Positions 1-64,000 of a DNA stretch of 64,000 nt are shown piece after piece. Position 1 is the first letter of the stretch. Each line of letters opens with the position of its first letter. This DNA is from Pelotomaculum schinkii (GTDB lineage: Bacteria > Bacillota > Desulfotomaculia > Desulfotomaculales > Pelotomaculaceae), in contig NZ_QFGA01000001.1 of the NCBI RefSeq assembly GCF_004369205.1, positions 1,612,001 to 1,676,000 on the forward strand, written 5' to 3'. The notes beneath the pieces were generated by a model. It was not told the DNA's origin. It made no database searches and worked only from the letters and a program-made list of their open reading frames with translations. A program made the position numbers and the translations under genes.

Positions 1-733
1 GACGGCGGCAGCGGCCCTCCACGAAAGCGCGGGTTTTTTCATCGGGCGCCACAATACCGTTTTTGCCGCCTGCCTCAATAGCCATATTGCACATGGTGAA
101 GCGCCCGTCCATGGACAAGTTTTCAATTGCAGGGCCGGCGAATTCCATCGCCTGGTACCGCGCTCCGTCGACACCGATGTCCCCGATAACATGGAGGATC
201 AGGTCCTTGCCGCCCACCCAGGGCTGCAGTTCCCCTTCGAAAACAAATTTAATTGTTTCCGGAACTTTAAGCCAGATTTCCCCCAGGGCCATGGCCGCGG
301 CCAGGTCGGTGCTGCCCACGCCGGTGGAAAAGGCGCCCAGCGCGCCGTAGGTGCAGGTGTGTGAATCAGCGCCGATAATCAGGTCGCCGGGGCCCACCAG
401 GCCTTGCTCCGGCAGCAGGCAGTGTTCAATACCCATCCGGCCGACTTCGAAAAAGTTGGGTAGATCGTGCTTCCTGGCAAACTCCCTCAGTATGGCGACC
501 TGCCCGGCCGACTTGATATCCTTATTGGGGGTAAAGTGGTCGGGGACCAGCGCTACCCTCTCCCGGTCGAAAACACCGGCCACCCCTATTCTTTCAAACT
601 CCCGGACAGCAACCGGCGCTGTGATGTCATTGCCCAGTGTCAGGTCAACACGGGCGTTGATCAGCTCTCCGGGAGAGACCCTCTTCCTGCCTGCATGGGC
701 AGCCAGGATTTTCTCGGTGATGGTCATTGCCAT
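1..733 (-). CDS. leuC: 3-isopropylmalate dehydratase large subunit (partial)
   Basis: The reverse strand reads from [15 protein letters not shown] without a stop to the window edge, about 244 residues, so the C-terminal part is missing. LeuC, with LeuD, isomerises 2-isopropylmalate to 3-isopropylmalate in leucine synthesis and holds a 4Fe-4S cluster. The aconitase-family stretch [18 protein letters not shown] is visible and contains one cluster cysteine; the other ligands lie outside the window. The ATG was chosen because GGAGTG lies just upstream and it follows leuA by only 29 bases. It is probably the last visible gene of the T-box-controlled ilv-leu operon. Confusion with homoaconitase is possible in principle, but the leuA neighbour argues for leucine synthesis. 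Confidence 0.93.
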
Positions 734-762
734 GCTTTTTCACTCCGTTCACTGATAAATAA

Positions 763-2304
763 TCATTCCCCTTCCGCGGCTTTAGCCTGCTCCGCTTCCC
801 ATATCAGCTTGTTGACAGCGTTGATATAGGCCTTGGCGCTGGCTTCCAGGACATCGGTGCTGATCCCGCGGCCTGTGTAAACCCGCTGGCCGTCGGTGGT
901 AATCTTTAAGGTCACGTCACCCAGCGCGTCCTTGCCGGCGGTGATGGCGTTGATGCCCCAGCTGATCATGGTGCAGTTGATGCCGGTAATTTTATCCACC
1001 GCGCGGCAGATGGCGTCAACCGGTCCGTTGCCGCAGGCGGCTTCCTCCAGCCGCGCTTCATCCTTTAAAAGCCCGATGGTGGCGGTGGGAACGACCGCGG
1101 TGCCGCTGGAAATCTGCATATAGTCGAGGCTGTAGGTCTGCGGCGCCAGTTTCATTTCTTCCTCGACAATAGCCTCTATATCATCATCGGTAATGTCCGA
1201 TTTTTTATCAGCCAGTTTTTTGAAACGTTCAAAGGACTTGTTCAGTTCTTCCTCGGAAAGGGCGAAGCCCATGTCCTCAAGCCTCTGGCGAAAAGCGTGC
1301 CGGCCGGAGTGCTTGCCCATGACCAGGTTGCTTTTGCTGACGCCGACCAGGGCCGGGTTCATAATTTCATAGGTGGTGCGCTCTTTTAAGACGCCGGCCT
1401 GGTGGATACCTGACTCGTGGGCGAAGGCGTTGTTGCCGACAATGGCCTTGTTGGACTGGACCTTCATGCCGGTCAAAGTACTGACCAGCCTGCTGGTACG
1501 GTAAATTTCCTCGGTATGAACACCTGTGTAAAGATTATTATACCTGTCCTTTCTGGTGTAAAGCGCCATCACCACTTCCTCCAGCGCGGCGTTGCCGGCC
1601 CTCTCACCAATGCCGTTAATCGCTCCTTCCACCTGCCTGGCGCCGTTTAAGACAGCCGCCAAAGAATTTGCGACAGCCAACCCCAGGTCGTTGTGGCAGT
1701 GCACGCTGACGGTCACCCGGTCAATGCCGGGGACCTCGCGGCAGATGGTCTCGATAAAGCTGCCCCACTCTCCGGGGACGGCATAGCCGACGGTGTCCGG
1801 TATATTGATCACCGTGGCCCCGGCCTCAATGGCGGCGGCAATGACCTGGAATAAAAAAGCGGGTTCGGTACGGGACGCGTCCTCCGCCGAAAACTCAACG
1901 TCGCCCGTAAAGCCTTTGGCGCGCTTAACCGCGGCCACGGCCGCTTCCAGCACCTGCTCCCGGCTCATGCGCAGCTTATGCTGCATGTGTATATCCGAAG
2001 TGGCGATAAAAGTATGTATGCGCGCCTGTTCGGCGTGGCGGACCGCTTCCCAGGCCCGGTCAATATCCTGGAAGTCGGCTCTGGCCAGGCCGGCTACCGT
2101 CACACCCTTTACTTCACGCGCTACGGCACGGACCGCCTCAAAGTCACCTGGCGAGGAAATGGGAAAGCCGGCCTCGATGATGTCGACCCCAAGCCTGGCC
2201 AACTGCCGGGCTATCTGAATTTTTTCACCAATATTGAGGCTGACCCCCGGAGATTGTTCTCCGTCTCTTAAGGTGGTGTCAAAAATGTAGACTCGCTGGC
2301 CCAT
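763..2304 (-). CDS. leuA: 2-isopropylmalate synthase
   Basis: Condenses acetyl-CoA with 2-ketoisovalerate, the first committed step of leucine synthesis, in the cytoplasm. The N-terminal HMGL-like TIM barrel shows [15 protein letters not shown] near residues 9-23, the metal-binding [15 protein letters not shown] near 200 and [14 protein letters not shown] near 231. The C-terminal part (about 370-505) fits the LeuA allosteric dimer domain that binds leucine, with the usual Gly-rich loops. At 513 residues it is a normal long-form enzyme. It lies between ilvB1 and leuC. The 283-base gap to ilvB1 holds a heptamer repeat element rather than a gene. Feedback inhibition by leucine is known for the family and not shown by the sequence itself. 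Citramalate synthase is an alternative, but the length and downstream leuC favour LeuA. Confidence 0.95.
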
Positions 2305-2382
2305 GAAAGAACCCCCGTTCAGTTAAGCTGGTAAATGTTTCTGGATGTCGGATTGTTGTTTGGGTAAGTGTTTCTGGACGTC

Positions 2383-2512
2383 GTAAGGCGTAGGGCGTAG
2401 GGCGTATTATATCCTGCATTCCATCCGGGTCTTTGGATAATCTGCACATATCCTGAGAGATAACCCATCAAGCAACTTGTTTTTTTACGCCTTACGCCCT
2501 ACGCCTTACGCC
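2383..2512. repeat. Heptamer intergenic repeat element, copy 1
   Basis: Four forward heptamers (GTAAGGC, GTAGGGC, GTAGGGC, GTA) are followed by a TATATCCTGCATTCC core with a GGGTC end. The element closes with an inverse array of the same heptamer at 2486-2512, so the ends can pair into a long hairpin. It lies in the leuA-ilvB1 gap. The same plan recurs at seven other places in the window. Confidence 0.85.
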
Positions 2513-2587
2513 AATGCTTTTTCGCTTACATATATTTTTTGAGCCTGTAACTGTTTCTTGCGGATACGAGATTCACTTAGTATAGCT

Positions 2588-4258
2588 TTAGTCTATTGCT
2601 TCACTGATGGTCGAACCACTGAGGACCATTGGCATGACGTTTTCATTCGGGTCAATCATGCAGTTAATAATTACCGGAGCAGGAGATGCCAGGACCTGCG
2701 GCAGGATTGCTTCCAGCTGTTCCTCCGTGTTAACGGTGCAGCCTTCCATCCCGTATATTTTGGCAAGTTCGGCAAAATCGGGATTGAATTGCAGGTCCAC
2801 GGCAATATACCTTTTGTCGCAGTAAAACTCCTGCAGTTGACGCACCATACCCAACCGGTGGTTGTTGAGGATGAAAATTTTCAGGTTAAGCCGTTGTTCG
2901 GCTGCTGTCCCCAGTTCCTGCATGGTCATCTGGAAGCCGCCGTCACCGATCACCACAATGACATCCTTGTCCGGGGCGCCCAGCTTGGCGCCGACCGCCG
3001 CCGGCAGGCAATAGCCCATGGCGCCCAGGCCGCCTGAAGACAAAAAGCTGCGCGGCTCCTTAAAGCGGAGGTACTGTGCCGCCCACATCTGGTGCTGCCC
3101 CACATCGGTAACGACGATGGCGCTGTCATCTTTTAGTTCATTCAACTTTTCAAGAACAAATTGTGGTTTCAAAAGGCCGTCGCGGCTGTACTGCAAAGGG
3201 TATTTCCTTTTCAATTCCTGGACACGCTCGACCCAGGGGGTGTTGTCCTTCATCTCCAAAAGCGGCAGGATCGCCCGCAGGACATTTTTGACATCCCCTA
3301 CAATGGGCAGGTGAATACGGACGTTCTTGCCGATTTCAGCCGGGTCTATATCAACATGGATAATCCTGGCTGTTGGCGCAAACCCGCTTATCTTGGCTAC
3401 CACCCGGTCGTCAAAACGGGCTCCCACGGCAATCAGGCAATCGCACTCTGTTACCGCCTGGTTGGCATGGCGTGTTCCGTGCAGGCCCAGCATGCCCAGG
3501 AAGAGGGGATGGCTGCCGGGAAAACAACCAAGGCCCATCAGCGTATGGGTCACCGGGGCGGAGATGGTTTCCGCGAGCTGCAGCAGTTCCGGAGCGGCGT
3601 TGGAGATCCTGATCCCTCCGCCGGCATATATAACCGGGCGCTCAGACTCCATGATCATCCTGGCCGCCTGCTGGACCATCGAGGGGTGTCCCTTGTAGGT
3701 GGGCTTATAGCCGGACAGTTCGACGGTTTTGGGATACTTGAATTTAATTCTGGATTCTGCCACGTCTTTAGGCAGGTCGATCAGCACCGGTCCCGGACGT
3801 CCGGTGGACGCGATATGGAAGGCCTTTTTGACGATAGCCGGCAGCTGTTCCGGTTCTTTCACCAAATAATTATGTTTGGTTACAGGCAGGGTGATGCCGG
3901 TTATGTCCACCTCCTGGAAAGCGTCCGTACCCACCTGGGTGGTCGCTACCTGGCCTGTGATTACCACCATGGGGACTGAGTCCATATAGGCGTTGGCGAT
4001 ACCGGTAATCAGGTTGGTGGCGCCGGGTCCGGATGTGGCCATACAGACCCCAACCTTGCCGGTGACACGGGCATACCCGTCCGCAGCATGAGCAGCGCCC
4101 TGTTCGTGCCGTACCAGGACGTGCTTAATAGATGTATGGTTCAAGGCGTCGTATACGGGCAGGATTGCTCCCCCCGGATAACCGAAAACCATTTCGACGC
4201 CTTCCTGTTCCAGGCAGCGAACCAGCGCCTCCGCCACAGTGATTTCCACAGCCAACAC
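2588..4258 (-). CDS. ilvB: Acetolactate synthase large subunit (first copy)
   Basis: Makes 2-acetolactate or 2-aceto-2-hydroxybutyrate from pyruvate for valine, leucine and isoleucine synthesis, with ThDP, FAD and magnesium. The N-terminal ThDP domain shows VFGYPGGAILPVYDAL and the catalytic glutamate in [15 protein letters not shown]. The ThDP-magnesium motif starts at GDGGFQMTMQELGT and ends at the LNNH segment about 30 residues later. Length 556 is usual for the family. It is strongly similar along its length to the second copy at 6173-7840 but has its own C-terminus (MVLSGSTISEAID). It follows ilvC in the operon after a heptamer repeat. The small subunit is probably shared with the other copy, since only one ilvN is present here. 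Confidence 0.94.
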   Translation of the reverse strand: MLAVEITVAEALVRCLEQEGVEMVFGYPGGAILPVYDALNHTSIKHVLVRHEQGAAHAADGYARVTGKVGVCMATSGPGATNLITGIANAYMDSVPMVVITGQVATTQVGTDAFQEVDITGITLPVTKHNYLVKEPEQLPAIVKKAFHIASTGRPGPVLIDLPKDVAESRIKFKYPKTVELSGYKPTYKGHPSMVQQAARMIMESERPVIYAGGGIRISNAAPELLQLAETISAPVTHTLMGLGCFPGSHPLFLGMLGLHGTRHANQAVTECDCLIAVGARFDDRVVAKISGFAPTARIIHVDIDPAEIGKNVRIHLPIVGDVKNVLRAILPLLEMKDNTPWVERVQELKRKYPLQYSRDGLLKPQFVLEKLNELKDDSAIVVTDVGQHQMWAAQYLRFKEPRSFLSSGGLGAMGYCLPAAVGAKLGAPDKDVIVVIGDGGFQMTMQELGTAAEQRLNLKIFILNNHRLGMVRQLQEFYCDKRYIAVDLQFNPDFAELAKIYGMEGCTVNTEEQLEAILPQVLASPAPVIINCMIDPNENVMPMVLSGSTISEAID

Positions 4259-4293
4259 CCCCTTAAAATACAGATTTATATTTCCATCCTAGC

Positions 4294-4413
4294 AGGGCGT
4301 AGTTATTCTGCATTCCTCTTAGGTCTGTGCGAATGAATTCGCACCTGCATCAATATGGTCGTTGCAAAGCTCACGCGTCTGCATTTTTACGCCTTACGCC
4401 TTACGGCCTACGA
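4294..4413. repeat. Heptamer intergenic repeat element, copy 2, with hairpin
   Basis: A short forward arm (AGGGCGTAG), the core TTCTGCATTCCTCTTAGGTC, a perfect 18-base palindrome GTGCGAATGAATTCGCAC at 4327-4344, then an inverse heptamer array at 4388-4413. It occupies most of the ilvB1-ilvC gap. The same 18-mer palindrome recurs exactly at 63351-63368. Confidence 0.8.
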
Positions 4414-4432
4414 CTTCATCCCCAAATACCCT

Positions 4433-5425
4433 CTACTTTTTCAACCAGGACATCATTGAGCGGAGCCTGGCTCCGACTTTTTCGACCAGGAGCTCCTTCT
4501 CCTGTCTGGCAATTGCTTTAAAGGACGGACAGCCGGCCTGGTTCTCCTGGATCCAATTCTTGGCAAATACGCCGTTTTGAATTTCGGACAGGACTTTTTT
4601 CATTTCCTTGCGGGTTTCTTCAGTGATCAGGCGCGAGCCGGTCATATAGTCGCCGTATTCGGCAGTGTTGCTGATTGAATAGCGCATCTGGCTAAGGCCG
4701 CCCTCGTTAATCAAATCAACGATTAATTTCATCTCGTGAATGCACTCGAAATAAGCCATTTCAGGAGCATAGCCCGCCTCTACCAGGGTGTCGAAACCGG
4801 CTTTCATCAGGGCGGTGACACCGCCGCACAGCACGGCCTGCTCGCCGAAAAGGTCGGTCTCGGTTTCTTCCTTAAAAGTGGTCTCAAACACACCTGCCCG
4901 TGTCCCCCCGATACCCTTGGCATAGGCCAGGCCGAGGTCTTTGGCTTTGCCCGTATAATCCTGGTAAACCGCAACCAAAGAAGGGACTCCTTTCCCTTCC
5001 ACATACATGCGGCGGACCATGTGGCCCGGTCCCTTGGGCGCTACCATGAACACGTCTATATTGTCCGGCGGTACAATCTGGTCAAAGTGGATGTTAAAAC
5101 CGTGGGAAAACATCAAGGCGTTGCCTTCTTTGAGATAAGGCGCGATCTGCTCCCGGTAAATCCTGGCCTGCATTTCGTCCGGCAGAAGGATCTGGATGAT
5201 ATCCGCCTGTTCCGCCGCTTCGGGCACGGTCATAACTTTCAGCCCGTCCGCCTCGGCCTGCTGCCAGCTGGGCCTGCCCTTGCGCAGGCCGACGATGACC
5301 TCTACACCACTATCCTTGAGGTTCTGGGCCTGGGCATGCCCCTGGCTGCCGTAACCCATAACAGCGACTTTTTTACCCCTTAGCAAACTGAGATCCGCAT
5401 CCTCGTCATAATAGACTTTTACCAT
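4433..5425 (-). CDS. ilvC: Ketol-acid reductoisomerase (class I)
   Basis: Rearranges and reduces acetolactate (NADPH, magnesium) to 2,3-dihydroxy-isovalerate, the second common step of valine and leucine synthesis. The Rossmann loop [18 protein letters not shown] is near residues 24-41, followed by GLRKGRPSW, whose Arg/Ser residues fit NADPH phosphate binding. The C-terminal knotted domain shows [12 protein letters not shown] and [10 protein letters not shown], which carry the metal-binding acidic residues. Length 330 marks the short class I form. Its ATG overlaps the ilvN stop by one base (TAATG on the coding strand), which implies translational coupling. Confidence 0.97.
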
Positions 5426-5946
5426 TAGTTGGTATCCTCCTCTTTGTGGCTGTTATTTTTAGAACTGGTCTTTATGCCTCGCAGCATAGCGATTTTACCC
5501 GTACGGACCAGTTCCTTGATCCCAAACGGGCGCAATGATTGTTCAAAAGCGTCAATTTTACCTTCGTCTCCGGTTACCTCGACAGTGAGGGTTTTAGGTC
5601 CCACGTCGACGATGCGCGCCCGGAAAATGTCCACCAGCTGCATGATTTCGGCACGGGACGCAGGTTCGGCGTTCACCTTGATCAGCACCAGTTCCCGGTC
5701 AACATAGGGGCTGCGCGTGATGTCACTGATTTTAATAACGTCTACCAGTTTGTGCAGCTGCTTGGCGACCTGCTCAACGACCTGGTCGTCGCCCTCCACA
5801 ATGATAGTCATTCTCGAAATGCGCGGGTTTTCTGTCCTGCCAACCGCCAGGCTGTCAATGTTAAAACCCCGCCTGCTGAAAAGACCGGCCACCCGGGTCA
5901 ATACACCCGGGTTATTTTCCACTGTCACCGCCAGGGTGTGCCTCAT
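5425..5946 (-). CDS. ilvN: Acetolactate synthase small (regulatory) subunit
   Basis: Regulatory partner of acetolactate synthase that gives valine feedback inhibition and activates the large subunit. An N-terminal ACT domain starts at [21 protein letters not shown] (residues about 1-77), with [13 protein letters not shown] just after; the second half (about 80-160) fits the small-subunit C-terminal domain. An in-frame extension upstream to position 6030 would add 28 residues, but these are translated from a heptamer repeat element (SHVPRLTSK) and lack family similarity. The ATG at 5946 has a G-rich ribosome site (GGGGGGTAGAAGG) directly upstream, so I use it: 173 residues, normal for the long type. 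The stop overlaps the ilvC start. Confidence 0.93.
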
Positions 5947-5965
5947 CCTTCTACCCCCCAATTTG

Positions 5966-6170
5966 GACGTGAGACGTGGGACGTGGGACATGGGTATATC
6001 CTGCATTCCTATGAGGTCTTTTCCCAGCATGTTCCATGTGCCGTCTCATTTTTTACTTCCCACGTCTATTTTTTCGCCCTGCGCCTTACAGCCTACGATT
6101 TCAACAATCTACATATAATTCCACTATAAAACTCTCAATTCTCACGTCTCACGATCCACGTCCCACGTCC
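5966..6170. repeat. Heptamer intergenic repeat element, copy 3
   Basis: Forward array GTGAGAC-GTGGGAC-GTGGGAC-ATGGGTA, core TATCCTGCATTCCTATGAGGTC, a spacer with a second, divergent inverse array near 6065-6098, and a final inverse array of GTCYCAC units at 6141-6170. It fills the ilvN-ilvB2 gap and supplies the false N-terminal extension of ilvN. Confidence 0.85.
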
Positions 6171-6172
6171 TA

Positions 6173-7840
6173 TTAACCTAGCATTTTGCCGATTGACCCC
6201 CCAGGTGGTACCATGGGGAGTACGTTTTCTTCCCTGTCCACGACGAAATCTATCATCACCGGTCTGCTGGAGCGGATGGCCTGTTCTAAGGCCGGGGCCA
6301 CCTCGGCCGGTTTGGTTACCCTGATCCCTTCAGCTCCGTAGGCCTCAGCCAGTTTGACAAAGTCCGGGTTGGACAGCTCTGTCTGGGAATAACGGCGGTT
6401 GTAGAAGAGTTCCTGCCACTGCCTGACCATACCCAGGACTCCATTGTCCAGGATAGCGACATTGACCGGCAGTTCGTAATTCACTGCCGTGCACAGTTCC
6501 TGGATATTCATCTGGATGCTGCCGTCACCGGCAATATCAAAGACCACCTCGTCCGGGCAGCCCACCTGGACGCCGATGGCGGCAGGCAAGCCGAACCCCA
6601 TGGTGCCCAGACCGCCGGAAGTAATGAAAGAACGGGGCTTGGTAAAGGTGTAATACTGGGCCGTCCACATCTGGTGCTGTCCCACCTCGGTCGTCACCCG
6701 GGCGGCGCCTCCGGTAAGGTTGTATATTTCCTTGATGATCGCTTGCGGCTTCAGTCTTCCATTATCACAGTAGCTTAGGGGATATTCCTTCTTCCAGGTC
6801 TGGATCCTGTCCCGCCAGGCCTCCCCCAGCCCGGGCTGGAGGACTTCCAGGAGCTGGCTTAGGACCCTTTTTACGTCCCCTACGATGGGGATGTCCACCC
6901 GCACATTTTTCCCGATTTCAGCCGGGTCTATGTCAATGTGGATAACTTTGGCCTCCGGGGCGAAAGTCTCCAGTTTACCGGTAACGCGGTCATCAAAACG
7001 GGCGCCTACGGCGATCAGAAGGTCGCACTCACAAACGGCAAAGTTGGCGTACTTGGTCCCGTGCATACCCAGCATACCGAGGGAAAGCGGGTGATTGCCC
7101 GGAAAGCTCCCCATCCCCAGCAGGGTGTTGCAAACCGGCGCCATCAGCAGTTCAGCCAGTTGTAAGAGCTCTTGATGCGCTCCGGATATTACCACGCCGC
7201 CACCGGCGTAAATAACCGGGCGCTTTGATGCCGCAATAGCCCTGGCCGCCTCCAGCACCCGGCCGGGCTCTCCGTCTTTTACCGGACTGTAGCCAGGCAG
7301 CTGAAGTTCACCGGACGCTTCATAATCAAACATTCCGGAAGAAACGTCCTTGGGCATATCGATCAGCACCGGACCAGGCCTGCCGGTGGTGGCGACATGA
7401 AACGCCTCCTTGACAACCCGGGCCAGTTCGGACGGGTCCTCCACCAGGTAGCTGTGCTTGGTAATGGGCAGGGTGATACCGATGATATCTGCTTCTTGAA
7501 AAGAATCCCGGCCTAAAAGAGCGCGGGAAACCTGTCCGGTAATAGCCACCATCGGTACCGAATCCATGTAGGCATTGGCTATGCCGGTCACCAGGTTGGT
7601 GGCGCCGGGGCCTGAAGTGGCCAGACACACACCTGGCCTTCCGGTGGCGCGGGCATAGCCGTCGGCCGCATGGGCGGCTCCCTGCTCATGCCTGGTCAGG
7701 ATGTGCCTGATGTCGGAATCGTAAAGCGCGTCATAAATTGGCAGGGCCTGGCCGCCGGGGTAGCCGAATATGGTATCCACACCTTCAGCCTGCAAGCTTT
7801 TTAACAGGATCTCCGCCCCGGATAATTTCACTCCACCCAC
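6173..7840 (-). CDS. ilvB: Acetolactate synthase large subunit (second copy)
   Basis: A second ThDP-dependent acetolactate synthase catalytic subunit of 555 residues. It has [15 protein letters not shown], the catalytic glutamate in [35 protein letters not shown] and the ThDP motif [14 protein letters not shown]. It starts with GTG at 7840, supported by GGGAGG seven bases upstream. Compared with the first copy the C-terminus diverges ([13 protein letters not shown]) and the ThDP motif has GDGS for GDGG. Being directly before ilvN, it is the more likely cognate partner. Neither copy looks broken. Having two anabolic copies in one operon is unusual but not unique; catabolic acetolactate synthase is less likely given the ilvN context. 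Confidence 0.93.
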
Positions 7841-7887
7841 AGTTAATCCTCCCGGTCATCAGTCGTAGTACAAAGTCAGTATAAGTA

Positions 7888-7914
7888 ATAAAAAAGGCCG
7901 GAACGCGGCCGGCC
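7888..7914 (-). terminator. Intrinsic terminator between ilvE and ilvB2
   Basis: On the coding strand a GGCCGG/CCGGCC stem with a seven-base loop is followed by TTTTTTATTA. It sits in the 104-base gap after ilvE, so part of the transcripts may end after ilvE and downstream genes would get less message. A separate promoter for ilvB2 was not clear. Confidence 0.65.
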
Positions 7915-7944
7915 GATAGCCCCGTTTTAAATTATTTCATATTA

Positions 7945-8847
7945 TTATTTCGCGCAGCAGCCGCATTCAGCCTTCTCCTGATAAATCAGGGGACCGTCCA
8001 CCTTGGTCAGTTCGTGAAAAGCAGTCCTTAATTCCCTGGTCATGGGTCCCGGCTGTCCGTCTCCAATAAGTCGCCCGTCAACCTGGACGGTTGGAATAAT
8101 CTCGGCGGCGGTACCGGTTAAGAAGACCTCGTCGGCAGTGTAAACATCGTAAAGAGTAAACACTTTTTCTTCAACCTGTATGTTTCGCTCCCTGGCCAGG
8201 TCCATTACCGTATTGCGGGTAATGCCTTCCAGGAGTCCCACATGGAGCGCCGGGGTAATAAGAGCGCCCTTTTTGACCAGGAAAATATTATCTCCCGTCG
8301 CTTCGGCCACGTAACCCTCCTGGTTCAGCATAATGGCCTCAGGCGCGCCGGACCGGGCAGCTTCTATCTTGGCGTAGATGTTGTTCAGGTAGTTTAACGA
8401 TTTGACACGGGGAATACAGGCGGTAGGGATATTGCGACGGGTTGCCACAGTGATCACCGACAGCCCTTTTTCATATAGCTCTTCGGGATACAGTGTAATA
8501 GAAGCAGCTATACAGAAAACAAAGGCTTTGGGGCATTTGCGGGGATCGAGACCCAGGTCGCCGACACCCCTGGTCACCACCAGGCGGATGTAGGCGTCAC
8601 GCAAATCATTGCGCCGCAGTGTCTCAAGCACGATCTCCTGCATTTCCTCCTTGGCCACAGGTATTTCCAAGGCAATAGCCCTGGCCCCGTCGTAAAGCCG
8701 GTCCAGGTGATCACCCAGTTTAAAGACCCGGCCATGGTAGGCGCGGATCCCTTCAAACACCCCGTCACCATATAAAAGGCCGTGGTCAAAGACCGAAACT
8801 ACAGCCCGCTCCTCTGGTACAAACTCGCCGTTAAGGTAAATTATCAT
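7945..8847 (-). CDS. ilvE: Branched-chain amino acid aminotransferase
   Basis: PLP-dependent class IV transaminase for the final step of valine, leucine and isoleucine synthesis, with glutamate as donor. Seen are DHGLLYGDGVFEGIRAY near the N-terminus, the probable PLP lysine in RVKSLNYLNNI, EATGDNIF and LTGTAAEIIP near the C-terminus. About 300 residues is typical. A GTG nine bases further upstream could also start the frame, but it lies inside the ribosome site GGGGGAG; the ATG at 8847 is eight bases from that site and is preferred. The tail ends in CGCCAK, an unusual Cys cluster for this family. It is first in the operon, directly downstream of the T-box leader. D-amino-acid aminotransferase is a related fold but the operon context supports IlvE. 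Confidence 0.94.
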   Translation of the reverse strand: MIIYLNGEFVPEERAVVSVFDHGLLYGDGVFEGIRAYHGRVFKLGDHLDRLYDGARAIALEIPVAKEEMQEIVLETLRRNDLRDAYIRLVVTRGVGDLGLDPRKCPKAFVFCIAASITLYPEELYEKGLSVITVATRRNIPTACIPRVKSLNYLNNIYAKIEAARSGAPEAIMLNQEGYVAEATGDNIFLVKKGALITPALHVGLLEGITRNTVMDLARERNIQVEEKVFTLYDVYTADEVFLTGTAAEIIPTVQVDGRLIGDGQPGPMTRELRTAFHELTKVDGPLIYQEKAECGCCAK

Positions 8848-8921
8848 GGTATCCACTCCCCCAGATGAATTAATTATGTTTAAACATGTTGATATTTCTC
8901 TCTAATATTAAAGTTATTAAA

Positions 8922-9222
8922 GAAATAAAACAACCCCTCTCCCGGCAGCTTGAATATACTGCCAGGGACGAGGGGCTTATAACCCGCGCGGTACCACCCT
9001 GCTTGCCCCCGCCAAAGGCGAAGGCCTCTTGATGTGCTTAACAAGCACGGCTTTTTTAACGGGCGCCAACCCGGCCCGGCTTACTAAATTCTTTCAGCCG
9101 GCGGCTCCGGGGTGATGTGCAAGCCTTGCACATAAGCGCCGGTTTTCAGCTACCCCAGCTCTCTGCCGCCATGATACTAAGCCTTGGTCCCCTTCACAGC
9201 CTTTACCAAATTGAATTTGTTA
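8922..9222 (-). ncRNA. T-box riboswitch leader of the ilv-leu operon
   Basis: The coding strand carries the conserved T-box sequence AGGGTGGTACCGCG (8987-9000), the antiterminator side, followed by a terminator hairpin (8934-8975, CCCCTC...GAGGGG with an inner GGCAG/CTGCC helix) and a T-rich tail TTGTTTT. Upstream is a stem I-like region with AGAGAGC and a likely specifier ATC at 9114-9116, followed by a purine, which would mean sensing of tRNA-Ile. Uncharged tRNA would favour antitermination into ilvE. The T-box class is clear; the specifier assignment is less sure. Confidence 0.9.
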
Positions 9223-9225
9223 TCC

Positions 9226-9254
9226 AGTATACATAAAACCCAAATATGTGTCAA
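9226..9254 (-). promoter_or_regulatory. ilvEp: SigA promoter for the ilv-leu operon
   Basis: TTGACA (9249-9254) and TATACT (9226-9231) with a 17-base spacer on the minus strand, immediately upstream of the T-box leader. It is a near-consensus SigA promoter. Confidence 0.85.
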
Positions 9255-9382
9255 GGATTTTTTCTTTGACGGCGTATACCCTGTAAACATAGCGTTTGTA
9301 AAATTTAGCTTCAGAGGGGAAGGTAACCACATTTATTCTTTATTCATATATATATAGCAAATTAGTATTGGGAGGAGTTCCT

Positions 9383-9733
9383 ATGGATGCGAGTAAAGAA
9401 GGTCTTTTTGGAGGCATGACCGGCGGCATGATGGACGATATGATGTGTCCACGTGACCCCTGTGAAATTCTAAAAAGGCTCATACAGAGTGAACAAATGG
9501 AGATACCCGTCTATACCCAGCTTGCCCAGACCGCGCCAAGTTCCTGCCTCAGGCAAATGTTTGCCCAATCGGCTGCGGAGGAAGCCATGAAGGTGCAAAG
9601 ATTATGTGCACTGGCAGGAGAGTTCGGCTGTGCCCCTATCGTTCCGGGAATGGGCGGTCCGGGTCACATGGTAAATCCCCCCGGCGGCCCGCCGCTGTTT
9701 TATGGCGAAGGAGAACAAACTGACAAAAAATAG
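9383..9733 (+). CDS. Small ferritin-like helical protein
   Basis: A 116-residue protein I do not recognise by name. Residues about 28-75 (EILKRLIQSEQMEIPVYTQL, then an Ala/Glu/Met helix) look like a two-helix, ferritin-like metal or coat scaffold. The N-terminus is Met/Gly/Asp rich (GGMTGGMMDDMM) and the C-terminus Pro/Gly rich. The start is the ATG preceded by GGGAGGAG; an upstream in-frame TTG at 9368 overlaps that site and is rejected. It is followed 27 bases later by another helical gene with a repetitive tail, so the two probably form one transcript. The pair may be spore- or envelope-associated, but this is a guess from composition. No catalytic residues can be assigned with confidence. 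Confidence 0.8.
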   Translation: MDASKEGLFGGMTGGMMDDMMCPRDPCEILKRLIQSEQMEIPVYTQLAQTAPSSCLRQMFAQSAAEEAMKVQRLCALAGEFGCAPIVPGMGGPGHMVNPPGGPPLFYGEGEQTDKK

Positions 9734-9760
9734 ACATGAGTAAAGGAGGTTTAAAAAATC

Positions 9761-10312
9761 ATGCAGGAAAACCTGTTTATGGATCAGATATGCCAACTGC
9801 TTAACGTGGAACTCCGGCAAATCTGCATGGCGGCACAGCTGGCCATGGTAGCTCCAAACGAGTTGGCAAGAAAAAAGCTGCTGCGCTTTATGAGCGGTGA
9901 ACTGCAAGAAGCTATGGTTTACCATAATATACTTTGTGCATACAGTGATATGTGTACGCCGGTATCCCCCGGCATGCCCTGCCCCAGCATGGGACCCGGT
10001 ATGGGCATGGGTCCTGGCGTGCCCTGCCCTGATATGGGCATGGGACCCGGCGTTCCCTGCCCTGGCGTTGGCGTAGGGCCGATCCCCGGCGTTCCCTGCC
10101 CTGGCGTTGGCGTAGGGCCGATCCCCGGCGTTCCCTGCCCTGGCGTTGGCGTAGGCCCGATCCCCGGTATTCTTCCACCGGCCGGCCCCGGAGCAACCTT
10201 ACCCCCATGGGTACCCATTTCCCCGCCAGGCATTGCTCCCGGTTTATCTCCAGGTATATATCCAGGCGTTCCTTACGCGGAAAAGGAAAAGGAAAAGAAA
10301 GAAGAAAAATAG
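9761..10312 (+). CDS. Helical protein with Pro-Gly-Cys repeat tail
   Basis: 183 residues, preceded by an AAAGGAGG ribosome site. Residues 1-65 form two predicted helices (MDQICQLLNVELRQICMAAQ and an EAMVYHNIL segment), similar in style to the ferritin-like gene just upstream. Residues about 66-170 are low complexity, made of MGPGVPCP and PGVGVGPIPGVPCP repeats, collagen-like in glycine and proline content but without strict Gly-X-Y phasing. Three copies are exact at DNA level. The end is charged (EKEKEKKEEK). Regular cysteines suggest crosslinking or metal binding. Spore coat or exosporium proteins often look like this; no export signal is visible. Function unknown. Confidence 0.8.
   Translation: MQENLFMDQICQLLNVELRQICMAAQLAMVAPNELARKKLLRFMSGELQEAMVYHNILCAYSDMCTPVSPGMPCPSMGPGMGMGPGVPCPDMGMGPGVPCPGVGVGPIPGVPCPGVGVGPIPGVPCPGVGVGPIPGILPPAGPGATLPPWVPISPPGIAPGLSPGIYPGVPYAEKEKEKKEEK
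10050..10166 (+). repeat. Three tandem 39-base coding repeats
   Basis: Copies start at 10050, 10089 and 10128 and encode the 13-residue unit GVPCPGVGVGPIP. The first two are identical and the third differs slightly. Near identity at DNA level points to recent slippage and to likely length variation between strains. Confidence 0.9.
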
Positions 10313-10364
10313 CGCCGAATGAAACAAGAATTGTTTTAGTATGCCGGCCACTGCATGGATCAGC

Positions 10365-10396
10365 AAAGTCGCCTTCAGGGCGACTTTGACTTCTTT
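10365..10396 (+). terminator. Terminator after the small helical gene pair
   Basis: A perfect 9-base stem AAAGTCGCC/GGCGACTTT with a 5-base loop, followed by GACTTCTTTATA on the plus strand. It lies between convergent genes and may also stop argH transcripts coming the other way. Confidence 0.7.
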
Positions 10397-10413
10397 ATAC
10401 GGGCGCAGTTGTT

Positions 10414-11796
10414 TTATTTACTCGCCGCCAACCGCTGCCTGGCTTCGGCGATGGCTTCCCGCACGGCTTCCAAGGCGGGACCGCCCGGCACCCGCCGGGC
10501 ATCCACACACCTTTTGAGGCTGATGGCGTCATACACGCCCTCCTCCACCAGAGTGGAAAATTTACTGTAATCATCAAGGCTTAACTGGTCAAGGGTAATT
10601 TTCTGCTGCAAACAGTGAAACACAAGTTTGCCCGCTACCTCGTGGGCTTCCCGGAAAGGCAATCCCCGGCGCACCAGGTAATCGGCCAGGTCGGTGGCAT
10701 TGGTAAAACCCTTGCTTGCCGCGGCTTGCATATTATCCTCTTTGACCCGCATGGTTTCAAGCATGGGCCTGAAAACCAGGAGGCATTTTTTGACGGTGTC
10801 CACCGCGTCGAACAGAGCCTCTTTATCCTCCTGCATGTCTTTGTTGTAGGCCAGGGGCAGCCCTTTCAGCATGGTCAGCAAAGCCTGCAGGTTCCCAAAC
10901 ACCCGCCCGGATTTGCCCCGGATCAGCTCCGCAACATCCGGGTTCTTTTTCTGGGGCATCATGCTGCTGCCGGTACTGAACGCGTCATCCAGTTCAATAA
11001 AGGCGAATTCAGCTGAGGCCCAGAGTATAATCTCCTCACAAAAACGGCTCAAGTGTACCATCACCAGGGACGCGGCCGCGGTAAACTCAACCGCGAAGTC
11101 ACGGTCGCTGACGGCGTCCAGGCTGTTCTGGGTGATGGCCGCAAAGCCGAGCTGTTCAGCCACATATTGCCGGTCGAGCGGAAAAGTGGTCCCGGCCAGG
11201 GCTCCTGCGCCCAGGGGCATTACGTCGGCTCTGCGGCGGCAGTCGGCCAGCCGGCCCTCGTCCCGGCCAAACATCTGGCAGTAGGCCAGGAGGTGATGGG
11301 CCAGGGTAACGGGCTGGGCGCGCTGCAGGTGGGTGTAGCCCGGCATTAAGGCGCCCAGGTGCCTTTCAGCCAGGTCCAGCAGGGCTTCCTGCAGCTGGCG
11401 CAACAACCCGCTGACCTGGTCGATCTCGTCCTTGAGGTACATCCGGATGTCCAGCGCCACCTGGTCGTTTCTGCTGCGGGCGGTATGCAGCTTTTTGCCA
11501 AGGTCGCCGATTTTGGCCGTCAAGAGCTGCTCAACGTTCATGTGGATATCCTCGGCCTCAACCGAAAACTCCACCTGGCCGGCTTTTATTTCAGCAAGCA
11601 CCTCTTCCAGCCCGCGTACAATCGCGCCGGCCTCCTCTTCAGTAATAATGCCGCACCTGCCGAGCATCCGGGCGTGGGCTATGCTGCCCTTGATATCATA
11701 TTGATAAAGCCTCTGGTCAAACGAAATAGATGAATGAAAATCCTCTACCAGGTGGTCGGTCTCCTTCTGGAAACGACCTCCCCAAAGTTTGGTCAT
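10414..11796 (-). CDS. argH: Argininosuccinate lyase
   Basis: Cleaves argininosuccinate to arginine and fumarate, the last step of arginine synthesis. The fumarase/aspartase superfamily signature is [20 protein letters not shown] near residue 275; [18 protein letters not shown] near 108-125 and the TRSRNDQ-type loop are also present, as is [20 protein letters not shown] near 156. Length 460 is normal. AGAAGGAGCG precedes the ATG. It is last in the arginine cluster, separated from argG by three small genes and repeats, and follows a small membrane protein by 14 bases. Confidence 0.96.
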
Positions 11797-11810
11797 ATAC
11801 CGCGCTCCTT

Positions 11811-11981
11811 CTAGAAAAACATAAAAGGTGGTCTACCTTTGAGCATGTTTAACACTACAAAGACAGGAATGACAAAAACAGCTATGGTAAGCACGAGAAT
11901 AAAAATCTTTAAGCCTTTGTTGTTGCGGTAAGGATGGTCCTCCGTGAACTCGCGGCCTTCAATTCTCTCCTGTTCTTCCAT
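11811..11981 (-). CDS. Small single-pass membrane protein
   Basis: A 56-residue ORF starting [18 protein letters not shown], with one hydrophobic helix (about residues 26-46, [19 protein letters not shown]) and ending RPPFMFF. GAGGTG lies upstream of the ATG, and the stop is 14 bases before argH, so the two are probably co-transcribed. The charged N-terminus probably faces the cytoplasm. The family is not recognised. Confidence 0.65.
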
Positions 11982-12091
11982 TCTTTTTCACCTCAATGTA
12001 AGTTTTTATCTAATTTTAACATGTCCTGGCCTTTATGCAACTATAAACAAAAATAAGAAAGAGGAAGGCCATTTCACTCACCTACCTCCTC

Positions 12092-12202
12092 TTACTTTTG
12101 GCTAACCGGGATTTCGCGGCCGGCATTGCCCTGCCGGGTGTCTTCCTCCAACAGCTCCAGGCCTATACCGGCCAGGATTTCGTTGATTAACTCACCTGTC
12201 AT
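12092..12202 (-). CDS. Putative 36-residue peptide
   Basis: Reads MTGELINEILAGIGLELLEE and ends REIPVSQK. The ribosome site AAGGAGGAAAGTG before the ATG is strong, which is the main reason for calling it. The middle is a short amphipathic helix. Function unknown; it might instead be a chance frame in the argG-argH spacer. Confidence 0.5.
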   Translation of the reverse strand: MTGELINEILAGIGLELLEEDTRQGNAGREIPVSQK

Positions 12203-12286
12203 CACTTTCCTCCTTCCGCAAATATTTGGAGCACTTCAACGGAATGCATTCATCATAACACCTAAATATTGGAAAGTCAATGATAT

Positions 12287-12466
12287 CTATTTGTACCGGG
12301 TGCGGTAGATAAAATTTTTGCTGCCGCATTTCTTACACTGGCAGCCCTTGGTCTGCAGTTCCCAAATCTCATCATTGGTCAAATCGCCCCGGCGCGTCAG
12401 GTCTACCGTAACGCTCTCCACATCATGCCTGTTTTCACATACGAAGGTCACAGTCAGCTTCCTCAA
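12287..12466 (-). CDS. Small zinc-ribbon-like protein
   Basis: 59 residues starting from a TTG (12466) with AGAGGT seven bases upstream; a GTG at 12451 is an alternative start. Cysteines at about 10, 42, 44 and 47 (FVCENRHD and GCQCKKCGS) make a possible treble-clef or zinc ribbon. The C-terminus is basic (KNFIYRTRYK), compatible with nucleic acid binding. It lies in the argG-argH spacer with two other small genes. Function unknown. Confidence 0.6.
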   Translation of the reverse strand: MRKLTVTFVCENRHDVESVTVDLTRRGDLTNDEIWELQTKGCQCKKCGSKNFIYRTRYK

Positions 12467-12712
12467 TTAGATTACCTCTTGTCACTACATTACCTCATAT
12501 AATCATATACCAAAATCCTCCTCCTTAAAAGTACAGAAATTAATTATATTGTATACGAAGCAGTCCAAGAGACAACCATGGCAATGTTAAGCCAAGCTTA
12601 AATTCGGGTTAAGGAAAAGGTGATTGTAGAATGATTCGCGATAAAGCCTTTGGGAGCACACCGGGACGGTTCTCGTGTGCTTATCCGGAGGTTACAATTT
12701 TCTCTGTCAAAT

Positions 12713-12886
12713 GTTCTCAAAAAGCCTCTGGGGCAGTGGGTACGGGGTTTTCCTCCGCTCTCTTCGCAATTCTACATTTGTGCAACAAGAACGTCATGCC
12801 GACCGCATCTACAGACAGCCATCCGGCAGCTACGCGCTATTCAAGCTTTTCTGCATGCAACGCACACGCTAAGGAACGCATCCAGG
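12713..12886. repeat. Dispersed 170-base repeat, copy A
   Basis: Begins GTTCTCAAAAAGCCT, continues through TTTTCCTCCGCTCTCTTCGC and CGCTATTCAAGCTTTTCTGC and ends near CTAAGGAACGCA. The reverse complement of 57871-58046 matches it almost base for base over the whole length. Overlapping frames in both copies are therefore parts of a repeat, not genes. Confidence 0.8.
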
Positions 12887-12918
12887 CGCAGGCTGATACT
12901 GCATTTCTTACCGGTCAG

Positions 12919-13035
12919 TCGTAGGGCGTAGGCTTATACTGACTTGTATCTGGGTCAGGCGTAGGGCGTAAGGTTATTAAAAAAGGTAGGGGGATGATCC
13001 CTTGCTATTATGTTTTACGCCTTACGGCCTACGGC
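12919..13035. repeat. Heptamer intergenic repeat element, copy 4
   Basis: Forward units GTAGGGC-GTAGG at 12921 and GTAGGGC-GTAAGG at 12961 flank a divergent core; the inverse array TTACGCCTTACGGCCTACGG is at 13015-13035. It lies between copy A of the second repeat family and the argG terminator, in a 700-base stretch without a convincing gene. Confidence 0.75.
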
Positions 13036-13094
13036 TAATTTTAACCCCAGACCTGCAAAGTCGGGTCATTTCGAACATACTTTTTGAGATAGGC

Positions 13095-13134
13095 GTGACA
13101 GAGAAAGTTGGCGCCGTTTTGGGCGGCGCCAACT
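13095..13134 (-). terminator. Intrinsic terminator after argG
   Basis: A perfect 11-base stem AGTTGGCGCCG/CGGCGCCAACT with a 7-base loop and a following TTCTCTGT on the minus strand. It suggests that argG ends one transcript and argH is partly separate. Confidence 0.75.
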
Positions 13135-13184
13135 GTTAACTGAACCAATTTTCGGTTGTAACAGTATGACATTAAGTTCAGGGC

Positions 13185-14390
<1,206 letters not shown>

Positions 14391-14435
14391 TCAAACAACA
14401 TCTCCTTATCCTTTTAAAATTAAACTTATTGCAAT

Positions 14436-14521
14436 GGTTCTCGAAAAGCCCCCGGGGTAGTTGGTCCGGGGTTATCCGGAGCGAGCGGAGGATAACCCCG
14501 GACCCGCAAGTCAAGCCTTTT
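14436..14521. repeat. Large palindrome of the second repeat family
   Basis: Perfect 15-base arms (GGTCCGGGGTTATCC at 14463 and its complement at 14490-14504) enclose 12 bases. They are flanked by TTCTCGAAAAGCC and AAGCCTTTTCG. The CGGGGTTATCC and GGATAACCCCG arms recur at 57733 and 57846-58012, linking this spot to the longer repeat. It occupies the argF-argG gap. Confidence 0.8.
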
Positions 14522-14594
14522 CGTGCAAGTGCGATCGCGCCCACATTGCCAGGTTGCTTTTCTGCTGGTTTCGCGTCGAGCAGGACAGATGTCT

Positions 14595-15515
14595 TTAGAG
14601 CAGGGCTGCCAGCACCGCTTTCTGAACATGCAGGCGGTTTTCAGCCTCGTCCCAGACGACCGAGTGAGATCCGTCAATAACTTCCTCCACAACCTCTTCG
14701 CCCCGGTGGGCCGGCAGGCAATGGAGGAAAATATAGTCGGGCTTGGCGTGCGCAACCAGCTTCCGGTTGACCTGATAGGGCGCAAAGACTGCAACGCGTT
14801 CGGCCTTTTCAACCTCTTGCCCCATGCTGGCCCAAACATCGGTCACCACTACGTCCGCCCCGGACACCGCTTCAACCGGGTCAGTGGTTATTCTAACCGC
14901 GGCCCCGGCCGACAGGGCGTCCTGTCTGGCCTGGTTTACGATTTGCTCCTGCGGCCAGTAATCTTTGGGAGAAGCTACACTGATACTCATACCAACCTTG
15001 GCGCAGCCAAAAAGCAAAGAATGGCAGATATTGTTGCCATCCCCCACATAGGCCAGTTTGAGCCCGGCCAGTTGCCCTTTATGCTCCTTGACGGTCATCA
15101 GGTCAGCCATGATCTGGCAGGGATGGTTCAGGTCGGTGAGACCGTTAATCACAGGTATGGCGGCATACTTGGCCAGTTCCTCGACGTCCGCATGAGAGTA
15201 GGTGCGGATCATTATTCCATCCAGGTAGCGGGATAGCGTCCGGGCGGTATCGGCGATGGATTCACCCCGGTTCAACTGCAGGTCGCCGGCGTTTAAGAAT
15301 AGGGGGCGCCCTCCCAATTGGTACATGGCCACCTCAAAGGAAACCCGGGTACGGGTGGAGGATTTTTGAAAAATCATCCCCAGGGTTTTCCCCTGCAAGT
15401 AAGGGTGAGGCACGTTACTCTTTTGCTTTTCCTTTAGCTCTTCGGCCAATTCAAGTAAAGCGCCTATCTCCCCCGGCGTATAATCCTGCAGGTTCAAAAA
15501 ATCCCGGCCTTTCAT
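14595..15515 (-). CDS. argF: Ornithine carbamoyltransferase
   Basis: Transfers carbamoyl phosphate to ornithine to give citrulline. The carbamoyl-phosphate site SSTRTRVSFEVAMYQLGG is near residue 51, LTDLNHPCQIMADLMT near 126 and the ornithine-site HCLPAHRGEEVVEEV near 266. The frame extends upstream to 15635, but those 40 residues are unrelated to the family and lack a ribosome site. The ATG at 15515 is six bases after TAGGA and gives 306 residues, normal size; the ATG two codons earlier is also possible. Putrescine carbamoyltransferase is a relative, but the arg cluster settles the call. Confidence 0.95.
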   Translation of the reverse strand: MKGRDFLNLQDYTPGEIGALLELAEELKEKQKSNVPHPYLQGKTLGMIFQKSSTRTRVSFEVAMYQLGGRPLFLNAGDLQLNRGESIADTARTLSRYLDGIMIRTYSHADVEELAKYAAIPVINGLTDLNHPCQIMADLMTVKEHKGQLAGLKLAYVGDGNNICHSLLFGCAKVGMSISVASPKDYWPQEQIVNQARQDALSAGAAVRITTDPVEAVSGADVVVTDVWASMGQEVEKAERVAVFAPYQVNRKLVAHAKPDYIFLHCLPAHRGEEVVEEVIDGSHSVVWDEAENRLHVQKAVLAALL

Positions 15516-15780
15516 ATTCATTCCTACAGATAGCAATCTAAATACCTTCTTTCTTAAGTAACCTAAACGTATGGCATGGTGCAAGAGACTCCGCGCCGCA
15601 GGTACGGCCAGCCGCAACATTGAAATGCAGGGCAATTAATCCGTCGAATATCGACTAAACAGCTCACCTTTCACTATCGGACGCGGTCACTTATATTTCG
15701 AATAGTCGCCTATACCGCCGGCGGCGCCACGCATCAATTGAAAACACCAGCGATGTAGGCGCCATTTCAACGGTTTATAT

Positions 15781-16980
15781 TTATTCAGTTTTTAATTCTG
15801 CCATTACCTCATCGAGAATTCCGACCGCCAGGTCCACGTCCGACGTATTAATGGTCAGGGGAGGAATAAAGCGGAGAACGTAATCATTCACGCAGTTAAT
15901 CAAAAGTCCTCTTGTATGGCAGCCTTCTACCAACGGCTTACCCTTGACCGACAGTTCCATCCCGAGCAGCAGGCCCATGCCCCTGACATCCTTCACGTAA
16001 TCGTATTTGGCGGCCAGTCCTTTTAGCTGTTCATAGAAGTATTCTCCAACGGAAATGGCGTTTTCCAGGACCCCGCCGTAAAGCAACTCCTGCATGGCGG
16101 CCAGGGCCGCGACACAGGCCAGCGGGTTGCCGCCGAAAGTGGAGGCGTGGTCGCCTGGTTGAAAGGCTGCGGCGACCTTCTCTTTAGCCAGCGTGGCGCC
16201 AATCGGAAAACCTCCGCCCAGAGCCTTGGCCAGCGTGAGGATATCCGGCGCCACCCCGTAATGTTCATAGGCAAAGAAGCTGCCGGTCCGGCCCAGACCG
16301 CACTGGACCTCATCAAAGATCAACAGCGCCCCGTGTTCCTGACAGAGCCCGGCAACCCCTTCCAGGTATTCAGGCGCAGGCACGTTGACCCCGCCCTCAC
16401 CCTGAATCGGCTCCAGCATAACCGCGCAGGTTGAGGGGCCTATGGCCTCCTCCAGAGCGCCCAGGTCGTTAAAGGGCACATATCTAAACCCGCCCGGCAG
16501 CGGCTCAAAACCCTTTTGGTATTTCGGCTGCCCCGTCGCGGTCACGGTTGCCAGGGTCCTGCCGTGAAAGGAGTTTAAAGCTGTGATGATCTCAAACTTC
16601 TCTTCGCCGTAGTTCAACCTGGCGTATTTGCGGGCCAGCTTGATGGCGGCCTCATTGGCCTCGGCGCCGCTGTTGCAGAAGAAAGCCTTGTCCAGGTCGG
16701 AGTTTTCTACCAGAAGCTTGGCCAGCAGAGCCTGCGGCTCTATGTAGTAGAGGTTGGAGCAGTGCATCAACTGGTGAGACTGCCAACTGATCGCGTCAGC
16801 CACGGACTGCGGGCAGTGGCCGAGTGAGTTTACGGCAATACCGCTGACGAAATCCAGGTATTCCAAACCGTCCGCATCCCACAGGCGCGCTCCTTCACCC
16901 CGCACCGGGGCCAGGGCAATACGCCCGACATTTTTCATCAGATATTTTTCGCTCAGTTCAATAATTTCCCTCGTGTTCAT
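15781..16980 (-). CDS. argD: Acetylornithine aminotransferase
   Basis: PLP-dependent class III transaminase that makes N-acetylornithine from the semialdehyde. Visible are YLDFVSGIAVNSLGHCP near residue 41, FCNSGAEANEAAIKLARKY near 100 (the PLP phosphate site), FDEVQCGLGRTG near 219 and the Schiff-base lysine in TLAKALGGGFPIGA near 247. Length 399 is typical. The ATG follows a GGGGGG ribosome site. It lies between argB and argF; a repeat element separates it from argB. Confidence 0.96.
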   Translation of the reverse strand: MNTREIIELSEKYLMKNVGRIALAPVRGEGARLWDADGLEYLDFVSGIAVNSLGHCPQSVADAISWQSHQLMHCSNLYYIEPQALLAKLLVENSDLDKAFFCNSGAEANEAAIKLARKYARLNYGEEKFEIITALNSFHGRTLATVTATGQPKYQKGFEPLPGGFRYVPFNDLGALEEAIGPSTCAVMLEPIQGEGGVNVPAPEYLEGVAGLCQEHGALLIFDEVQCGLGRTGSFFAYEHYGVAPDILTLAKALGGGFPIGATLAKEKVAAAFQPGDHASTFGGNPLACVAALAAMQELLYGGVLENAISVGEYFYEQLKGLAAKYDYVKDVRGMGLLLGMELSVKGKPLVEGCHTRGLLINCVNDYVLRFIPPLTINTSDVDLAVGILDEVMAELKTE

Positions 16981-17001
16981 GAATAATCCCCCCAGTTGTT
17001 A

Positions 17002-17192
17002 GTCGTGAGTCGTGGACGTGAGACGTGGGTATATACTGCATTCCTTTCAGGTCCCACGACGAGACGCTTATTCTTATTTCAGCTTGCTACTTCTAAGTTC
17101 CTGTTATCAAATTACGACTTAAGACATAACTTACACTGTGCAAATACAATTCCGCCAAAATCCTCACGTCCCATGTCTCACGTCCCACGTCC
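17002..17192. repeat. Heptamer intergenic repeat element, copy 5
   Basis: Forward array GTCGTGAGTCGTGGACGTGA leads to the core TATACTGCATTCCTTTCAGG. The inverse array CTCACGTCCCATGTCTCACG ends at 17192, five bases before the argB stop. It fills the argB-argD gap. Confidence 0.85.
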
Positions 17193-17196
17193 ATTT

Positions 17197-18084
17197 CTAC
17201 TTCTCCACCATGGTTCCAATACCTTTGTCTGTAAAAACTTCTAACAGGATTGAGTGAGGGACTCTGCCGTCCAGGATGTGGGTCGTCTGCACTCCACTGG
17301 CCAGGGCGTCCAGGCAGCATTCGACCTTGGGGATCATGCCTCCGTCGATGACGCCCTTTTCAATTAACAGGGCAATTTCATCAGCACGTATGGATGAAAT
17401 GAGTGAGCTGGGGTCGCTGCGGTCGGCCATGATCCCCTCCACATCGGTAAGTATAATCAATTTATCGGAGCCGAGCGCGGCAGCCAACCTCCCGGCGGCG
17501 TGGTCGGCGTTGATATTGTAGCTTTCCCCGCCTGCTCCCACAGCCACAGGTGATACCACCGGTATACAGCCCCTCTCGATAATCGCCGTTACAATTTCGG
17601 GATTAACCTTGCTGATGTCTCCCACAAAGCCGATGTCGGCCAGTTCTTCGGCGCCTTCGGGAGTACGTACGATACGGTACTTTTTAACTGCTTCAAAGAG
17701 CCCGTCGTCCTGGCCGGACAGGCCCACGGCCCGGCCTCCGATGCGGTTAATCTGGGCGACAATTTCTTTGTTGATTTTACCGATCAGGACCATCTCCGCA
17801 ATCTCCATGGTTTCCCTGTCAGTCACCCTTAAGCCTCCTACAAAGTGGGACCTTTTCCCAATCCTTTGGAGCATAGCGGTGATGTCGGGCCCGCCCCCGT
17901 GTACTATTACCGGATGCATACCCACATACTTCATCAGTACCATGTCGGTAAAGACTGCTTCCTTAAGGTCCTGGGACAGCATGGCGTGACCACCGTATTT
18001 GACGACAATGGTTTTACCGTAAAATTTCTTGATGTAAGGCAAGGCCTCCACCAGTATTTTAGCTCTATCCTGGGCAGTAGTCAC
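17197..18084 (-). CDS. argB: Acetylglutamate kinase
   Basis: Phosphorylates N-acetylglutamate with ATP in arginine synthesis. The amino-acid-kinase fold shows VKYGGHAM near residue 24, [18 protein letters not shown] near 51, the ATP-binding [19 protein letters not shown] and VEGIM. Length 295 is usual. It starts with GTG after a run of nine G residues six bases away. The downstream end ([19 protein letters not shown]) contains the arginine-site motif of feedback-inhibited forms; inhibition by arginine is family knowledge, not shown here. Confidence 0.96.
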
Positions 18085-18127
18085 GATTTACCCCCCCCCA
18101 ATATTTCACTGTAAGACGTTGCAGATG

Positions 18128-18447
18128 TCGTAAGGCGCAGGCTTATGCTGCATTCCCCTGTGGTCGGGCGTAGTTTTAACGCTGCATTCCTGTATGATGT
18201 CGTAGGGCATAAGGCGTAGTAGTATATATTTACTGTATCCCTTCGGGGACAGTCTACCGGCTCCCATGTTTGCATGATTTACTCTAGTATTTGGGACAAG
18301 ATTTTATCAACGATCCGTATGCGGATGAATTCGCACCTGCATTTATTCGATCGTGAGGCGCAAGCCGTAAGTACATCTGCCACCTGTGGGGCCTTTTTAA
18401 GATATTCCTCGCCCCTTATCTAAATTCTTTACGCCCTACGCCTGACC
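18128..18447. repeat. Heptamer intergenic repeat element, copy 6 (long)
   Basis: Two nested forward starts (GTAAGGCGCAGG and GTAGGGCATAAGGCGTAG) each precede a CTGCATTCC core. A decayed hairpin (GTATGCGGATGAATTCGCAC, about 18318-18337) and an inverse array TACGCCCTACGCC near 18429-18447 follow. It fills the 376-base gap between argJ and argB and looks like one copy inserted in, or duplicated next to, another. Confidence 0.75.
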
Positions 18448-18460
18448 CGTAAGATCCATC

Positions 18461-19684
18461 CTACGTGCGATAGTCTGCGTTTATTTTAATGTAATCGTAG
18501 GAAAGGTCGCAGCCCCAGGCGGTGGCGCGGCAGTCGCCGGAGTTCAGGTTCAAAGTAATTTTGACCGTATCCTTTTTAAGTATTTCCAGGGCGCGCTCTT
18601 CACTGAAGTCAATAGAGCCGCCGTCCCTTGCCACCTGCTCATCCCCCAGAAAGATATCAACCTTTTCCGGGTCAAAATCGGCCCCCGAGTAACCTGCGGC
18701 GCAGATGATCCTCCCCCAGTTGGCGTCCCGCCCGAAGACCGCCGCCTTGACCAGGCTTGAGCCAGCCACCGCCTTGGCCGCCTGGCGGGCGTCCTTTTCA
18801 GTGGCGGCGCCTAAAACCTCAACAATAATCAACTTGGTCGCTCCCTCACCGTCCCTGGCTATGTCCCGGGCCAGGCTGGCGCATACTTCGGTGAGAGCCT
18901 CCCGGAAGTTGACGTAGTCACTGTCCTCTTCCCGGATTACCCCGTTGCCGGCCCTGCCGTTGGCCAGGATTACCGCCATGTCATTGGTGCTGGTATCCCC
19001 GTCCACGGTGACCAGGTTGAAGCTCCGGTCCGCGGCGTATTTTAATGCTTGTTTGAGGCAGGCGGGCGCTACTGCGGCGTCGGTGGTGATAAAGCATAGC
19101 ATCGTCGCCATATTCGGATGAATCATCCCGGAGCCCTTGGCCATAGCCCCAATGGTGACCTGTTTGCCTCCCAATTCCAACCGGACCGCGGCTTCCTTGG
19201 GGAAGGTATCGGTGGTCATGATAGCCTGGGCTGCCAGAGGACCGTTTTCCGGCGCAACCTGGCCGGCAGCCGCGCGGATGCCCGGCAGGATTTTTCCCAT
19301 CGGCATTTTGCGGCCGATGACCCCGGTTGAGGCCACCAAAACGGCTTCCGCCGGTATGCCCAGGACCTCTGCCGTCACGGCGGCCATAGCCTGCGCGTCG
19401 CGCAAGCCCTGCTCGCCGTTGCAGGCGTTGGCGTTGCCGCTGTTGACAACCACGGCCTGGGCGGTACCCGTAGACAGGTTCCGCATGGTCACCAGCACCG
19501 GGGCGGCCTTGACCTTATTCAAGGTAAAAACCCCGGCGGCGGCAGCCGGGACAACAGAATGAACAACCGCCACATCCCTCTTGTCAACCTGCTTGATCGC
19601 GGCAAAAGCGGTACCGGCTGAAAAACCGGAAGCCGCGGTAACCCCTCCGGGGACCCAATCAAACTTGGACTCTTTTATTTCCAC
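18461..19684 (-). CDS. argJ: Bifunctional ornithine acetyltransferase / N-acetylglutamate synthase
   Basis: Recycles the acetyl group from N-acetylornithine to glutamate and, in bifunctional forms, also uses acetyl-CoA. The self-cleavage site that makes the alpha and beta chains is in GSGMIHPNMATMLCFITTDA, cut before the Thr of MATML. VTVDGDTSTNDMAVILANG follows. I start at the GTG at 19684 (VEIKESKFDWVPGG) because CCGGAGG lies nine bases upstream; the longer frame to 19717 overlaps that site. This gives 407 residues. No argA or argE is visible in the cluster, consistent with a cyclic acetyl pathway, so bifunctionality is likely but not provable here. Confidence 0.95.
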   Translation of the reverse strand: MEIKESKFDWVPGGVTAASGFSAGTAFAAIKQVDKRDVAVVHSVVPAAAAGVFTLNKVKAAPVLVTMRNLSTGTAQAVVVNSGNANACNGEQGLRDAQAMAAVTAEVLGIPAEAVLVASTGVIGRKMPMGKILPGIRAAAGQVAPENGPLAAQAIMTTDTFPKEAAVRLELGGKQVTIGAMAKGSGMIHPNMATMLCFITTDAAVAPACLKQALKYAADRSFNLVTVDGDTSTNDMAVILANGRAGNGVIREEDSDYVNFREALTEVCASLARDIARDGEGATKLIIVEVLGAATEKDARQAAKAVAGSSLVKAAVFGRDANWGRIICAAGYSGADFDPEKVDIFLGDEQVARDGGSIDFSEERALEILKKDTVKITLNLNSGDCRATAWGCDLSYDYIKINADYRT

Positions 19685-19852
19685 TTTAAAAAACCTCCGG
19701 TAAAAATGTTTGCCCACCCAAAATAAAAGACCCCGCTTGCATCCCGGCCCAACGCAGGCGCGCGTTCACTCGCGCCAATGTTGTCGATTGGCATATCTTC
19801 ATTCCCTGCCGGCGCCGCGATAGCGGTATGGGTTTCTAAAGCTTCAGCGCCT

Positions 19853-20896
19853 CTACGGGTAAAGCGCGGGGCCGGCCAGGGCGGTATATTCGGGCAGGCC
19901 GCAGACGATGTTCATGTTTTGGACCGCCTGGCCGGAGGCTCCCTTAACCAGGTTGTCGATAGCGGAAATAACCACCACCCGCCCGGTGCGGGTGTCTACC
20001 GTGACTCCAAGGTCGCAGTGGTTGGTTCCGGCCACCCATTTTATCTGGGGCAGCATCCCTTGCGGCAACACACGGACAAAATACTCATCCTGGTAATAAT
20101 CAAGGAAAATTTCCTGGATCTCTTCCTGCCGCAGGGGGGAGGCGAGCTCCGCGTAAACCGTGCTTAAGATACCCCTGGTTACCGGCAAAAGGTGCGGGGT
20201 AAATGATACGGTCACAGCCTCTCCCGCTATTTTCCCCAGTTCCTGCTCAATTTCCGGTGTATGACGGTGGATCGCCACATTGTAAGCCTTGAAATTTTGA
20301 TTAACCTCACTAAAATGCGAACCAAGGGAAAGCCCGCGGCCTGCTCCGGAAACGCCTGATTTCGAGTCTATAATGATACTGCGCAGGTTGACCAGTTTGT
20401 TTTTCAGCAGGGGCGCCAGAGCCAAAATGGCGCTGGTAGGATAGCAGCCTGGATTGGCCACCAGAGACGCCTTGCCGACCGCCGCCCTGTTCACCTCGGG
20501 CAAGCCGTAAACTGCCGTCCCGAGCAGTTCCCTGGCTCCGTGCTCAACCTTGTACCACTCTTCATAGACACGGTAATCGTTCAGGCGGAAGTCTGCCCCA
20601 AGGTCGATCACGACCTTGCCGCGGCGCGCCGCCTCCAGGGCGACCGGCATGGCATGGCCGTGCGGCAAGGCTACAAATAACACATCCGATTGGTCCAGGA
20701 GCCTGGCTAAATCCATTTTTTCAGCTATGAGCTGATTATATTTATACAGGTGCGGATAAACCTCCCAGAAGGGCATATCCACGTAGCTTTGGGTGGTTAA
20801 AGCCACCAGTTCGGCTTCCGGGTGCCCGGACAGGAGCCTGACCAGCTCCGCGCCTGTATAGCCCGTGGCTCCGATAATACTTATTTTGATTGACAA
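19853..20896 (-). CDS. argC: N-acetyl-gamma-glutamyl-phosphate reductase
   Basis: NADPH-dependent reduction of acetylglutamyl phosphate to the semialdehyde. The Rossmann start IIGATGYTGAELVRLLSGHP is at residues about 7-26; the catalytic Cys is in ANPGCYPTSAILALAPLL near 148. HRHTPEIEQELG and GTNHCDLGV are conserved later. Length 347 is normal. It starts with TTG, supported by GGAGGGAG just upstream. It is first in the arginine operon, behind a promoter that overlaps a palindrome. Confidence 0.96.
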   Translation of the reverse strand: MSIKISIIGATGYTGAELVRLLSGHPEAELVALTTQSYVDMPFWEVYPHLYKYNQLIAEKMDLARLLDQSDVLFVALPHGHAMPVALEAARRGKVVIDLGADFRLNDYRVYEEWYKVEHGARELLGTAVYGLPEVNRAAVGKASLVANPGCYPTSAILALAPLLKNKLVNLRSIIIDSKSGVSGAGRGLSLGSHFSEVNQNFKAYNVAIHRHTPEIEQELGKIAGEAVTVSFTPHLLPVTRGILSTVYAELASPLRQEEIQEIFLDYYQDEYFVRVLPQGMLPQIKWVAGTNHCDLGVTVDTRTGRVVVISAIDNLVKGASGQAVQNMNIVCGLPEYTALAGPALYP

Positions 20897-20936
20897 AAGC
20901 TCTCCCTCCGTTAAATCACAAAACGTAATATTAATA

Positions 20937-20965
20937 ATTATACAGATGACTGTATAATATTACAA
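20937..20965 (-). promoter_or_regulatory. argCp: argC promoter overlapping a palindromic operator
   Basis: On the minus strand TTGTAA (20960-20965), 17 bases, then TATAAT (20937-20942). The spacer and -10 box form an inverted repeat with 9-base arms (ATTATACAG and CTGTATAAT, 4 bases apart, 20937-20958). An A/T-rich palindrome here fits an ArgR/AhrC-type operator, though it is not a textbook ARG box. ArgR itself is not in this window. Confidence 0.75.
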
Positions 20966-21047
20966 CAACCAAAGTTCCGATCAGAGAAAAAGATCGGCAA
21001 GAAAACGTTTCCAGCGGGAACCATCTCTATTGGCGCCTAAGAAATGA

Positions 21048-21069
21048 GAAAAGAGCGGCTGTTTGCCGC
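21048..21069 (-). terminator. Possible terminator after pdaA
   Basis: GCGGC/GCCGC stem with a five-base loop, followed on the minus strand by TCTTTTCTC. It is short but correctly placed between the deacetylase stop and the argC promoter. Confidence 0.5.
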
Positions 21070-21094
21070 CCTGTTTTCTGCGCGTGAGAGCCGG

Positions 21095-22078
21095 TTAATT
21101 TCCGGCGAGGTCATCCAGGGTCTTAAAAGAATAACCCTGGGCTTTGGTATCTTTAAGGATCTTGTCCAGCGCCTCCGTGTTATCCTTGGAGACCGCGTGC
21201 AGCAGGATCAGGGCGCCGTTGTGCAGGTTGTCCATTACCGATTGGTAAGCCTCGTCCGGCCCGCCGGGCATGGGCACCCAATCAACAAAGGCCATGCTCC
21301 AAAAAATGTTGTGGTAGCCCAGTTCCCGGGTTACCGCGAGGGTCCGCTCGCTGTACTCGCCCATGGGCGGGCGGAGGTATTTCATACCCTTCCTGCCGGT
21401 AAGCTGTTCGTAAGCCTGCTCCACAACCTGTAGTTCCTTTTTTATTTCCTCATCTGATATGCCAGGCAGGCTGGGGTGGCTGTCGGTATGGTTGCCCACG
21501 ATATGCCCTTCATCAACCATGCGTTTGACCAGTTCCGGTTGTGATTTCAAGTAATGTCCTGTGACAAAGAAAGCGGCCTTCACGTCATTAGCCTTGAGTA
21601 TATCCAGGATCCGGGAGGTGTAGCCGTTTTCATACCCCTCGTCAAAGGTCAGGTACAATGTTTTTTCGTCGGGGCCGCCAATCCAGTAAGCGCCGTATTT
21701 ACTAAGCCCGGCGCTGGTAGACGCAGACATCTCCGGCTGCTGGTGGGTGTCATTGCGTTTTAAGCCCCAGCCCTTCTTGTTGTTGGAGAGATTGCCGGTC
21801 ACAACTGTGCTTTGTGCGGGCTTTTGTTCCGCTGCCGGCTTTTCTTCCGCTGGAACTCCGGCGGTTGCTCCATCTTCATCTATTGACGGCGCATCCCCGG
21901 TAATGGCAGTGGGAATAGTCTCGTCGACGTTGGACTGAGCCTGGTAAACCTCACCTGAACTGCTCGGCCCGGTTACGTTTGCAGGTTTTTTCAGGGCATA
22001 ACCTGCTGCGCCGACCAGGGCAAACAGTACTACAATCAAAATGCTCACAGATACCTTTTTGTTTTTCAAATAATCCAT
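21095..22078 (-). CDS. pdaA: PdaA-like polysaccharide deacetylase
   Basis: Probably removes the N-acetyl group from muramic acid during delta-lactam formation in spore cortex peptidoglycan. An N-terminal membrane anchor (residues 10-29) is followed by an extracellular Ser/Thr/Glu-rich linker of about 85 residues and a NodB domain. The domain shows LYLTFDEGYENGYTSRILDI near 147, AAFFVTGHYLKSQPELVKRM, GNHTDSHPSLPG (zinc histidines), LRPPMGEYSERTL and FWSMAFVDW, the pattern of PdaA rather than general chitin deacetylases. The usual TFDD is TFDE here, as in PdaA-type enzymes that carry TFDN. GGGAG precedes the ATG. It supports a spore-forming host. It is monocistronic between terminators. Confidence 0.88.
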   Translation of the reverse strand: MDYLKNKKVSVSILIVVLFALVGAAGYALKKPANVTGPSSSGEVYQAQSNVDETIPTAITGDAPSIDEDGATAGVPAEEKPAAEQKPAQSTVVTGNLSNNKKGWGLKRNDTHQQPEMSASTSAGLSKYGAYWIGGPDEKTLYLTFDEGYENGYTSRILDILKANDVKAAFFVTGHYLKSQPELVKRMVDEGHIVGNHTDSHPSLPGISDEEIKKELQVVEQAYEQLTGRKGMKYLRPPMGEYSERTLAVTRELGYHNIFWSMAFVDWVPMPGGPDEAYQSVMDNLHNGALILLHAVSKDNTEALDKILKDTKAQGYSFKTLDDLAGN

Positions 22079-22462
22079 AATATACTCCCGGCTGAAAATT
22101 GATTATAAAACTATGATTGACGAAAATCACTCTGATTATCCCTGATACGACAAAATCCCTGAATTATGCAATTAATAATTCGACAGAAAAATCCACTCTC
22201 CTTTTAGAAGCATGTTTTTTTCAGATGTATATACCGTTAGCCCTGCGGCCGCAGAGGAGAAAAACTAAATCCGCGACACTCATTGACGGGAACATGTATT
22301 TCGTCAAAGTTTAGTTGTATTTTTTTCTAACTCTCCAAATCCACTGGTTGTTTTTCCTGCGTACGATTTTGCATTTACATCCCTTAAAGCCTGTGCTTGA
22401 GCATGCGCGTAGTCCTTAACTGGGTTTGATTCGAAGTGGTCAAAAATTTGCTGAATGGTTCA

Positions 22463-22516
22463 AAGTTAAAAACAAAGAAGCCTCTCTGCACAGCAAGAGC
22501 TGTCTTGAAAGGCTTC
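22463..22516 (-). terminator. Terminator after the TrmO-FmdE fusion gene
   Basis: A long hairpin with outer stem GAAGCCT/AGGCTTC and inner stem ACAGC/GCTGT, followed by TTTGTTTTTAA on the minus strand. It lies about 140 bases after the stop; the rest of the 574-base gap to pdaA, including an AGCGAGCCGTACC stem near 22535-22560, holds no gene I can support. Confidence 0.75.
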
Positions 22517-22652
22517 ATCGCCACCTCATATAACTTCGGTACGGCTCGCTTAGAGCCGTAGGCACTGATTCCCTTTTCCTTTTCCCTGCTGTTAGAACTG
22601 GCTTAGCTTGGTAATAATCAGCCATACGCTGTCAAACAAGATTAGTATATTA

Positions 22653-23507
22653 TTAATCATTACGTTCACCTAAGTCTGGACAAGCAGTAAATCTAATTGT
22701 AAATATTTGATTATCATCAGCATGGAAAAATTCACCGTGTGTTGTTGGCTGTTTGGCAGTTATCGTCAAGCAGTCCCCATTTTTTTCCCAAATGCTTTGT
22801 TCCAAATCATTGGATTCATTATATCTAAACCGTGGGGGATTGGCCAAACGGGCATTGCTTAAACCTTGTACCACATCGGCCAAGCACGGTGAACCGTTTA
22901 CTGTTACGTTTAACCCCCTTGAGTTGAGCTGACCCAAATAATCATCAGCTATAAGAGCCATGCGTACTCCCAACAATAACCCGGCACACTCCTCCTGGTG
23001 GTGGTGCAAGGCCTGTTTCATGAAAATTTCCTGGCGCATTTCCCTTTTTAACGGACGAATATATGGAGTAACCGGGGAGAAAACAATTTCCTGCTCATAA
23101 TAGGGTTTGATGTCCAGCACAGGAGTCCCGTCCAGGGCATCCAAACCACTGACAAAAAGAAGATTGTCTTGCACCCGATCCAAACGGACTAATGACAAAG
23201 CAATTGGATTAGGCCGGCTAAAAGCACGGAGACAGAAAACTCCGTATTCAGGAAGGTTGGGATTAACCTTCCCGGGAACGACTGACAGGATATCGCGCTT
23301 CGCCTTGTGAAACCACAATTGAAGCCACAAATGAGAATTTTCCTCGATACGCAGTAACCCGCGTTTGTATTCAGGAAACACCTCAATCAAGGAACCTCCT
23401 CCTATAATCGGGACCTGGTCCAGCGCCTTAAAGTCAGACCTGACAATTCCTATTGGTTTTATGGTTATCACACCGGTTTCGTTGTATGAATTCACCTTCC
23501 AGCACAT
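22653..23507 (-). CDS. TrmO-like methyltransferase fused to an FmdE-like domain
   Basis: Residues about 15-150 match the TsaA/TrmO family, which methylates N6 of t6A37 in tRNA with S-adenosylmethionine: IKPIGIVRSDFK, LWLQLWFHKAK, GVFCLRAFSRPNPIALSLVR and LDGTPVLDIKPY are family motifs. Residues about 165-280 resemble FmdE, a zinc-binding domain named from formylmethanofuran dehydrogenase: HHHQEECAGLLLGVRMALIA and NGSPCLADVVQGLSN match its Cys/His segments. The ATG at 23507 has GGAG six bases upstream; the frame runs on to 23552 without a ribosome site. The order S component, decayed ATPase, fusion suggests a link to cofactor or metal metabolism, but the substrate of the second domain is unknown. 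Confidence 0.75.
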   Translation of the reverse strand: MCWKVNSYNETGVITIKPIGIVRSDFKALDQVPIIGGGSLIEVFPEYKRGLLRIEENSHLWLQLWFHKAKRDILSVVPGKVNPNLPEYGVFCLRAFSRPNPIALSLVRLDRVQDNLLFVSGLDALDGTPVLDIKPYYEQEIVFSPVTPYIRPLKREMRQEIFMKQALHHHQEECAGLLLGVRMALIADDYLGQLNSRGLNVTVNGSPCLADVVQGLSNARLANPPRFRYNESNDLEQSIWEKNGDCLTITAKQPTTHGEFFHADDNQIFTIRFTACPDLGERND

Positions 23508-23532
23508 CCTTTTCTCCATAATAGGTTTTGCT

Positions 23533-23877
23533 TCAAATAATTTGCAGAACAATGAGCACGAGCGCAGGGCGCATCAGGCCCCTACCCAGCCGGGCAATTT
23601 TCTTTAAATACCCTTCCCGGATTCTTTTGCGGTAAGCATCCAGGCCGGCGGTGGACTCATCCAGGATCAGAAATTCAGGTCCATCGGCCAGTACGGCGGC
23701 AATCGCCAGGCTGTCTTGTAACGCTATTATAATCATAACAAAGGGTGCTTTTGCCGCAACCGCTCAAGCCAGTCACACTACCATTTCTCCCCTGGCCACC
23801 TGGAAATCGATTCTCTTTAAGACGAGGGCCCACGGCTGGTATCGATAAGCCAAGCCTTGAACCATCACAGCCTCCAT
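23533..23877 (-). pseudogene. Decayed ECF/ABC transporter ATPase
   Basis: The 5' part reads MEAVMVQGLAYRYQPWALVL and reaches RIDFQVARGEMVV, a normal ABC start, then hits TGA. The Walker A motif GLSGCGKSTLCY continues in another frame. Most of the middle, including the LSGGQ signature, is deleted; the rest resumes as LAIAAVLADGPEFLILDEST, a Walker B, and soon ends. With at least one frameshift and a large deletion it cannot make a working ATPase. It sits directly after the ECF S component, where an EcfA gene would be expected, so the S component may now depend on a shared ECF module elsewhere. Confidence 0.8.
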
Positions 23878-23974
23878 CAGCGGGTTCCCGCCTCTATCAG
23901 TAAATTTGCCGGTCTGCCAGCAAAATGAAACCCCGCATATGAGTTGTCCCGCTTGTTCGAAAAACTAACCGGCC

Positions 23975-24547
23975 TCATCCTTCACGCATGTTCCAATCCC
24001 GTTTTTGGAATTTCCAAATCTGCTGTACGATTTTGAACGCAATAATTCCGCCCAACCCGCCGGACAGGGCAGCGACGCTCAAACTTAAGACCAGGGGAAC
24101 AAGAGGAAGACGATAGTTAATGAAATTTACCATAGCGGTACCGGCAATGTTGCACAACATCCCCGCCAGAAAGGCGCACGGCAGGCAGCAAACCCGGTGA
24201 CCGATGAGGAGCAGCCCCAGGTCAGCCAGAATACCCGGCGTAGTATAACTCAGTAAGCTCATCGCTCCTTGCGAGCCAACCATACCAGTGGCCATTACCA
24301 AGATGGCCTGGACCAAGCCAATCAGGGTCATCGTACCCCTTTTACCAGTAATCCCAAACCCCAAGACCAGCCACACCATATAGAAGCCGCCTGTTACTGC
24401 TCCCGGGGGGATTAAGAGCGGTCCGGTAAGGATATGAGACAAGGGTACTAGTACTGGTTTGATGGCAATTCCCAGAGCGGACATCATGGCTATGATGATC
24501 AAATCATAGAGAGAAAACTTATCCAGAAATTTATGCCAAACATGCAC
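23975..24547 (-). CDS. ECF transporter S component (substrate unknown)
   Basis: A 190-residue integral membrane protein with about six hydrophobic segments: residues 14-34, 38-58, 65-85, 88-108, 118-140 and 148-172. The start FSLYDLIIIAMMSALGIAIK and the following small-residue-rich helices resemble S components of energy-coupling factor vitamin and metal transporters, especially the YkoE-like group, but no substrate motif is recognised. It follows the DUF2149-like peptide and precedes the ATPase remnant. Upstream genes encode surface proteins, so a surface-to-membrane uptake path is conceivable. No EcfT permease is in the window. Confidence 0.75.
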   Translation of the reverse strand: MHVWHKFLDKFSLYDLIIIAMMSALGIAIKPVLVPLSHILTGPLLIPPGAVTGGFYMVWLVLGFGITGKRGTMTLIGLVQAILVMATGMVGSQGAMSLLSYTTPGILADLGLLLIGHRVCCLPCAFLAGMLCNIAGTAMVNFINYRLPLVPLVLSLSVAALSGGLGGIIAFKIVQQIWKFQKRDWNMREG

Positions 24548-24611
24548 GGATTCTCACCTCGTTTTATCACTGGTTGGTTAGCATGAACAACTGCCCCGTG
24601 ACGGGGTCTTT

Positions 24612-24794
24612 TTAGACTGTGCCCATCTTGTCATACAGATTACCCTGGCCCAGGTCAACATTCCAGCGCATGACCAGAGAGAGCGTCAACCCGCAGGCAA
24701 ACACCAGTATGGCATCCACGATGTTGCTAGCTCCCTCAAGAGGATTGGTCCCTTCAGGTGTTTTACGCCTCCTGCTTCTCAATCCCCCGCCCAC
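24612..24794 (-). CDS. DUF2149-like small membrane protein, probably truncated
   Basis: Sixty residues: basic start GGGLRSRRRKTPEGTNPLEG, then a helix NIVDAILVFACGLTLSLVMR. The pattern NPLEGASNIVDAILVFACG is close to the start of DUF2149 proteins, ExbD-like partners of ExbB/TolQ channels known mainly from methanogen cobalt or metal-related clusters. Normal members have a roughly 50-residue soluble tail, missing here. The GTG at 24794 has GGAGGTG seven bases upstream. The frame runs further up to 24902 (ISRLRKRWYEDYFSSLEAL), possibly the relic of another gene's C-terminus. The identification rests on a short match. Confidence 0.5.
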   Translation of the reverse strand: MGGGLRSRRRKTPEGTNPLEGASNIVDAILVFACGLTLSLVMRWNVDLGQGNLYDKMGTV

Positions 24795-24948
24795 GGGAAA
24801 ACACCTCCAATAAGCTTCCATCAAGGCCTCAAGTGAACTGAAGTAATCCTCATACCACCTCTTCCGCAGGCGGGAGATGGCAAAAGGCGACGCCGTCTGC
24901 ACGAAATGGTACGCATTGTATCTCTGAGCGGCATCAACATAAAAATTG

Positions 24949-26229
24949 TCACATTGCTACCTCTCTCGTATATTCCATATATCTTCTCCCCAACCCGAAC
25001 AGAAATAAGCTTCCAAATAATGCTGCGGCAAAAATATCCATCCTGTTCTGCTCCTTCTGCTGCTGCAGGGGCACGGCATCGGCCGACATCTCGAATACGC
25101 GCCAGGGTTGGTAGCCCGCCTGCCCTGAGGAGACACTGGTGGTTGTGGAACCGGCGACGGACTTATCCTTTTCCGCCAGGTAGCGCTGAGCAGGCGCCGG
25201 CGGCCCGGCAGGAGTCCTCTGCGCCCCATCCCGGTGAGAACCGGCGTCGGTGGGTGCGACACCCTGCGCACCGGCGTCCTGGTCCGGACCGTTCACGACG
25301 CAGGTGGCCGTCATGTTGCCGACCACAGTGCTCACGGTGATAACGGCCGTACCCGGGCCGACAACCGTCACCAGTCCTTTGTTATCCACCGTGGCCACCC
25401 TGGTGTCGCTGGAACTCCAGTGCACGCTCTTGTCTGTTGCTTCATCCGGAGCTACGTTCGCCGTCAGCCGGACCGTGCTGCCGACCTTCAGTTCAACCAT
25501 GTTCCGGTCGAGGGTGACCCCGGCCGGCGGCATGCCGCCCAGCATTACCTCTATCGCGTGCACCCATTTGACAGACTGGGGAGCGGTATGCTCACCGGGG
25601 TCGCTCTGGCCAAACAGCAGCCTGAACCTGGTCGAGGTGTCGTAAGCGCTGAAATCCGGGGCAGCGTCAAACCGCTGCCAGTTGTCCTTGTACGCTATGA
25701 TCGGCTCCACCCGGACCGCCCCGTATACCGCCTCGGGTGTGGACGAGGCGGTCTCATAATCCCAGCCTGAAGGCAGATTCGGATAATAGAAACGGGGGAT
25801 GTCCAGCAGGAAAGACTTGTCTAAACATTGGTACCATCCCTTTTTGACATCGGTTGAGAAAAAATAAAATTTCTGCACGGAGTTTACGTCGATGCGGGCG
25901 TCTTCCAGCAAATCGGTCAACTTGACCCCTGTGGCCGCGTCCACGCACACCGCCGGCAGGCTGTCGATGAAGGTATAGGCCTGCCTGACCTGCGGCAATG
26001 CGTCCAGGTCGCTGAGCGTGTAGACCTTCTTCGTGTAATAGGGCCCGCCGAAATAGCCGACCTTAATCGTCAGCGTGTCGGCCGCCACACCTGTAACGCC
26101 GGTGCCGCAGCCGGTGCTCGCCACGGCCGGCCCGGCAATCCACAACGGGCTGAGCAGCGCGGCCAGCAGCATTACGCCGGCGACGGTTTTCCACGGCCTG
26201 GGTCTGAATTCCAGCCCTCTCAACTTCAT
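24949..26229 (-). CDS. Exported PF00174-like protein with BIG2 domain and C-terminal anchor
   Basis: 426 residues. A signal peptide (about 1-38, ending AVAST) leads to a PF00174-like region (about 50-235) with TLSDLDALPQ, LTDLLEDARI, RFYYPNLPSGW and RLLFGQSDPGEHTAPQSVKW followed by IEVML. This order resembles the later part of sulfite-oxidase-like molybdopterin domains, without the usual metal-binding Cys context. Next is a bacterial Ig group 2 domain (about 237-318; VTLDRNMVELKVGSTVRLTA and WSSSDTRVATVDNKGLV), a Pro/Ser/Thr linker and a C-terminal helix with basic end (about 398-418, FAAALFGSLFLFGLGRR). It is the only paralogue anchored by a C-terminal helix instead of SLH. Its ATG overlaps the preceding gene's stop (ATGA). 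Ligand unknown. Confidence 0.82.
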   Translation of the reverse strand: MKLRGLEFRPRPWKTVAGVMLLAALLSPLWIAGPAVASTGCGTGVTGVAADTLTIKVGYFGGPYYTKKVYTLSDLDALPQVRQAYTFIDSLPAVCVDAATGVKLTDLLEDARIDVNSVQKFYFFSTDVKKGWYQCLDKSFLLDIPRFYYPNLPSGWDYETASSTPEAVYGAVRVEPIIAYKDNWQRFDAAPDFSAYDTSTRFRLLFGQSDPGEHTAPQSVKWVHAIEVMLGGMPPAGVTLDRNMVELKVGSTVRLTANVAPDEATDKSVHWSSSDTRVATVDNKGLVTVVGPGTAVITVSTVVGNMTATCVVNGPDQDAGAQGVAPTDAGSHRDGAQRTPAGPPAPAQRYLAEKDKSVAGSTTTSVSSGQAGYQPWRVFEMSADAVPLQQQKEQNRMDIFAAALFGSLFLFGLGRRYMEYTREVAM

Positions 26230-27749
26230 TGCTCTTCACTCCAGCGCATCAAGCGCAAAATCATGGCCGCCGTTTCCGCCCGGGTGGCAGTCACTTGCGG
26301 GGCGAAGGTGTCTTCGCTCAAGCCGCTTACTATGCCGCAAGACACCGCCAGGTATATTTCATTTCCCGCCCACGGCGATATATCCCCTTTATCTTTGAAC
26401 TTGTTGATTACCTGCTCAGTTACACTATGCGACAGATCCGCCGTCGACTTCATTTTCAGAGCCCGGGAAATAATCACTGCCATTTGTTCCCGGGTGATGT
26501 TGTCATCAGGAGCAAATATGTCGTCGCTATAGCCCATGATTAACCCCGCCTGAACTGCCGCCGCCACGTAATCGTGATACCAAGCCCCGGCGGGCACATC
26601 TTGAAAAGAAATACCCGTATTCTGCTCAGCCTTGATATTTAAAGCCGCAGTCAGCAGCTTGGCAAATTGGGCGCGGGTGATTTTTTCTTCCGGTTTGAAT
26701 TCCGTGGCGGTCACCCCGTCGATTATTCCTTTTTCCGCTAAAGCTTTAATTTCGTCCCTGGCCCAGTGCCCTGCTATGTCCGCAAAATCCCTAGCTAGAG
26801 CAGGCATTGCCGTTCCTGCCGTTTCGCCTTCTGCTTCGTTTTCAGGGTTCTCTATGTTATATTGAAAAGTTGCCGTCTCACTGTCTAATTTGCCGAAACC
26901 AATGGTTTTTGCCTTGATTGTCAAATTGCCGTTGACCGGCACCGGCTTGTTCAGTTCCGGACGGAAGCTGGGGTAACTGATATTAAATATGTAACTTCCA
27001 TAAGCAGGTTCACTCCCGTCAAGGGTGTAGTACACCATGACATTATCCGCGGCCTCATCCGGTTTCTTCAGAGTTACTTTCGTACCCGGGGCAACCGTGC
27101 CGGACGGGATATCGGCGGTGGGCGCCTCCCACTGATCCAGGGGCGCCGTCAACACTTCAATGACTCCCCCGTTGCACATTTCCTGAATCATCACACAATC
27201 GCCGCCGGTGGGTTCATTCGGCGCACGCTGGCCAAAACATATCCGGCCCTGGGAATCGTTCAGAGCAATTATCGTTTCAACCAGTGTTTTTCCCTTCTCG
27301 CCGCGAATGGGCGGCCAATCCGCCAGATCGCCGGGATTTTCACCCTCGGGGAAATAATACCGGGGTTCTTCCAGCAACTGTTCCCTGGTGAAATCAGCGT
27401 GCACAAACCTGCCGCCGGCTGGTTTTAACCTGAGCAAAGTAGCGTTATCTTTTAAGCCGGCCACGTCTAAAATGCTTTGCAGCGACGGTCCGGTCATATC
27501 TTGAAAAACTTTCAGCGCCGGCCAGTGGTTGTACCCGGAATAAGTGTAAGTTTTTTGCGGCAGCGCCTGTAAATCGGCCATGGTAAAGGTCACTTCTTTC
27601 TCAACCCCGTCGCCTGTCACCGTCAGCGCCGCCGGCTCAGCCGCGCACGCCCCCCGCGGCACGGCCATGACCAGCAACCCGGCGACCATGCTCAGCCCCA
27701 CCACAGCAGCCAGAATTTTATGAAGTTTAAAACTCCTGCTGTTTATCAT
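26226..27749 (-). CDS. S-layer-anchored PF00174-like protein
   Basis: The ATG at 27749 is preceded by GAGGGGGAG; the frame continues to 27821 without support. 507 residues: signal peptide (1-36, VPRGACA end), PF00174-like domain (about 40-205) with VTGDGVEKEVTFTMADLQAL, GPSLQSILDVAGL and ICFGQRAPNEPTGGDCVMIQ. Then a chitobiase-C-like beta-sandwich (about 215-295; VYYTLDGSEPAYGSYIFNIS, IKAKTIGFGKLDSE) and three SLH repeats (about 315-505; FADIAGHWARDEIKALAEKG, DVPAGAWYHDYVAAAVQAG). SLH domains bind secondary cell wall polymers, so the protein sits on the cell surface. Very similar to 30441-32015. It overlaps the next gene by four bases. Confidence 0.85.
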   Translation of the reverse strand: MINSRSFKLHKILAAVVGLSMVAGLLVMAVPRGACAAEPAALTVTGDGVEKEVTFTMADLQALPQKTYTYSGYNHWPALKVFQDMTGPSLQSILDVAGLKDNATLLRLKPAGGRFVHADFTREQLLEEPRYYFPEGENPGDLADWPPIRGEKGKTLVETIIALNDSQGRICFGQRAPNEPTGGDCVMIQEMCNGGVIEVLTAPLDQWEAPTADIPSGTVAPGTKVTLKKPDEAADNVMVYYTLDGSEPAYGSYIFNISYPSFRPELNKPVPVNGNLTIKAKTIGFGKLDSETATFQYNIENPENEAEGETAGTAMPALARDFADIAGHWARDEIKALAEKGIIDGVTATEFKPEEKITRAQFAKLLTAALNIKAEQNTGISFQDVPAGAWYHDYVAAAVQAGLIMGYSDDIFAPDDNITREQMAVIISRALKMKSTADLSHSVTEQVINKFKDKGDISPWAGNEIYLAVSCGIVSGLSEDTFAPQVTATRAETAAMILRLMRWSEEQ

Positions 27750-27852
27750 TGCTCTCCCCCTCGCACTAAATATTAAACGTATATTTTCAGCAAAGCCGCA
27801 ACTCAACACTGTGTTTATCACCGCTCACTCCCGTGCTCCGCGCCGGCGGCGC

Positions 27853-28443
27853 TTACTGCAGCTCCAGGCTCACGAGCCATTTGGTAAAGCGCTGCCCGGA
27901 TATGTCGTTGCAAACAATGACTTGCAGGCTCCCCTCCCCGCCCGCCTTGGTTTGCAATGATTTGCCATTATCGGCATAGACAATATACACATTGTCCGGT
28001 TGGAGGACTTCAGACATTTCCAGCACCTGGCTGTAGTAGTCGACACCCCTGGTAATGATTTTTTTGTGCTTTTGGGTCAGTCCGGGATCAATACTGTTCA
28101 ACACACCCAGGAGCGGTGTGCCGGTGAATTCGTGCTCACTACTGTTTTCACCGCTATTTCCGCTATTATTGCCGCTATTGTTGCCGCAATTATTGCTGCA
28201 ATTGGATTGAACCACCACTTTCTTCTCAACGGCCGGCAATTTCCGGAGGTCGGCGACGGTAAAGCTGCCTAATGTGGCGGCACCGGCTTTAATTACGACC
28301 GTTCCTTCTTGCGGGCCGCTTTTACCGCGGCTTACAAACAAGCAGACGGCAATAATCAGGACCAGCAGCCCAATCCCCAAAGCCGGCCACCTTTTGGAGT
28401 TAATAGCTCTATCTTTACTTTCATCAACATTGTTTTCAGTCAT
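27853..28443 (-). CDS. Membrane-anchored minimal PF00174-like protein
   Basis: 196 residues: a charged cytoplasmic start, one transmembrane helix (about 20-40, PALGIGLLVLIIAVCLFVS) and an external PF00174-like domain without extra modules. FTVADLRKLPAVEKKVVVQS, FTGTPLLGVLNSIDPG, GVDYYSQVLEMSEVLQPDNV, AYADNGKSL-type and EGSLQVIVCNDISGQRFTKW segments are in the family's order. A low-complexity Asn/Gly/Ser insert (NCGNNSGNNSGNSGENSS) sits just where the cofactor Cys loop would be and contains two Cys. It lies between two SLH paralogues and could relay ligand near the membrane, but that is speculation. Confidence 0.78.
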   Translation of the reverse strand: MTENNVDESKDRAINSKRWPALGIGLLVLIIAVCLFVSRGKSGPQEGTVVIKAGAATLGSFTVADLRKLPAVEKKVVVQSNCSNNCGNNSGNNSGNSGENSSEHEFTGTPLLGVLNSIDPGLTQKHKKIITRGVDYYSQVLEMSEVLQPDNVYIVYADNGKSLQTKAGGEGSLQVIVCNDISGQRFTKWLVSLELQ

Positions 28444-28555
28444 TCTGCCACCCCCAGATGGAAATTTCCGTCCGAACGGACTTTGACAGACACACGACCT
28501 ACAGGCTCCATATAACTAGACAAAACCGGATTTACCTGCTAAACACCATATTCTC

Positions 28556-30406
28556 TTACTGAGCGGCAGGGGAATTGATATAATTCAAGAATCGTTTCAG
28601 GATCGCCGCGCTTTGGGCCCGGTCGGCGTTTGTCTGCGGTGAAAAGTCCCCGCCGGGCAGGCCCTTGATGATCCCGGCCCGGACGGCCAGGGCCACATCT
28701 TCCTCCGCCCAGGGTGAAATTAATTGCCGGTCCTTAAACTGAGCCAGCTGCCGTTCCAGCTCGCCGCCGGATAAAGCATCCTCTTTCCCGGCGGCACGCG
28801 CCGCCCGGGCGATCATGGCCGCCATTTCCTCCCGGGTGATGAAAGCATCCGGCTTAAAGAAACCGCCGTCATAGCCCGTGAGGATCCCTTCATATGTGGC
28901 GGCGGCCACACTGCCGGCATACCATGCCGTACCGGCGACGTCTTGAAACTGCCCTTCCTGCAAAACACCCTCCGGCAAGCCCAGAGCTCTCACCAAAAGG
29001 GCGGCAAATTCAGCCCGGGTGATGTCGCTGCCGGGTTCATAAGTAGTCTCGCTTTTGCCGTAGATTAGCTTCCTGGCAGCCATAAATTCAATATCCTCTC
29101 TGGCCCAACTGTCCTGGATATCGGAAAAGGCCAGACCTTTTTCAGCGACTGCAGCTTCTTGCCCGGCAGGTCTATCCTCAACAGCCTGTTCAGCAGCTGA
29201 CTGACCAGACGGCGAATCGTCCACTGTGAACGTGAAGGTGACCACCTCGCTGTCCCGTTTGCCCCATCCGACGGTTTTAGCTTTAATAATGGTGTCCTTC
29301 TCCACGGCAATCGGCTTGTTTAATGTCGGGACGTGGAAGCTGACATTGTAGATCTTGCTTTCCAGGCCCGGTGTGCCGCCGTCGGTGGTATAATAAATTT
29401 TTACTTTCGGGTCGCCATCCAGAATGATTTCCGAACCTTTTTTAATCTTGCCGCCCGGCGCCGCGACTTCTTGCCGGGTATCAGGGTCGATAATTTTTGC
29501 CGAGGGCTGTTCCCACCGCGCCGGGGAATCCGTCGTAACGGTAATGGTCTTTAACCTTTTAACATACTCGCAAAGAATTTGTTCCGTCAGCGCCCGCTGG
29601 CCGAAACACAACACCGGCGTGTCACGGTCGCTCATCTTCGCAAAATCGTCGTCATCCTCCACCCGCTGCAGGGCAATCACCGGCTGCACCGCTTTTTTGC
29701 CGACGGCTGACGATTTCATCAAATTGGGGAAATAGTAGCGTCTCTCATTCAACAGTTCATCCACGGTGAAGTCGATACGGTAACCATCGCTGCCCCGGAA
29801 AGTAATCATTTGGGCTTCCGGTTTCATTTCAGCCTTTTCCAGCAGGGTCCGCAACAGAACACCCTCCGCAGCCACAAATAGATTGCTGGGCCAGTCACTG
29901 ACCACTGAAAATATCTCTCTTTCCTGGCTCATTGCCTCCAGTTCGGCGCGGGTAAAAGAAATTTCCTTTTCCACCCCGTCGCCGTTAATGGTAAGAATAG
30001 CTCCCGCCGTCGTCTGGCCGCCGGAGCCATCCGCTGAAGCTACTGAAAATTTATATCTTTTTAATTCCGGCTGGCCCGCGCCGCCGACGATAATGGTGTA
30101 TTTGCCTTCGGCCGCCGCCGGAGACAGCGTGAAGCCGGCTGCAAAAACACCGTTTTCCACTTGGGGTTGACAGCTATATACCAACCCGCCCTGTTCATCC
30201 TGGACAGTTATGGAAACTTCGGTTAGATTTTGCGCCGTTCCCTCCATTTCAACCCTGTCGCCCGGCCCGTACACGTGGTGGGAGCTGTGCGAAGCGAGAT
30301 TCACCTTGACATCCCCGTCATCCGCGTAACCGGCGCCGGACAGCAGCAACATGGACAGAACCGTCAAAACACATAGTAAATACTTACCAATCCGGAGCGT
30401 TTTCAT
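28556..30406 (-). CDS. S-layer-anchored protein: Ig-like, PF00174-like, chitobiase-C-like, SLH
   Basis: 616 residues. Signal peptide (1-28, GAGYA end). An N-terminal Ig-like sandwich (about 33-125; VYGPGDRVEMEGTAQNLTEV, PAAAEGKYTIIVGG) is shared with 47235-49973 and 51965-53350. The PF00174-like domain (about 136-290) has INGDGVEKEISFTRAELEAM, FRGSDGYRIDFTVDELLNER and VLCFGQRALTEQILCEYVKR. A chitobiase-C-like domain follows (about 305-395; KIYYTTDGGTPGLESKIYNV, WGKRDSEVVTF), then three SLH repeats (about 425-610; DSWAREDIEFMAARKLIYGK, GGDFSPQTNADRAQSAAIL). The Cys that binds molybdenum in true enzymes is not evident. It precedes the minimal membrane paralogue in the same direction. Confidence 0.85.
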   Translation of the reverse strand: MKTLRIGKYLLCVLTVLSMLLLSGAGYADDGDVKVNLASHSSHHVYGPGDRVEMEGTAQNLTEVSITVQDEQGGLVYSCQPQVENGVFAAGFTLSPAAAEGKYTIIVGGAGQPELKRYKFSVASADGSGGQTTAGAILTINGDGVEKEISFTRAELEAMSQEREIFSVVSDWPSNLFVAAEGVLLRTLLEKAEMKPEAQMITFRGSDGYRIDFTVDELLNERRYYFPNLMKSSAVGKKAVQPVIALQRVEDDDDFAKMSDRDTPVLCFGQRALTEQILCEYVKRLKTITVTTDSPARWEQPSAKIIDPDTRQEVAAPGGKIKKGSEIILDGDPKVKIYYTTDGGTPGLESKIYNVSFHVPTLNKPIAVEKDTIIKAKTVGWGKRDSEVVTFTFTVDDSPSGQSAAEQAVEDRPAGQEAAVAEKGLAFSDIQDSWAREDIEFMAARKLIYGKSETTYEPGSDITRAEFAALLVRALGLPEGVLQEGQFQDVAGTAWYAGSVAAATYEGILTGYDGGFFKPDAFITREEMAAMIARAARAAGKEDALSGGELERQLAQFKDRQLISPWAEEDVALAVRAGIIKGLPGGDFSPQTNADRAQSAAILKRFLNYINSPAAQ

Positions 30407-30440
30407 GATGTTTTCTTTCTCCCTTGTAAAACATTTATGG

Positions 30441-32015
30441 TCATTGTACTTGCTTATACAGCCGCAGAACCATGACCGCGGCCTCGGCCCGGGTGGCAGT
30501 AGCCTGCGGAGCGAAGGTGCCGTCGCCCATGCCGCTGATTATGCCGCACGATACCGCCAGCGCAATATCCTGCCTGGCCCACGGTGATATATCCTCTTTA
30601 TCAGTGAACTTGTCAATTCCCTGGTCAGTGATACTATGGGATAAATCTTCAGTTATTTTCATTTTTAAGGCCCGGGTAATGATCACGGCTATTTGCTCCC
30701 TGGTTATGCTTTCATCCGGAGCAAAAGTATTATCGTCAACACCCATGAGCAACCCTGCCTTAACCGCCGCCGCCACATCGTCGTGATACCACGCACCCGC
30801 GGGCACATCGCTGAAGGAAAGGGCCACACCCGGCTTAACCTCGATGCGCAAAGCCCTGACCAGCCACTGGGCAAACTGGGCGCGCGTTGTTTTTTCTTCC
30901 GGATTGAATGCCGCGCCGGTCCCGTCGATCACGCCTCCTGCCACCAAAGCTTTGATATCGTCCCTGGCCCAGTGCCCGTCAATGTCTGCAAAATCTCCGG
31001 CAGGGGCGGCCGCCGCCTTGTCCTCCGCAGCGTTATCTAATTTATTTGCGCCCGCTTTGTCCGCGTCCGCCGGCTTGCCCGCGGTATTTTCTTCAACCGC
31101 GCCGGATTGGGCCGGTAACCCCGTATTGTACTGATAAGTCACCACCTCGCTGTCCAGCTTGCCCATGCCTATTGTTTTAGTTTTAATCACCATACTGCCG
31201 TTAATTGGTATGGGCTTGTTCAATTCCGGCTGGAAGGTGGGGTAGCTGATATTGAATATGTCGCTTCCATACGCGGGCCCGCTCCCGTCCAGGGTGTAAT
31301 ACACGATGGCGTGATAAGGCGTCCCGTCCCTGTGCTGCAGGGTTACTTTCGTGCCCGTGGCGACATGGCCGGGCGCGGGGTCGGCGGACGGCGCCTCCCA
31401 CTGCGCCGGGGGCGCTGTAAATACTTCAATCGTCCCTCCCTCGCAAAGCCCTCCGAGCATCTGGTTCTTGCAGCAAGTCGGCTCGTTCAGCGCGCACTGT
31501 CCATAGATTATTTTTCCGTTGGACTCGTTCAGGGCGAGCATCGTCTCCACTGGCACTTTCCCTCTTTCACTGCGGGTGGGCGGCCATTTCCCCAGATTAT
31601 CCTCGTCTTCACCATCGGGGAAATAATACCTGGGTTCGTCCAGCAACTGTGCCTTGGTAAACTCACTATACACGTCGTCAGACAATTTGCACCTGATCAT
31701 GGTGGCGTTGTCCTTTAATCCCGCCGCGTCTAAAATGGTTTTCAACGTCGGACCTTTCATATCCTTAAATATTTGCAGGGAAGGCCAGTGGTTGTATCCG
31801 GAGTAGGTGTACGTTTTTTGCGGCAGCGCCTGCAATTCGGCCAGGGTGAATTGCACCGTTTTTTCAACCCCGTCGCCCGTCACCGTCAACGCCACCGGCT
31901 CAGCCGCGCCCGCACCTTGCGGCGCAACGACGACCAGCAACCCGGCAACCATGCTTAACCCCACTACAACAATTGCCAGCAGTTTATTAAGTCTAAAACC
32001 CCTGATGTTTATCAT
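30441..32015 (-). CDS. S-layer-anchored PF00174-like protein
   Basis: 524 residues from the ATG at 32015, preceded by GAGGTGG; a GTG 15 bases up overlaps that site. Signal peptide (about 1-37, GAGAA), PF00174-like domain (about 38-210; VTGDGVEKTVQFTLAELQAL, GPTLKTILDAAGLKDNATMI, IIYGQCALNEPTCCKNQMLG), chitobiase-C-like domain (about 215-300; YYTLDGSGPAYGSDIFNISY, TIGMGKLDSEVVTYQY), an Ala/Asp/Lys-rich linker and three SLH repeats (about 340-520; DGHWARDDIKALVAGGVIDG). It shares most of its sequence with 26226-27749, so the two arose by duplication. It starts 11 bases after the upstream gene. Confidence 0.85.
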   Translation of the reverse strand: MINIRGFRLNKLLAIVVVGLSMVAGLLVVVAPQGAGAAEPVALTVTGDGVEKTVQFTLAELQALPQKTYTYSGYNHWPSLQIFKDMKGPTLKTILDAAGLKDNATMIRCKLSDDVYSEFTKAQLLDEPRYYFPDGEDEDNLGKWPPTRSERGKVPVETMLALNESNGKIIYGQCALNEPTCCKNQMLGGLCEGGTIEVFTAPPAQWEAPSADPAPGHVATGTKVTLQHRDGTPYHAIVYYTLDGSGPAYGSDIFNISYPTFQPELNKPIPINGSMVIKTKTIGMGKLDSEVVTYQYNTGLPAQSGAVEENTAGKPADADKAGANKLDNAAEDKAAAAPAGDFADIDGHWARDDIKALVAGGVIDGTGAAFNPEEKTTRAQFAQWLVRALRIEVKPGVALSFSDVPAGAWYHDDVAAAVKAGLLMGVDDNTFAPDESITREQIAVIITRALKMKITEDLSHSITDQGIDKFTDKEDISPWARQDIALAVSCGIISGMGDGTFAPQATATRAEAAVMVLRLYKQVQ

Positions 32016-32026
32016 CGCTATCCACC

Positions 32027-33856
32027 TCACATTGTATTGGAATCAATATAAGTCAAAAACCGTTTCAGGATCGCCGCGCTCTGGGCGCGGTCGGCATAAG
32101 TCTGCGGGGAAAAGTCCCCGCCGGACAGGCCCTTGATGATCCCGGCCCGGACAGCCAGGGCCACATCCTCTTCCGCCCAGGGAGAAATCACTTGCCGGTC
32201 CTTGAACCGGGCCAGCAGTTGTTCCCGCCCGCTGACGGACAAAGTCTCCTCCTTCCCGGCGGCACGCGCCGCCCGGGCGATCATGGCCGCCATCTCCTCC
32301 CGGGTGATTTGAGCGTCCGGCTTAAAGAAGCCGCCGTCATAGCCCGTGATGATCTTTTCATCCGCGGCGGCAGCCACACTGCCGGCGTACCAGTCCGCAA
32401 CATTCACATCCTGAAACCGCCCTTCCTGCAAAACTCCTTCCGGCAAGCCCAGAACTCTCACCAGAAGGGCGGCAAATTCAGCCCGGGTAATGTCGCTGCC
32501 GGGTTCATAAATGGTTTCGCTTTTGCCGTAGATCAGCTTCCTGGCAGCCAGAAATTCAATATCCTCTCCGGCCCAGTTGCCCTGGATGTCGGTAAAGGCC
32601 AGACCTTTTTCAGCGGCCGGCGCTTCTTGCCCGGCAGGTTTATCCTCAGCAACCTGCTGAGCAGTTGACTGACCAGGCTGCGACCCGTCCACTGCGAACG
32701 TGAAGGTAGCCACCTCGCTGTCCCTTTTGCCGAACCAGACAGCTTTAGCTTTGACCGTGGTGTCGGTTTGCACCAGGATCGGCTCGTCCTGGCCCGCCAG
32801 CGGTCCGCAACCGTGGGCGTTGTAGATTTTGCTGTCAAGATCCGGCGCGCTGCCGTCGGTGGTATAATAAATCTTTGTTTTCGGGTCGCCCGCCAGAGCG
32901 ATTTTTGTGCCGCGCTTTACCACGCCGCCCGGCGTGGCCACTTTTTGCCGGGTGGCCGGATCGATGATTTGCGCCGTTGGCCCGGCCCACTGCCCCGGAG
33001 CATCAGTGGTTACGGTGATGGTTTGCAGGATCTTGACGAAACTCAAGAGGGTTTGCTCAGTCCGCGCCCGCTGGCCAATACATAATACCGGCGTATCCTG
33101 TTCGCTCATCTGGCTGAAATCAGTGGACCGCTCCGCCTTTTTCAGGGCTATTACCGGCTCCACCTCTGTCCCGGCGGGGAATATGTAACGTTTTGTTTCC
33201 AATAATTCATCTCTGGTGAATTCGGCCCTGTACCCGTCGCTGCCTGTAAAAGTTATCATCCGGGCTTCCGGTTTCATTCCGGCCTTAGCCAGCAAGGCCC
33301 GCAGCGGCACCCCCTCCGCGGCAACCGATAAATCCGCGGGGAAATCGTTTGTCGCGGAAAACACCGCGCTTTCCTGCTCCATCGCCGCCAGTTCGGCCCG
33401 GGTAAAGACAACTTCCCGCGGCACCCCGTCTCCTGTGATATACAGCAGGCCGATCTTCTGCGTCACGCGAGCGTCCGCATAGCCGCCGGCCTTGATAACG
33501 ACGGCGTAATCCCCGGACGTCCGGAACACACTTTTATCGATGGTGATCTTGCCGGCGTCTATGGCGTATTTCCCGGCCTCCAGCGCCGCGCCGTCCACGC
33601 TGACCCCGCTGACCGCCCCCCGCCAGGCCGCGTCGTCCGCGAAGGTCAGTTCCACCGGCTTCCTGATCACGTTCTGCGCCGCGTCCGCCGCCAGGGCGGG
33701 CGCCGCTTTCAGCCCGCCCTGGGACGACAGCGCGTCGCCGGCGGCCTCCGCCGCCTTGACCGGCTGCGCAAGGTTATGGCTTAACAATATCGCCATAGCG
33801 CATACTGCCGGGAACAGTGCGCGCAATATCTTGCTTTTAAGGCTGGACAAAAACAT
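32027..33856 (-). CDS. S-layer-anchored PF00174-like protein with Hb-interacting-like domain
   Basis: About 609 residues. Signal peptide (1-36, PVKAAEAAG). Next comes a beta domain at about 75-135 (WRGAVSGVSVDGAALEAGKY, DKSVFRTSGDYAVVIKAGGY) that resembles the haemoglobin-interacting domain of Shr-type proteins (PF07550). The PF00174-like domain follows (about 137-285; ITGDGVPREVVFTRAELAAM, FTGSDGYRAEFTRDELLETK, VLCIGQRARTEQTLLSFVKI), then a chitobiase-C-like domain (ALAGDPKTKIYYTTDGSAPD) and three SLH repeats. The start is uncertain: the ATG at 33856 abuts GGGAGGAG, and a TTG two codons later has better spacing. It is the first gene after a promoter about 250 bases upstream and is a close paralogue of 28556-30406. 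Confidence 0.84.
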   Translation of the reverse strand: MFLSSLKSKILRALFPAVCAMAILLSHNLAQPVKAAEAAGDALSSQGGLKAAPALAADAAQNVIRKPVELTFADDAAWRGAVSGVSVDGAALEAGKYAIDAGKITIDKSVFRTSGDYAVVIKAGGYADARVTQKIGLLYITGDGVPREVVFTRAELAAMEQESAVFSATNDFPADLSVAAEGVPLRALLAKAGMKPEARMITFTGSDGYRAEFTRDELLETKRYIFPAGTEVEPVIALKKAERSTDFSQMSEQDTPVLCIGQRARTEQTLLSFVKILQTITVTTDAPGQWAGPTAQIIDPATRQKVATPGGVVKRGTKIALAGDPKTKIYYTTDGSAPDLDSKIYNAHGCGPLAGQDEPILVQTDTTVKAKAVWFGKRDSEVATFTFAVDGSQPGQSTAQQVAEDKPAGQEAPAAEKGLAFTDIQGNWAGEDIEFLAARKLIYGKSETIYEPGSDITRAEFAALLVRVLGLPEGVLQEGRFQDVNVADWYAGSVAAAADEKIITGYDGGFFKPDAQITREEMAAMIARAARAAGKEETLSVSGREQLLARFKDRQVISPWAEEDVALAVRAGIIKGLSGGDFSPQTYADRAQSAAILKRFLTYIDSNTM

Positions 33857-34108
33857 CTCCTCCCAAGAAATATTGATGTATATGACGGGCATACCTACAG
33901 ACCAGTAATGTTGATGGAATAGCTAAAGTAATCGTTGCAATGTTTTGCACCAGGTTGGGATTGTCGGTGGTTGCGTGCTTAGAGAGCACATCGTATTAAG
34001 TGGTTTTGAAGTATTTGAAGTGGCTTTGTTTAAGATGGCTTCGCGGCTGATAAATAATATCCAAATTATCATTTTCAATACATAAACAGCCAAACCTTTA
34101 CAATACAA

Positions 34109-34137
34109 AGTATAAACCAACATAACATGATTGTCAA
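34109..34137 (-). promoter_or_regulatory. SigA promoter for the surface-protein operon
   Basis: TTGACA (34132-34137), 17 bases, TATACT (34109-34114) on the minus strand. It would give a leader of about 245 bases before the SLH gene that starts near 33856. I found no known riboswitch in that leader. No strong terminator was seen between the following surface genes, so this promoter may drive the whole run down to the ECF S gene. Confidence 0.75.
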
Positions 34138-34309
34138 TCAACGGCAATACTGTTTGATCATGTCATGTTGACTATTCCCCTGCGAGCACGCTGCTTGTAA
34201 AAAACAATGATATTTGTTATTATGTATATGTTTATTTTGTCGAAAAAATCTACCCGCGGCATGACCGCAGTTTTCAGACACGAAGTTTTCCTGCCGTTGA
34301 TGGGAAAAA

Positions 34310-34440
34310 CTGCCCTCCGGGGCGTTACTTTTTATAGATTGGGCCGCGGCAGCATTGACTCAATACACTCCGTTCCTTGACCGGTTTCCATTCGCTTATC
34401 CAATATGGGCCAGCTGGTTCACTTGCGGGACAATCCTTTC
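34310..34440 (-). pseudogene. Decayed duplicate of the 3' region of the next gene
   Basis: GGCGTTACTTTTTATAGATT continuing through GGTTTCCATTCGCTTATCCA and CTGGTTCACTTGCGGGACAA parallels 34570-34682 (GGTTTCCATTCGCTTATCCA, ACTGGTTCACTTTCAAGACA), the last codons and trailer of the small exported gene at 34661. The matching coding part is gone, so this is the remnant of a tandem duplicate. The remainder of 33857-34550 holds the promoter and leader described separately. Confidence 0.6.
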
Positions 34441-34550
34441 ATGCTGCTGCGGCTTATTATTTCCGTTCAGGTCGATAATGTGATGGCCGGGATATTGATC
34501 ACAACACCGGATTGAGTAAATTACAGAACATAAGGTTTCTCATTAGCAAG

Positions 34551-34583
34551 TTTAAAGGACCGCTCCCTGGGCGGTCCTTTAAA
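34551..34583 (-). terminator. Terminator after the small PF00174-like gene
   Basis: A perfect 13-base stem TTTAAAGGACCGC/GCGGTCCTTTAAA with a 7-base loop, about 80 bases after the stop at 34661. It separates this gene from the SLH operon promoter downstream. Confidence 0.8.
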
Positions 34584-34660
34584 TGGATTGGTCCGCAGCA
34601 GCTTGGGCTCAATCTACTTGGTTACTTGATTGGTTTCCATTCGCTTATCCAAATATGTGT

Positions 34661-35236
34661 TTACTGGTTCACTTTCAAGACAACCGTACTCAGACCTTTA
34701 ACCCACATCTGCATGGTGTCCTCATCGGCGCCGCCTGTCGGACCCGGCTGACCGTAGAAATTCCTGGGACAGTTGGCAGGGCTGAAATCACCGGTATCAC
34801 GAGTACGATACTGAGTGGCAATAATGGGGGCCACCGCAGTTCCCGGGGACGTAGTTGGCGAATAATAATAATATCCGCTCAAGTCGCCCAGGGTGATGGC
34901 GCCGTAGTCATCGGTATCGTAGCCGTCGCTGCCGATAAACTCGACGTAATCCACATCGCCGCTGCTAAAGCCCGATCCTGTCAAAGCAGTATTGATCATA
35001 CTAAGCAAATTCTGGCCTTTGGCGTCATAATACTTGTAGGTACCCTGATTGCAGTAATAGCTGGAGTAAGTAAGTGGATCACCGGTAGTAGGATCAAGCG
35101 AGGTCAAAGTATAGGGCGCACCGCTGCCATCCTGCAATTGAAAGGTTACGCTCGCAAAGGCGGCCGGAGCCATCAAGCCAATCATTAAGGCCATACCGAA
35201 CAGGATCCCGATGATTTTTCCGCTTTTTAGTCTCAT
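34661..35236 (-). CDS. Small secreted PF00174-like protein
   Basis: 191 residues: signal peptide (1-28, APAAFA), then a single PF00174-like domain with LLSMINTALTGSGFSSGDVD, VEFIGSDGYDTDDYGAITLG, APIIATQYRTRDTGDF, NFYGQPGPTGGADEDTMQMW and VKGLSTVVLKV. No anchor is visible, so it should be released or held non-covalently. It is the smallest member and a useful outline of the shared domain. AGGAGGT precedes the ATG. It stands alone between a terminator and an RCC1 gene, 209 bases after that gene. Tyr-rich loops (YYYYSP) may form a binding face; the ligand is unknown. Confidence 0.82.
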   Translation of the reverse strand: MRLKSGKIIGILFGMALMIGLMAPAAFASVTFQLQDGSGAPYTLTSLDPTTGDPLTYSSYYCNQGTYKYYDAKGQNLLSMINTALTGSGFSSGDVDYVEFIGSDGYDTDDYGAITLGDLSGYYYYSPTTSPGTAVAPIIATQYRTRDTGDFSPANCPRNFYGQPGPTGGADEDTMQMWVKGLSTVVLKVNQ

Positions 35237-35445
35237 TTGACAAACCTCCTAATTTTTTTTTTGCTGCCGCGGCCCAAATTGCTTTTCTTTAAGGTTAATA
35301 ATTCAGCTCTATTCGCCCCCCCTTTCCACAATCAAAAAGCCATGAATTTTCTTTCATCACCCTGTGAGCTTGGAGATCAGGCTGAAAAAACATAGTCATA
35401 GAATTAAATCCACCATTCAGGAAGATATTATTCAATTTCTCAAGG

Positions 35446-38400
35446 TTATTTTTCAGCACCGGACAACACACTTACATCCTTAAGCTGCTCATTGATCTGG
35501 TCCATGTCAGAGCGTATGCCCAGTTTTTTGAGGGAACCGTCCCGGAAGATCACCGTGGCGTTTGATATAGTCAGCACATTGCTCAACCCGGTCACTTCCG
35601 CTTCATTAAAAGGGGGAAACTTGCCCCAGAGCGCGACCGTGCCGTCCTCCTTCACGGCAAAGGCCCCGGCCCACTTGGAAACGGCCACCACGCCGCGCAG
35701 CCCGGCCGGCACATTGCGGCTGCCATAGTAGTTGTCGCCCCAGACCACCACGGTGCCGTCGTCCTTTAAGGCGGCGCAGGTCGCGCCGTTGACGGCGATA
35801 TCCACCACCCCGCTCAAGCCTGCCGGCACGTCGCATTGGCCGCAATAATACATTTCATCCGGGGAATTGTTGCTCCCCCAGGCGGCCACGGTGCCGTCAT
35901 TTTTCAAGGCCAGGGAAAAATCGTTGCCGGCATAAACACGGGCCACGCTGTGCAAATCTTCCGGCACATCGCACTGGCCATGGTCGTTGTCGCCCCAGGC
36001 GACCACCGTGCCGTCTGTTTGCAGGGCCAGGCAATGGGTCTCGCCGGCGGCAATGGCGGTAACCTGGGCAAGGCCTGCGGGGACGTCGCACTGGCCGTTG
36101 ACATTGCTGCCCCAGGCCACTACGGCGCCGTCCGCCTTTAAGGCCAGACAGCAGGCGTTAAAGTTATTAATCGCCAGCGCGGTAACATTTTTGACGTTTT
36201 CTGGCACTTCGCACTGCTTATCCCGGTTATTGCCCCAGACGACGACGGTGCCGTCCTCTTTTAAGGCCATCACATTGAAATAGGCGCTGGCTATGGCTTT
36301 GACTTTATTTAAGCCCGCCGGTATCTCAGTCAGCCCATAGTCGTCCTTGCCCGTAAGGGCCACTTGCACGGCGCCGTCCCGGTTCAAAACCGCGATGCCG
36401 TAATACAGCCAGCCGATCCTGGCGGCGGCTTGGCCGTACACGCCGGCGGCGTAAGCCGCGGGTGTTTGAGGGATGTCCGGAGACGGCCCGCCGTGCGCAG
36501 CGGCGCCGGCAAAGATGTTCAGCCCGGCGGGCACATTGCACTGGCCTTGAAAATTGCCTTTATAGTAGTCAAGCGGGTTGCCCCAGGCTGTCACCGCGCC
36601 GTCGCCGTTCAGGGCCAGCAGGTAGTTGGGGCCGGCGCTGAGAGCCAGGATTTCCCGGTCCGGCCGCAGCGGCAGATTGAAATCTATATTCCGGCCAAGA
36701 TCATCTCCCCAGACCGCCAGGCTGCCGTCCCATTGCAGGGCGGCCGCGTAGTTGTCTCCCGCGGTAATGGCTTTGACATATTGAAGATCTGGACATTTGA
36801 ATTTTGTTTCCTGTCCCCGCAAATCGCTATGGCTTTGCCCCCATGCAACCAGCGTACCGTCCGCTTTCAGGGCCAAGGCATGACTCTTGCCGGCGGCGAC
36901 GGCCACCACCTGGTTAAGATTGGCGGGCACGTCGCACTGGCCGCTGCTGTTGTCGCCCCAGGCGCTGACCGTGCCGTCTGCTTTAAGGGCCAGCACATAG
37001 TTGGGGCCGCACTTGATCTCCACCACGTTTTCCAGCCCGGACGGTACGTCGCACTGGCCGCTGCTGTTGTCGCCCCAGGCGAAGACCCGGCCGTTTTGGT
37101 CCACGGCGGCGGAAAACAGGTCGCCGGCGGCAATACCCGCAGCTTGTCCCAGAGCAGCCGGCACATCTGCCTGGCCATAATCATTCATTCCCCCCGCCCC
37201 CCAGGCAGCCACCCGGCCGTTTTTTTTCAGGGCCAGGCTGTGGCAGGCGCCTCCGGCCACGGCAATGACCTCATCCAAGCCCGCCGGCATGTTGCACCGC
37301 CCGTCACTGCTGTTGCCCCAGGCGGCCACGGTGCCGTCCTCTTCCACGACCAGGCTGTGCTCGCTGCCGGCCGCCAGGCGCCGGGCCCAGGCGGCAGGCT
37401 CGCTTTCCCGGTAGGCCTGCGGGGTCTGCGGCAGGGCGTAGCCGGCCCTGACCCGCTTGACATGAAGCGTGTAAATGCGCTCGCTGCCGTTCTCCGCCTT
37501 TACTTTGACCTGAATGGGGTTATCGCCCTCCGCCAGATCCTGCGCGTCGATGACCGTGGCGGCGCCGGCCACCGCCGGCTCTCCGTTGATCTCCAGGCCG
37601 GCCTTGCCGCTGAAGGTCCCGGCGGTAAGGCGCACTTCCCTGGCCTCATAAGCCACATCTGTGACGCCTTCCGTCCGCTCACTGCTGAATTGAGGATAAA
37701 TGCCGCAGGTATTGCGCTGCTCTTCACCCTCTATATTTGTCACGCTTTCCACGCTGAGGCTGCTGAGCCGGTTGTTGCCGCTGACTGCGTCAAACAGGTT
37801 CAGTTGCTCCGGCACGTCGCACTGGCCGTTGTTGCTGCGCCCCCAGGCGACTACCGTGCCGTCCCCTTGCAGGGCGTAAAGGCTGCCGGATCCGGCTGCC
37901 AGCGCCCGCACCTGCGCCAAATCAGCAGGCACTGCCAGCAAGTCGCTATTATCACCCCACACCGTCACCTTGCCATCCGCGGTAAGCGCCGCGGAGCAAT
38001 CGCTGCCGGCGGCAATCGCCCGCACCCCGGACAGTCCTGCCGGAACACGGTCTTGATAATCGCCGCCGCTCCAGCTGACTACCCGGCCGTCTGCCTTCAG
38101 AGCCAGGACATGCCGGCTGCCGGCTGCCAAGGCTACCACCTTTTCAGGGAACCCGGCGGGCAATTCGCCGGTACGGAAATTGTCGCGCCAATCCCAGGCC
38201 GCTACCTTGCCGTCTTCCGTGAGGGCCAGCACGTACATGCTGTTTACCGCGACGGTCACGGGCGCTTTGGCGCTTTCCAACACCCGGCTGAAGCTTTTTT
38301 GTTCTTCTGTATCGTAGCCCCAGACCACGATCTTGTTGTCTTCGCCAAGGGCGGCGGATATGCCGCCCCAGGCGGCCAGCGCTTTAACCCGCGCCCCGGC

Positions 38401-38760
38401 CAGGGCGGCGGGAACGTCACCCTGGCCGTTCCGGTTCAGCCCCCAGCCGGCGATCGTGCCGTCCTCTTTTAAAGCCAGCGTGTGGCAGCCGCCGGCGGCC
38501 AGCGCCTTGACTGTGATAACCCCGGCCGGTACGGCCAGTTGGCCGTAGCTGTTGTCACCCCAGGCCGCCACCGTGCCATCCGCCAGCACCGCGGCCGCAT
38601 GACTGCCGCCGCCCGCCAGCCGTGCGGCCAATTGCGCATAGCTGCCGGCGGCGTAGGCCGCCGGGGTCTGCGGCGGCAGGCTGCTTTCACTCGCCCCGGC
38701 TGCCGGCATGCAGGCGAATATCATTATGAAACAGGTCAATAGCCAAGATATTTTTTTCAT
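35446..38760 (-). CDS. Secreted RCC1-repeat beta-propeller protein (1104 residues)
   Basis: Signal peptide (1-23, PAAGA), then about 21 RCC1-like repeats of roughly 40 residues, each with a core like LKADGTVSAWGDNSSGQCDV followed by P. Seven repeats precede a cadherin-like beta-sandwich (about 355-435; VRLTAGTFSGKAGLEINGEP, QVKVKAENGSERIYTLHVKR), seven follow it, and seven more come after a linker with PDIPQTPAAYAAG. The blocks of seven fit three seven-bladed propellers. No SLH or LPXTG anchor is seen. RCC1 propellers are usually protein-binding scaffolds. The sequence is collinear with the second part of the giant at 38834-44365, so one derives from the other. Function unknown. Confidence 0.85.
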   Translation of the reverse strand: MKKISWLLTCFIMIFACMPAAGASESSLPPQTPAAYAAGSYAQLAARLAGGGSHAAAVLADGTVAAWGDNSYGQLAVPAGVITVKALAAGGCHTLALKEDGTIAGWGLNRNGQGDVPAALAGARVKALAAWGGISAALGEDNKIVVWGYDTEEQKSFSRVLESAKAPVTVAVNSMYVLALTEDGKVAAWDWRDNFRTGELPAGFPEKVVALAAGSRHVLALKADGRVVSWSGGDYQDRVPAGLSGVRAIAAGSDCSAALTADGKVTVWGDNSDLLAVPADLAQVRALAAGSGSLYALQGDGTVVAWGRSNNGQCDVPEQLNLFDAVSGNNRLSSLSVESVTNIEGEEQRNTCGIYPQFSSERTEGVTDVAYEAREVRLTAGTFSGKAGLEINGEPAVAGAATVIDAQDLAEGDNPIQVKVKAENGSERIYTLHVKRVRAGYALPQTPQAYRESEPAAWARRLAAGSEHSLVVEEDGTVAAWGNSSDGRCNMPAGLDEVIAVAGGACHSLALKKNGRVAAWGAGGMNDYGQADVPAALGQAAGIAAGDLFSAAVDQNGRVFAWGDNSSGQCDVPSGLENVVEIKCGPNYVLALKADGTVSAWGDNSSGQCDVPANLNQVVAVAAGKSHALALKADGTLVAWGQSHSDLRGQETKFKCPDLQYVKAITAGDNYAAALQWDGSLAVWGDDLGRNIDFNLPLRPDREILALSAGPNYLLALNGDGAVTAWGNPLDYYKGNFQGQCNVPAGLNIFAGAAAHGGPSPDIPQTPAAYAAGVYGQAAARIGWLYYGIAVLNRDGAVQVALTGKDDYGLTEIPAGLNKVKAIASAYFNVMALKEDGTVVVWGNNRDKQCEVPENVKNVTALAINNFNACCLALKADGAVVAWGSNVNGQCDVPAGLAQVTAIAAGETHCLALQTDGTVVAWGDNDHGQCDVPEDLHSVARVYAGNDFSLALKNDGTVAAWGSNNSPDEMYYCGQCDVPAGLSGVVDIAVNGATCAALKDDGTVVVWGDNYYGSRNVPAGLRGVVAVSKWAGAFAVKEDGTVALWGKFPPFNEAEVTGLSNVLTISNATVIFRDGSLKKLGIRSDMDQINEQLKDVSVLSGAEK

Positions 38761-38833
38761 CTATACCTATCCTCCTGTCTGCCCGGATTGAGGCATGCTG
38801 GCCTGGCCGCCGGCCATGGCGGCATGTAAAGGG

Positions 38834-41800
38834 TTAATTATCTATCCCGAAACTCAGGCTCTGATTGGCTGCGGCGCGGGGCACCATGGTGTCCCAGCCG
38901 TCCCAGACAAAGACGTCCACGTAGGCCGGCCCGCTGACGCCGGACGGCATGGTGAAGTCGGCGCTGACGCTGGAGCCGGCAACCGGGATGTCGCCGGCCA
39001 GTCCCACACAGCCCAACACTTGGCCGCCGCCGCTGCTGGCGGCGCCACTGCCGCCGCGCACCTGGATGATGGTCAGGCCGGCAGTCGGAACGGCGTTGTT
39101 ATTGCCCACGAAGGTTTTGATGCGGTAGCCGCCCTGGCCGGGCACGGAACTGATGCTCTGGCCGGCCGGGTTGAGCAGTTCGGCCTTATTGACGGCAAAA
39201 TAGTGGCCGGACAGGACGTTGAGCCCGGCCAGCCCCGCGTTAACGGCGGCTGCAACTGCACCGTCGCCAAACATCCTGAAGGCGCCGTCCCGGAAGATAA
39301 TTGTATCATTCTTTATGGTTAAGACCTGGCTCAAGCCGGTCCACTCCGTATCGTCAGTCACAGGAGCATTGCCCCAGACTACTACTGTGCCGTCGGTCCT
39401 GATAGCCTTAACTCCGTCACCCAGCGCTACGGCGGCCACGTCATGCAAGCCGGGCGGCACGTTGCGCTTGCCGTAGAGGTTGTCACCCCAGACGACGACG
39501 GTGCCGTTGTTTTTCAAGGCGACGCAGGTGTTAGTGTCGATAACAATATCCACCACCCCGCTCAAGCCTTCCGGCACGTCGCACTGTCCGCAATAGTACG
39601 AACTATCTCCGTTATAATTGCTTCCCCAGGCCACCACGGTGCCGTCGTTTTTTAAAGCCAGGGAAAAGTTGTAGCCGGCGTAAATGCGCGCCACATTATT
39701 CAAGCCCGCCGGCACATCGCACTGGCCGCCGGTATTGTCTCCCCAGGCCGCCACGGTGCCGTCCGCCTTCAGGGCCAGGCAGTGCTTGTCGCCCACGGCG
39801 ATGGCGGCGACATTGGCCAGATCCGCCGGCACCTGGCACTGGCCGTATACATCGCCGCCCCAGGCCGCCACGGCGCCGTCCGCTTTCAAGGCCAGGCAGC
39901 AAGGTGAAAATTGATTGCCCATCGCTATGGCGGTGACATCCCGCACGCTGGCGGGGACATCGCACTGCCCGTCTCCGTTATAGCCCCAGACCACTACCGT
40001 GCCGTCCTTTTTCAAGGCCATCCCGGTAATATCCGCAATTGCGATGGCGGTGACATTGTTCAGGCCCGCCGGCACGGCGTCTATATCGCCGTCAAACAAA
40101 TTGTCCGCCTTTCTGATTGCCACTTTTACCGTGCCGTCCATGTTTAAAACACCAAGGCCACTATGCGCAGCGCATATTTTAGCGGCGGCCCGGGCGTAGT
40201 CGCTGGCGGCGTAAGCTGCCGGCGTCTGGGGGATATCGGGAGACGGCCCGCTATAAGGTGTATCGCCGGCAAAAAGGTTGAGGCCGGCCGGCACGTCGCA
40301 CTGGCCGCTTACATTGCCATTGCTGTTAAATCCACTGTTGTCAAGCGGGTTGCCCAGGGCGCTGACGGTACCGTCCGGGTTCAGGCCCAGCAGGTGCTGG
40401 GATCCGCCGCTGACGGCCAGATACTCCCGGTCCTGGATCAGGGGGAGACCGAAATCGACGTTCTGGCCATTATAACTGCCCCAAACCACCAGGCTGCCGT
40501 CCCATTTCAGGGCGGCCGCGTAATCCTCGCCCGCGCTGATGGCTTTGACAAACTGCAGGTCGGGATGTCCGAAGGACTGGCCTGTATCAGTTTGCCCCCA
40601 GGCAACCAGGGCGCCGTCCGCCTGCAGGGCCACGCTGTGGCGCATGCCGGCGGCGACAGCCACCACCTGACTTAGACCGGCAGGCACGTCGCACTGGCCG
40701 TAGCGGTTGTCGCCCCAGGCCGCTACCGTGCCGTCTGCCTTGAGGGCCAGGATATGGTTGGCGCCGCACTGGATATCCGCCACATTGCTCAAGCCGGCGG
40801 GCAGGTCACACTGGCCGTAGGTATTGCTGCCCCACACATATACCTGGCCGTTTTGCGTCAGGGCGGCGGAAAAATTGCTGCCGGCGGAAATGTCCACCGC
40901 CTGGCTCAGGCCGGCGGGCACGTCGCACTGGCCGTCACTGTAACTGCTCCCACTGGGAGGTCCCCAGGCCACCACGGCGCCGTCCGCCTGCAGGGCCAGG
41001 CTGTGCACTCTTCCGGCCGCCACCGCCACAACATTGCCCAGCCCGGCCGGCATGTTGCACTGCCCGTTACTGCTGTTGCCCCAGGCGGCCACGGCCCCGT
41101 CTTTTTTCACGGCCAGGCTGTGCCTGTCGCCGGCCGCCAGCCGCCGGGCGTAGCCGGCCAACTCGCTCTCCCGGTAGGCATGCGGGGTCTGCGGCAGGCT
41201 GTAGCCGGACCTGACCCGCTTGATATGCAGGGTGTAGCTGCGCTCGTTGCCGCTTTCCGCCTTTACTTTGACCTGCACGGTATTGTCGCCCACCGCCAGG
41301 CTTTGCGCGTTGATCACGGCGGCGACCCCGGCCGCGGCCGGCGCTCCGTTGATCTCCAGGCCGGCCTTGCTGCTGAAGGGCTGCGCGGTAACGCGCACTT
41401 CCTGAGCCTCATAAGCCACATCCGCCACGAACTCGCTTTGTTCGCTGCTGAAGGCGGGATAGATGCCGCAGGCGGCGCCGTCACCGGTCGCGACGCTGAG
41501 ACTGGCCAGCCGGTTGTCGTCGCTGACCGTACTGAACAGGTTCAGCCCTGCGGGCACGTCGCACTGGCCATAACTATTACGCCCCCAGGCCACGATCGTC
41601 CCGTCTTCCTGCAGGGCGTAAAGGCTGCCGCTTCCGGCGGACAGCGCCTGCACCCGGCCCAAATCAGCGGGGACGGTAAACAGATTGTAACTGTTTTGCC
41701 CCCAGACGGTAATGTTCCCGTCAGCGGTAAGCGCGGCGGAGTAATTGTAGCCAGCGCTGACAGCCCGCGCATCAGTCAGTCCTGCGGGTACGGCGTAAGC

Positions 41801-44365
41801 ATAGCCGTCATGGCCCCAGCTTACTACGCTGCCGTCGGCCTTTAAGGCCAGGATATGCTGGCTGCCCGCTTCCAGGGCCACCACATTGCCGCTGAAACCG
41901 GCCGGCGCTTCGCAGGGTGAGAAGCTGTTTCGCCAATCCCAGGCCTTTACCGTACCGTCGTCGCAGAGCGCCAGCACATACCGGGTATCCATGGCTATGG
42001 ACGTCAGGGTCTTGTCGCTAACAAGTATCTGGTCGATTAATGTTTGATTATAATTATTTAAACCCCACACACCTATTCTATTGTCTTCACTGAGAACGGC
42101 GGATAAGAGACCCGTGGCAGGAACAGCCACGGCCTTAAATTTGACCCCCGCCAGCTCGGCCGGGAGGTCGCACTGGCCGTAGCTGTTGTCGCCCCAGGCT
42201 ATTACTGTGCCATCCTCTTTTAAAGCCAGGGTATGATTAACTCCGGCAGCCAGGGCTTTGACTCCGGTGGCCTCGCCTGGCACGTTTAACTGTCCGTAGG
42301 TATTATCGCCCCAGGCCCGCACCGCCCCGTCGGCCATAACCACGGCCGCATGATTGCTGCCGCCCCCCAGCCGGGCGGCCAACTGCGCATAATCACTGGC
42401 GGCGTATTCCGCCGGGGTCTGCGGCAATCCGCCGCTCCCGGCCCGCATGATGGTGATGGTGTAGGTCTTGACCGTGGTCCCGCCGGCCGCGGTTACCTCC
42501 ACGGTCACCGCGTTGCTGCCCACAACCAGGTTGCCCACCGCCTGCGTGCTGCCGCTGGTCACTGCCGTCCCGTTGATCTTCAGGGTCGCCGCGGTGTCGG
42601 CGGCGGTTGCGGTGATATGCACGCTGCTTACTTCGTTGGGCACATTGACCGTATATCCGGTAGTCCCGGGGTCAAAAACCGGGGCCAGGTCGTAGTTGTA
42701 CACCGCGCCTGCCACCGTGAGGCCGCTTAAATCGGCGCCGTTGCTCTGTGACGCCGCGGCCCGCTTGATGGTGAGGGTGTAAGTCTTGACCGTGGTCCCG
42801 TCCGCCGCGGTCACCTCCACGGTCACCGCGTTGCTGCCCACAACCAGGTTGTCCACGGTCTGCGCGCTGCCGCTGGTCACTGCCGTCCCGTTGATCTTCA
42901 GGGTCGCGCTGCTGTCGGCGGTGGTCGCGGTGATATTTACGCTGCTTACTTCGTTGGGCACATTGACCGTATATCCGGTAGTCCCAGCGTCAAAAGCCGG
43001 GGCCAGGTCGTAGTAGACCGAACCTGCCACCGAAAGGCTGCTTAAATCAGCGCCATGGTCTTGTGACGCCGCGGCCCGCTTGATGGTGAGGGTGTAGGTC
43101 TTGACCGTGGTCCCGTCTATCGCGGTCACTGCCACGTCCACAGAGTTATTGCCCACAGCCAGGTTGTCCACCGCCTGCGCGCTGCCGCTAGTGGCCACCG
43201 TTCCGTTGATCTGCAGGGTCGCCGCGGTATCAACGGTGGTTGCGGTGATATTTACGCTGCTTACTTCGTTGGGCACATTGACCGTATATCCGGTAGTCCC
43301 GGTGTCAAAAGCGGGATCCAGGTCGTAGTTGTACACCGAACCCGCCACCGTGAGGCCGCTTAAACCGGCGCTATTGCCGGTAAAAGAACTCGAGGCCGCG
43401 ACCACAAACGTGCCGTCTCCTCGCATGGCGCAAATTGCCGGGCTTCCCAGCCCCCCCGATACGGTTGCGGCAAAAGCTTTTATTCCTGCGCTGGCCGGGA
43501 TCAGTTCAATTCCATTTTTAGCCGTGCCTAAACAAGTCCTTCCCCAGCCTTTGACTGAGCCGTCGGCAAGCAAGGCCATCGCCGACTGCCAGCCCCCGGC
43601 AATGGCTCTTACATCGGCCTCATTTTTTATGTTTTGACAGTTATTGATCTGGGTGCTGTTTCCGGTTATTGATACTGTGCCGTCTTTTTTCAAGGCCAGC
43701 CAATGCCATTGCCCTGCAGCTATTGCTACTACCTCTCCGTTTAAGCCATCCGGTATTGTTGTGCAGGCGCTGGCCCCCCATACGTGAACTTCGCCCGCAT
43801 CATCCAGGGTTAAGGCGACATTGGCGCTTATGGCTATTGCTACTATATTGCCTAAGCCTGCCGGTACTTGATCAAGGTTGTTAGTGGTATGACCCCAGAT
43901 TATAACGTTATTGTTATTTGTCACCACGGCGGACATGCCGGTTCCGGCGGCTATCAGTTTGATGCTGCCCTGCACTGCCTGCACCTGTTCCGGTATGGTG
44001 ACGGGCGCTATTGTACCGGATGCATCGGCGGTTGCGGAACCCCAGGCGTAGACCCGGCCGTTTTCGCTCAAGGCCAGGGTATGCCAGCTTCCTGCGGCCA
44101 CGGCTTTAACTTTGACTCCGCTTAATTCCGCCGGCACTATGCACTGACCGCGAGTGTTGTCACCGCCTACCGCCAGGGATCCGTCCGCCTTGATCAGGGC
44201 CAGATGTCCTTCGCCTACGGCCATCCTGGCGGCATACCTGGCATAATCGCTGGCGGCGTATTCCGCCGGGGTCTGGGGCAGGGGGTTGGTTTCATCCGCC
44301 ATCCCTGCGGGGATATATGAAAAAACCATCATTAAGCAGAGAAAGAGCGAGCATATTTTTTTCAT
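38834..44365 (-). CDS. Giant secreted RCC1-repeat protein (1843 residues)
   Basis: Signal peptide (1-23, GMADE). About seven divergent RCC1 repeats, then three nearly identical cadherin-like sandwiches (TTGYTVNVPNEVSSVNITAT, KTYTLTIKRAAASQ; about 345-650). Next come seven RCC1 repeats, a fourth, degenerate sandwich and about fourteen more RCC1 repeats. It ends in a 120-residue domain (about 1725-1843; AVNKAELLNPAGQSISSV, IIQVRGGSGAASSGGGQV, AYVDVFVWDGWDTMVPRAAA). That last domain also ends three other proteins in this island. From about residue 650 to 1700 it is collinear with the neighbouring RCC1 gene. The architecture suggests an extended, multi-propeller surface adhesin or scaffold. No enzyme motif is visible and the anchor is unknown. 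Confidence 0.85.
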   Translation of the reverse strand: MKKICSLFLCLMMVFSYIPAGMADETNPLPQTPAEYAASDYARYAARMAVGEGHLALIKADGSLAVGGDNTRGQCIVPAELSGVKVKAVAAGSWHTLALSENGRVYAWGSATADASGTIAPVTIPEQVQAVQGSIKLIAAGTGMSAVVTNNNNVIIWGHTTNNLDQVPAGLGNIVAIAISANVALTLDDAGEVHVWGASACTTIPDGLNGEVVAIAAGQWHWLALKKDGTVSITGNSTQINNCQNIKNEADVRAIAGGWQSAMALLADGSVKGWGRTCLGTAKNGIELIPASAGIKAFAATVSGGLGSPAICAMRGDGTFVVAASSSFTGNSAGLSGLTVAGSVYNYDLDPAFDTGTTGYTVNVPNEVSSVNITATTVDTAATLQINGTVATSGSAQAVDNLAVGNNSVDVAVTAIDGTTVKTYTLTIKRAAASQDHGADLSSLSVAGSVYYDLAPAFDAGTTGYTVNVPNEVSSVNITATTADSSATLKINGTAVTSGSAQTVDNLVVGSNAVTVEVTAADGTTVKTYTLTIKRAAASQSNGADLSGLTVAGAVYNYDLAPVFDPGTTGYTVNVPNEVSSVHITATAADTAATLKINGTAVTSGSTQAVGNLVVGSNAVTVEVTAAGGTTVKTYTITIMRAGSGGLPQTPAEYAASDYAQLAARLGGGSNHAAVVMADGAVRAWGDNTYGQLNVPGEATGVKALAAGVNHTLALKEDGTVIAWGDNSYGQCDLPAELAGVKFKAVAVPATGLLSAVLSEDNRIGVWGLNNYNQTLIDQILVSDKTLTSIAMDTRYVLALCDDGTVKAWDWRNSFSPCEAPAGFSGNVVALEAGSQHILALKADGSVVSWGHDGYAYAVPAGLTDARAVSAGYNYSAALTADGNITVWGQNSYNLFTVPADLGRVQALSAGSGSLYALQEDGTIVAWGRNSYGQCDVPAGLNLFSTVSDDNRLASLSVATGDGAACGIYPAFSSEQSEFVADVAYEAQEVRVTAQPFSSKAGLEINGAPAAAGVAAVINAQSLAVGDNTVQVKVKAESGNERSYTLHIKRVRSGYSLPQTPHAYRESELAGYARRLAAGDRHSLAVKKDGAVAAWGNSSNGQCNMPAGLGNVVAVAAGRVHSLALQADGAVVAWGPPSGSSYSDGQCDVPAGLSQAVDISAGSNFSAALTQNGQVYVWGSNTYGQCDLPAGLSNVADIQCGANHILALKADGTVAAWGDNRYGQCDVPAGLSQVVAVAAGMRHSVALQADGALVAWGQTDTGQSFGHPDLQFVKAISAGEDYAAALKWDGSLVVWGSYNGQNVDFGLPLIQDREYLAVSGGSQHLLGLNPDGTVSALGNPLDNSGFNSNGNVSGQCDVPAGLNLFAGDTPYSGPSPDIPQTPAAYAASDYARAAAKICAAHSGLGVLNMDGTVKVAIRKADNLFDGDIDAVPAGLNNVTAIAIADITGMALKKDGTVVVWGYNGDGQCDVPASVRDVTAIAMGNQFSPCCLALKADGAVAAWGGDVYGQCQVPADLANVAAIAVGDKHCLALKADGTVAAWGDNTGGQCDVPAGLNNVARIYAGYNFSLALKNDGTVVAWGSNYNGDSSYYCGQCDVPEGLSGVVDIVIDTNTCVALKNNGTVVVWGDNLYGKRNVPPGLHDVAAVALGDGVKAIRTDGTVVVWGNAPVTDDTEWTGLSQVLTIKNDTIIFRDGAFRMFGDGAVAAAVNAGLAGLNVLSGHYFAVNKAELLNPAGQSISSVPGQGGYRIKTFVGNNNAVPTAGLTIIQVRGGSGAASSGGGQVLGCVGLAGDIPVAGSSVSADFTMPSGVSGPAYVDVFVWDGWDTMVPRAAANQSLSFGIDN
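42440..43385 (-). repeat. Three tandem repeats of about 315 bases inside the giant RCC1 gene
   Basis: The marker ACCGTGGTCC recurs at 42471, 42789 and 43104, spacings of 318 and 315 bases, each unit coding one cadherin-like domain of about 105 residues. High DNA identity suggests recent duplication or ongoing gene conversion. Confidence 0.85.
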
Positions 44366-44588
44366 CCAGGTTCATTCTCCTTTCCTCTCACATGGGTCTC
44401 TAAATCCTTTTTGGGCATGGCTCTGTTCGATCAGCTCCACCTTTTGTTGACTAATTATGCTCAATCGCTTAAATATTCCATATCTTTTCTATTCATAACA
44501 TAACACTACACAGCTCAATAATCAACGATAATTTATCATGTTATATAATGTTATGTCTATTTGTGTTCCGCACGCTGTCTGTGAACAA

Positions 44589-44825
44589 TCACGCTGACTT
44601 AAGCGGTCTGGTGGTAGGCGGGTATGACCTGGGCCCCGGCTTTTGGCCGGCTGCTATCGGTTTTACTCTTACCCCCTGCAATTCAGCAGGGATTGTATCT
44701 GTATAATCCACCAGTTGATTACTGTCATTATAGAGAGCGGCGCGCTTAATAGTAAGGGTATAGGTCTTGCCGGCGGCGCCGTTTCCCGCGGTTACCGCCA
44801 CGGCCACCGGGTTGTCGCCCACAGG
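44589..44825 (-). pseudogene. RCC1/cadherin-like gene fragment
   Basis: Reads VGDNPVAVAVTAGNGAAGKT, the end of a cadherin-like sandwich (YTLTIKRAALY), then TIPAELQGVRVKPIAAGQKP, the start of an RCC1 repeat, and breaks off. It follows the stop of the short C-terminal-domain protein by a few codons. It looks like debris of a third giant RCC1 gene. Confidence 0.65.
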
Positions 44826-44845
44826 ATAGTGTGTTGTTTTGCTTC

Positions 44846-45340
44846 CTATTCCGTTATGGTAAAACTCAATGTCTGGCTGGCTGCGGCGCGAGGCGCCATG
44901 GTGTCCCAGCCGTCCCAGACGAAAATGTCCACGTAGGCTTCTCCGCGCATACCCGCCGGCAGGGTGAAGTCGCTGCTGACAGTGGAGCCGGTGACCGGGA
45001 CGTCGCTGGCTATCCCCACGCAGCCCAACACCCGGCCGCCGCCGGCGCTGGTGGCGCCGCTCCCGCCGCGCACCTGGATGATGGCCAGGCCGGCGGCGGG
45101 GGCGGCGTTATTATTGTGCACGGAGGCCCTGACGCGGTAGCCGCCCCCGCCGGCCACGGTATTGACGCTCTGGCCGGCCATGTTGAGCAACTCTGCCTTA
45201 CTGATGACAAAACAATGGCTGTCGCCGGCGGCATAGGCTGTCGCGAGCAGTGGCGGGGAATTGGTTTCATCCGCCTTCCCCATGGACATATATGCAAAAA
45301 ACATCATTAAGCAGAGAAAAATCAAGCATATTTTTTTCAT
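44846..45340 (-). CDS. Short secreted protein: signal peptide plus shared C-terminal domain
   Basis: 164 residues. The signal peptide (MKKICLIFLCLMMFFAYMSM, then GKADETNSPP) closely resembles that of the 1843-residue RCC1 giant, and residues about 42-164 are the same C-terminal domain (VISKAELLNMAGQSVNTV, IIQVRGGSGATSAGGG, AYVDIFVWDGWDTMAPRAAA). The propeller part is missing. Either it is an internal deletion product of an RCC1 giant that still makes a secreted domain, or a functional minimal form. A ribosome site is weak, and the adjoining fragment at 44589-44825 favours the deletion view. Confidence 0.7.
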   Translation of the reverse strand: MKKICLIFLCLMMFFAYMSMGKADETNSPPLLATAYAAGDSHCFVISKAELLNMAGQSVNTVAGGGGYRVRASVHNNNAAPAAGLAIIQVRGGSGATSAGGGRVLGCVGIASDVPVTGSTVSSDFTLPAGMRGEAYVDIFVWDGWDTMAPRAAASQTLSFTITE

Positions 45341-45449
45341 CTAGGTTTATTCCCCCCAGTTAGTTGTCTAGGTTTCTTTTCGGCGCGGCTCCGCCCCAGT
45401 TCCACCTCCTTGCGCGGCATAGGGTTATTGCTTTTTTATCCCACGCGGT

Positions 45450-47150
45450 CTAAGACGTTATATCAAAGCTGTACTCAAATGGGACATTAATGGGCACTCC
45501 GGCGTCATCTAAAACGTACACGTCCGCGTAAGCCTTGCCCGGGGAAACATCGGACAAGATAATATCGGCATAGACATCCGCTCCCGTCGCGGGAATTTCC
45601 GACTGCAAGCTGACGATGCCCAGCGGTTCCCCGCCGTATTCCGCCGTGGCGCCGCTTCCGCTGCGCACCTGGAAGAGCACGTCCGCCGTCTGCGCTTTGC
45701 TGGTATAGTTGTTTATGCGGGCCTTCAGGTGGCAGTACCCGGAGCCGGATGCCGCGCTTATTTCTTGATAGTCACTGTTCACGAGTTTAACGCTGTCGAC
45801 GGCAACCCTGGAGTCCATGTCACTGCTCTTGCTTATCTCAAACTCGTCCATGATCCCGCCGTCCAAACCCCTGGTTGTCATGGTCAGCACGTCGCCGTCT
45901 ATATTTATGGCGGTATAGCCGGTGGATGCCGAGCTTTCCTTCACCACGGCGATATAGTCATGCGTCTCCGTTTGAAGATAGGTCTTGTTGCCGGCGTTGC
46001 CCAGCACGTAAGTAATGCCCTGGTCCGGTCTTTCCTGTATTACCCCGGCGCTGATGGGATAGGTGCGCATGTACAGATGCTGGTGCCCGACGAAGACCAT
46101 GTCCACTCCGTTGCTCTCCATTATCGGCGCCCAGCTGGCCTTGATCATGTCGCTCAGGGTTGCGTCGCGGGAATCCACTCCATAGGGAGGGTGATGGAAC
46201 ATAACAAACTTCCATGTCTTATCGCTGCTTTGCAGGTCGCTCTCCAGCCAGTTCATCCCGGCTTCGCTGAGATCGCCTTCACTGCCCATCAGGTTGCTGT
46301 CCAATACCACAAAATGGGCGTTGCCGTAATCAAATGAATAATGGTGTTCTTTGAGCTCTTCAGGGCCGTTCTGGGGCAGGGCGAAGGATTTTAAATATAT
46401 GCTGCTCGCATTCTCAAATTCATGGTTGCCGATGGCAGGCATGAAGGGTATGCGGTCAAACACGCCGGCCGCGGTGTTGAAAAACTCTTCCCATTGCCCG
46501 GTATCTGTAGTTTCATCAACCAGATCGCCGCCCTGCAGGGCAAATTTCAGGTCCGGGTAATTGGTTAAAGCATTTTCCAATAGCTGTTTCCACACACCGG
46601 CACTATTTGGGTCATAACCTATATGGAGATCGCCCATATACATAAAGCTAAACTTATCGGTATCGGCGGCGGTGGTGAAGGCGCCCGCCTCACTCCAGCC
46701 GCCTTCGCAGCCGACCCGGTAAACATAGGTGACGCCTGATTCCAGGCTATCCAGTTGGGCTTCAAAATGATTGAATCCCGTATAAAGCTCGCTGCTAACG
46801 GCTTCTTTTTCCAGAGCGCCGCTGAAGTCGCCGGTTTTTTCACTTTCTTTCATGTATTGAATCTTCCCGCCGGTAACGGCGTCGCCGGTCCGCCAGGCGA
46901 TAGTCTGGGTAGTCCGCGGATCGCCGGTCCAGGATAGAATGACTTGCTCGGGCGCGCCGGCGGCTCCGTAGACAAATGTCTGAACGGCCGGGGCCTGCAG
47001 CCCGGTTGAACCATATACTTCTTGCCCGACGGTCTGCTCCGGCGGGTCGGTGTTGCCGGCCGCTCCCTGACCAATGAAGGCAGCGCCGGCAAGCAGCATT
47101 AAAACCAGCAATAATCCCATCCATTTCAGCCGGTCTCTCATTTTTAACAT
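45450..47150 (-). CDS. Exported purple-acid-phosphatase-like metallophosphoesterase
   Basis: 566 residues with an N-terminal signal or anchor helix (about 11-30). A fibronectin-like N-terminal domain (about 65-155; VILSWTGDPRTTQTIAWRTG) precedes the calcineurin-like core (about 165-410) with MGDLHIG, LQGGDLVDE, AIGNHEFEN, FHHPPYG and FVGHQHLYMRTYP, which supply the two-metal ligands. The C-terminal 110 residues (VKLVNSDYQEISAASGSGYC, LFQVRSGSGATAEYGGEPLG, AYADVYVLDDAG) are a divergent copy of the domain that ends the RCC1 giant. So an enzyme and a scaffold share a tail, maybe a common docking or surface-retention module. Likely substrates are phosphomonoesters or diesters; specificity cannot be read. 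Confidence 0.87.
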   Translation of the reverse strand: MLKMRDRLKWMGLLLVLMLLAGAAFIGQGAAGNTDPPEQTVGQEVYGSTGLQAPAVQTFVYGAAGAPEQVILSWTGDPRTTQTIAWRTGDAVTGGKIQYMKESEKTGDFSGALEKEAVSSELYTGFNHFEAQLDSLESGVTYVYRVGCEGGWSEAGAFTTAADTDKFSFMYMGDLHIGYDPNSAGVWKQLLENALTNYPDLKFALQGGDLVDETTDTGQWEEFFNTAAGVFDRIPFMPAIGNHEFENASSIYLKSFALPQNGPEELKEHHYSFDYGNAHFVVLDSNLMGSEGDLSEAGMNWLESDLQSSDKTWKFVMFHHPPYGVDSRDATLSDMIKASWAPIMESNGVDMVFVGHQHLYMRTYPISAGVIQERPDQGITYVLGNAGNKTYLQTETHDYIAVVKESSASTGYTAINIDGDVLTMTTRGLDGGIMDEFEISKSSDMDSRVAVDSVKLVNSDYQEISAASGSGYCHLKARINNYTSKAQTADVLFQVRSGSGATAEYGGEPLGIVSLQSEIPATGADVYADIILSDVSPGKAYADVYVLDDAGVPINVPFEYSFDITS

Positions 47151-47234
47151 AGCTACTCTCCTCTCTGTTTCCTGGGCTTCACCCGTGGCATATAGCGGAT
47201 TGCGCCGCCATTTTTATGACATGCGCAGGTTTTT

Positions 47235-49973
47235 TTACTGCGCGGTGATAAAATTGACATAAATCAAGAATCGCTTCAGGATCGCCGCGCTCTGGGCACG
47301 GTCGGCATTGCTTCCGGGGGAGAACGCGCCACCCGGCATGCCGCTTATAATACCCGCCTTAACCGCCAGGGCCGCGTCGGCTGCCGCCCAGGAAGAAATT
47401 TCCTGCCTGTCGTTAAACCTGGCCAACTGCTCTTCCTGCTCAGGAGCGGATAAGCTATCCTCTTTGCCGGCTACGCGCGCCGCCCTGGCAATCATGGCCG
47501 TCATTTCCTCCCGGGTGATGCAGGCGTCCGGCTTAAAAAGGCCTCCTTCATAGCCCTTAATGATGTTTTCAGCCGCGGCGGCGGCGACACTGCCGGCATA
47601 CCAGTCCGTGCCGGCCACATCTTGAAACTGTCCTGCCTTTAAAACTCCTTCTTCCAGACCTAAAGCCCTCACCAGCAGGGCGGCAAATTCTGCCCTTGTT
47701 ACATTGCTGTCAGGTTCATAGATGTTTTCACCTTTGCCGGCGATCAGCATCTTGGAAGCCAGCAGCTCAATATCCGCTTTGGCCCAGTTGTCCTGGATGT
47801 CGGAAAAGGTTTCGGCGGACTGCAGGACAGTATATAAACTGTTCGTCCGGTTCAAAATAACCGCGATATTTTTACCGTCCCTGGTTTCAAAGCGGGTGGG
47901 CACGGGCAGAAATCCGCTTTTCGCTTCATTCCACAGGGCGCCGGTGGCTTGGTTGACATTGACATTGTCACCAAGCGTGAGTTCCCGCTCCACGTATTTG
48001 CCGCCGAAAGACTTATACTCCACTTTTTTGCCGTTGGGCGCGGTAATTTCTATCCTGAACTCCACCGGTTCAACCAGCATCTGCTGTCCTTCCCGGACAT
48101 GGGCGGCAAGTTCGCTTTTAATGTCTTCCGTCGCTTTGGAGATCACAATGTTCATGTTCAGCTCTTCCGGCTTTACGCCCAGCCCGGCGGCTATTTCGTC
48201 AAGATTGAGGGCCTCCAGAGGCAGGGTGTAATTCCCGGTCAGGCTGTTTATCCCCAGCAGCATCCCTTTTTCTTGAGCTTTTTGCAGCGCCGCGGCGGGT
48301 ACTTCCACGATCACTTCATCCACATCGGCGGTGGAATTCACAGCCAGCCTGCCCCCCGGCTCTCCTTTTTCGATATCTTCCAGCACGCCCGCCAGCAAAG
48401 TAAGCTTTTCTCCTTTACGTCCGTTTTCCAGGTCTATTAATTCTTTTTTTATATTCTCCTCATTAATAGCAACCGCAGCAACCCCGGCAGCCCCGGTAGG
48501 CGCTGGCGTTGCTCCGGGGACGTTGAACGTCAAGGCCAGAACATCGCTGTTCCGCTTGCCCCGCCCCACCGCCATCGCTTTGACCGTGGTGGTGGTATTC
48601 ACAACAATCGGATCAACCTGCCCTTGCTGCGGGCCACAGCCGTGTAGATTGAAGATCTTGCTGTCAAGGTCCGGCGTGGAACCGTCGGTGGTATAATAAG
48701 TATTGGATTTTAACTCAGTCTCCAGGTAGATTTCTGAGCCGCTTGCCACCTCGCCGCCCTGCGTGGCTACTTTTTTTGAGGAATCAGGAGTAATGATTTT
48801 TGCCACCGGCTTGGCCCACTGCCCCGGTGAACTGGTCGACACGGTAATGTACTTTAATCTTTTGACAAACCCCAGGAGGGTTTGTTCCGTTCGCGCCCGC
48901 TGCCCAAAACATAGTACCGGCGTATCGGTGGCATCCATATCGCCAAAGTCTGAAGAGCCCTCAACCCGCTTCAGGGCTATGATCGGCTCCACTTCCGTTT
49001 GGCCGGGGAACCTGTAGCGTGTTGTATGCAACAATTCATCTGCAGTGAAGCTGATCGTGTATCCGTCGCTGCCCTGAAAAGTGATCATCTTGGCGCCGCC
49101 AGTTCCGGCCTGATTCAGTAAAGTTTGCAGCAGCACACCTTCAGCGGCCACAGGTTTATCCTGGGGCATGTCGCTCGTCGTTGAATACAGCACCCTTTCC
49201 TGGTGCATCGCTTCCAGCTCAGCCCGGGTAAAAGAAACTTTTTGGGATACCCCGTTGCCGTTAATGAATAAAATAGCATCCGGTTTTGTTGGGTCATCCC
49301 CGCCTCCACCCCCTGTTACCGTAAAGCTGGAAGTTTGGGCGGCGGCCAGCCCGGCCCCGGTAATGGCAATGGTATATTCGCCGCCCACCGCGTCGGCGGC
49401 CAGGGTAAACATGGTCATGAAACTGCCGTCGACCACAGACGGCTGGGCTATATAAACCCGCCCGTTCTCGCTGTTGCGCACGGTAATGGCCAACTGGCTT
49501 ACATTGGTGGCTGTGCCGGCTATTTCCACGACGTCTCCGGCTTTAAATCTCTGACCGCTCGACGGACTTTGCAGTCCAACTTCAGTCTCGGTAGCGCTTA
49601 CTATAAACTTGTACTTTTTTACGGACAGTCCTAAACCGCTGAGGGAAATGGTGTATTCTCCCTGCGCGGCGCCGGCATCCAGGGTGAAGCTGGTAGCAAA
49701 CAGGCCGTCTTCCACTTCGGGCTGGGCCGTATATACCAGGACTCCCTGCTCATTTTTTACCGCTATAGAGACCTCGGATATGCCCTGAGCGGTTCCCGCT
49801 ATTTCAACGCTGCCGCCCGGCTGGAATACCTGCCGGGATTTGGGGGAAGTCAGGCTGGCCTGGACGCTGCTGCCCGCATAACCGGGGTATATATTGATAC
49901 CTGACATCGTCAGCGCCAGGATTAGTGTCATTAAGGCACACAGGATCTTCTTCTGGTTTTGGTATAACTTCAT
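47235..49973 (-). CDS. Large S-layer-anchored PF00174-like protein (912 residues)
   Basis: Signal peptide (1-33), two Ig-like sandwiches (about 37-215; SPKSRQVFQPGGSVEIAGTA and SPSSGQRFKAGDVVEIAGTA), PF00174-like domain (about 230-385; INGNGVSQKVSFTRAELEAM, FQGSDGYTISFTADELLHTT, VLCFGQRARTEQTLLGFVKR), chitobiase-C-like domain (about 395-490; NTYYTTDGSTPDLDSKIFNL, GRGKRNSDVLALTFNV). A unique region at about 500-725 (VDEVIVEVPAAALQKAQEKG, EFRIEITAPNGKKVEYKSFG) resembles no domain I know. Three SLH repeats end it (about 728-905). It has the richest architecture of the family and lies downstream of another PF00174-like gene, 38 bases apart. Confidence 0.85.
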   Translation of the reverse strand: MKLYQNQKKILCALMTLILALTMSGINIYPGYAGSSVQASLTSPKSRQVFQPGGSVEIAGTAQGISEVSIAVKNEQGVLVYTAQPEVEDGLFATSFTLDAGAAQGEYTISLSGLGLSVKKYKFIVSATETEVGLQSPSSGQRFKAGDVVEIAGTATNVSQLAITVRNSENGRVYIAQPSVVDGSFMTMFTLAADAVGGEYTIAITGAGLAAAQTSSFTVTGGGGGDDPTKPDAILFINGNGVSQKVSFTRAELEAMHQERVLYSTTSDMPQDKPVAAEGVLLQTLLNQAGTGGAKMITFQGSDGYTISFTADELLHTTRYRFPGQTEVEPIIALKRVEGSSDFGDMDATDTPVLCFGQRARTEQTLLGFVKRLKYITVSTSSPGQWAKPVAKIITPDSSKKVATQGGEVASGSEIYLETELKSNTYYTTDGSTPDLDSKIFNLHGCGPQQGQVDPIVVNTTTTVKAMAVGRGKRNSDVLALTFNVPGATPAPTGAAGVAAVAINEENIKKELIDLENGRKGEKLTLLAGVLEDIEKGEPGGRLAVNSTADVDEVIVEVPAAALQKAQEKGMLLGINSLTGNYTLPLEALNLDEIAAGLGVKPEELNMNIVISKATEDIKSELAAHVREGQQMLVEPVEFRIEITAPNGKKVEYKSFGGKYVERELTLGDNVNVNQATGALWNEAKSGFLPVPTRFETRDGKNIAVILNRTNSLYTVLQSAETFSDIQDNWAKADIELLASKMLIAGKGENIYEPDSNVTRAEFAALLVRALGLEEGVLKAGQFQDVAGTDWYAGSVAAAAAENIIKGYEGGLFKPDACITREEMTAMIARAARVAGKEDSLSAPEQEEQLARFNDRQEISSWAAADAALAVKAGIISGMPGGAFSPGSNADRAQSAAILKRFLIYVNFITAQ

Positions 49974-50011
49974 TTATATTCTCCTCTCTCCTTCCCTTGG
50001 ACCTGACGACG

Positions 50012-51688
50012 CTATTTAATGTCGAAACTCAGATCATGATTGCTATTGCCCAGAAGGTTATGGTCGATTGGGTTGTCCCAGACGAATACGTCGACATAGG
50101 CTTTACCGCTCAAACCATCGGGCAGGGTGAATTCTGCTTTCGCCGTACATCCATCAACATCTACCACGGTTTGGGCGGCTGTGTATCCAACGATTTTTCC
50201 CCCGCTGGCCGCGCCCGCGTCTTCTCCCGCGCGCACCTGGATGATCAGGAAGGTGTCTTTGGCGGTATTTACATCGTTAATCATCTTTGTTTCGATGCAG
50301 TATCCCCCGCCGGGGGCCACGGACGTTGCCGCCTGTCCGCTATAGTCCAGCAGCCGCACTTGATCTATGGTTACTTCGTCATCTACATTAACCAATTTAA
50401 TGGTGTTGACATACCGCAGGCGGTTGGCGCTCAAATCGCCGCTGTTCAGATTGCGCAGGATTTGTATTTTCACGGTCTGGCCGCCCGACACATCGCTTAC
50501 TTCCTGCCCGTTTACCTCGTAAGCCAGCAGGCATTGCTGATCTGTCAAGCTCTGCACGGTTCCGCCGTCATATTCTTCGCCGCCGGCACCGATGAATTTT
50601 ACTTGCCAGTTGCTGGAGACATCCAGTTGTCCCAGCAGGGTGCTCAGCAGCACCCCTTTGGCGTTCAGGGTTACGGTCTGGCCGTTGTCGCTGCACTGGT
50701 AAGCCGCCTGGGTCTGGACCATGGCTTTTAATGTCTCAACGGTGTAGTCAATGGGGGTGGTAATCCCCGCGCCTTTGACGGTGCAAGCCAGCGACCCCAG
50801 GCTATAATGGAAGGTACTCACCTCGCTGTCCAGCCTGCCCAGGCCTATGGCCCTGGCTTTGATGGTCATATCTCCGGTTACGGGTATGGGTTTATTAAAC
50901 TCTGGCCTGAAGGTCGGGTAGCTGATGTTGAATATATTGCTTTTTACCGTGGGTTCGGTTCCGTCCAGGGTGTAGTATATTCTGGTGTGCCAAAGGGAGT
51001 CGTCTCCGTAGTGCAATTTTACTTCTGTTCCCGGAACCACCGTGCCGGAGTCAGGCTCGGCCCAGGGCATGTCCCATTGCTCCAGGGATTCGGTGGTTAC
51101 CTCGATCGTGCATCCGGGCAGCAGTCCTTCCATTTGTTCTCCTTTACAGCAGGTTGGCTCCAGCGGTGATTGCTGCCCGTAAATAATTTTGCCGCCGTTG
51201 CGAAAGGCAATCATGGCATCCACCGGCACGGCTCCTTCTTCGCTTCTCCCGGCCGGCGGCCATTCGGAACAGTCAAGGAAATTTTCGCCCGCTGGGAAAT
51301 AGTAGCGAGGCAGATCCATTAAATCTCTTTTGGTGAAGTAAGCATAGGTGCTGGTGGGTGATTTTATTTTGATCGTGGTGGCGCTGTCTTTCAGACCGCC
51401 TGCTTGTTCAAAAAGTGTCTTTAAGGTTACGCCGGTGGTGTTTCTATAATCCTGCAAAGAGGGATAATAATTGTAGCCGGTATAGTCTGCTGTTGTTTGC
51501 ATAGCTTTTAACTGATCCATGGTAAATTGCACCGTCTTATTAACACCGTCGCCTTTCACCGTTAACGCTATCGTGTCGTCCGCACTCGACACTTGCGGCG
51601 CCATCATGACCAGGAACCCGACAATAGCGCTCAACATCACCAGGCAGGCCGCCAGTTTTCGAAAATTAAATTTTCTATAAAATGCCAT
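50012..51688 (-). CDS. Secreted protein with two PF00174-like domains and the shared C-terminal domain
   Basis: 558 residues. Signal peptide (about 1-36, VSSAD), PF00174-like domain (about 38-215; VKGDGVNKTVQFTMDQLKAM, GVTLKTLFEQAGGLKDSATT, IIYGQQSPLEPTCCKGEQME), chitobiase-C-like domain (about 220-305; YYTLDGTEPTVKSNIFNISY). A second, shorter PF00174-like unit follows (about 308-440; VKGAGITTPIDYTVETLKAM, GVLLSTLLGQLDVSSNWQVK, LAYEVNGQEVSDVSGGQTVK). The shared C-terminal domain closes it (about 445-558; YSGQAATSVAPGGGYCIETK, KAYVDVFVWDN). It has no SLH, so here the shared C-terminal domain takes the place SLH has in its paralogues. It is the natural link between the two architectures in this island. 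Confidence 0.84.
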   Translation of the reverse strand: MAFYRKFNFRKLAACLVMLSAIVGFLVMMAPQVSSADDTIALTVKGDGVNKTVQFTMDQLKAMQTTADYTGYNYYPSLQDYRNTTGVTLKTLFEQAGGLKDSATTIKIKSPTSTYAYFTKRDLMDLPRYYFPAGENFLDCSEWPPAGRSEEGAVPVDAMIAFRNGGKIIYGQQSPLEPTCCKGEQMEGLLPGCTIEVTTESLEQWDMPWAEPDSGTVVPGTEVKLHYGDDSLWHTRIYYTLDGTEPTVKSNIFNISYPTFRPEFNKPIPVTGDMTIKARAIGLGRLDSEVSTFHYSLGSLACTVKGAGITTPIDYTVETLKAMVQTQAAYQCSDNGQTVTLNAKGVLLSTLLGQLDVSSNWQVKFIGAGGEEYDGGTVQSLTDQQCLLAYEVNGQEVSDVSGGQTVKIQILRNLNSGDLSANRLRYVNTIKLVNVDDEVTIDQVRLLDYSGQAATSVAPGGGYCIETKMINDVNTAKDTFLIIQVRAGEDAGAASGGKIVGYTAAQTVVDVDGCTAKAEFTLPDGLSGKAYVDVFVWDNPIDHNLLGNSNHDLSFDIK

Positions 51689-51964
51689 TATTCTCCACCT
51701 TTCACAGCTACCAAATTTGATGTTATGGAAAAGATAAAATTTGTTTTTGAGCAGTAAGAAACACTTTGGTTGCAGTCATTTGGTCATGCAAAAAAATGGA
51801 ATCTGATGTTATGTGCTAGTACCAACAGAACCGTCCCCCCGGCATGCCGGCATCGCCCCTATTTTTCGTGAAGAGTTCACTATCTGTTCACTCCATGTTC
51901 ACAATGGCGGGCTATAATCGTAATCACAAACAAACCATATGATAATGAAAAATAATATTTTCAA

Positions 51965-53350
51965 CTACTTATTTAACGCGTTCACAATGACCGTAACCGC
52001 CTCCGCCCTGGTGGCGCTGCCCAGGGGCCGGACGGTGTTGTCGGGATAACCCTTCATGATCCCGTTCCCGGTGGCGGTGGCGATGGCTTCCCCGGCCCAC
52101 CCGGAAATGCTGCCGCTGTCGGCAAACTGGCTCTGTCCTGTTGCCGGGGCCAGTTTGGCGGCCTTGACGACCATTACAGCCATCTGCTCGCGGGTAATCA
52201 GGTCGTCCGGGCCGAAGGTATTATCCTCATAACCATTCACCACACCATTGGCTGCTGCCGCGGCAATATAGTCTTTGGCCCAGTGCGCCGCGGTGTCGGC
52301 AAAGACCTTGCCGCCTTTGTTCTCAAGCTGGAAGGCCTTCACCAGCACGGTGGCAAATTCGGCCCGGGTAATGGTATTGTCAGGCTTGAAGCTGCCGTCT
52401 GGATAACCGTCGATCGCTCCCAAGGCCACCAGCTTGTTGATATTGCTCAAAGCCCAGTGGCCGGTGAGGTCTTTTAATGTTGCCGCCGTCGTCCCGGCCG
52501 GCCCGGTTTCTGCTTCCCTGACGGCGGCCAGCACGGCAAACTTGGTGAAGTGGTTCACCTGCACGGTCACGGTGTTGCCGGACACGGTGCCGCCGAGGTT
52601 CACCCACTGGCCCAGGGTTTCGTCGTAGTATCCGATCGCAGGGGTTTCACCCGCGCCGATTAAGTTGGGATCGAAGCTGAGCCTGATGGTTACATCCTTG
52701 GCAAAGCTGTAGCTGCTCTCGCCCCCCACGCTGAACTCGTACACGCTGCCGGCCAGTCTGAAGCCGGCGGGCACGGCGGGAGGGCTGGTTATTTTCTGGA
52801 CTTTTACTTCCACTTTACTGGCGCCTGTCAGCGCGCCGGCCGGCACTACAACAGTGGCTTCATTGCCGAGGCTGATGGTGCCGCCGGCGGCAGGTGCGAC
52901 GGTAGCCGTCCCGGTGGTGGAGGCAACTGCCTGCGGCGTTGCGGCGCCACCGCCGCCACCGCCGCCACTGGAAGGTGTATCGCTCTTACTAACCTTGAAA
53001 GTGAAATCAACCGGCACAGCTAATCCTTCTGCTCCAATTTTGATGGTATATTGACCCTCCACCGCGTCATCATTGAGTTGAAACTCCGTAGAGAAAGCGC
53101 CGTTTTCTACCGGAGGCTGCGCCGCATAGGCAATGCCGCCTCCAGCATTGCGCACTAGAATAGCGACCTGGTTAGTATTTTGGGCTTTTCCAGAAATTTG
53201 AACGTTATCTCCCGGTTTATAGCTTTGGGAAGAACTTGGCGAATCAAGACTGATTGACGCTTCGTCACCCTCGGCAAAAGCAACTTCCATTAACAACAAG
53301 CAAAATACTGAAACTAATAACGCCCTAAAAAGTTTTCTTGAAAATACCAT
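51965..53350 (-). CDS. SLH protein with Ig-like and ZU5-like domains
   Basis: 461 residues. Signal peptide (about 1-26, EVAFAEGD). The Ig-like sandwich (about 30-122; SPSSSQSYKPGDNVQISGKA) is the type found in the PF00174-like proteins. After a Gly-rich linker (SSGGGGGGGAATPQ) comes a ZU5-like beta region (about 150-280; VAPAAGGTISLGNEATVVVP, GYYDETLGQWVNLGGTVSGN) and three SLH repeats (about 293-460; TGHWALSNINKLVALGAIDG). It lacks the PF00174-like domain and may be a structural S-layer component. A long leader of about 450 bases precedes it. Confidence 0.86.
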   Translation of the reverse strand: MVFSRKLFRALLVSVFCLLLMEVAFAEGDEASISLDSPSSSQSYKPGDNVQISGKAQNTNQVAILVRNAGGGIAYAAQPPVENGAFSTEFQLNDDAVEGQYTIKIGAEGLAVPVDFTFKVSKSDTPSSGGGGGGGAATPQAVASTTGTATVAPAAGGTISLGNEATVVVPAGALTGASKVEVKVQKITSPPAVPAGFRLAGSVYEFSVGGESSYSFAKDVTIRLSFDPNLIGAGETPAIGYYDETLGQWVNLGGTVSGNTVTVQVNHFTKFAVLAAVREAETGPAGTTAATLKDLTGHWALSNINKLVALGAIDGYPDGSFKPDNTITRAEFATVLVKAFQLENKGGKVFADTAAHWAKDYIAAAAANGVVNGYEDNTFGPDDLITREQMAVMVVKAAKLAPATGQSQFADSGSISGWAGEAIATATGNGIMKGYPDNTVRPLGSATRAEAVTVIVNALNK

Positions 53351-53520
53351 CTTCTCACGAATCCTTCCTTTCTGATAAATGAAATTAACGTCCGCTAGTG
53401 CCGATCATGCCTGACAGAATATTTAATTTACAACTAGGTCCGGGCCTGCCTAAAATCCCTTGACGGCACATAATTTCTTTCTCTAGGCATTCCTCCTTAA
53501 TTTGTTATATTGTGCATTGT

Positions 53521-53625
53521 CGATTATTGACCGGCGGTTGAAGGGAGCCCGTAGGGAGACTGGAATACCGCCCATGCGGACGGCGCAGCCGAAGGCCGCT
53601 CATGAGTTTAATACTCGGAGTGATT
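53521..53625 (-). other. GC-rich structured segment in the SLH gene leader
   Basis: On the minus strand GAGTATTAAACTC, GCGGCCTTCGGCTGC (a stem closed by TTCG) and CCGTCCGCATGGGCGG can each fold as a hairpin, in a much more AT-rich surrounding. It might be a regulatory RNA structure or a repeat fragment. It does not fit the c-di-GMP riboswitch consensus. Confidence 0.4.
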
Positions 53626-53809
53626 TTTCAGATAGTCCCGTGGTAGATATGTAGATTTATAATTATGAGATTGGGAGATACTTTCTTTTCCACATTGGCT
53701 TTACGACAAGAGACATAATAATGCATAGCAATGTATAACTTAATTCGTTTTAACCCAAAAACGACTTCATGTAAACAAAACGATACAAAAAGTTACATAA
53801 CTAAATATA

Positions 53810-53839
53810 ATATTATTACGTACAAGAAATATTTGTCAA
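53810..53839 (-). promoter_or_regulatory. Likely SigA promoter for the Ig/ZU5/SLH gene
   Basis: TTGACA (53834-53839), 18 bases, TAATAT (53810-53815) on the minus strand, about 460 bases before the start at 53350. Apart from the structured segment near 53521-53625, the leader shows nothing recognisable. Confidence 0.6.
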
Positions 53840-53965
53840 TAGGCTTTCCTGTTCAAGGAAATTTTCTTTATATCGGAAAACAACCCATAGCCATCATTGC
53901 CGCCAGCCGAAGTAGAGTAGGCCCTATAAAGACAATATCTTTCCCCCTCTGTTAGCTTGTGGTGG

Positions 53966-54137
53966 GAACCAGAAAATGCATTCTGTGAAGAATGCAAAAA
54001 AGATGTCGCCTATTCTGTCGAAAATGTTCTATGACAGGCACATTGAAAGGGGCTCCACAAAAGTACAACATTGGAAAACTTATGACATCGAGAATTATGC
54101 CCGGGTCATGTTTAGCAGGTCAATTAGAAGTTGACGA
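53966..54137 (+). pseudogene. Remnant of a YgiT/XRE-type zinc-finger protein
   Basis: One frame gives ENAFCEECKKDVAYSVENVL and a stop; a neighbouring frame continues MTGTLKGAPQKYNIGK. CEEC-KKDVAYSVE followed by TGTLKG-type strands resembles the first half of YgiT-type zinc fingers attached to antitoxin or DUF4065-associated regulators. The second Cys pair and helix-turn-helix are missing. The call rests on a short match. Confidence 0.3.
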
Positions 54138-54178
54138 AGGTAAAGCTGTATAATGGCATTATAGAAACATCAAGAGCA

Positions 54179-54220
54179 AACAGCCCCTGCGGATGGAACC
54201 CGCCGGGGCTGTTCTCTTTC
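54179..54220 (+). terminator. Terminator upstream of the GntR operon
   Basis: A 9-base stem AACAGCCCC/GGGGCTGTT with CTCTTTC after it on the plus strand. It insulates the following promoter. Confidence 0.65.
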
Positions 54221-54300
54221 AGCAAACTAAATGCCGGCAGGCTGCCGGGGCCGGCCCGGGCGGTTATTGTACTTGATTTTCAAGGTATGGTTCAAGCCTC

Positions 54301-54367
54301 TTTACAAGGCCAAATAATGGGTATATAATTTAGAAGCGTACCAACTGTACTATTTGTATTAATACAA
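54301..54367 (+). promoter_or_regulatory. Promoter and palindromic operator of the GntR-ABC operon
   Basis: TTTACA (54301-54306), 17 bases, TATAAT (54324-54329). Downstream at 54354-54367 lies the perfect palindrome TTGTATTAATACAA, 23 bases before the gntR start. It is similar to known YtrA-type GntR operators (TAATACA half-sites), so autorepression is likely. Confidence 0.75.
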
Positions 54368-54389
54368 TCTTATGGAAAGGAGGGGCACT

Positions 54390-54776
54390 ATGTTTGAATT
54401 GGACCTGCGGAGCCGCGCGCCTATTTATGAACAACTGGTTGATAAAATCAAAGAGCTCATCATAAATAACGTCCTCAAACCTGACGAGCAATTACCTGCC
54501 GTACGGGTTCTGGCCAGTGAATTAACCATTAATCCCAATACCATCCAGAAGGCCTACCGGGAACTGGAGTACCGGGAATATATTTACTCTATTCCGGGAA
54601 AAGGCAGCTTCGTCAAGCCTGCTATTCCCGAGAACAACACAGCTCGCATGCAAACACTGGAAAACGAGCTTTCGAGAATTGTGTCGGAGATGCTTTATCT
54701 TGGCGCTTCCCCCCAAGAAATCATTACCCGGGTTAAAACGCGGTTAGCCAAAAATGGAGGAGGTAAAAACGGATGA
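54390..54776 (+). CDS. GntR-family transcriptional regulator (YtrA-like)
   Basis: 128 residues. The N-terminal winged helix-turn-helix (about 5-72) has RAPIYEQLVDKIKELIINNV, LPAVRVLASELTINPNTIQK and YSIPGKGSFV. The short C-terminal tail of about 50 residues without a large effector domain is the YtrA subfamily mark. The ATG at 54390 follows AAAGGAGG; an upstream ATG at 54372 is rejected because that site overlaps it. It is first in an operon with an ABC ATPase and a permease, and ends in an ATGA overlap with the ATPase. It probably represses its own operon, perhaps in response to a cell-wall-active compound as in Bacillus ytr. Confidence 0.92.
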   Translation: MFELDLRSRAPIYEQLVDKIKELIINNVLKPDEQLPAVRVLASELTINPNTIQKAYRELEYREYIYSIPGKGSFVKPAIPENNTARMQTLENELSRIVSEMLYLGASPQEIITRVKTRLAKNGGGKNG

Positions 54777-55672
54777 TTGAGCTGGAAAGTGTCAGCAAGA
54801 GCTTCCAGGATTTAGAGGCGCTTAAGGACGTAAGCCTGTCCGTGCGCAAAGGCTCTATTTACGGGCTGGTCGGCTCCAACGGAGCTGGAAAAACAACATT
54901 ATTAAAACTTTTAGCCGGCATTTATAAACAAAATTCAGGCAAGCTCACGATTGACGACCAACCGGTATTTGAAAACGACTGGATTAAATCGCGCACAGTT
55001 TTTATTCCCGATCTGCTATACTATTTCCCTAATTTTACAATTCAAGACATGGCTCATTTCTATGCGCATATTTACCCCCGCTGGGACCAGGCGCGTTTCG
55101 AAAAACTCGGGGGCGCTTTTAATATCGAGGCCAAACGGCGCGTGAAAACTCTGTCCAAAGGGATGCAGCGCCAGGTCTCCTTTTGGCTGAGTTTGGCGCT
55201 GACACCTGATGTGATGATCTTGGACGAGCCTCTTGACGGGTTGGATCCGGTGATGCGTCAAAAAGTAAAGAACCTCATTATTCAGGACGTGGCTGAAAGA
55301 GAAATGACCGTCATGCTCTCTTCACACAATTTACGCGATCTGGAAGATATCTGCGACTATATCGGCATTTTACACCAGGGCAGAATGCTGATTCAGAAGG
55401 ACCTGGACGCTCTGAAAGCGGACGTACATAAGATCCAGATTGCTTTTAGCGGAGAGACCCCCCCGGCGCTGCTTCAGGACATGCCGGCGCTCTACCGGGA
55501 AAAAAGAGGCAGCGTGCTGATCTTAATCGTGCGCGGCGCATATGAAGAGATCATGAAGCGCATGCAGTCCTATCACCCTGCCATTTTGGATGTCCTGCCG
55601 CTCACTTTGGAGGAAATATTCATCTATGAAATGGGGGATCATGGTTATGAAATCAAAAACATCCTTGCTTAA
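54773..55672 (+). CDS. ABC transporter ATP-binding protein (YtrB-like)
   Basis: 299 residues. Walker A GSNGAGKTTLLKLLAGI near 35, signature LSKGMQRQVSFWLSLAL near 129 (LSKGM instead of LSGGQ, common in exporters of this type), Walker B VMILDEPLDGLDP near 147 and H-loop MLSSHN near 181. The C-terminal 90 residues are a non-catalytic extension. It overlaps gntR by four bases and the permease by 26, so the three are tightly coupled. Probably powers export or sensing of an antimicrobial or envelope compound. Confidence 0.93.
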   Translation: MIELESVSKSFQDLEALKDVSLSVRKGSIYGLVGSNGAGKTTLLKLLAGIYKQNSGKLTIDDQPVFENDWIKSRTVFIPDLLYYFPNFTIQDMAHFYAHIYPRWDQARFEKLGGAFNIEAKRRVKTLSKGMQRQVSFWLSLALTPDVMILDEPLDGLDPVMRQKVKNLIIQDVAEREMTVMLSSHNLRDLEDICDYIGILHQGRMLIQKDLDALKADVHKIQIAFSGETPPALLQDMPALYREKRGSVLILIVRGAYEEIMKRMQSYHPAILDVLPLTLEEIFIYEMGDHGYEIKNILA

Positions 55673-57719
55673 CCGCGGCATATTGCTCAATGATTTTAAA
55701 AGATTCGCCTGGATAGGCGCCGGATATCTGCTGATACTGCTTCTGAGTGTCCCGCTGAAAGTGTTCATGCTGTACAGTAAATCCGAAGACATGATCATCA
55801 ATAACACGTCTGTGTATTTGCGCATATTTCAGTTTGATACCAATGCCGCCCTGTTGCAGGTCATGTCGTTAATCATTGTTCCCGTTTTGACCGGCCTTTT
55901 GCTATTTAGATATTTGCAGGACAGTCAGGCCTCGGATATGCTGCACACTTTGCCCGTCAAGCGGGAAACCCTTTACCAGACTCATGTTATGGCAGGCATT
56001 ATATTGCTGTTCGTACCGCTTATCCTTACTGCGCTGGTCACCTGGGCGCTGGCCGCCGGGTTGGGGATTGAACATGTGAACGGTACGGACATACTGAGCT
56101 GGCTGGCTGTCAGCCTGCTGATGAACCTGCTTTTCTTCATATGCAGCGTGGCTGTCGGCATGATTACCGGTATGTCCACTGTGCAGGGCGTGTTAAGCTT
56201 CATCCTGCTCCTATTGCCCAGCGGGCTGTCTCTATTGCTGCTGAATAATATGAGCAAGTATATTTACGGATTGCCGTATGGTTTCTATTACGATAACGTA
56301 ACGCACCTTTCTCCCCTGATTAGGCTGACTGAAAACTCTATCCGCTCTATTACAGCCGTTGAAATCGTGGTTTATTTGGCAAGCAGCATCGCCTTGTATT
56401 TTTTAGGCAGGCGCCTTTACCGGAAACGCCGGTTGGAAACGGCCGGCGACGCCATTACCTTCGATATCCTGCGGCCGGTTTTCAAATACGGCGTCACTTT
56501 TTGCTTCATGCTGCTTGTGGGCAGTTATTTTTACAGTAACCAGGGCAATATGGGCTGGACCTATTTCGGTTATTTTCTCGGTTCATTACTGGCCTATTTC
56601 CTGGCCGAAATACTGCTCAACAAATCCCTGCAGGTTTTTCAGCTGCGTCGCCTTAAAGGCTACGGCATTTATTGCCTGGTCATTATCGCCTTGTTAGGTC
56701 TGCTTCATTTTGATTGCGCCGGTTATGAAAAAAGGCTGCCCGATCCGGTCGAAGTAAGAAGCATCTATCTGGATTACTCTTTTTACGCCTTAAAAGAAAA
56801 AGATAATAATATACGTACTGCCGTCAATGTGCGGGACGGGGTTCAATATAAGTACCAGCCGCCTGTCCCGGCCATATTTACCGAAAAGGATAATATAGCC
56901 AATATTTATGCAATGCACCAGAAAATAGTCGCCAACCGACTGGATGGAAAAAAAGCGTTCTTAACAAAACGTACAAATAATGATTCCCAGCAAATTTGTC
57001 TGGCCTACGAGCTGGAAAACGGCAGACATATTTACCGGCAGTATGAGATTGCCGCGCAGGATTATGCGGCATATCTGAAACCAATTTATGAATCGCGGGA
57101 ATACAAGCAGCTGCACAATGAAATTCTTCGCATAAATATTGCTGATATAAATCTGATCGAGGTTAGCGCGTCCGGGATAAATAAGAACGTCCATATTATT
57201 GATCCGGAATTAATTGCGCAAGCCGTCGGCGTCCTGCAGAGTGATGTTTACGAAAGAAGCTATGAAGAAATGACGGACATGCGGCCCCCCTGGGCTCATA
57301 TCAATATCTCTTTAAAAGATCATCGCAGTGTCGACCTGGGCTGGGAAAAATCATATGATAATTTCGGCAAGTGGCTCATTGATCTCGGCGCTTATAATCA
57401 GGCTCGATTGCTTCCGGATGACATCGCCTACGCAATTGTTGACAAAAGTCCTGATCTTAACAAGCAAGATATGTACAAACTGCCAAGCCAACTGGATCTT
57501 CAGGATTTAGAAGAGAAGCCGGGTATTCTAAAAATCACTGATCCGGAAAAACTGGAGCTTTGTTTACGAAATTTGCGTAATTATGGCAATTATAATAGAG
57601 GAAACATGGAACAGTCGGCGTATAGTGTGGTTTTCCTGCTAAAAAACGGCGCCACCTTTGCGGGACTCCTTTTTGAAGATGATGCGCCCGCTTTTGTTAA
57701 AGAGCACTTTGCCGGGTGA
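55647..57719 (+). CDS. ABC transporter permease with long extracytoplasmic C-terminus
   Basis: 690 residues from the ATG at 55647, seven to eight bases after GGGGGAT; the frame extends back to 55590 inside the ATPase gene and is rejected there. About 10 transmembrane helices lie in residues 15-375, including VLTGLLLFRYLQDSQASDML, followed by HTLPVKRETLY, a conserved cytoplasmic motif in YtrC/YtrD-like permeases. After the last helix (about 345-370), residues about 375-690 form a soluble domain (SIYLDYSFYALKEKDNN, WEKSYDNFGKWLIDLGAYNQ) of the DUF6449 type. Partner of the ATPase just upstream. Substrate unknown. Confidence 0.88.
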   Translation: MKSKTSLLNRGILLNDFKRFAWIGAGYLLILLLSVPLKVFMLYSKSEDMIINNTSVYLRIFQFDTNAALLQVMSLIIVPVLTGLLLFRYLQDSQASDMLHTLPVKRETLYQTHVMAGIILLFVPLILTALVTWALAAGLGIEHVNGTDILSWLAVSLLMNLLFFICSVAVGMITGMSTVQGVLSFILLLLPSGLSLLLLNNMSKYIYGLPYGFYYDNVTHLSPLIRLTENSIRSITAVEIVVYLASSIALYFLGRRLYRKRRLETAGDAITFDILRPVFKYGVTFCFMLLVGSYFYSNQGNMGWTYFGYFLGSLLAYFLAEILLNKSLQVFQLRRLKGYGIYCLVIIALLGLLHFDCAGYEKRLPDPVEVRSIYLDYSFYALKEKDNNIRTAVNVRDGVQYKYQPPVPAIFTEKDNIANIYAMHQKIVANRLDGKKAFLTKRTNNDSQQICLAYELENGRHIYRQYEIAAQDYAAYLKPIYESREYKQLHNEILRINIADINLIEVSASGINKNVHIIDPELIAQAVGVLQSDVYERSYEEMTDMRPPWAHINISLKDHRSVDLGWEKSYDNFGKWLIDLGAYNQARLLPDDIAYAIVDKSPDLNKQDMYKLPSQLDLQDLEEKPGILKITDPEKLELCLRNLRNYGNYNRGNMEQSAYSVVFLLKNGATFAGLLFEDDAPAFVKEHFAG

Positions 57720-58046
57720 AAAGAGAGCGGAGGATAACCCCGTGTCCACTACGCATGAGGCTTTTCGAGAACGTTTTATAACCAGAACCGTTCCCATTGT
57801 CACTTGCCACAAACAGTGTTCTCGAAAAGGCTTGACTCGCGGGCATGGGGTTATCCGGAGTGAACGGAGCACCTGGGTGCGTTCCTTAGCGCGTGCGTTG
57901 CATGCAGCAAAGCTTGAATAGCGCGTAGCTTCCTGGTGGCTGTCTGCAGATGCGGGCTGCATAACTATCTTGTTATACAAATGGGAGAATTGCGAAGAGA
58001 GCGGAGGATAACCCCGTGCCCACTACCCCGGAGGCTTTTCGAGAAC
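57720..58046. repeat. Dispersed repeat, copy B with an extra palindromic part
   Basis: 57871-58046 is the reverse complement of the repeat at 12713-12886. The preceding 57720-57870 carries another, inverted, set of the same end pieces (GCTTTTCGAGAAC at 57758 and GTTCTCGAAAAGGC at 57812, CGGAGGATAACCCCG at 57727). The whole 390-base gap before the paaK terminator has no supportable gene. Confidence 0.75.
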
Positions 58047-58067
58047 GTTTTATAACGAGATCTGCAC

Positions 58068-58100
58068 AAAAGAATGACCGCTATTTTTTAGCGGTCATTC
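58068..58100 (-). terminator. Intrinsic terminator after paaK
   Basis: A perfect 12-base stem GAATGACCGCTA/TAGCGGTCATTC with a five-base loop, followed by TTTTGTG on the minus strand, nine bases past the paaK stop. Confidence 0.85.
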
Positions 58101-58108
58101 GTGAAAAA

Positions 58109-59449
58109 TTAAAAAATAGAATTTTTAAGTTCCCGCCGGTCCATCACCCGCTTGGCCTTGCCTTCGCTCCTGGGAATGGTCCGGGGTTCTACGAACTTGA
58201 TCTTGACGCTTATATTCAGGACGCTTAAGATCTTAGCGCGAATTCTTTGTTCCAGACCCTCGAGCTGTTTAATCTTATCCGAAAACATCTTCTCGGACAG
58301 CTCAACCCATACTTCCAGGTTGTCTAATTCACCCTTGCGGTCCACCACCAATAAATAATGCGGCTCGGTCTCGCCAAATTCCAAAAGCACGCTCTCGACC
58401 TGGGACGGGAAGACGTTGACGCCCCTGATTATAAGCATATCGTCGTTGCGGCCGGTAATCCGCTGCATGCGCACGTGGGTACGTCCGCAGGCACATTTTT
58501 CAGGTAAGAGCGCCGAAACATCATGGGTACGGTAGCGAATTAAGGGGATGCCTTCTTTGGTAATTGTGGTCAGGACCAGTTCTCCCTGCTGCCCGTAAGG
58601 CAGGGGTTCACCGGTATCCGGGTCGATAATTTCAGCTATAAAGTGGTCCTCATGGATATGACTGCCGTTTTGAACCGGGCATTCTACAGAAACTCCCGGA
58701 CCCATGATCTCGCTCAGCCCGTAAATATCCAGGGCTGTAAGGTTGAGCTTCTCCTCAATCTGGGTCCGCATGTTTTCCGTCCATGGCTCGGCCCCGAAAA
58801 AGCCGGCCTTTAAGTTCAGTTTTTTGAAATCAACGCCGGCCGCTATTCCTTCTTCAGCCAGGTACAGGGCGTAGGAAGGGGTGCCGGCAATGATAGTCGC
58901 GCCAAAATCCTGCAACAGCATCAGCTGCCGTGTTGTGTTGCCGGTCGAAGCGGGTACAACAGAGGCGCCCAGCCGTTCAGCCCCAAAGTGCAGCCCCAGG
59001 CCCCCGGTGAAAAGTCCATACCCGTAAGCGACATGCACCACGTCGTCTTTAGTCCCCCCGGCCGCTGTCAGACCTCGACATATCATGTCCGCCCAGTTTT
59101 CGAGGTCCTTCCTGGTATAGCCAACCGTCGTCGGTTTGCCGGTTGTACCCGAAGAGGCGTGAATGCGTACAATATCGCTCATCGGCGCAGCGAAAAGGTC
59201 AAAAGGATAATTGTCTCTGAGATCCTGTTTATTCGTAAAAGGCAGATTTTTCAGGTCTGACAGCGACTTGATATCTCCCGGCTCAATACCTTTTTCTTTA
59301 AAAGCCTTCTGATAAAACGGCACCCGGGAAACCCTTTTTACTGTCTTCTTGAGCCGCTCAAGCTGCAGCTCTTCCAGGCCTTCCCTGGACATGGTTTCAA
59401 TCTCCTGGTCCCAATACTTTGTTTTGCTTTCCTTGAGAATAGAAATCAT
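58109..59449 (-). CDS. paaK: Phenylacetate-CoA ligase family protein
   Basis: AMP-forming acyl-CoA ligase that activates phenylacetate or a similar aryl acid with ATP and CoA. The nucleotide motif [20 protein letters not shown] is near residue 95, [20 protein letters not shown] near 235, the YRTHDVSAL hinge near 308 and [11 protein letters not shown] near the end. From the ATG at 59449 ([13 protein letters not shown]) it is 446 residues; the frame reaches 59503 but without family similarity, and ribosome sites are weak for both. It is the last gene of the liv cluster. In anaerobes PaaK-like ligases with BCAA-type transporters often serve aromatic acids or the products of amino acid fermentation; the true substrate is open. 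Confidence 0.9.
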
Positions 59450-59539
59450 CCAACATACACCACTTTCCATGATATTTTTATTTAAATTACAGCTTGCCAA
59501 CATATTTTGCGCCCGTTATACGTCAACAGCTCAATGCTG

Positions 59540-60277
59540 TCAAGACACCGCCGGCCTGGCCCGGCCAAGGTAGGCTTCCTGCACCCTGGTATCCTTCAGC
59601 ATATTATCTGCTGTTCCGCTTAAAGCCACCCGGCCCCTTTCCACCACCAGCGCCCGGTCAGCCACCTTTAAGGCGGCTTTCGTATTCTGTTCCACCAGGA
59701 CCACGGCGACACCGGTCTTTTTCAAAGCCGCAAGTGACGCCATGATTTCCTTAACCACCAGCGGGGCCAACCCGGTCGAAGGCTCGTCAAGGAGCAGGAA
59801 GGAGGGCCGGGACATCAGCCCTCGCCCGATAGCCAGCATCTGCTGCAGGCCGCCGCTCAGCATGCCTGCAGGCTGGTCCTCTCTTCCCCGCAGGGCGGGA
59901 AAGAGGTCTAATATCATGCCGGCATCCCGCCTTATATCAGCCTTCCCGGAATGATAGCGGTGATAGGCCCCCAAGATCAGGTTGTCATAAACGGTCAGGG
60001 AAGTAAAAATCTCCCTTCGTTCGGGCACCAGCGCGATCCCCTGCCTCACCATATACTCCGGCGGCCTGCGGGTAACAGACCGGCCCTTAAGGATTATTTC
60101 ACCTCCGGCAGGCTTGTAAAGACCCGCCAGCGTCCCCAGCAGGGTGCTTTTCCCGGCCCCGTTGGGTCCCAGAACAGCGACCAGCTCGCCCCTGGACACT
60201 TTAAGGGAAACGCCGTGCAGCGCCTGCACCCAACCATGATAAACTTCAAGTCCGTTAACCTCAAGCAACCTCTTCAT
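59540..60277 (-). CDS. livF: Branched-chain amino acid ABC transporter ATPase
   Basis: 245 residues. Walker A GPNGAGKSTLLGTLAGLYKP near 36, the LivF mark VPERREIFTSLTVYDNLILG, signature LSGGLQQMLAIGRGLMSRPS near 137 and Walker B FLLLDEPSTGLAP. It overlaps livG by 17 bases. Supplies one of the two ATPases of the Liv importer; with paaK downstream the cargo may be an aromatic or branched-chain acid. Confidence 0.95.
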   Translation of the reverse strand: MKRLLEVNGLEVYHGWVQALHGVSLKVSRGELVAVLGPNGAGKSTLLGTLAGLYKPAGGEIILKGRSVTRRPPEYMVRQGIALVPERREIFTSLTVYDNLILGAYHRYHSGKADIRRDAGMILDLFPALRGREDQPAGMLSGGLQQMLAIGRGLMSRPSFLLLDEPSTGLAPLVVKEIMASLAALKKTGVAVVLVEQNTKAALKVADRALVVERGRVALSGTADNMLKDTRVQEAYLGRARPAVS

Positions 60278-61028
60278 CCTCCCCCAGGTAAGCGCTGATT
60301 ACGTCACGGTCGGCCTGGATTTCGGATGGTGTTCCCTGGGCTATGGAACTGCCGAAATTGAGCGCCATGATGCGATCGGCCACTTCCATTACCGTTTCCA
60401 TATCATGCTCAACCAGCACCATGGCATAACCCTTTTCCCTCAGCCTTTTTAAAAAGGCAGCCAACTCGCTGGTCTCGGCGCTGTTTAGGCCGGCCGCGGG
60501 TTCATCCAGTAAAAGCAGCTTGGGGCCGGAGGCAAGCGCCCTGGCAATTTCCAGGAGACGCTGCTTGCCGAAAGGAAGGGCCGCGGCAGGTGTGTCCTGA
60601 TATTCCGACAGTCCCACCTCGCCCAAAAGAGTGATGGCGTCAAGCCTGGTCTTTTGTTCTTCAGCGGCAGAACCGGGCCAGCGTGCCAGACACTTTAAAA
60701 ACCCGGTACGTCCCTTCAAATGAGCGCCTGCCATTACATTTTCCAGCGCCGACATGCTGCCGAAGAGCTGAAGATTCTGAAAGGTCCTGGCTATCCCGGC
60801 GGCGGCGATGCGGTGGGGCTTCAGGCCGGATATAGGCCGTCCGTCAAAAATGACCCTACCCTCGTCCGGCGCCAACATGCCGGTTATCAGGTTGAAAAGG
60901 GTAGTCTTACCCGCCCCGTTAGGACCGATCAGAGCAAAAATCTCCGCCTGGCATACCATAAAGTTTATATCTTTTACGGCAGCGACGCCACCGAAATATT
61001 TTGTAAGGCCGGCTACTTCCATCAGCAT
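60261..61028 (-). CDS. livG: Branched-chain amino acid ABC transporter ATPase
   Basis: 255 residues. Walker A GPNGAGKTTLFNLITGMLAP near 34, the LivG mark IAAAGIARTFQNLQLFGSMS, Walker B LLLLDEPAAGLNSAE. The signature reads LPFGKQRLLEIARALA instead of the usual LSYGQQR, a mild deviation. It overlaps livM by seven bases. Confidence 0.95.
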   Translation of the reverse strand: MLMEVAGLTKYFGGVAAVKDINFMVCQAEIFALIGPNGAGKTTLFNLITGMLAPDEGRVIFDGRPISGLKPHRIAAAGIARTFQNLQLFGSMSALENVMAGAHLKGRTGFLKCLARWPGSAAEEQKTRLDAITLLGEVGLSEYQDTPAAALPFGKQRLLEIARALASGPKLLLLDEPAAGLNSAETSELAAFLKRLREKGYAMVLVEHDMETVMEVADRIMALNFGSSIAQGTPSEIQADRDVISAYLGEDEEVA

Positions 61029-61966
61029 TGACTAACCCCCCTTTGTTTAAATCCGGAACGAAAAATCATCACCAATACCAGGATGATTCCATAAAATATG
61101 ATCTGATACTCCCCGCCGGCCCCTGGTATGGCCAACGGGATCGCCCAGCGCAGCGCTTCCCCCAGGACAACCACCAGTCCCGCCCCCAGGAGCGGCCCCC
61201 ACATCGTCCCCAAACCACCTACCACCGCCATAAGCACAAATTGTACAGAGGTTTGAAAACCAAAAGGGGATGGGCTTACAAAGGTTACGTAAAAAGCGTA
61301 CAGTCCCCCCGCCAGGCCGGCCAGCACAGCGCTGAAGATAAAAGCTTGAAGTTTCAGGCCGGCTGTATTGATACCGGAGGTTTCAGCGGCATGCTCACTT
61401 TCCCGGATGGCCCGCATGGCCCTTCCCACCCTTGAGCCAATCAGGTTCCTGGCTCCGAGCAAAACAAGCGTTAGAACGGCCAGCGTCAGGTAGTAGAATT
61501 TGATATCCCGGTCAAAAACCAGACCTCCCAGGGAAAAGTAAGGAATTCCGGTTAGGCCGGATGGCCCCCCGGTCAAGGACTTAAGTTCGTTAAATAGAAT
61601 ATGTACCAAAATACCGAAAGCCAGGGTGGCCAGGACCAGGTGCAGTTCCTTCAGTTTTAAGGTGGGGGCGCCAATCAGGGCGGCAACCAGCCCGGGCAGT
61701 ACCAGCGCAACCAGGAGGGCGAGCGGGGTGGGCCAGTGCCAGGCCGTGGTCAGCACTGCCACGGTATAACCACCCATCCCAAAAAACGCGGCATGGCCGA
61801 ACGAAACCTGGCCGGCGTAACCCATCAGGAGACCCAGCCCCGTGACAACAATGGCGTACAGTCCGGTAACGATTAGAATGCCCAGGATGTAATTGCTTTT
61901 CAGCAAGAATGGCAGCAATAGAAGCAGCACAAGCCCCGCTAACATCAGCAGGTTTTTTCTTTTCAT
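61022..61966 (-). CDS. livM: Branched-chain amino acid ABC transporter permease
   Basis: 314 residues with about 9 hydrophobic helices starting near residue 7. The family motif GYAGQVSFGHAAFFGMGGYT is near 49 and the cytoplasmic loop SRVGRAMRAIRESEHAAETS near 184, which contacts the ATPases. GGGAG precedes the ATG. It is separated from livH by a heptamer repeat element. Confidence 0.94.
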   Translation of the reverse strand: MKRKNLLMLAGLVLLLLLPFLLKSNYILGILIVTGLYAIVVTGLGLLMGYAGQVSFGHAAFFGMGGYTVAVLTTAWHWPTPLALLVALVLPGLVAALIGAPTLKLKELHLVLATLAFGILVHILFNELKSLTGGPSGLTGIPYFSLGGLVFDRDIKFYYLTLAVLTLVLLGARNLIGSRVGRAMRAIRESEHAAETSGINTAGLKLQAFIFSAVLAGLAGGLYAFYVTFVSPSPFGFQTSVQFVLMAVVGGLGTMWGPLLGAGLVVVLGEALRWAIPLAIPGAGGEYQIIFYGIILVLVMIFRSGFKQRGVSQC

Positions 61967-61990
61967 CTTTATTCTCCCGTAATAATTTTG

Positions 61991-62225
61991 GACGTGAGAC
62001 GTGAGACGTGAGACGTGTGACGTGGGACGTGTGATACAGGTATTCCTTTCGGGTCAAAGATTAAGCTTATCGATGAATTAACGCTTCTCACATTTTACGT
62101 CAAATTATTAGCCTTTTTTATGCAGAATCGCACTTGCACTGCGAAGCAGTGCAATAGCCCTTATACAGCGTTTTCTTGGGGACGATGTGCGAATTAATTC
62201 GCATATCGTCTCACGTCTCACGTCT
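61991..62225. repeat. Heptamer intergenic repeat element, copy 7
   Basis: Forward array GACGTGAGACGTGAGACGTG and further units, then the core ACAGGTATTCCTTTCGGGTC. A TTGCACTGC/GCAGTGCAA hairpin lies near 62132-62152, and a 30-base near-perfect palindrome around TGCGAATTAATTCGCA lies at 62181-62210. The inverse array CGTCTCACGTCTCACGTCTA touches the livH stop. Confidence 0.85.
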
Positions 62226-63108
62226 ATACTTTTCTGACGGCGGGGCTGAACAGGCCTTCCGGTCTCATCAGCAGCACGGCCAGCAGGACCAAAAGAGCCA
62301 GAGCATCTTTCAGCCCGGAGGATACCAGGCCCGCCCCGTAAGCTTCCAGGAGCCCGAGGAGGAGGCCGCCCAGTACCGCTCCCCCCACATTCTGCATGCC
62401 GCCGAGAACAGCCGCGACAAAGCCCTTGACACCCAGTAAAAATCCCATATCATAGGTTGCCAGGGTGACCGGAGTGATAAAAATACCTGCTGCCGCTCCC
62501 AGGGCGCCGCTGGCGATGAAAGCGGCGAACGACATGGCGGACGGGTTAATACCCACCAGCCTGGCGGCGGTCCGGTTGATTACACAGGCCCGCACAGCCT
62601 TGCCGGCATAGGTCAGCTCAAAGAAAGCGTAGAGTCCGGCCAGGGCTGCCGCCAGCAGGCCTACTATCCATAAGCTCTGCAGGTTGATCGCGGCCCCCCC
62701 GGCCACCAGTGGTCCTCCCTCAGAAAAAGCCGGGAGCGAGACGGGATCAGTTCCCCAGATCAGGAGGGCCAGACCCCGCAGGGATATGGAAATGCCAACG
62801 GTGATCACCACCAGGGTCAACACCGAAGACTGTATAGCCGGCTTAACAGCCACCCGTTCCAGCAATCCGGCAAGTACCGCGACTGCCGCTACAGCAATCA
62901 AAAATGCCGCGGCAAGAGGGAGTCCGGCCGCATAAAGACTGGCGGCCAGCAGGGCGCCCAGGGCCAAAAACTCACCCAGAGCCAGATTGAGCACTCCCGT
63001 AATATTAAAGGTTAAAACCAGGGCCAGGGCAGTCAGCGCATAGATGCTGCCCATGGTAAGCCCTGAAATAAACAGCTGGAGCAGTTGACTGGATAAAGTC
63101 AATTTCAA
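62224..63108 (-). CDS. livH: Branched-chain amino acid ABC transporter permease
   Basis: 294 residues, about 8 hydrophobic helices. Motifs TMGSIYALTALALVLTFNIT near 16, GVLNLALGEFLALGALLAAS near 37 and ACVINRTAARLVGINPSAMS near 175 (ATPase contact) are those of LivH; GVKGFVAAVLGGMQNVGGAV is near 227. It starts with TTG after GGGGG. Partner of LivM. Confidence 0.94.
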   Translation of the reverse strand: MKLTLSSQLLQLFISGLTMGSIYALTALALVLTFNITGVLNLALGEFLALGALLAASLYAAGLPLAAAFLIAVAAVAVLAGLLERVAVKPAIQSSVLTLVVITVGISISLRGLALLIWGTDPVSLPAFSEGGPLVAGGAAINLQSLWIVGLLAAALAGLYAFFELTYAGKAVRACVINRTAARLVGINPSAMSFAAFIASGALGAAAGIFITPVTLATYDMGFLLGVKGFVAAVLGGMQNVGGAVLGGLLLGLLEAYGAGLVSSGLKDALALLVLLAVLLMRPEGLFSPAVRKV

Positions 63109-63198
63109 AAGCCCCCGATCCGTAAATTATTCATAGATTAGAACTTTCATGTTGCACGTAGAACAAATTTAAAAGTTTTTGGCTAGTCGAGGCATTTG

Positions 63199-63493
63199 GA
63201 CGTGAGACGTGAGACGTGGGTCGTGGGACGTGGGATCCTGGTATTTCTAACGGGTCAAAATGACATCTATTAAAGCTTGTTTTGATGGAGGTGCGATTTC
63301 AATCGCACAAGACCTGCTAAACAGTAGGTGTTGCATTCCTTTGGGGTCTTGTGCGAATGAATTCGCACCTACATACTTTAGACCTGGGTCGTGGGATCCT
63401 GGCTTTCTTATGAGTTCAAATACCTGTAGCCTTCTTACACCCACTTCTCACATCTCATTTCTCACGTCCCACGTCCCACGTCCCACGTCTCAC
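63199..63493. repeat. Heptamer intergenic repeat element, copy 8
   Basis: Forward array GACGTGAGACGTGAGACGTG with more units, core CCTGGTATTTCTAACGGGTC, two palindromes (GTGCGATTTCAATCGCAC at 63291-63308 and GTGCGAATGAATTCGCAC at 63351-63368), a second core TTGCATTCCTTTGGGGTC, and an inverse array from about 63460 that overlaps the livK stop. It fills the livK-livH gap. Confidence 0.85.
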
Positions 63494-64000
63494 TCCATCA
63501 GTTTCCACTGACCATTCTGGATCCGTACCAGGACCATGGAGTCTTCATCGAGGCCATTATGGTCGGTTGGCGTCAGGTTGAAGATCCCGGAGACTCCGGT
63601 GAAGTTGCTGGTTTTTTCCAACTGGTCGCGGATACCCGCCCGGTCCGGGCCTGCTGTTTCAATGGCATTCACCAGCAGGTAAAAGGCGTCCCAGGCATAC
63701 CCGCCGAAAGAGTTGGGAGGAGAGTTATAACGCTTGCTGTAGTCGGCGATGTAGTCGTCGAGAACCTTCTTCTGCGGGTCGCTGTCAGGAATTTGCCCGC
63801 TCACGGTCAGTTTGCCGATTGGCAGCCGTACTCCGTCCGCCGCTCCCTGGGCCAGCTCAATAAAATTCTGGTTCCCTACACCATGGCTGTGCAGGAGCGG
63901 AATTTCCAGGCTCAGATCCCTGTAATTTTTAGTGATAATCGAGGCCGATGGCGGAATAGCCCATACAACCGTTGCCTGTGCCCCACTGGTTTTGACTCTG
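63490..64000 (-). CDS. livK: Branched-chain amino acid ABC transporter substrate-binding protein (partial)
   Basis: The reverse frame is open from the window end to its stop at 63490, about 169 residues of the C-terminal half; the start and signal peptide are outside. VVWAIPPSASIITKNYRDL, FGGYAWDAFYLLVNAIETAG and SGIFNLTPTDHNGLDEDSMV are typical of the periplasmic-binding-protein type I (Leu/Ile/Val) family. It would deliver substrate to LivHM. The gene precedes livH in the operon. Confidence 0.92.
   Translation of the reverse strand, partial: RVKTSGAQATVVWAIPPSASIITKNYRDLSLEIPLLHSHGVGNQNFIELAQGAADGVRLPIGKLTVSGQIPDSDPQKKVLDDYIADYSKRYNSPPNSFGGYAWDAFYLLVNAIETAGPDRAGIRDQLEKTSNFTGVSGIFNLTPTDHNGLDEDSMVLVRIQNGQWKLME

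Follow-up and report, generated by a model that had tools for sequence, protein, structure and literature searches.

The gene at positions 22653 to 23507 (minus strand) of the window, i.e., the whole 64,000-nucleotide stretch of Pelotomaculum schinkii DNA analysed here, is a real fusion of a TrmO_N (TsaA) domain to an FmdE domain. The family of fusions to which it belongs, hereafter type A, is very probably linked to molybdenum and tungsten (Mo/W), and the window copy, judged from that family, is likely to share the link. A role in metal supply rather than on tRNA is probable because the kin of this gene sit in Mo/W import operons under Moco riboswitches, and the reading preferred here, albeit with reserve, is that of a cytosolic accessory protein for Mo/W supply acting as a small-molecule methyltransferase and not as a tRNA enzyme. 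The original prediction, made from the letters of the DNA, is partly supported in its interpretation; the regulon and operon evidence, the division into types A and B, the altered metal motif and the doubt cast on the name TrmO are new.

The Fusion Gene and its Domains

Read from a TTG, the ORF covers 22653-23552 on the minus strand (299 amino acids), and residues are numbered from this ORF throughout. The ATG at 23507, which yields a protein of 284 amino acids, is the better start because a GGAG Shine-Dalgarno sequence lies a few bases 5′ of it and the starts of relatives fall nearby, in agreement with the frame first proposed. Pfam places TrmO_N (PF01980, 1.8e-28, 99.6 bits against a cut-off of 26.8) at residues 55-153 and FmdE (PF02663, 3.2e-6, 27.7 bits against a cut-off of 22.9) at residues 185-238. 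In the predicted structure (mean pLDDT 72.9) the block means of the C-terminal domain are mostly 83-95 and the AdoMet loop (residues 83-115) is poorly predicted; since the predicted-fold matches span residues 29-161 and 168-299, TrmO_N and the FmdE core are both complete. Pfam and the fold matches agree on the TsaA/TrmO first half and the FmdE second half that had been proposed, and both HHHQEECAGLLLGVRMALIA and CLADVVQGLS are present. That proposal had been made to depend on a profile hit to FmdE and on the presence of the fusion in related genomes: FmdE scores above the Pfam cut-off, and many related genomes carry the fusion. A scan of genome contigs shows the fusion kept in about 29 related loci, and these type-A loci belong to Desulfotomaculaceae, Syntrophomonadaceae, Petroclostridium and a few more taxa. 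Pelotomaculum terephthalicicum JT is the closest match that has a name (78%), and comparison with the closest ortholog, from P. terephthalicicum, indicates purifying selection on the window fusion (dN 0.11, dS 0.71, dN/dS of about 0.15).

A Putative AdoMet Pocket without the tRNA-Binding Domain

The first half is a class VIII (beta-barrel) AdoMet methyltransferase domain (TrmO_N; positions 23070..23468, minus strand, residues 29-161), the predicted fold of which matches that of AF0241 with bound SAM (Z 15.0, rmsd 2.9 over 122). R109, D138 and K149 of the fusion correspond to R82, D111 and K122 of AF0241. The pocket residues, which in E. coli numbering are Gln25, Arg92, Asp125 and Lys136, were tested in 24 aligned type-A sequences. 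The equivalents of Asp111 and Lys122 occur in all 24 and that of Arg82 in 22, with His in the other two, whereas the position of AF0241 Gln22 is not conserved, which weighs against the preferred reading. Arg and Lys are the pocket residues that E. coli TrmO cannot lose (PMC4132733). The C-terminal domain bearing the DPRxxY motif is likewise essential for E. coli TrmO (PMC4132733); in the fusion FmdE occupies its place, and the motif is absent from every type-A and type-B sequence aligned.

A genuine tRNA m6t6A methyltransferase, with FmdE installed where TrmO has its tRNA-binding C-terminal domain, is a very unlikely identity for the protein. NCBIfam TIGR00104 does call the fusion TrmO (117.8 bits, cut-off 93.25), which weighs against the Mo/W reading, and the only other TrmO_N genes of the genome are sister fusions. 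However, the essential DPRxxY domain is lacking in both types, four paralogs in one genome and the linkage to riboswitches and Mo/W transporters described below speak against a tRNA enzyme, and 23 of 60 related genomes are without any match, so that m6t6A formation by this family is not generally needed. The original prediction looked to a stand-alone trmO elsewhere in the genome to free the window copy for another role; this part falls, since a search across the 4.4 Mb genome found none, and its four TrmO_N genes are all FmdE fusions, two of type A (the window copy included) and two of type B. The companion suggestion, that the domain acts on a small molecule rather than on tRNA, is in keeping with the missing DPRxxY domain and with the gene context, any such substrate being putative. 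For the fusion family, TrmO is probably a misnomer of automatic annotation, and naming by TIGR00104 would ascribe to these bacteria a tRNA modification that they perhaps lack.

An Altered Metal Motif in the FmdE Domain

The FmdE core domain (22662..23039, minus strand, residues 172-297) is delimited by PF02663, hhalign, the fold match to 2GLZ and conservation. The Pfam hit to FmdE is short, but a profile of 24 relatives matches stand-alone FmdE by hhalign with an E-value of 3.7e-9 over 116 columns, and the predicted fold of residues 168-299 matches 2GLZ at a Z of 12.3 (rmsd 2.8 over 117) and 3D00 at a Z of 11.7 (rmsd 3.8 over 126), with Z values well above those of unrelated comparison structures. 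Given this profile-profile E-value and the two fold matches, the FmdE half is more than a chance match.

The FHGHxC motif of FmdE provides three metal ligands (PMC2954224). Type A has HHxExC instead, the first His being kept in 24/24 sequences, Glu replacing the second His in 23/24 and Cys being kept in 23/24; the window fusion reads H185-x-E187-x-C189, with D226/Q229 as its second motif. D226 and Q229, which correspond to Asp58 and Gln61 of the FmdE dimer-axis motif, are found in all 24 type-A sequences, and all 24 have Arg at the position of FmdE Thr67. The C-terminal zinc finger common in FmdE proteins is missing from the window fusion. The label of zinc domain calls for caution, since the FmdE core stands without the finger and one of the three metal ligands is changed from His to Glu.

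These features also bear on the main rival, in which the protein binds SAM and metal without methyl transfer, as a metallochaperone or as a SAM/Mo-W sensor that tunes a transporter or passes metal to cofactor synthesis; it is a serious contender, though on balance an unlikely one. The FmdE core keeps the ligand-capable residues H185, E187, C189, D226 and Q229, the FmdE family, found beside metal transporters, has been proposed to comprise chaperones or regulators (PMC2954224), fusion copies accompany many types of transporter, and type B, when aligned with type A, is seen to retain TrmO_N after loss of the FmdE ligand residues. On the other hand, RPNP, D138, D147 and K149 are invariant in the type-A alignment and R109 is nearly so, as expected if AdoMet is used, and binding alone has no obvious need for all of these residues. 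Methyl transfer to a small molecule stays the preferred reading.

Family Tree and Type-B Operons

In the tree, types A and B each form one group, and type B joins a fusion from Bipolaricaulota (L082) with modest support. The second type-A copy of the genome, on contig 2, adjoins a FecBCD-type transporter, a radical SAM protein, a class-I methyltransferase, a stand-alone FmdE and DUF364; no RF01055 riboswitch was found near it, which weighs against the Mo/W reading. Type-B proteins are about 27% identical to the window protein. Their operons (L014, L015, L110-L118) comprise SUOX-like surface proteins, a protein of 250 amino acids, the type-B fusion, in some cases a Se/S carrier, a TIGR01977 cysteine desulfurase, an S component and a complete ECF module. 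The 250-amino-acid protein, encoded upstream in every complete type-B operon, has no Pfam or NCBIfam match and ends in CGLGCF in both copies of the genome. Haft and Self (PMC2276186) list TIGR01977 together with the genes of selenium-dependent molybdenum hydroxylases. One type-B surface protein (L114:8552-11029) combines Big_2 and a weak match to SUOX with a Shr-like domain for interaction with heme proteins (3.4e-27). As a separate observation, three tandem Na+ riboswitch aptamers (RF03071) lie near an Rnf operon at L014:494-1129 (minus strand).

Linkage to Mo/W Transporters in Relatives

Neighbourhoods in relatives were examined by ORF clustering and order, together with family calls on representative loci. 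In ModABC, TupABC/WtpA, TupABC/MOT1, TupA and other ABC operons, the type-A fusion is either the sole cytosolic gene or the final one. It follows ModABC in L020, TupABC with WtpA in L028 and TupABC with the MOT1 molybdate permease in L046, precedes TupA in L042, and elsewhere comes after NMT1-type or FecBCD-type ABC operons. Stand-alone FmdE (7 loci), XdhC (2 loci), DUF364 (heavy-metal chelation) and MoeA are also among the neighbours of type-A loci. Across 60 related genomes, ModA/TupA is no more than 5 kb away from 6 of the 23 fusions of type A, with 0.17 expected, as against 0/21 stand-alone TsaA genes and 0/11 type-B fusions. The P value of 3e-8 for this co-location is too small because the loci are kin by descent and three of the six genomes come from one genus; the contrast with stand-alone TsaA and type B is the safer statement.

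Two further candidates were rejected. The first, that stand-alone TsaA is linked in general to FmdE or to Mo/W genes, found no support: in the 30 genomes to which other TsaA loci led, only Methanohalobium, with an adjacent gene pair, and the Bipolaricaulota fusion pair TsaA with FmdE. An apparent triple fusion with an Oxidored_molyb protein (L025:5291-6598) is joined by a run of N, i.e., a scaffold gap between two genes.

Moco/Tuco Riboswitches

Of 30 type-A loci, 11 have RF01055, the Moco/Tuco riboswitch (PMC2408646), in front of the fusion operon and in the same orientation, with scores of 58-82 bits (gathering score 36). In L020 and L037 the fusion itself comes directly after the riboswitch; the gene that follows it is TupA in L028 and L035, an NMT1-type ABC gene in L026, L030 and L032, FecCD in L027, and the gene of a SUOX-SLH surface protein in L019, L021 and L022. 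Since RF01055 heads them, the NMT1-type and SUOX-SLH operons belong to the Mo/W set. In Desulfoscipio MAGs, a surface-protein context like that of the window copy is headed by the riboswitch. In the 60-genome set, an RF01055 of the same orientation lies no more than 400 bp upstream of at least 4 of the 23 type-A fusions (0.016 expected); at a limit of 9 kb the number is at least 7 (0.37 expected). None was found in ten loci of other TsaA genes, several of which are archaeal or distant and make a weak control. Regulski et al. described Moco-type RNAs before putative sulphite oxidase genes of Syntrophomonas wolfei (PMC2408646), and these genes may represent the same SUOX surface-protein family. 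The Mo/W connection drawn in the original prediction is therefore strong in relatives, through transporters and Moco/Tuco riboswitches, but not within the window.

One whole genome (G000) contains 19 Moco/Tuco riboswitches above the gathering score, several of them as tandem pairs.

Surroundings of the Window Copy

Upstream of the fusion lies an ECF transporter remnant, as had been predicted, all on the minus strand. An EcfA remnant (23572..23709), which also matches a fragment of TIGR04521, has 46 residues that are 74% identical by tblastn to residues 157-202 of the intact paralog at L015, and the remnant of a second EcfA (23785..23877) covers residues 1-32 (62.5% identical, tblastn). They are followed by an intact ECF S component (PF09819, ABC_cobalt; 23975..24547, 190 amino acids, Pfam 4.4e-14), which is 78% identical (tblastn) to its counterpart in L015, an intact ECF operon of the same genome. 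No EcfT was found beside these genes, and a DUF2149 fragment that precedes the fusion in the same orientation is below cut-off. Further upstream, a surface-protein array (24949..33892, minus strand) includes several proteins with SUOX-like (Oxidored_molyb) and SLH domains; the clearest SUOX-fold match is at 27853-28443 (PF00174, 8.8e-13), and an SLH domain scores 7.8e-39 at 26226-27821. The same surface-protein family (cluster c2) adjoins type-A fusions in L019, L021, L022, L024, L025 and L044. No classical Mo/W transporter was found near the window copy, which weighs against the Mo/W reading for that copy.

Within the window no RF01055 reaches the gathering score, a second point against that reading. 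An element at 35303..35435 (minus strand), before the gene of a 191-amino-acid SUOX-like surface protein, scores 21.2 bits, short of the gathering score of 36. Its E-value is 0.38 when 15.5 kb are compared with all Rfam families and 0.026 when the genome is compared with this family alone, and it resembles a Moco/Tuco riboswitch that has decayed or diverged. It is located 11.8 kb upstream of the fusion and probably outside its transcript, since a promoter-like site at 34137-34109 intervenes.

It is conceivable, though rather doubtful, that the window copy has changed its role and serves, with the ECF system and surface proteins, another cofactor such as a tetrapyrrole or thiamine precursor. 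Surface proteins and the PF09819 S component are indeed its neighbours, and a type-B operon that has the same S component adds the surface protein with the Shr-like domain, TIGR01977 and a Se/S carrier. However, RF01055 leads the same surface-protein family together with a type-A fusion in L019, L021 and L022, TIGR01977 has itself been reported with selenium-dependent molybdenum hydroxylases (PMC2276186), and the degenerate RF01055 lies in the same array. For the window copy, too, a Mo/W role is the preferred reading.

Two other features of the window may be recorded: over 26226-49973, SLH surface proteins that also carry SUOX-like and chitobiase/Big domains stand in tandem, with large proteins of RCC1-like repeats among them, and a T-box leader (RF00230, 94.6 bits) is found at 8961-9206 on the minus strand.

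Proposed Function

According to the preferred reading, the N-terminal beta-barrel domain would bind S-adenosylmethionine and the C-terminal FmdE domain would hold a metal or metal-ligand complex at His-x-Glu-x-Cys. Both domains may act on an imported metal complex or cofactor precursor, most likely by methyl transfer to a small molecule rather than to tRNA, and the window copy, in its ECF/surface-protein array, would share this type-A Mo/W role. In other proteins, FmdE is joined to PF00994, a domain that binds molybdopterin (PMC2954224). A bolder and improbable version makes the protein a SAM-dependent enzyme for an undescribed step of Mo/W acquisition, e.g., methylation of a ligand that releases the metal from its complex with sulfur or a chelator; the window copy would then be a partner of SUOX-fold proteins and the ECF S component in metal-cofactor scavenging.

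A role in metal supply would be a testable proposal for FmdE and possibly point to a missing enzyme in Mo/W handling. The role of YaeB homologs without the DPRxxY domain was left open by Kimura et al. (2014), and linkage to Moco/Tuco riboswitches and Mo/W genes makes that question testable in Pelotomaculum and Syntrophomonas relatives.

Comparison with Known Systems

The fusion shares the N-terminal beta-barrel AdoMet domain of TrmO/YaeB/TsaA proteins (TIGR00104, PF01980; AF0241 2NV4, RPA0152 3OKX, HI0510 1XQB and P. aeruginosa 7BTU), in which two residues of the AdoMet pocket never vary and a third hardly does. It differs from them in lacking the DPRxxY domain and conservation at the position of AF0241 Gln22, in being joined to FmdE, and in its multiple copies and Mo/W context. 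With FmdE (PF02663; 2GLZ Dhaf_2992, 3D00 SYN_00638) it has in common the alpha+beta core, the Asp and Gln of the second motif, the His and Cys of the metal motif and a metal-transporter context. Unlike FmdE, it bears HHxExC for FHGHxC, Arg for Thr67 and no C-terminal treble-clef zinc finger, and its FmdE sits behind a methyltransferase domain. In the open-licence literature, no link of TrmO/TsaA/UPF0066 to molybdenum was found beyond the UPF0066-FmdE architecture that Axelrod et al. (2010) listed without structure or function (PMC2954224), in which the same two families occur in one protein. The TsaA-FmdE-zinc finger fusion of the Bipolaricaulota MAG has the same domains and lies directly behind a FecBCD-type transporter, but it differs from type A in that its FmdE is canonical and complete, zinc finger included (129.7 bits), and in grouping, with modest support, with type B.
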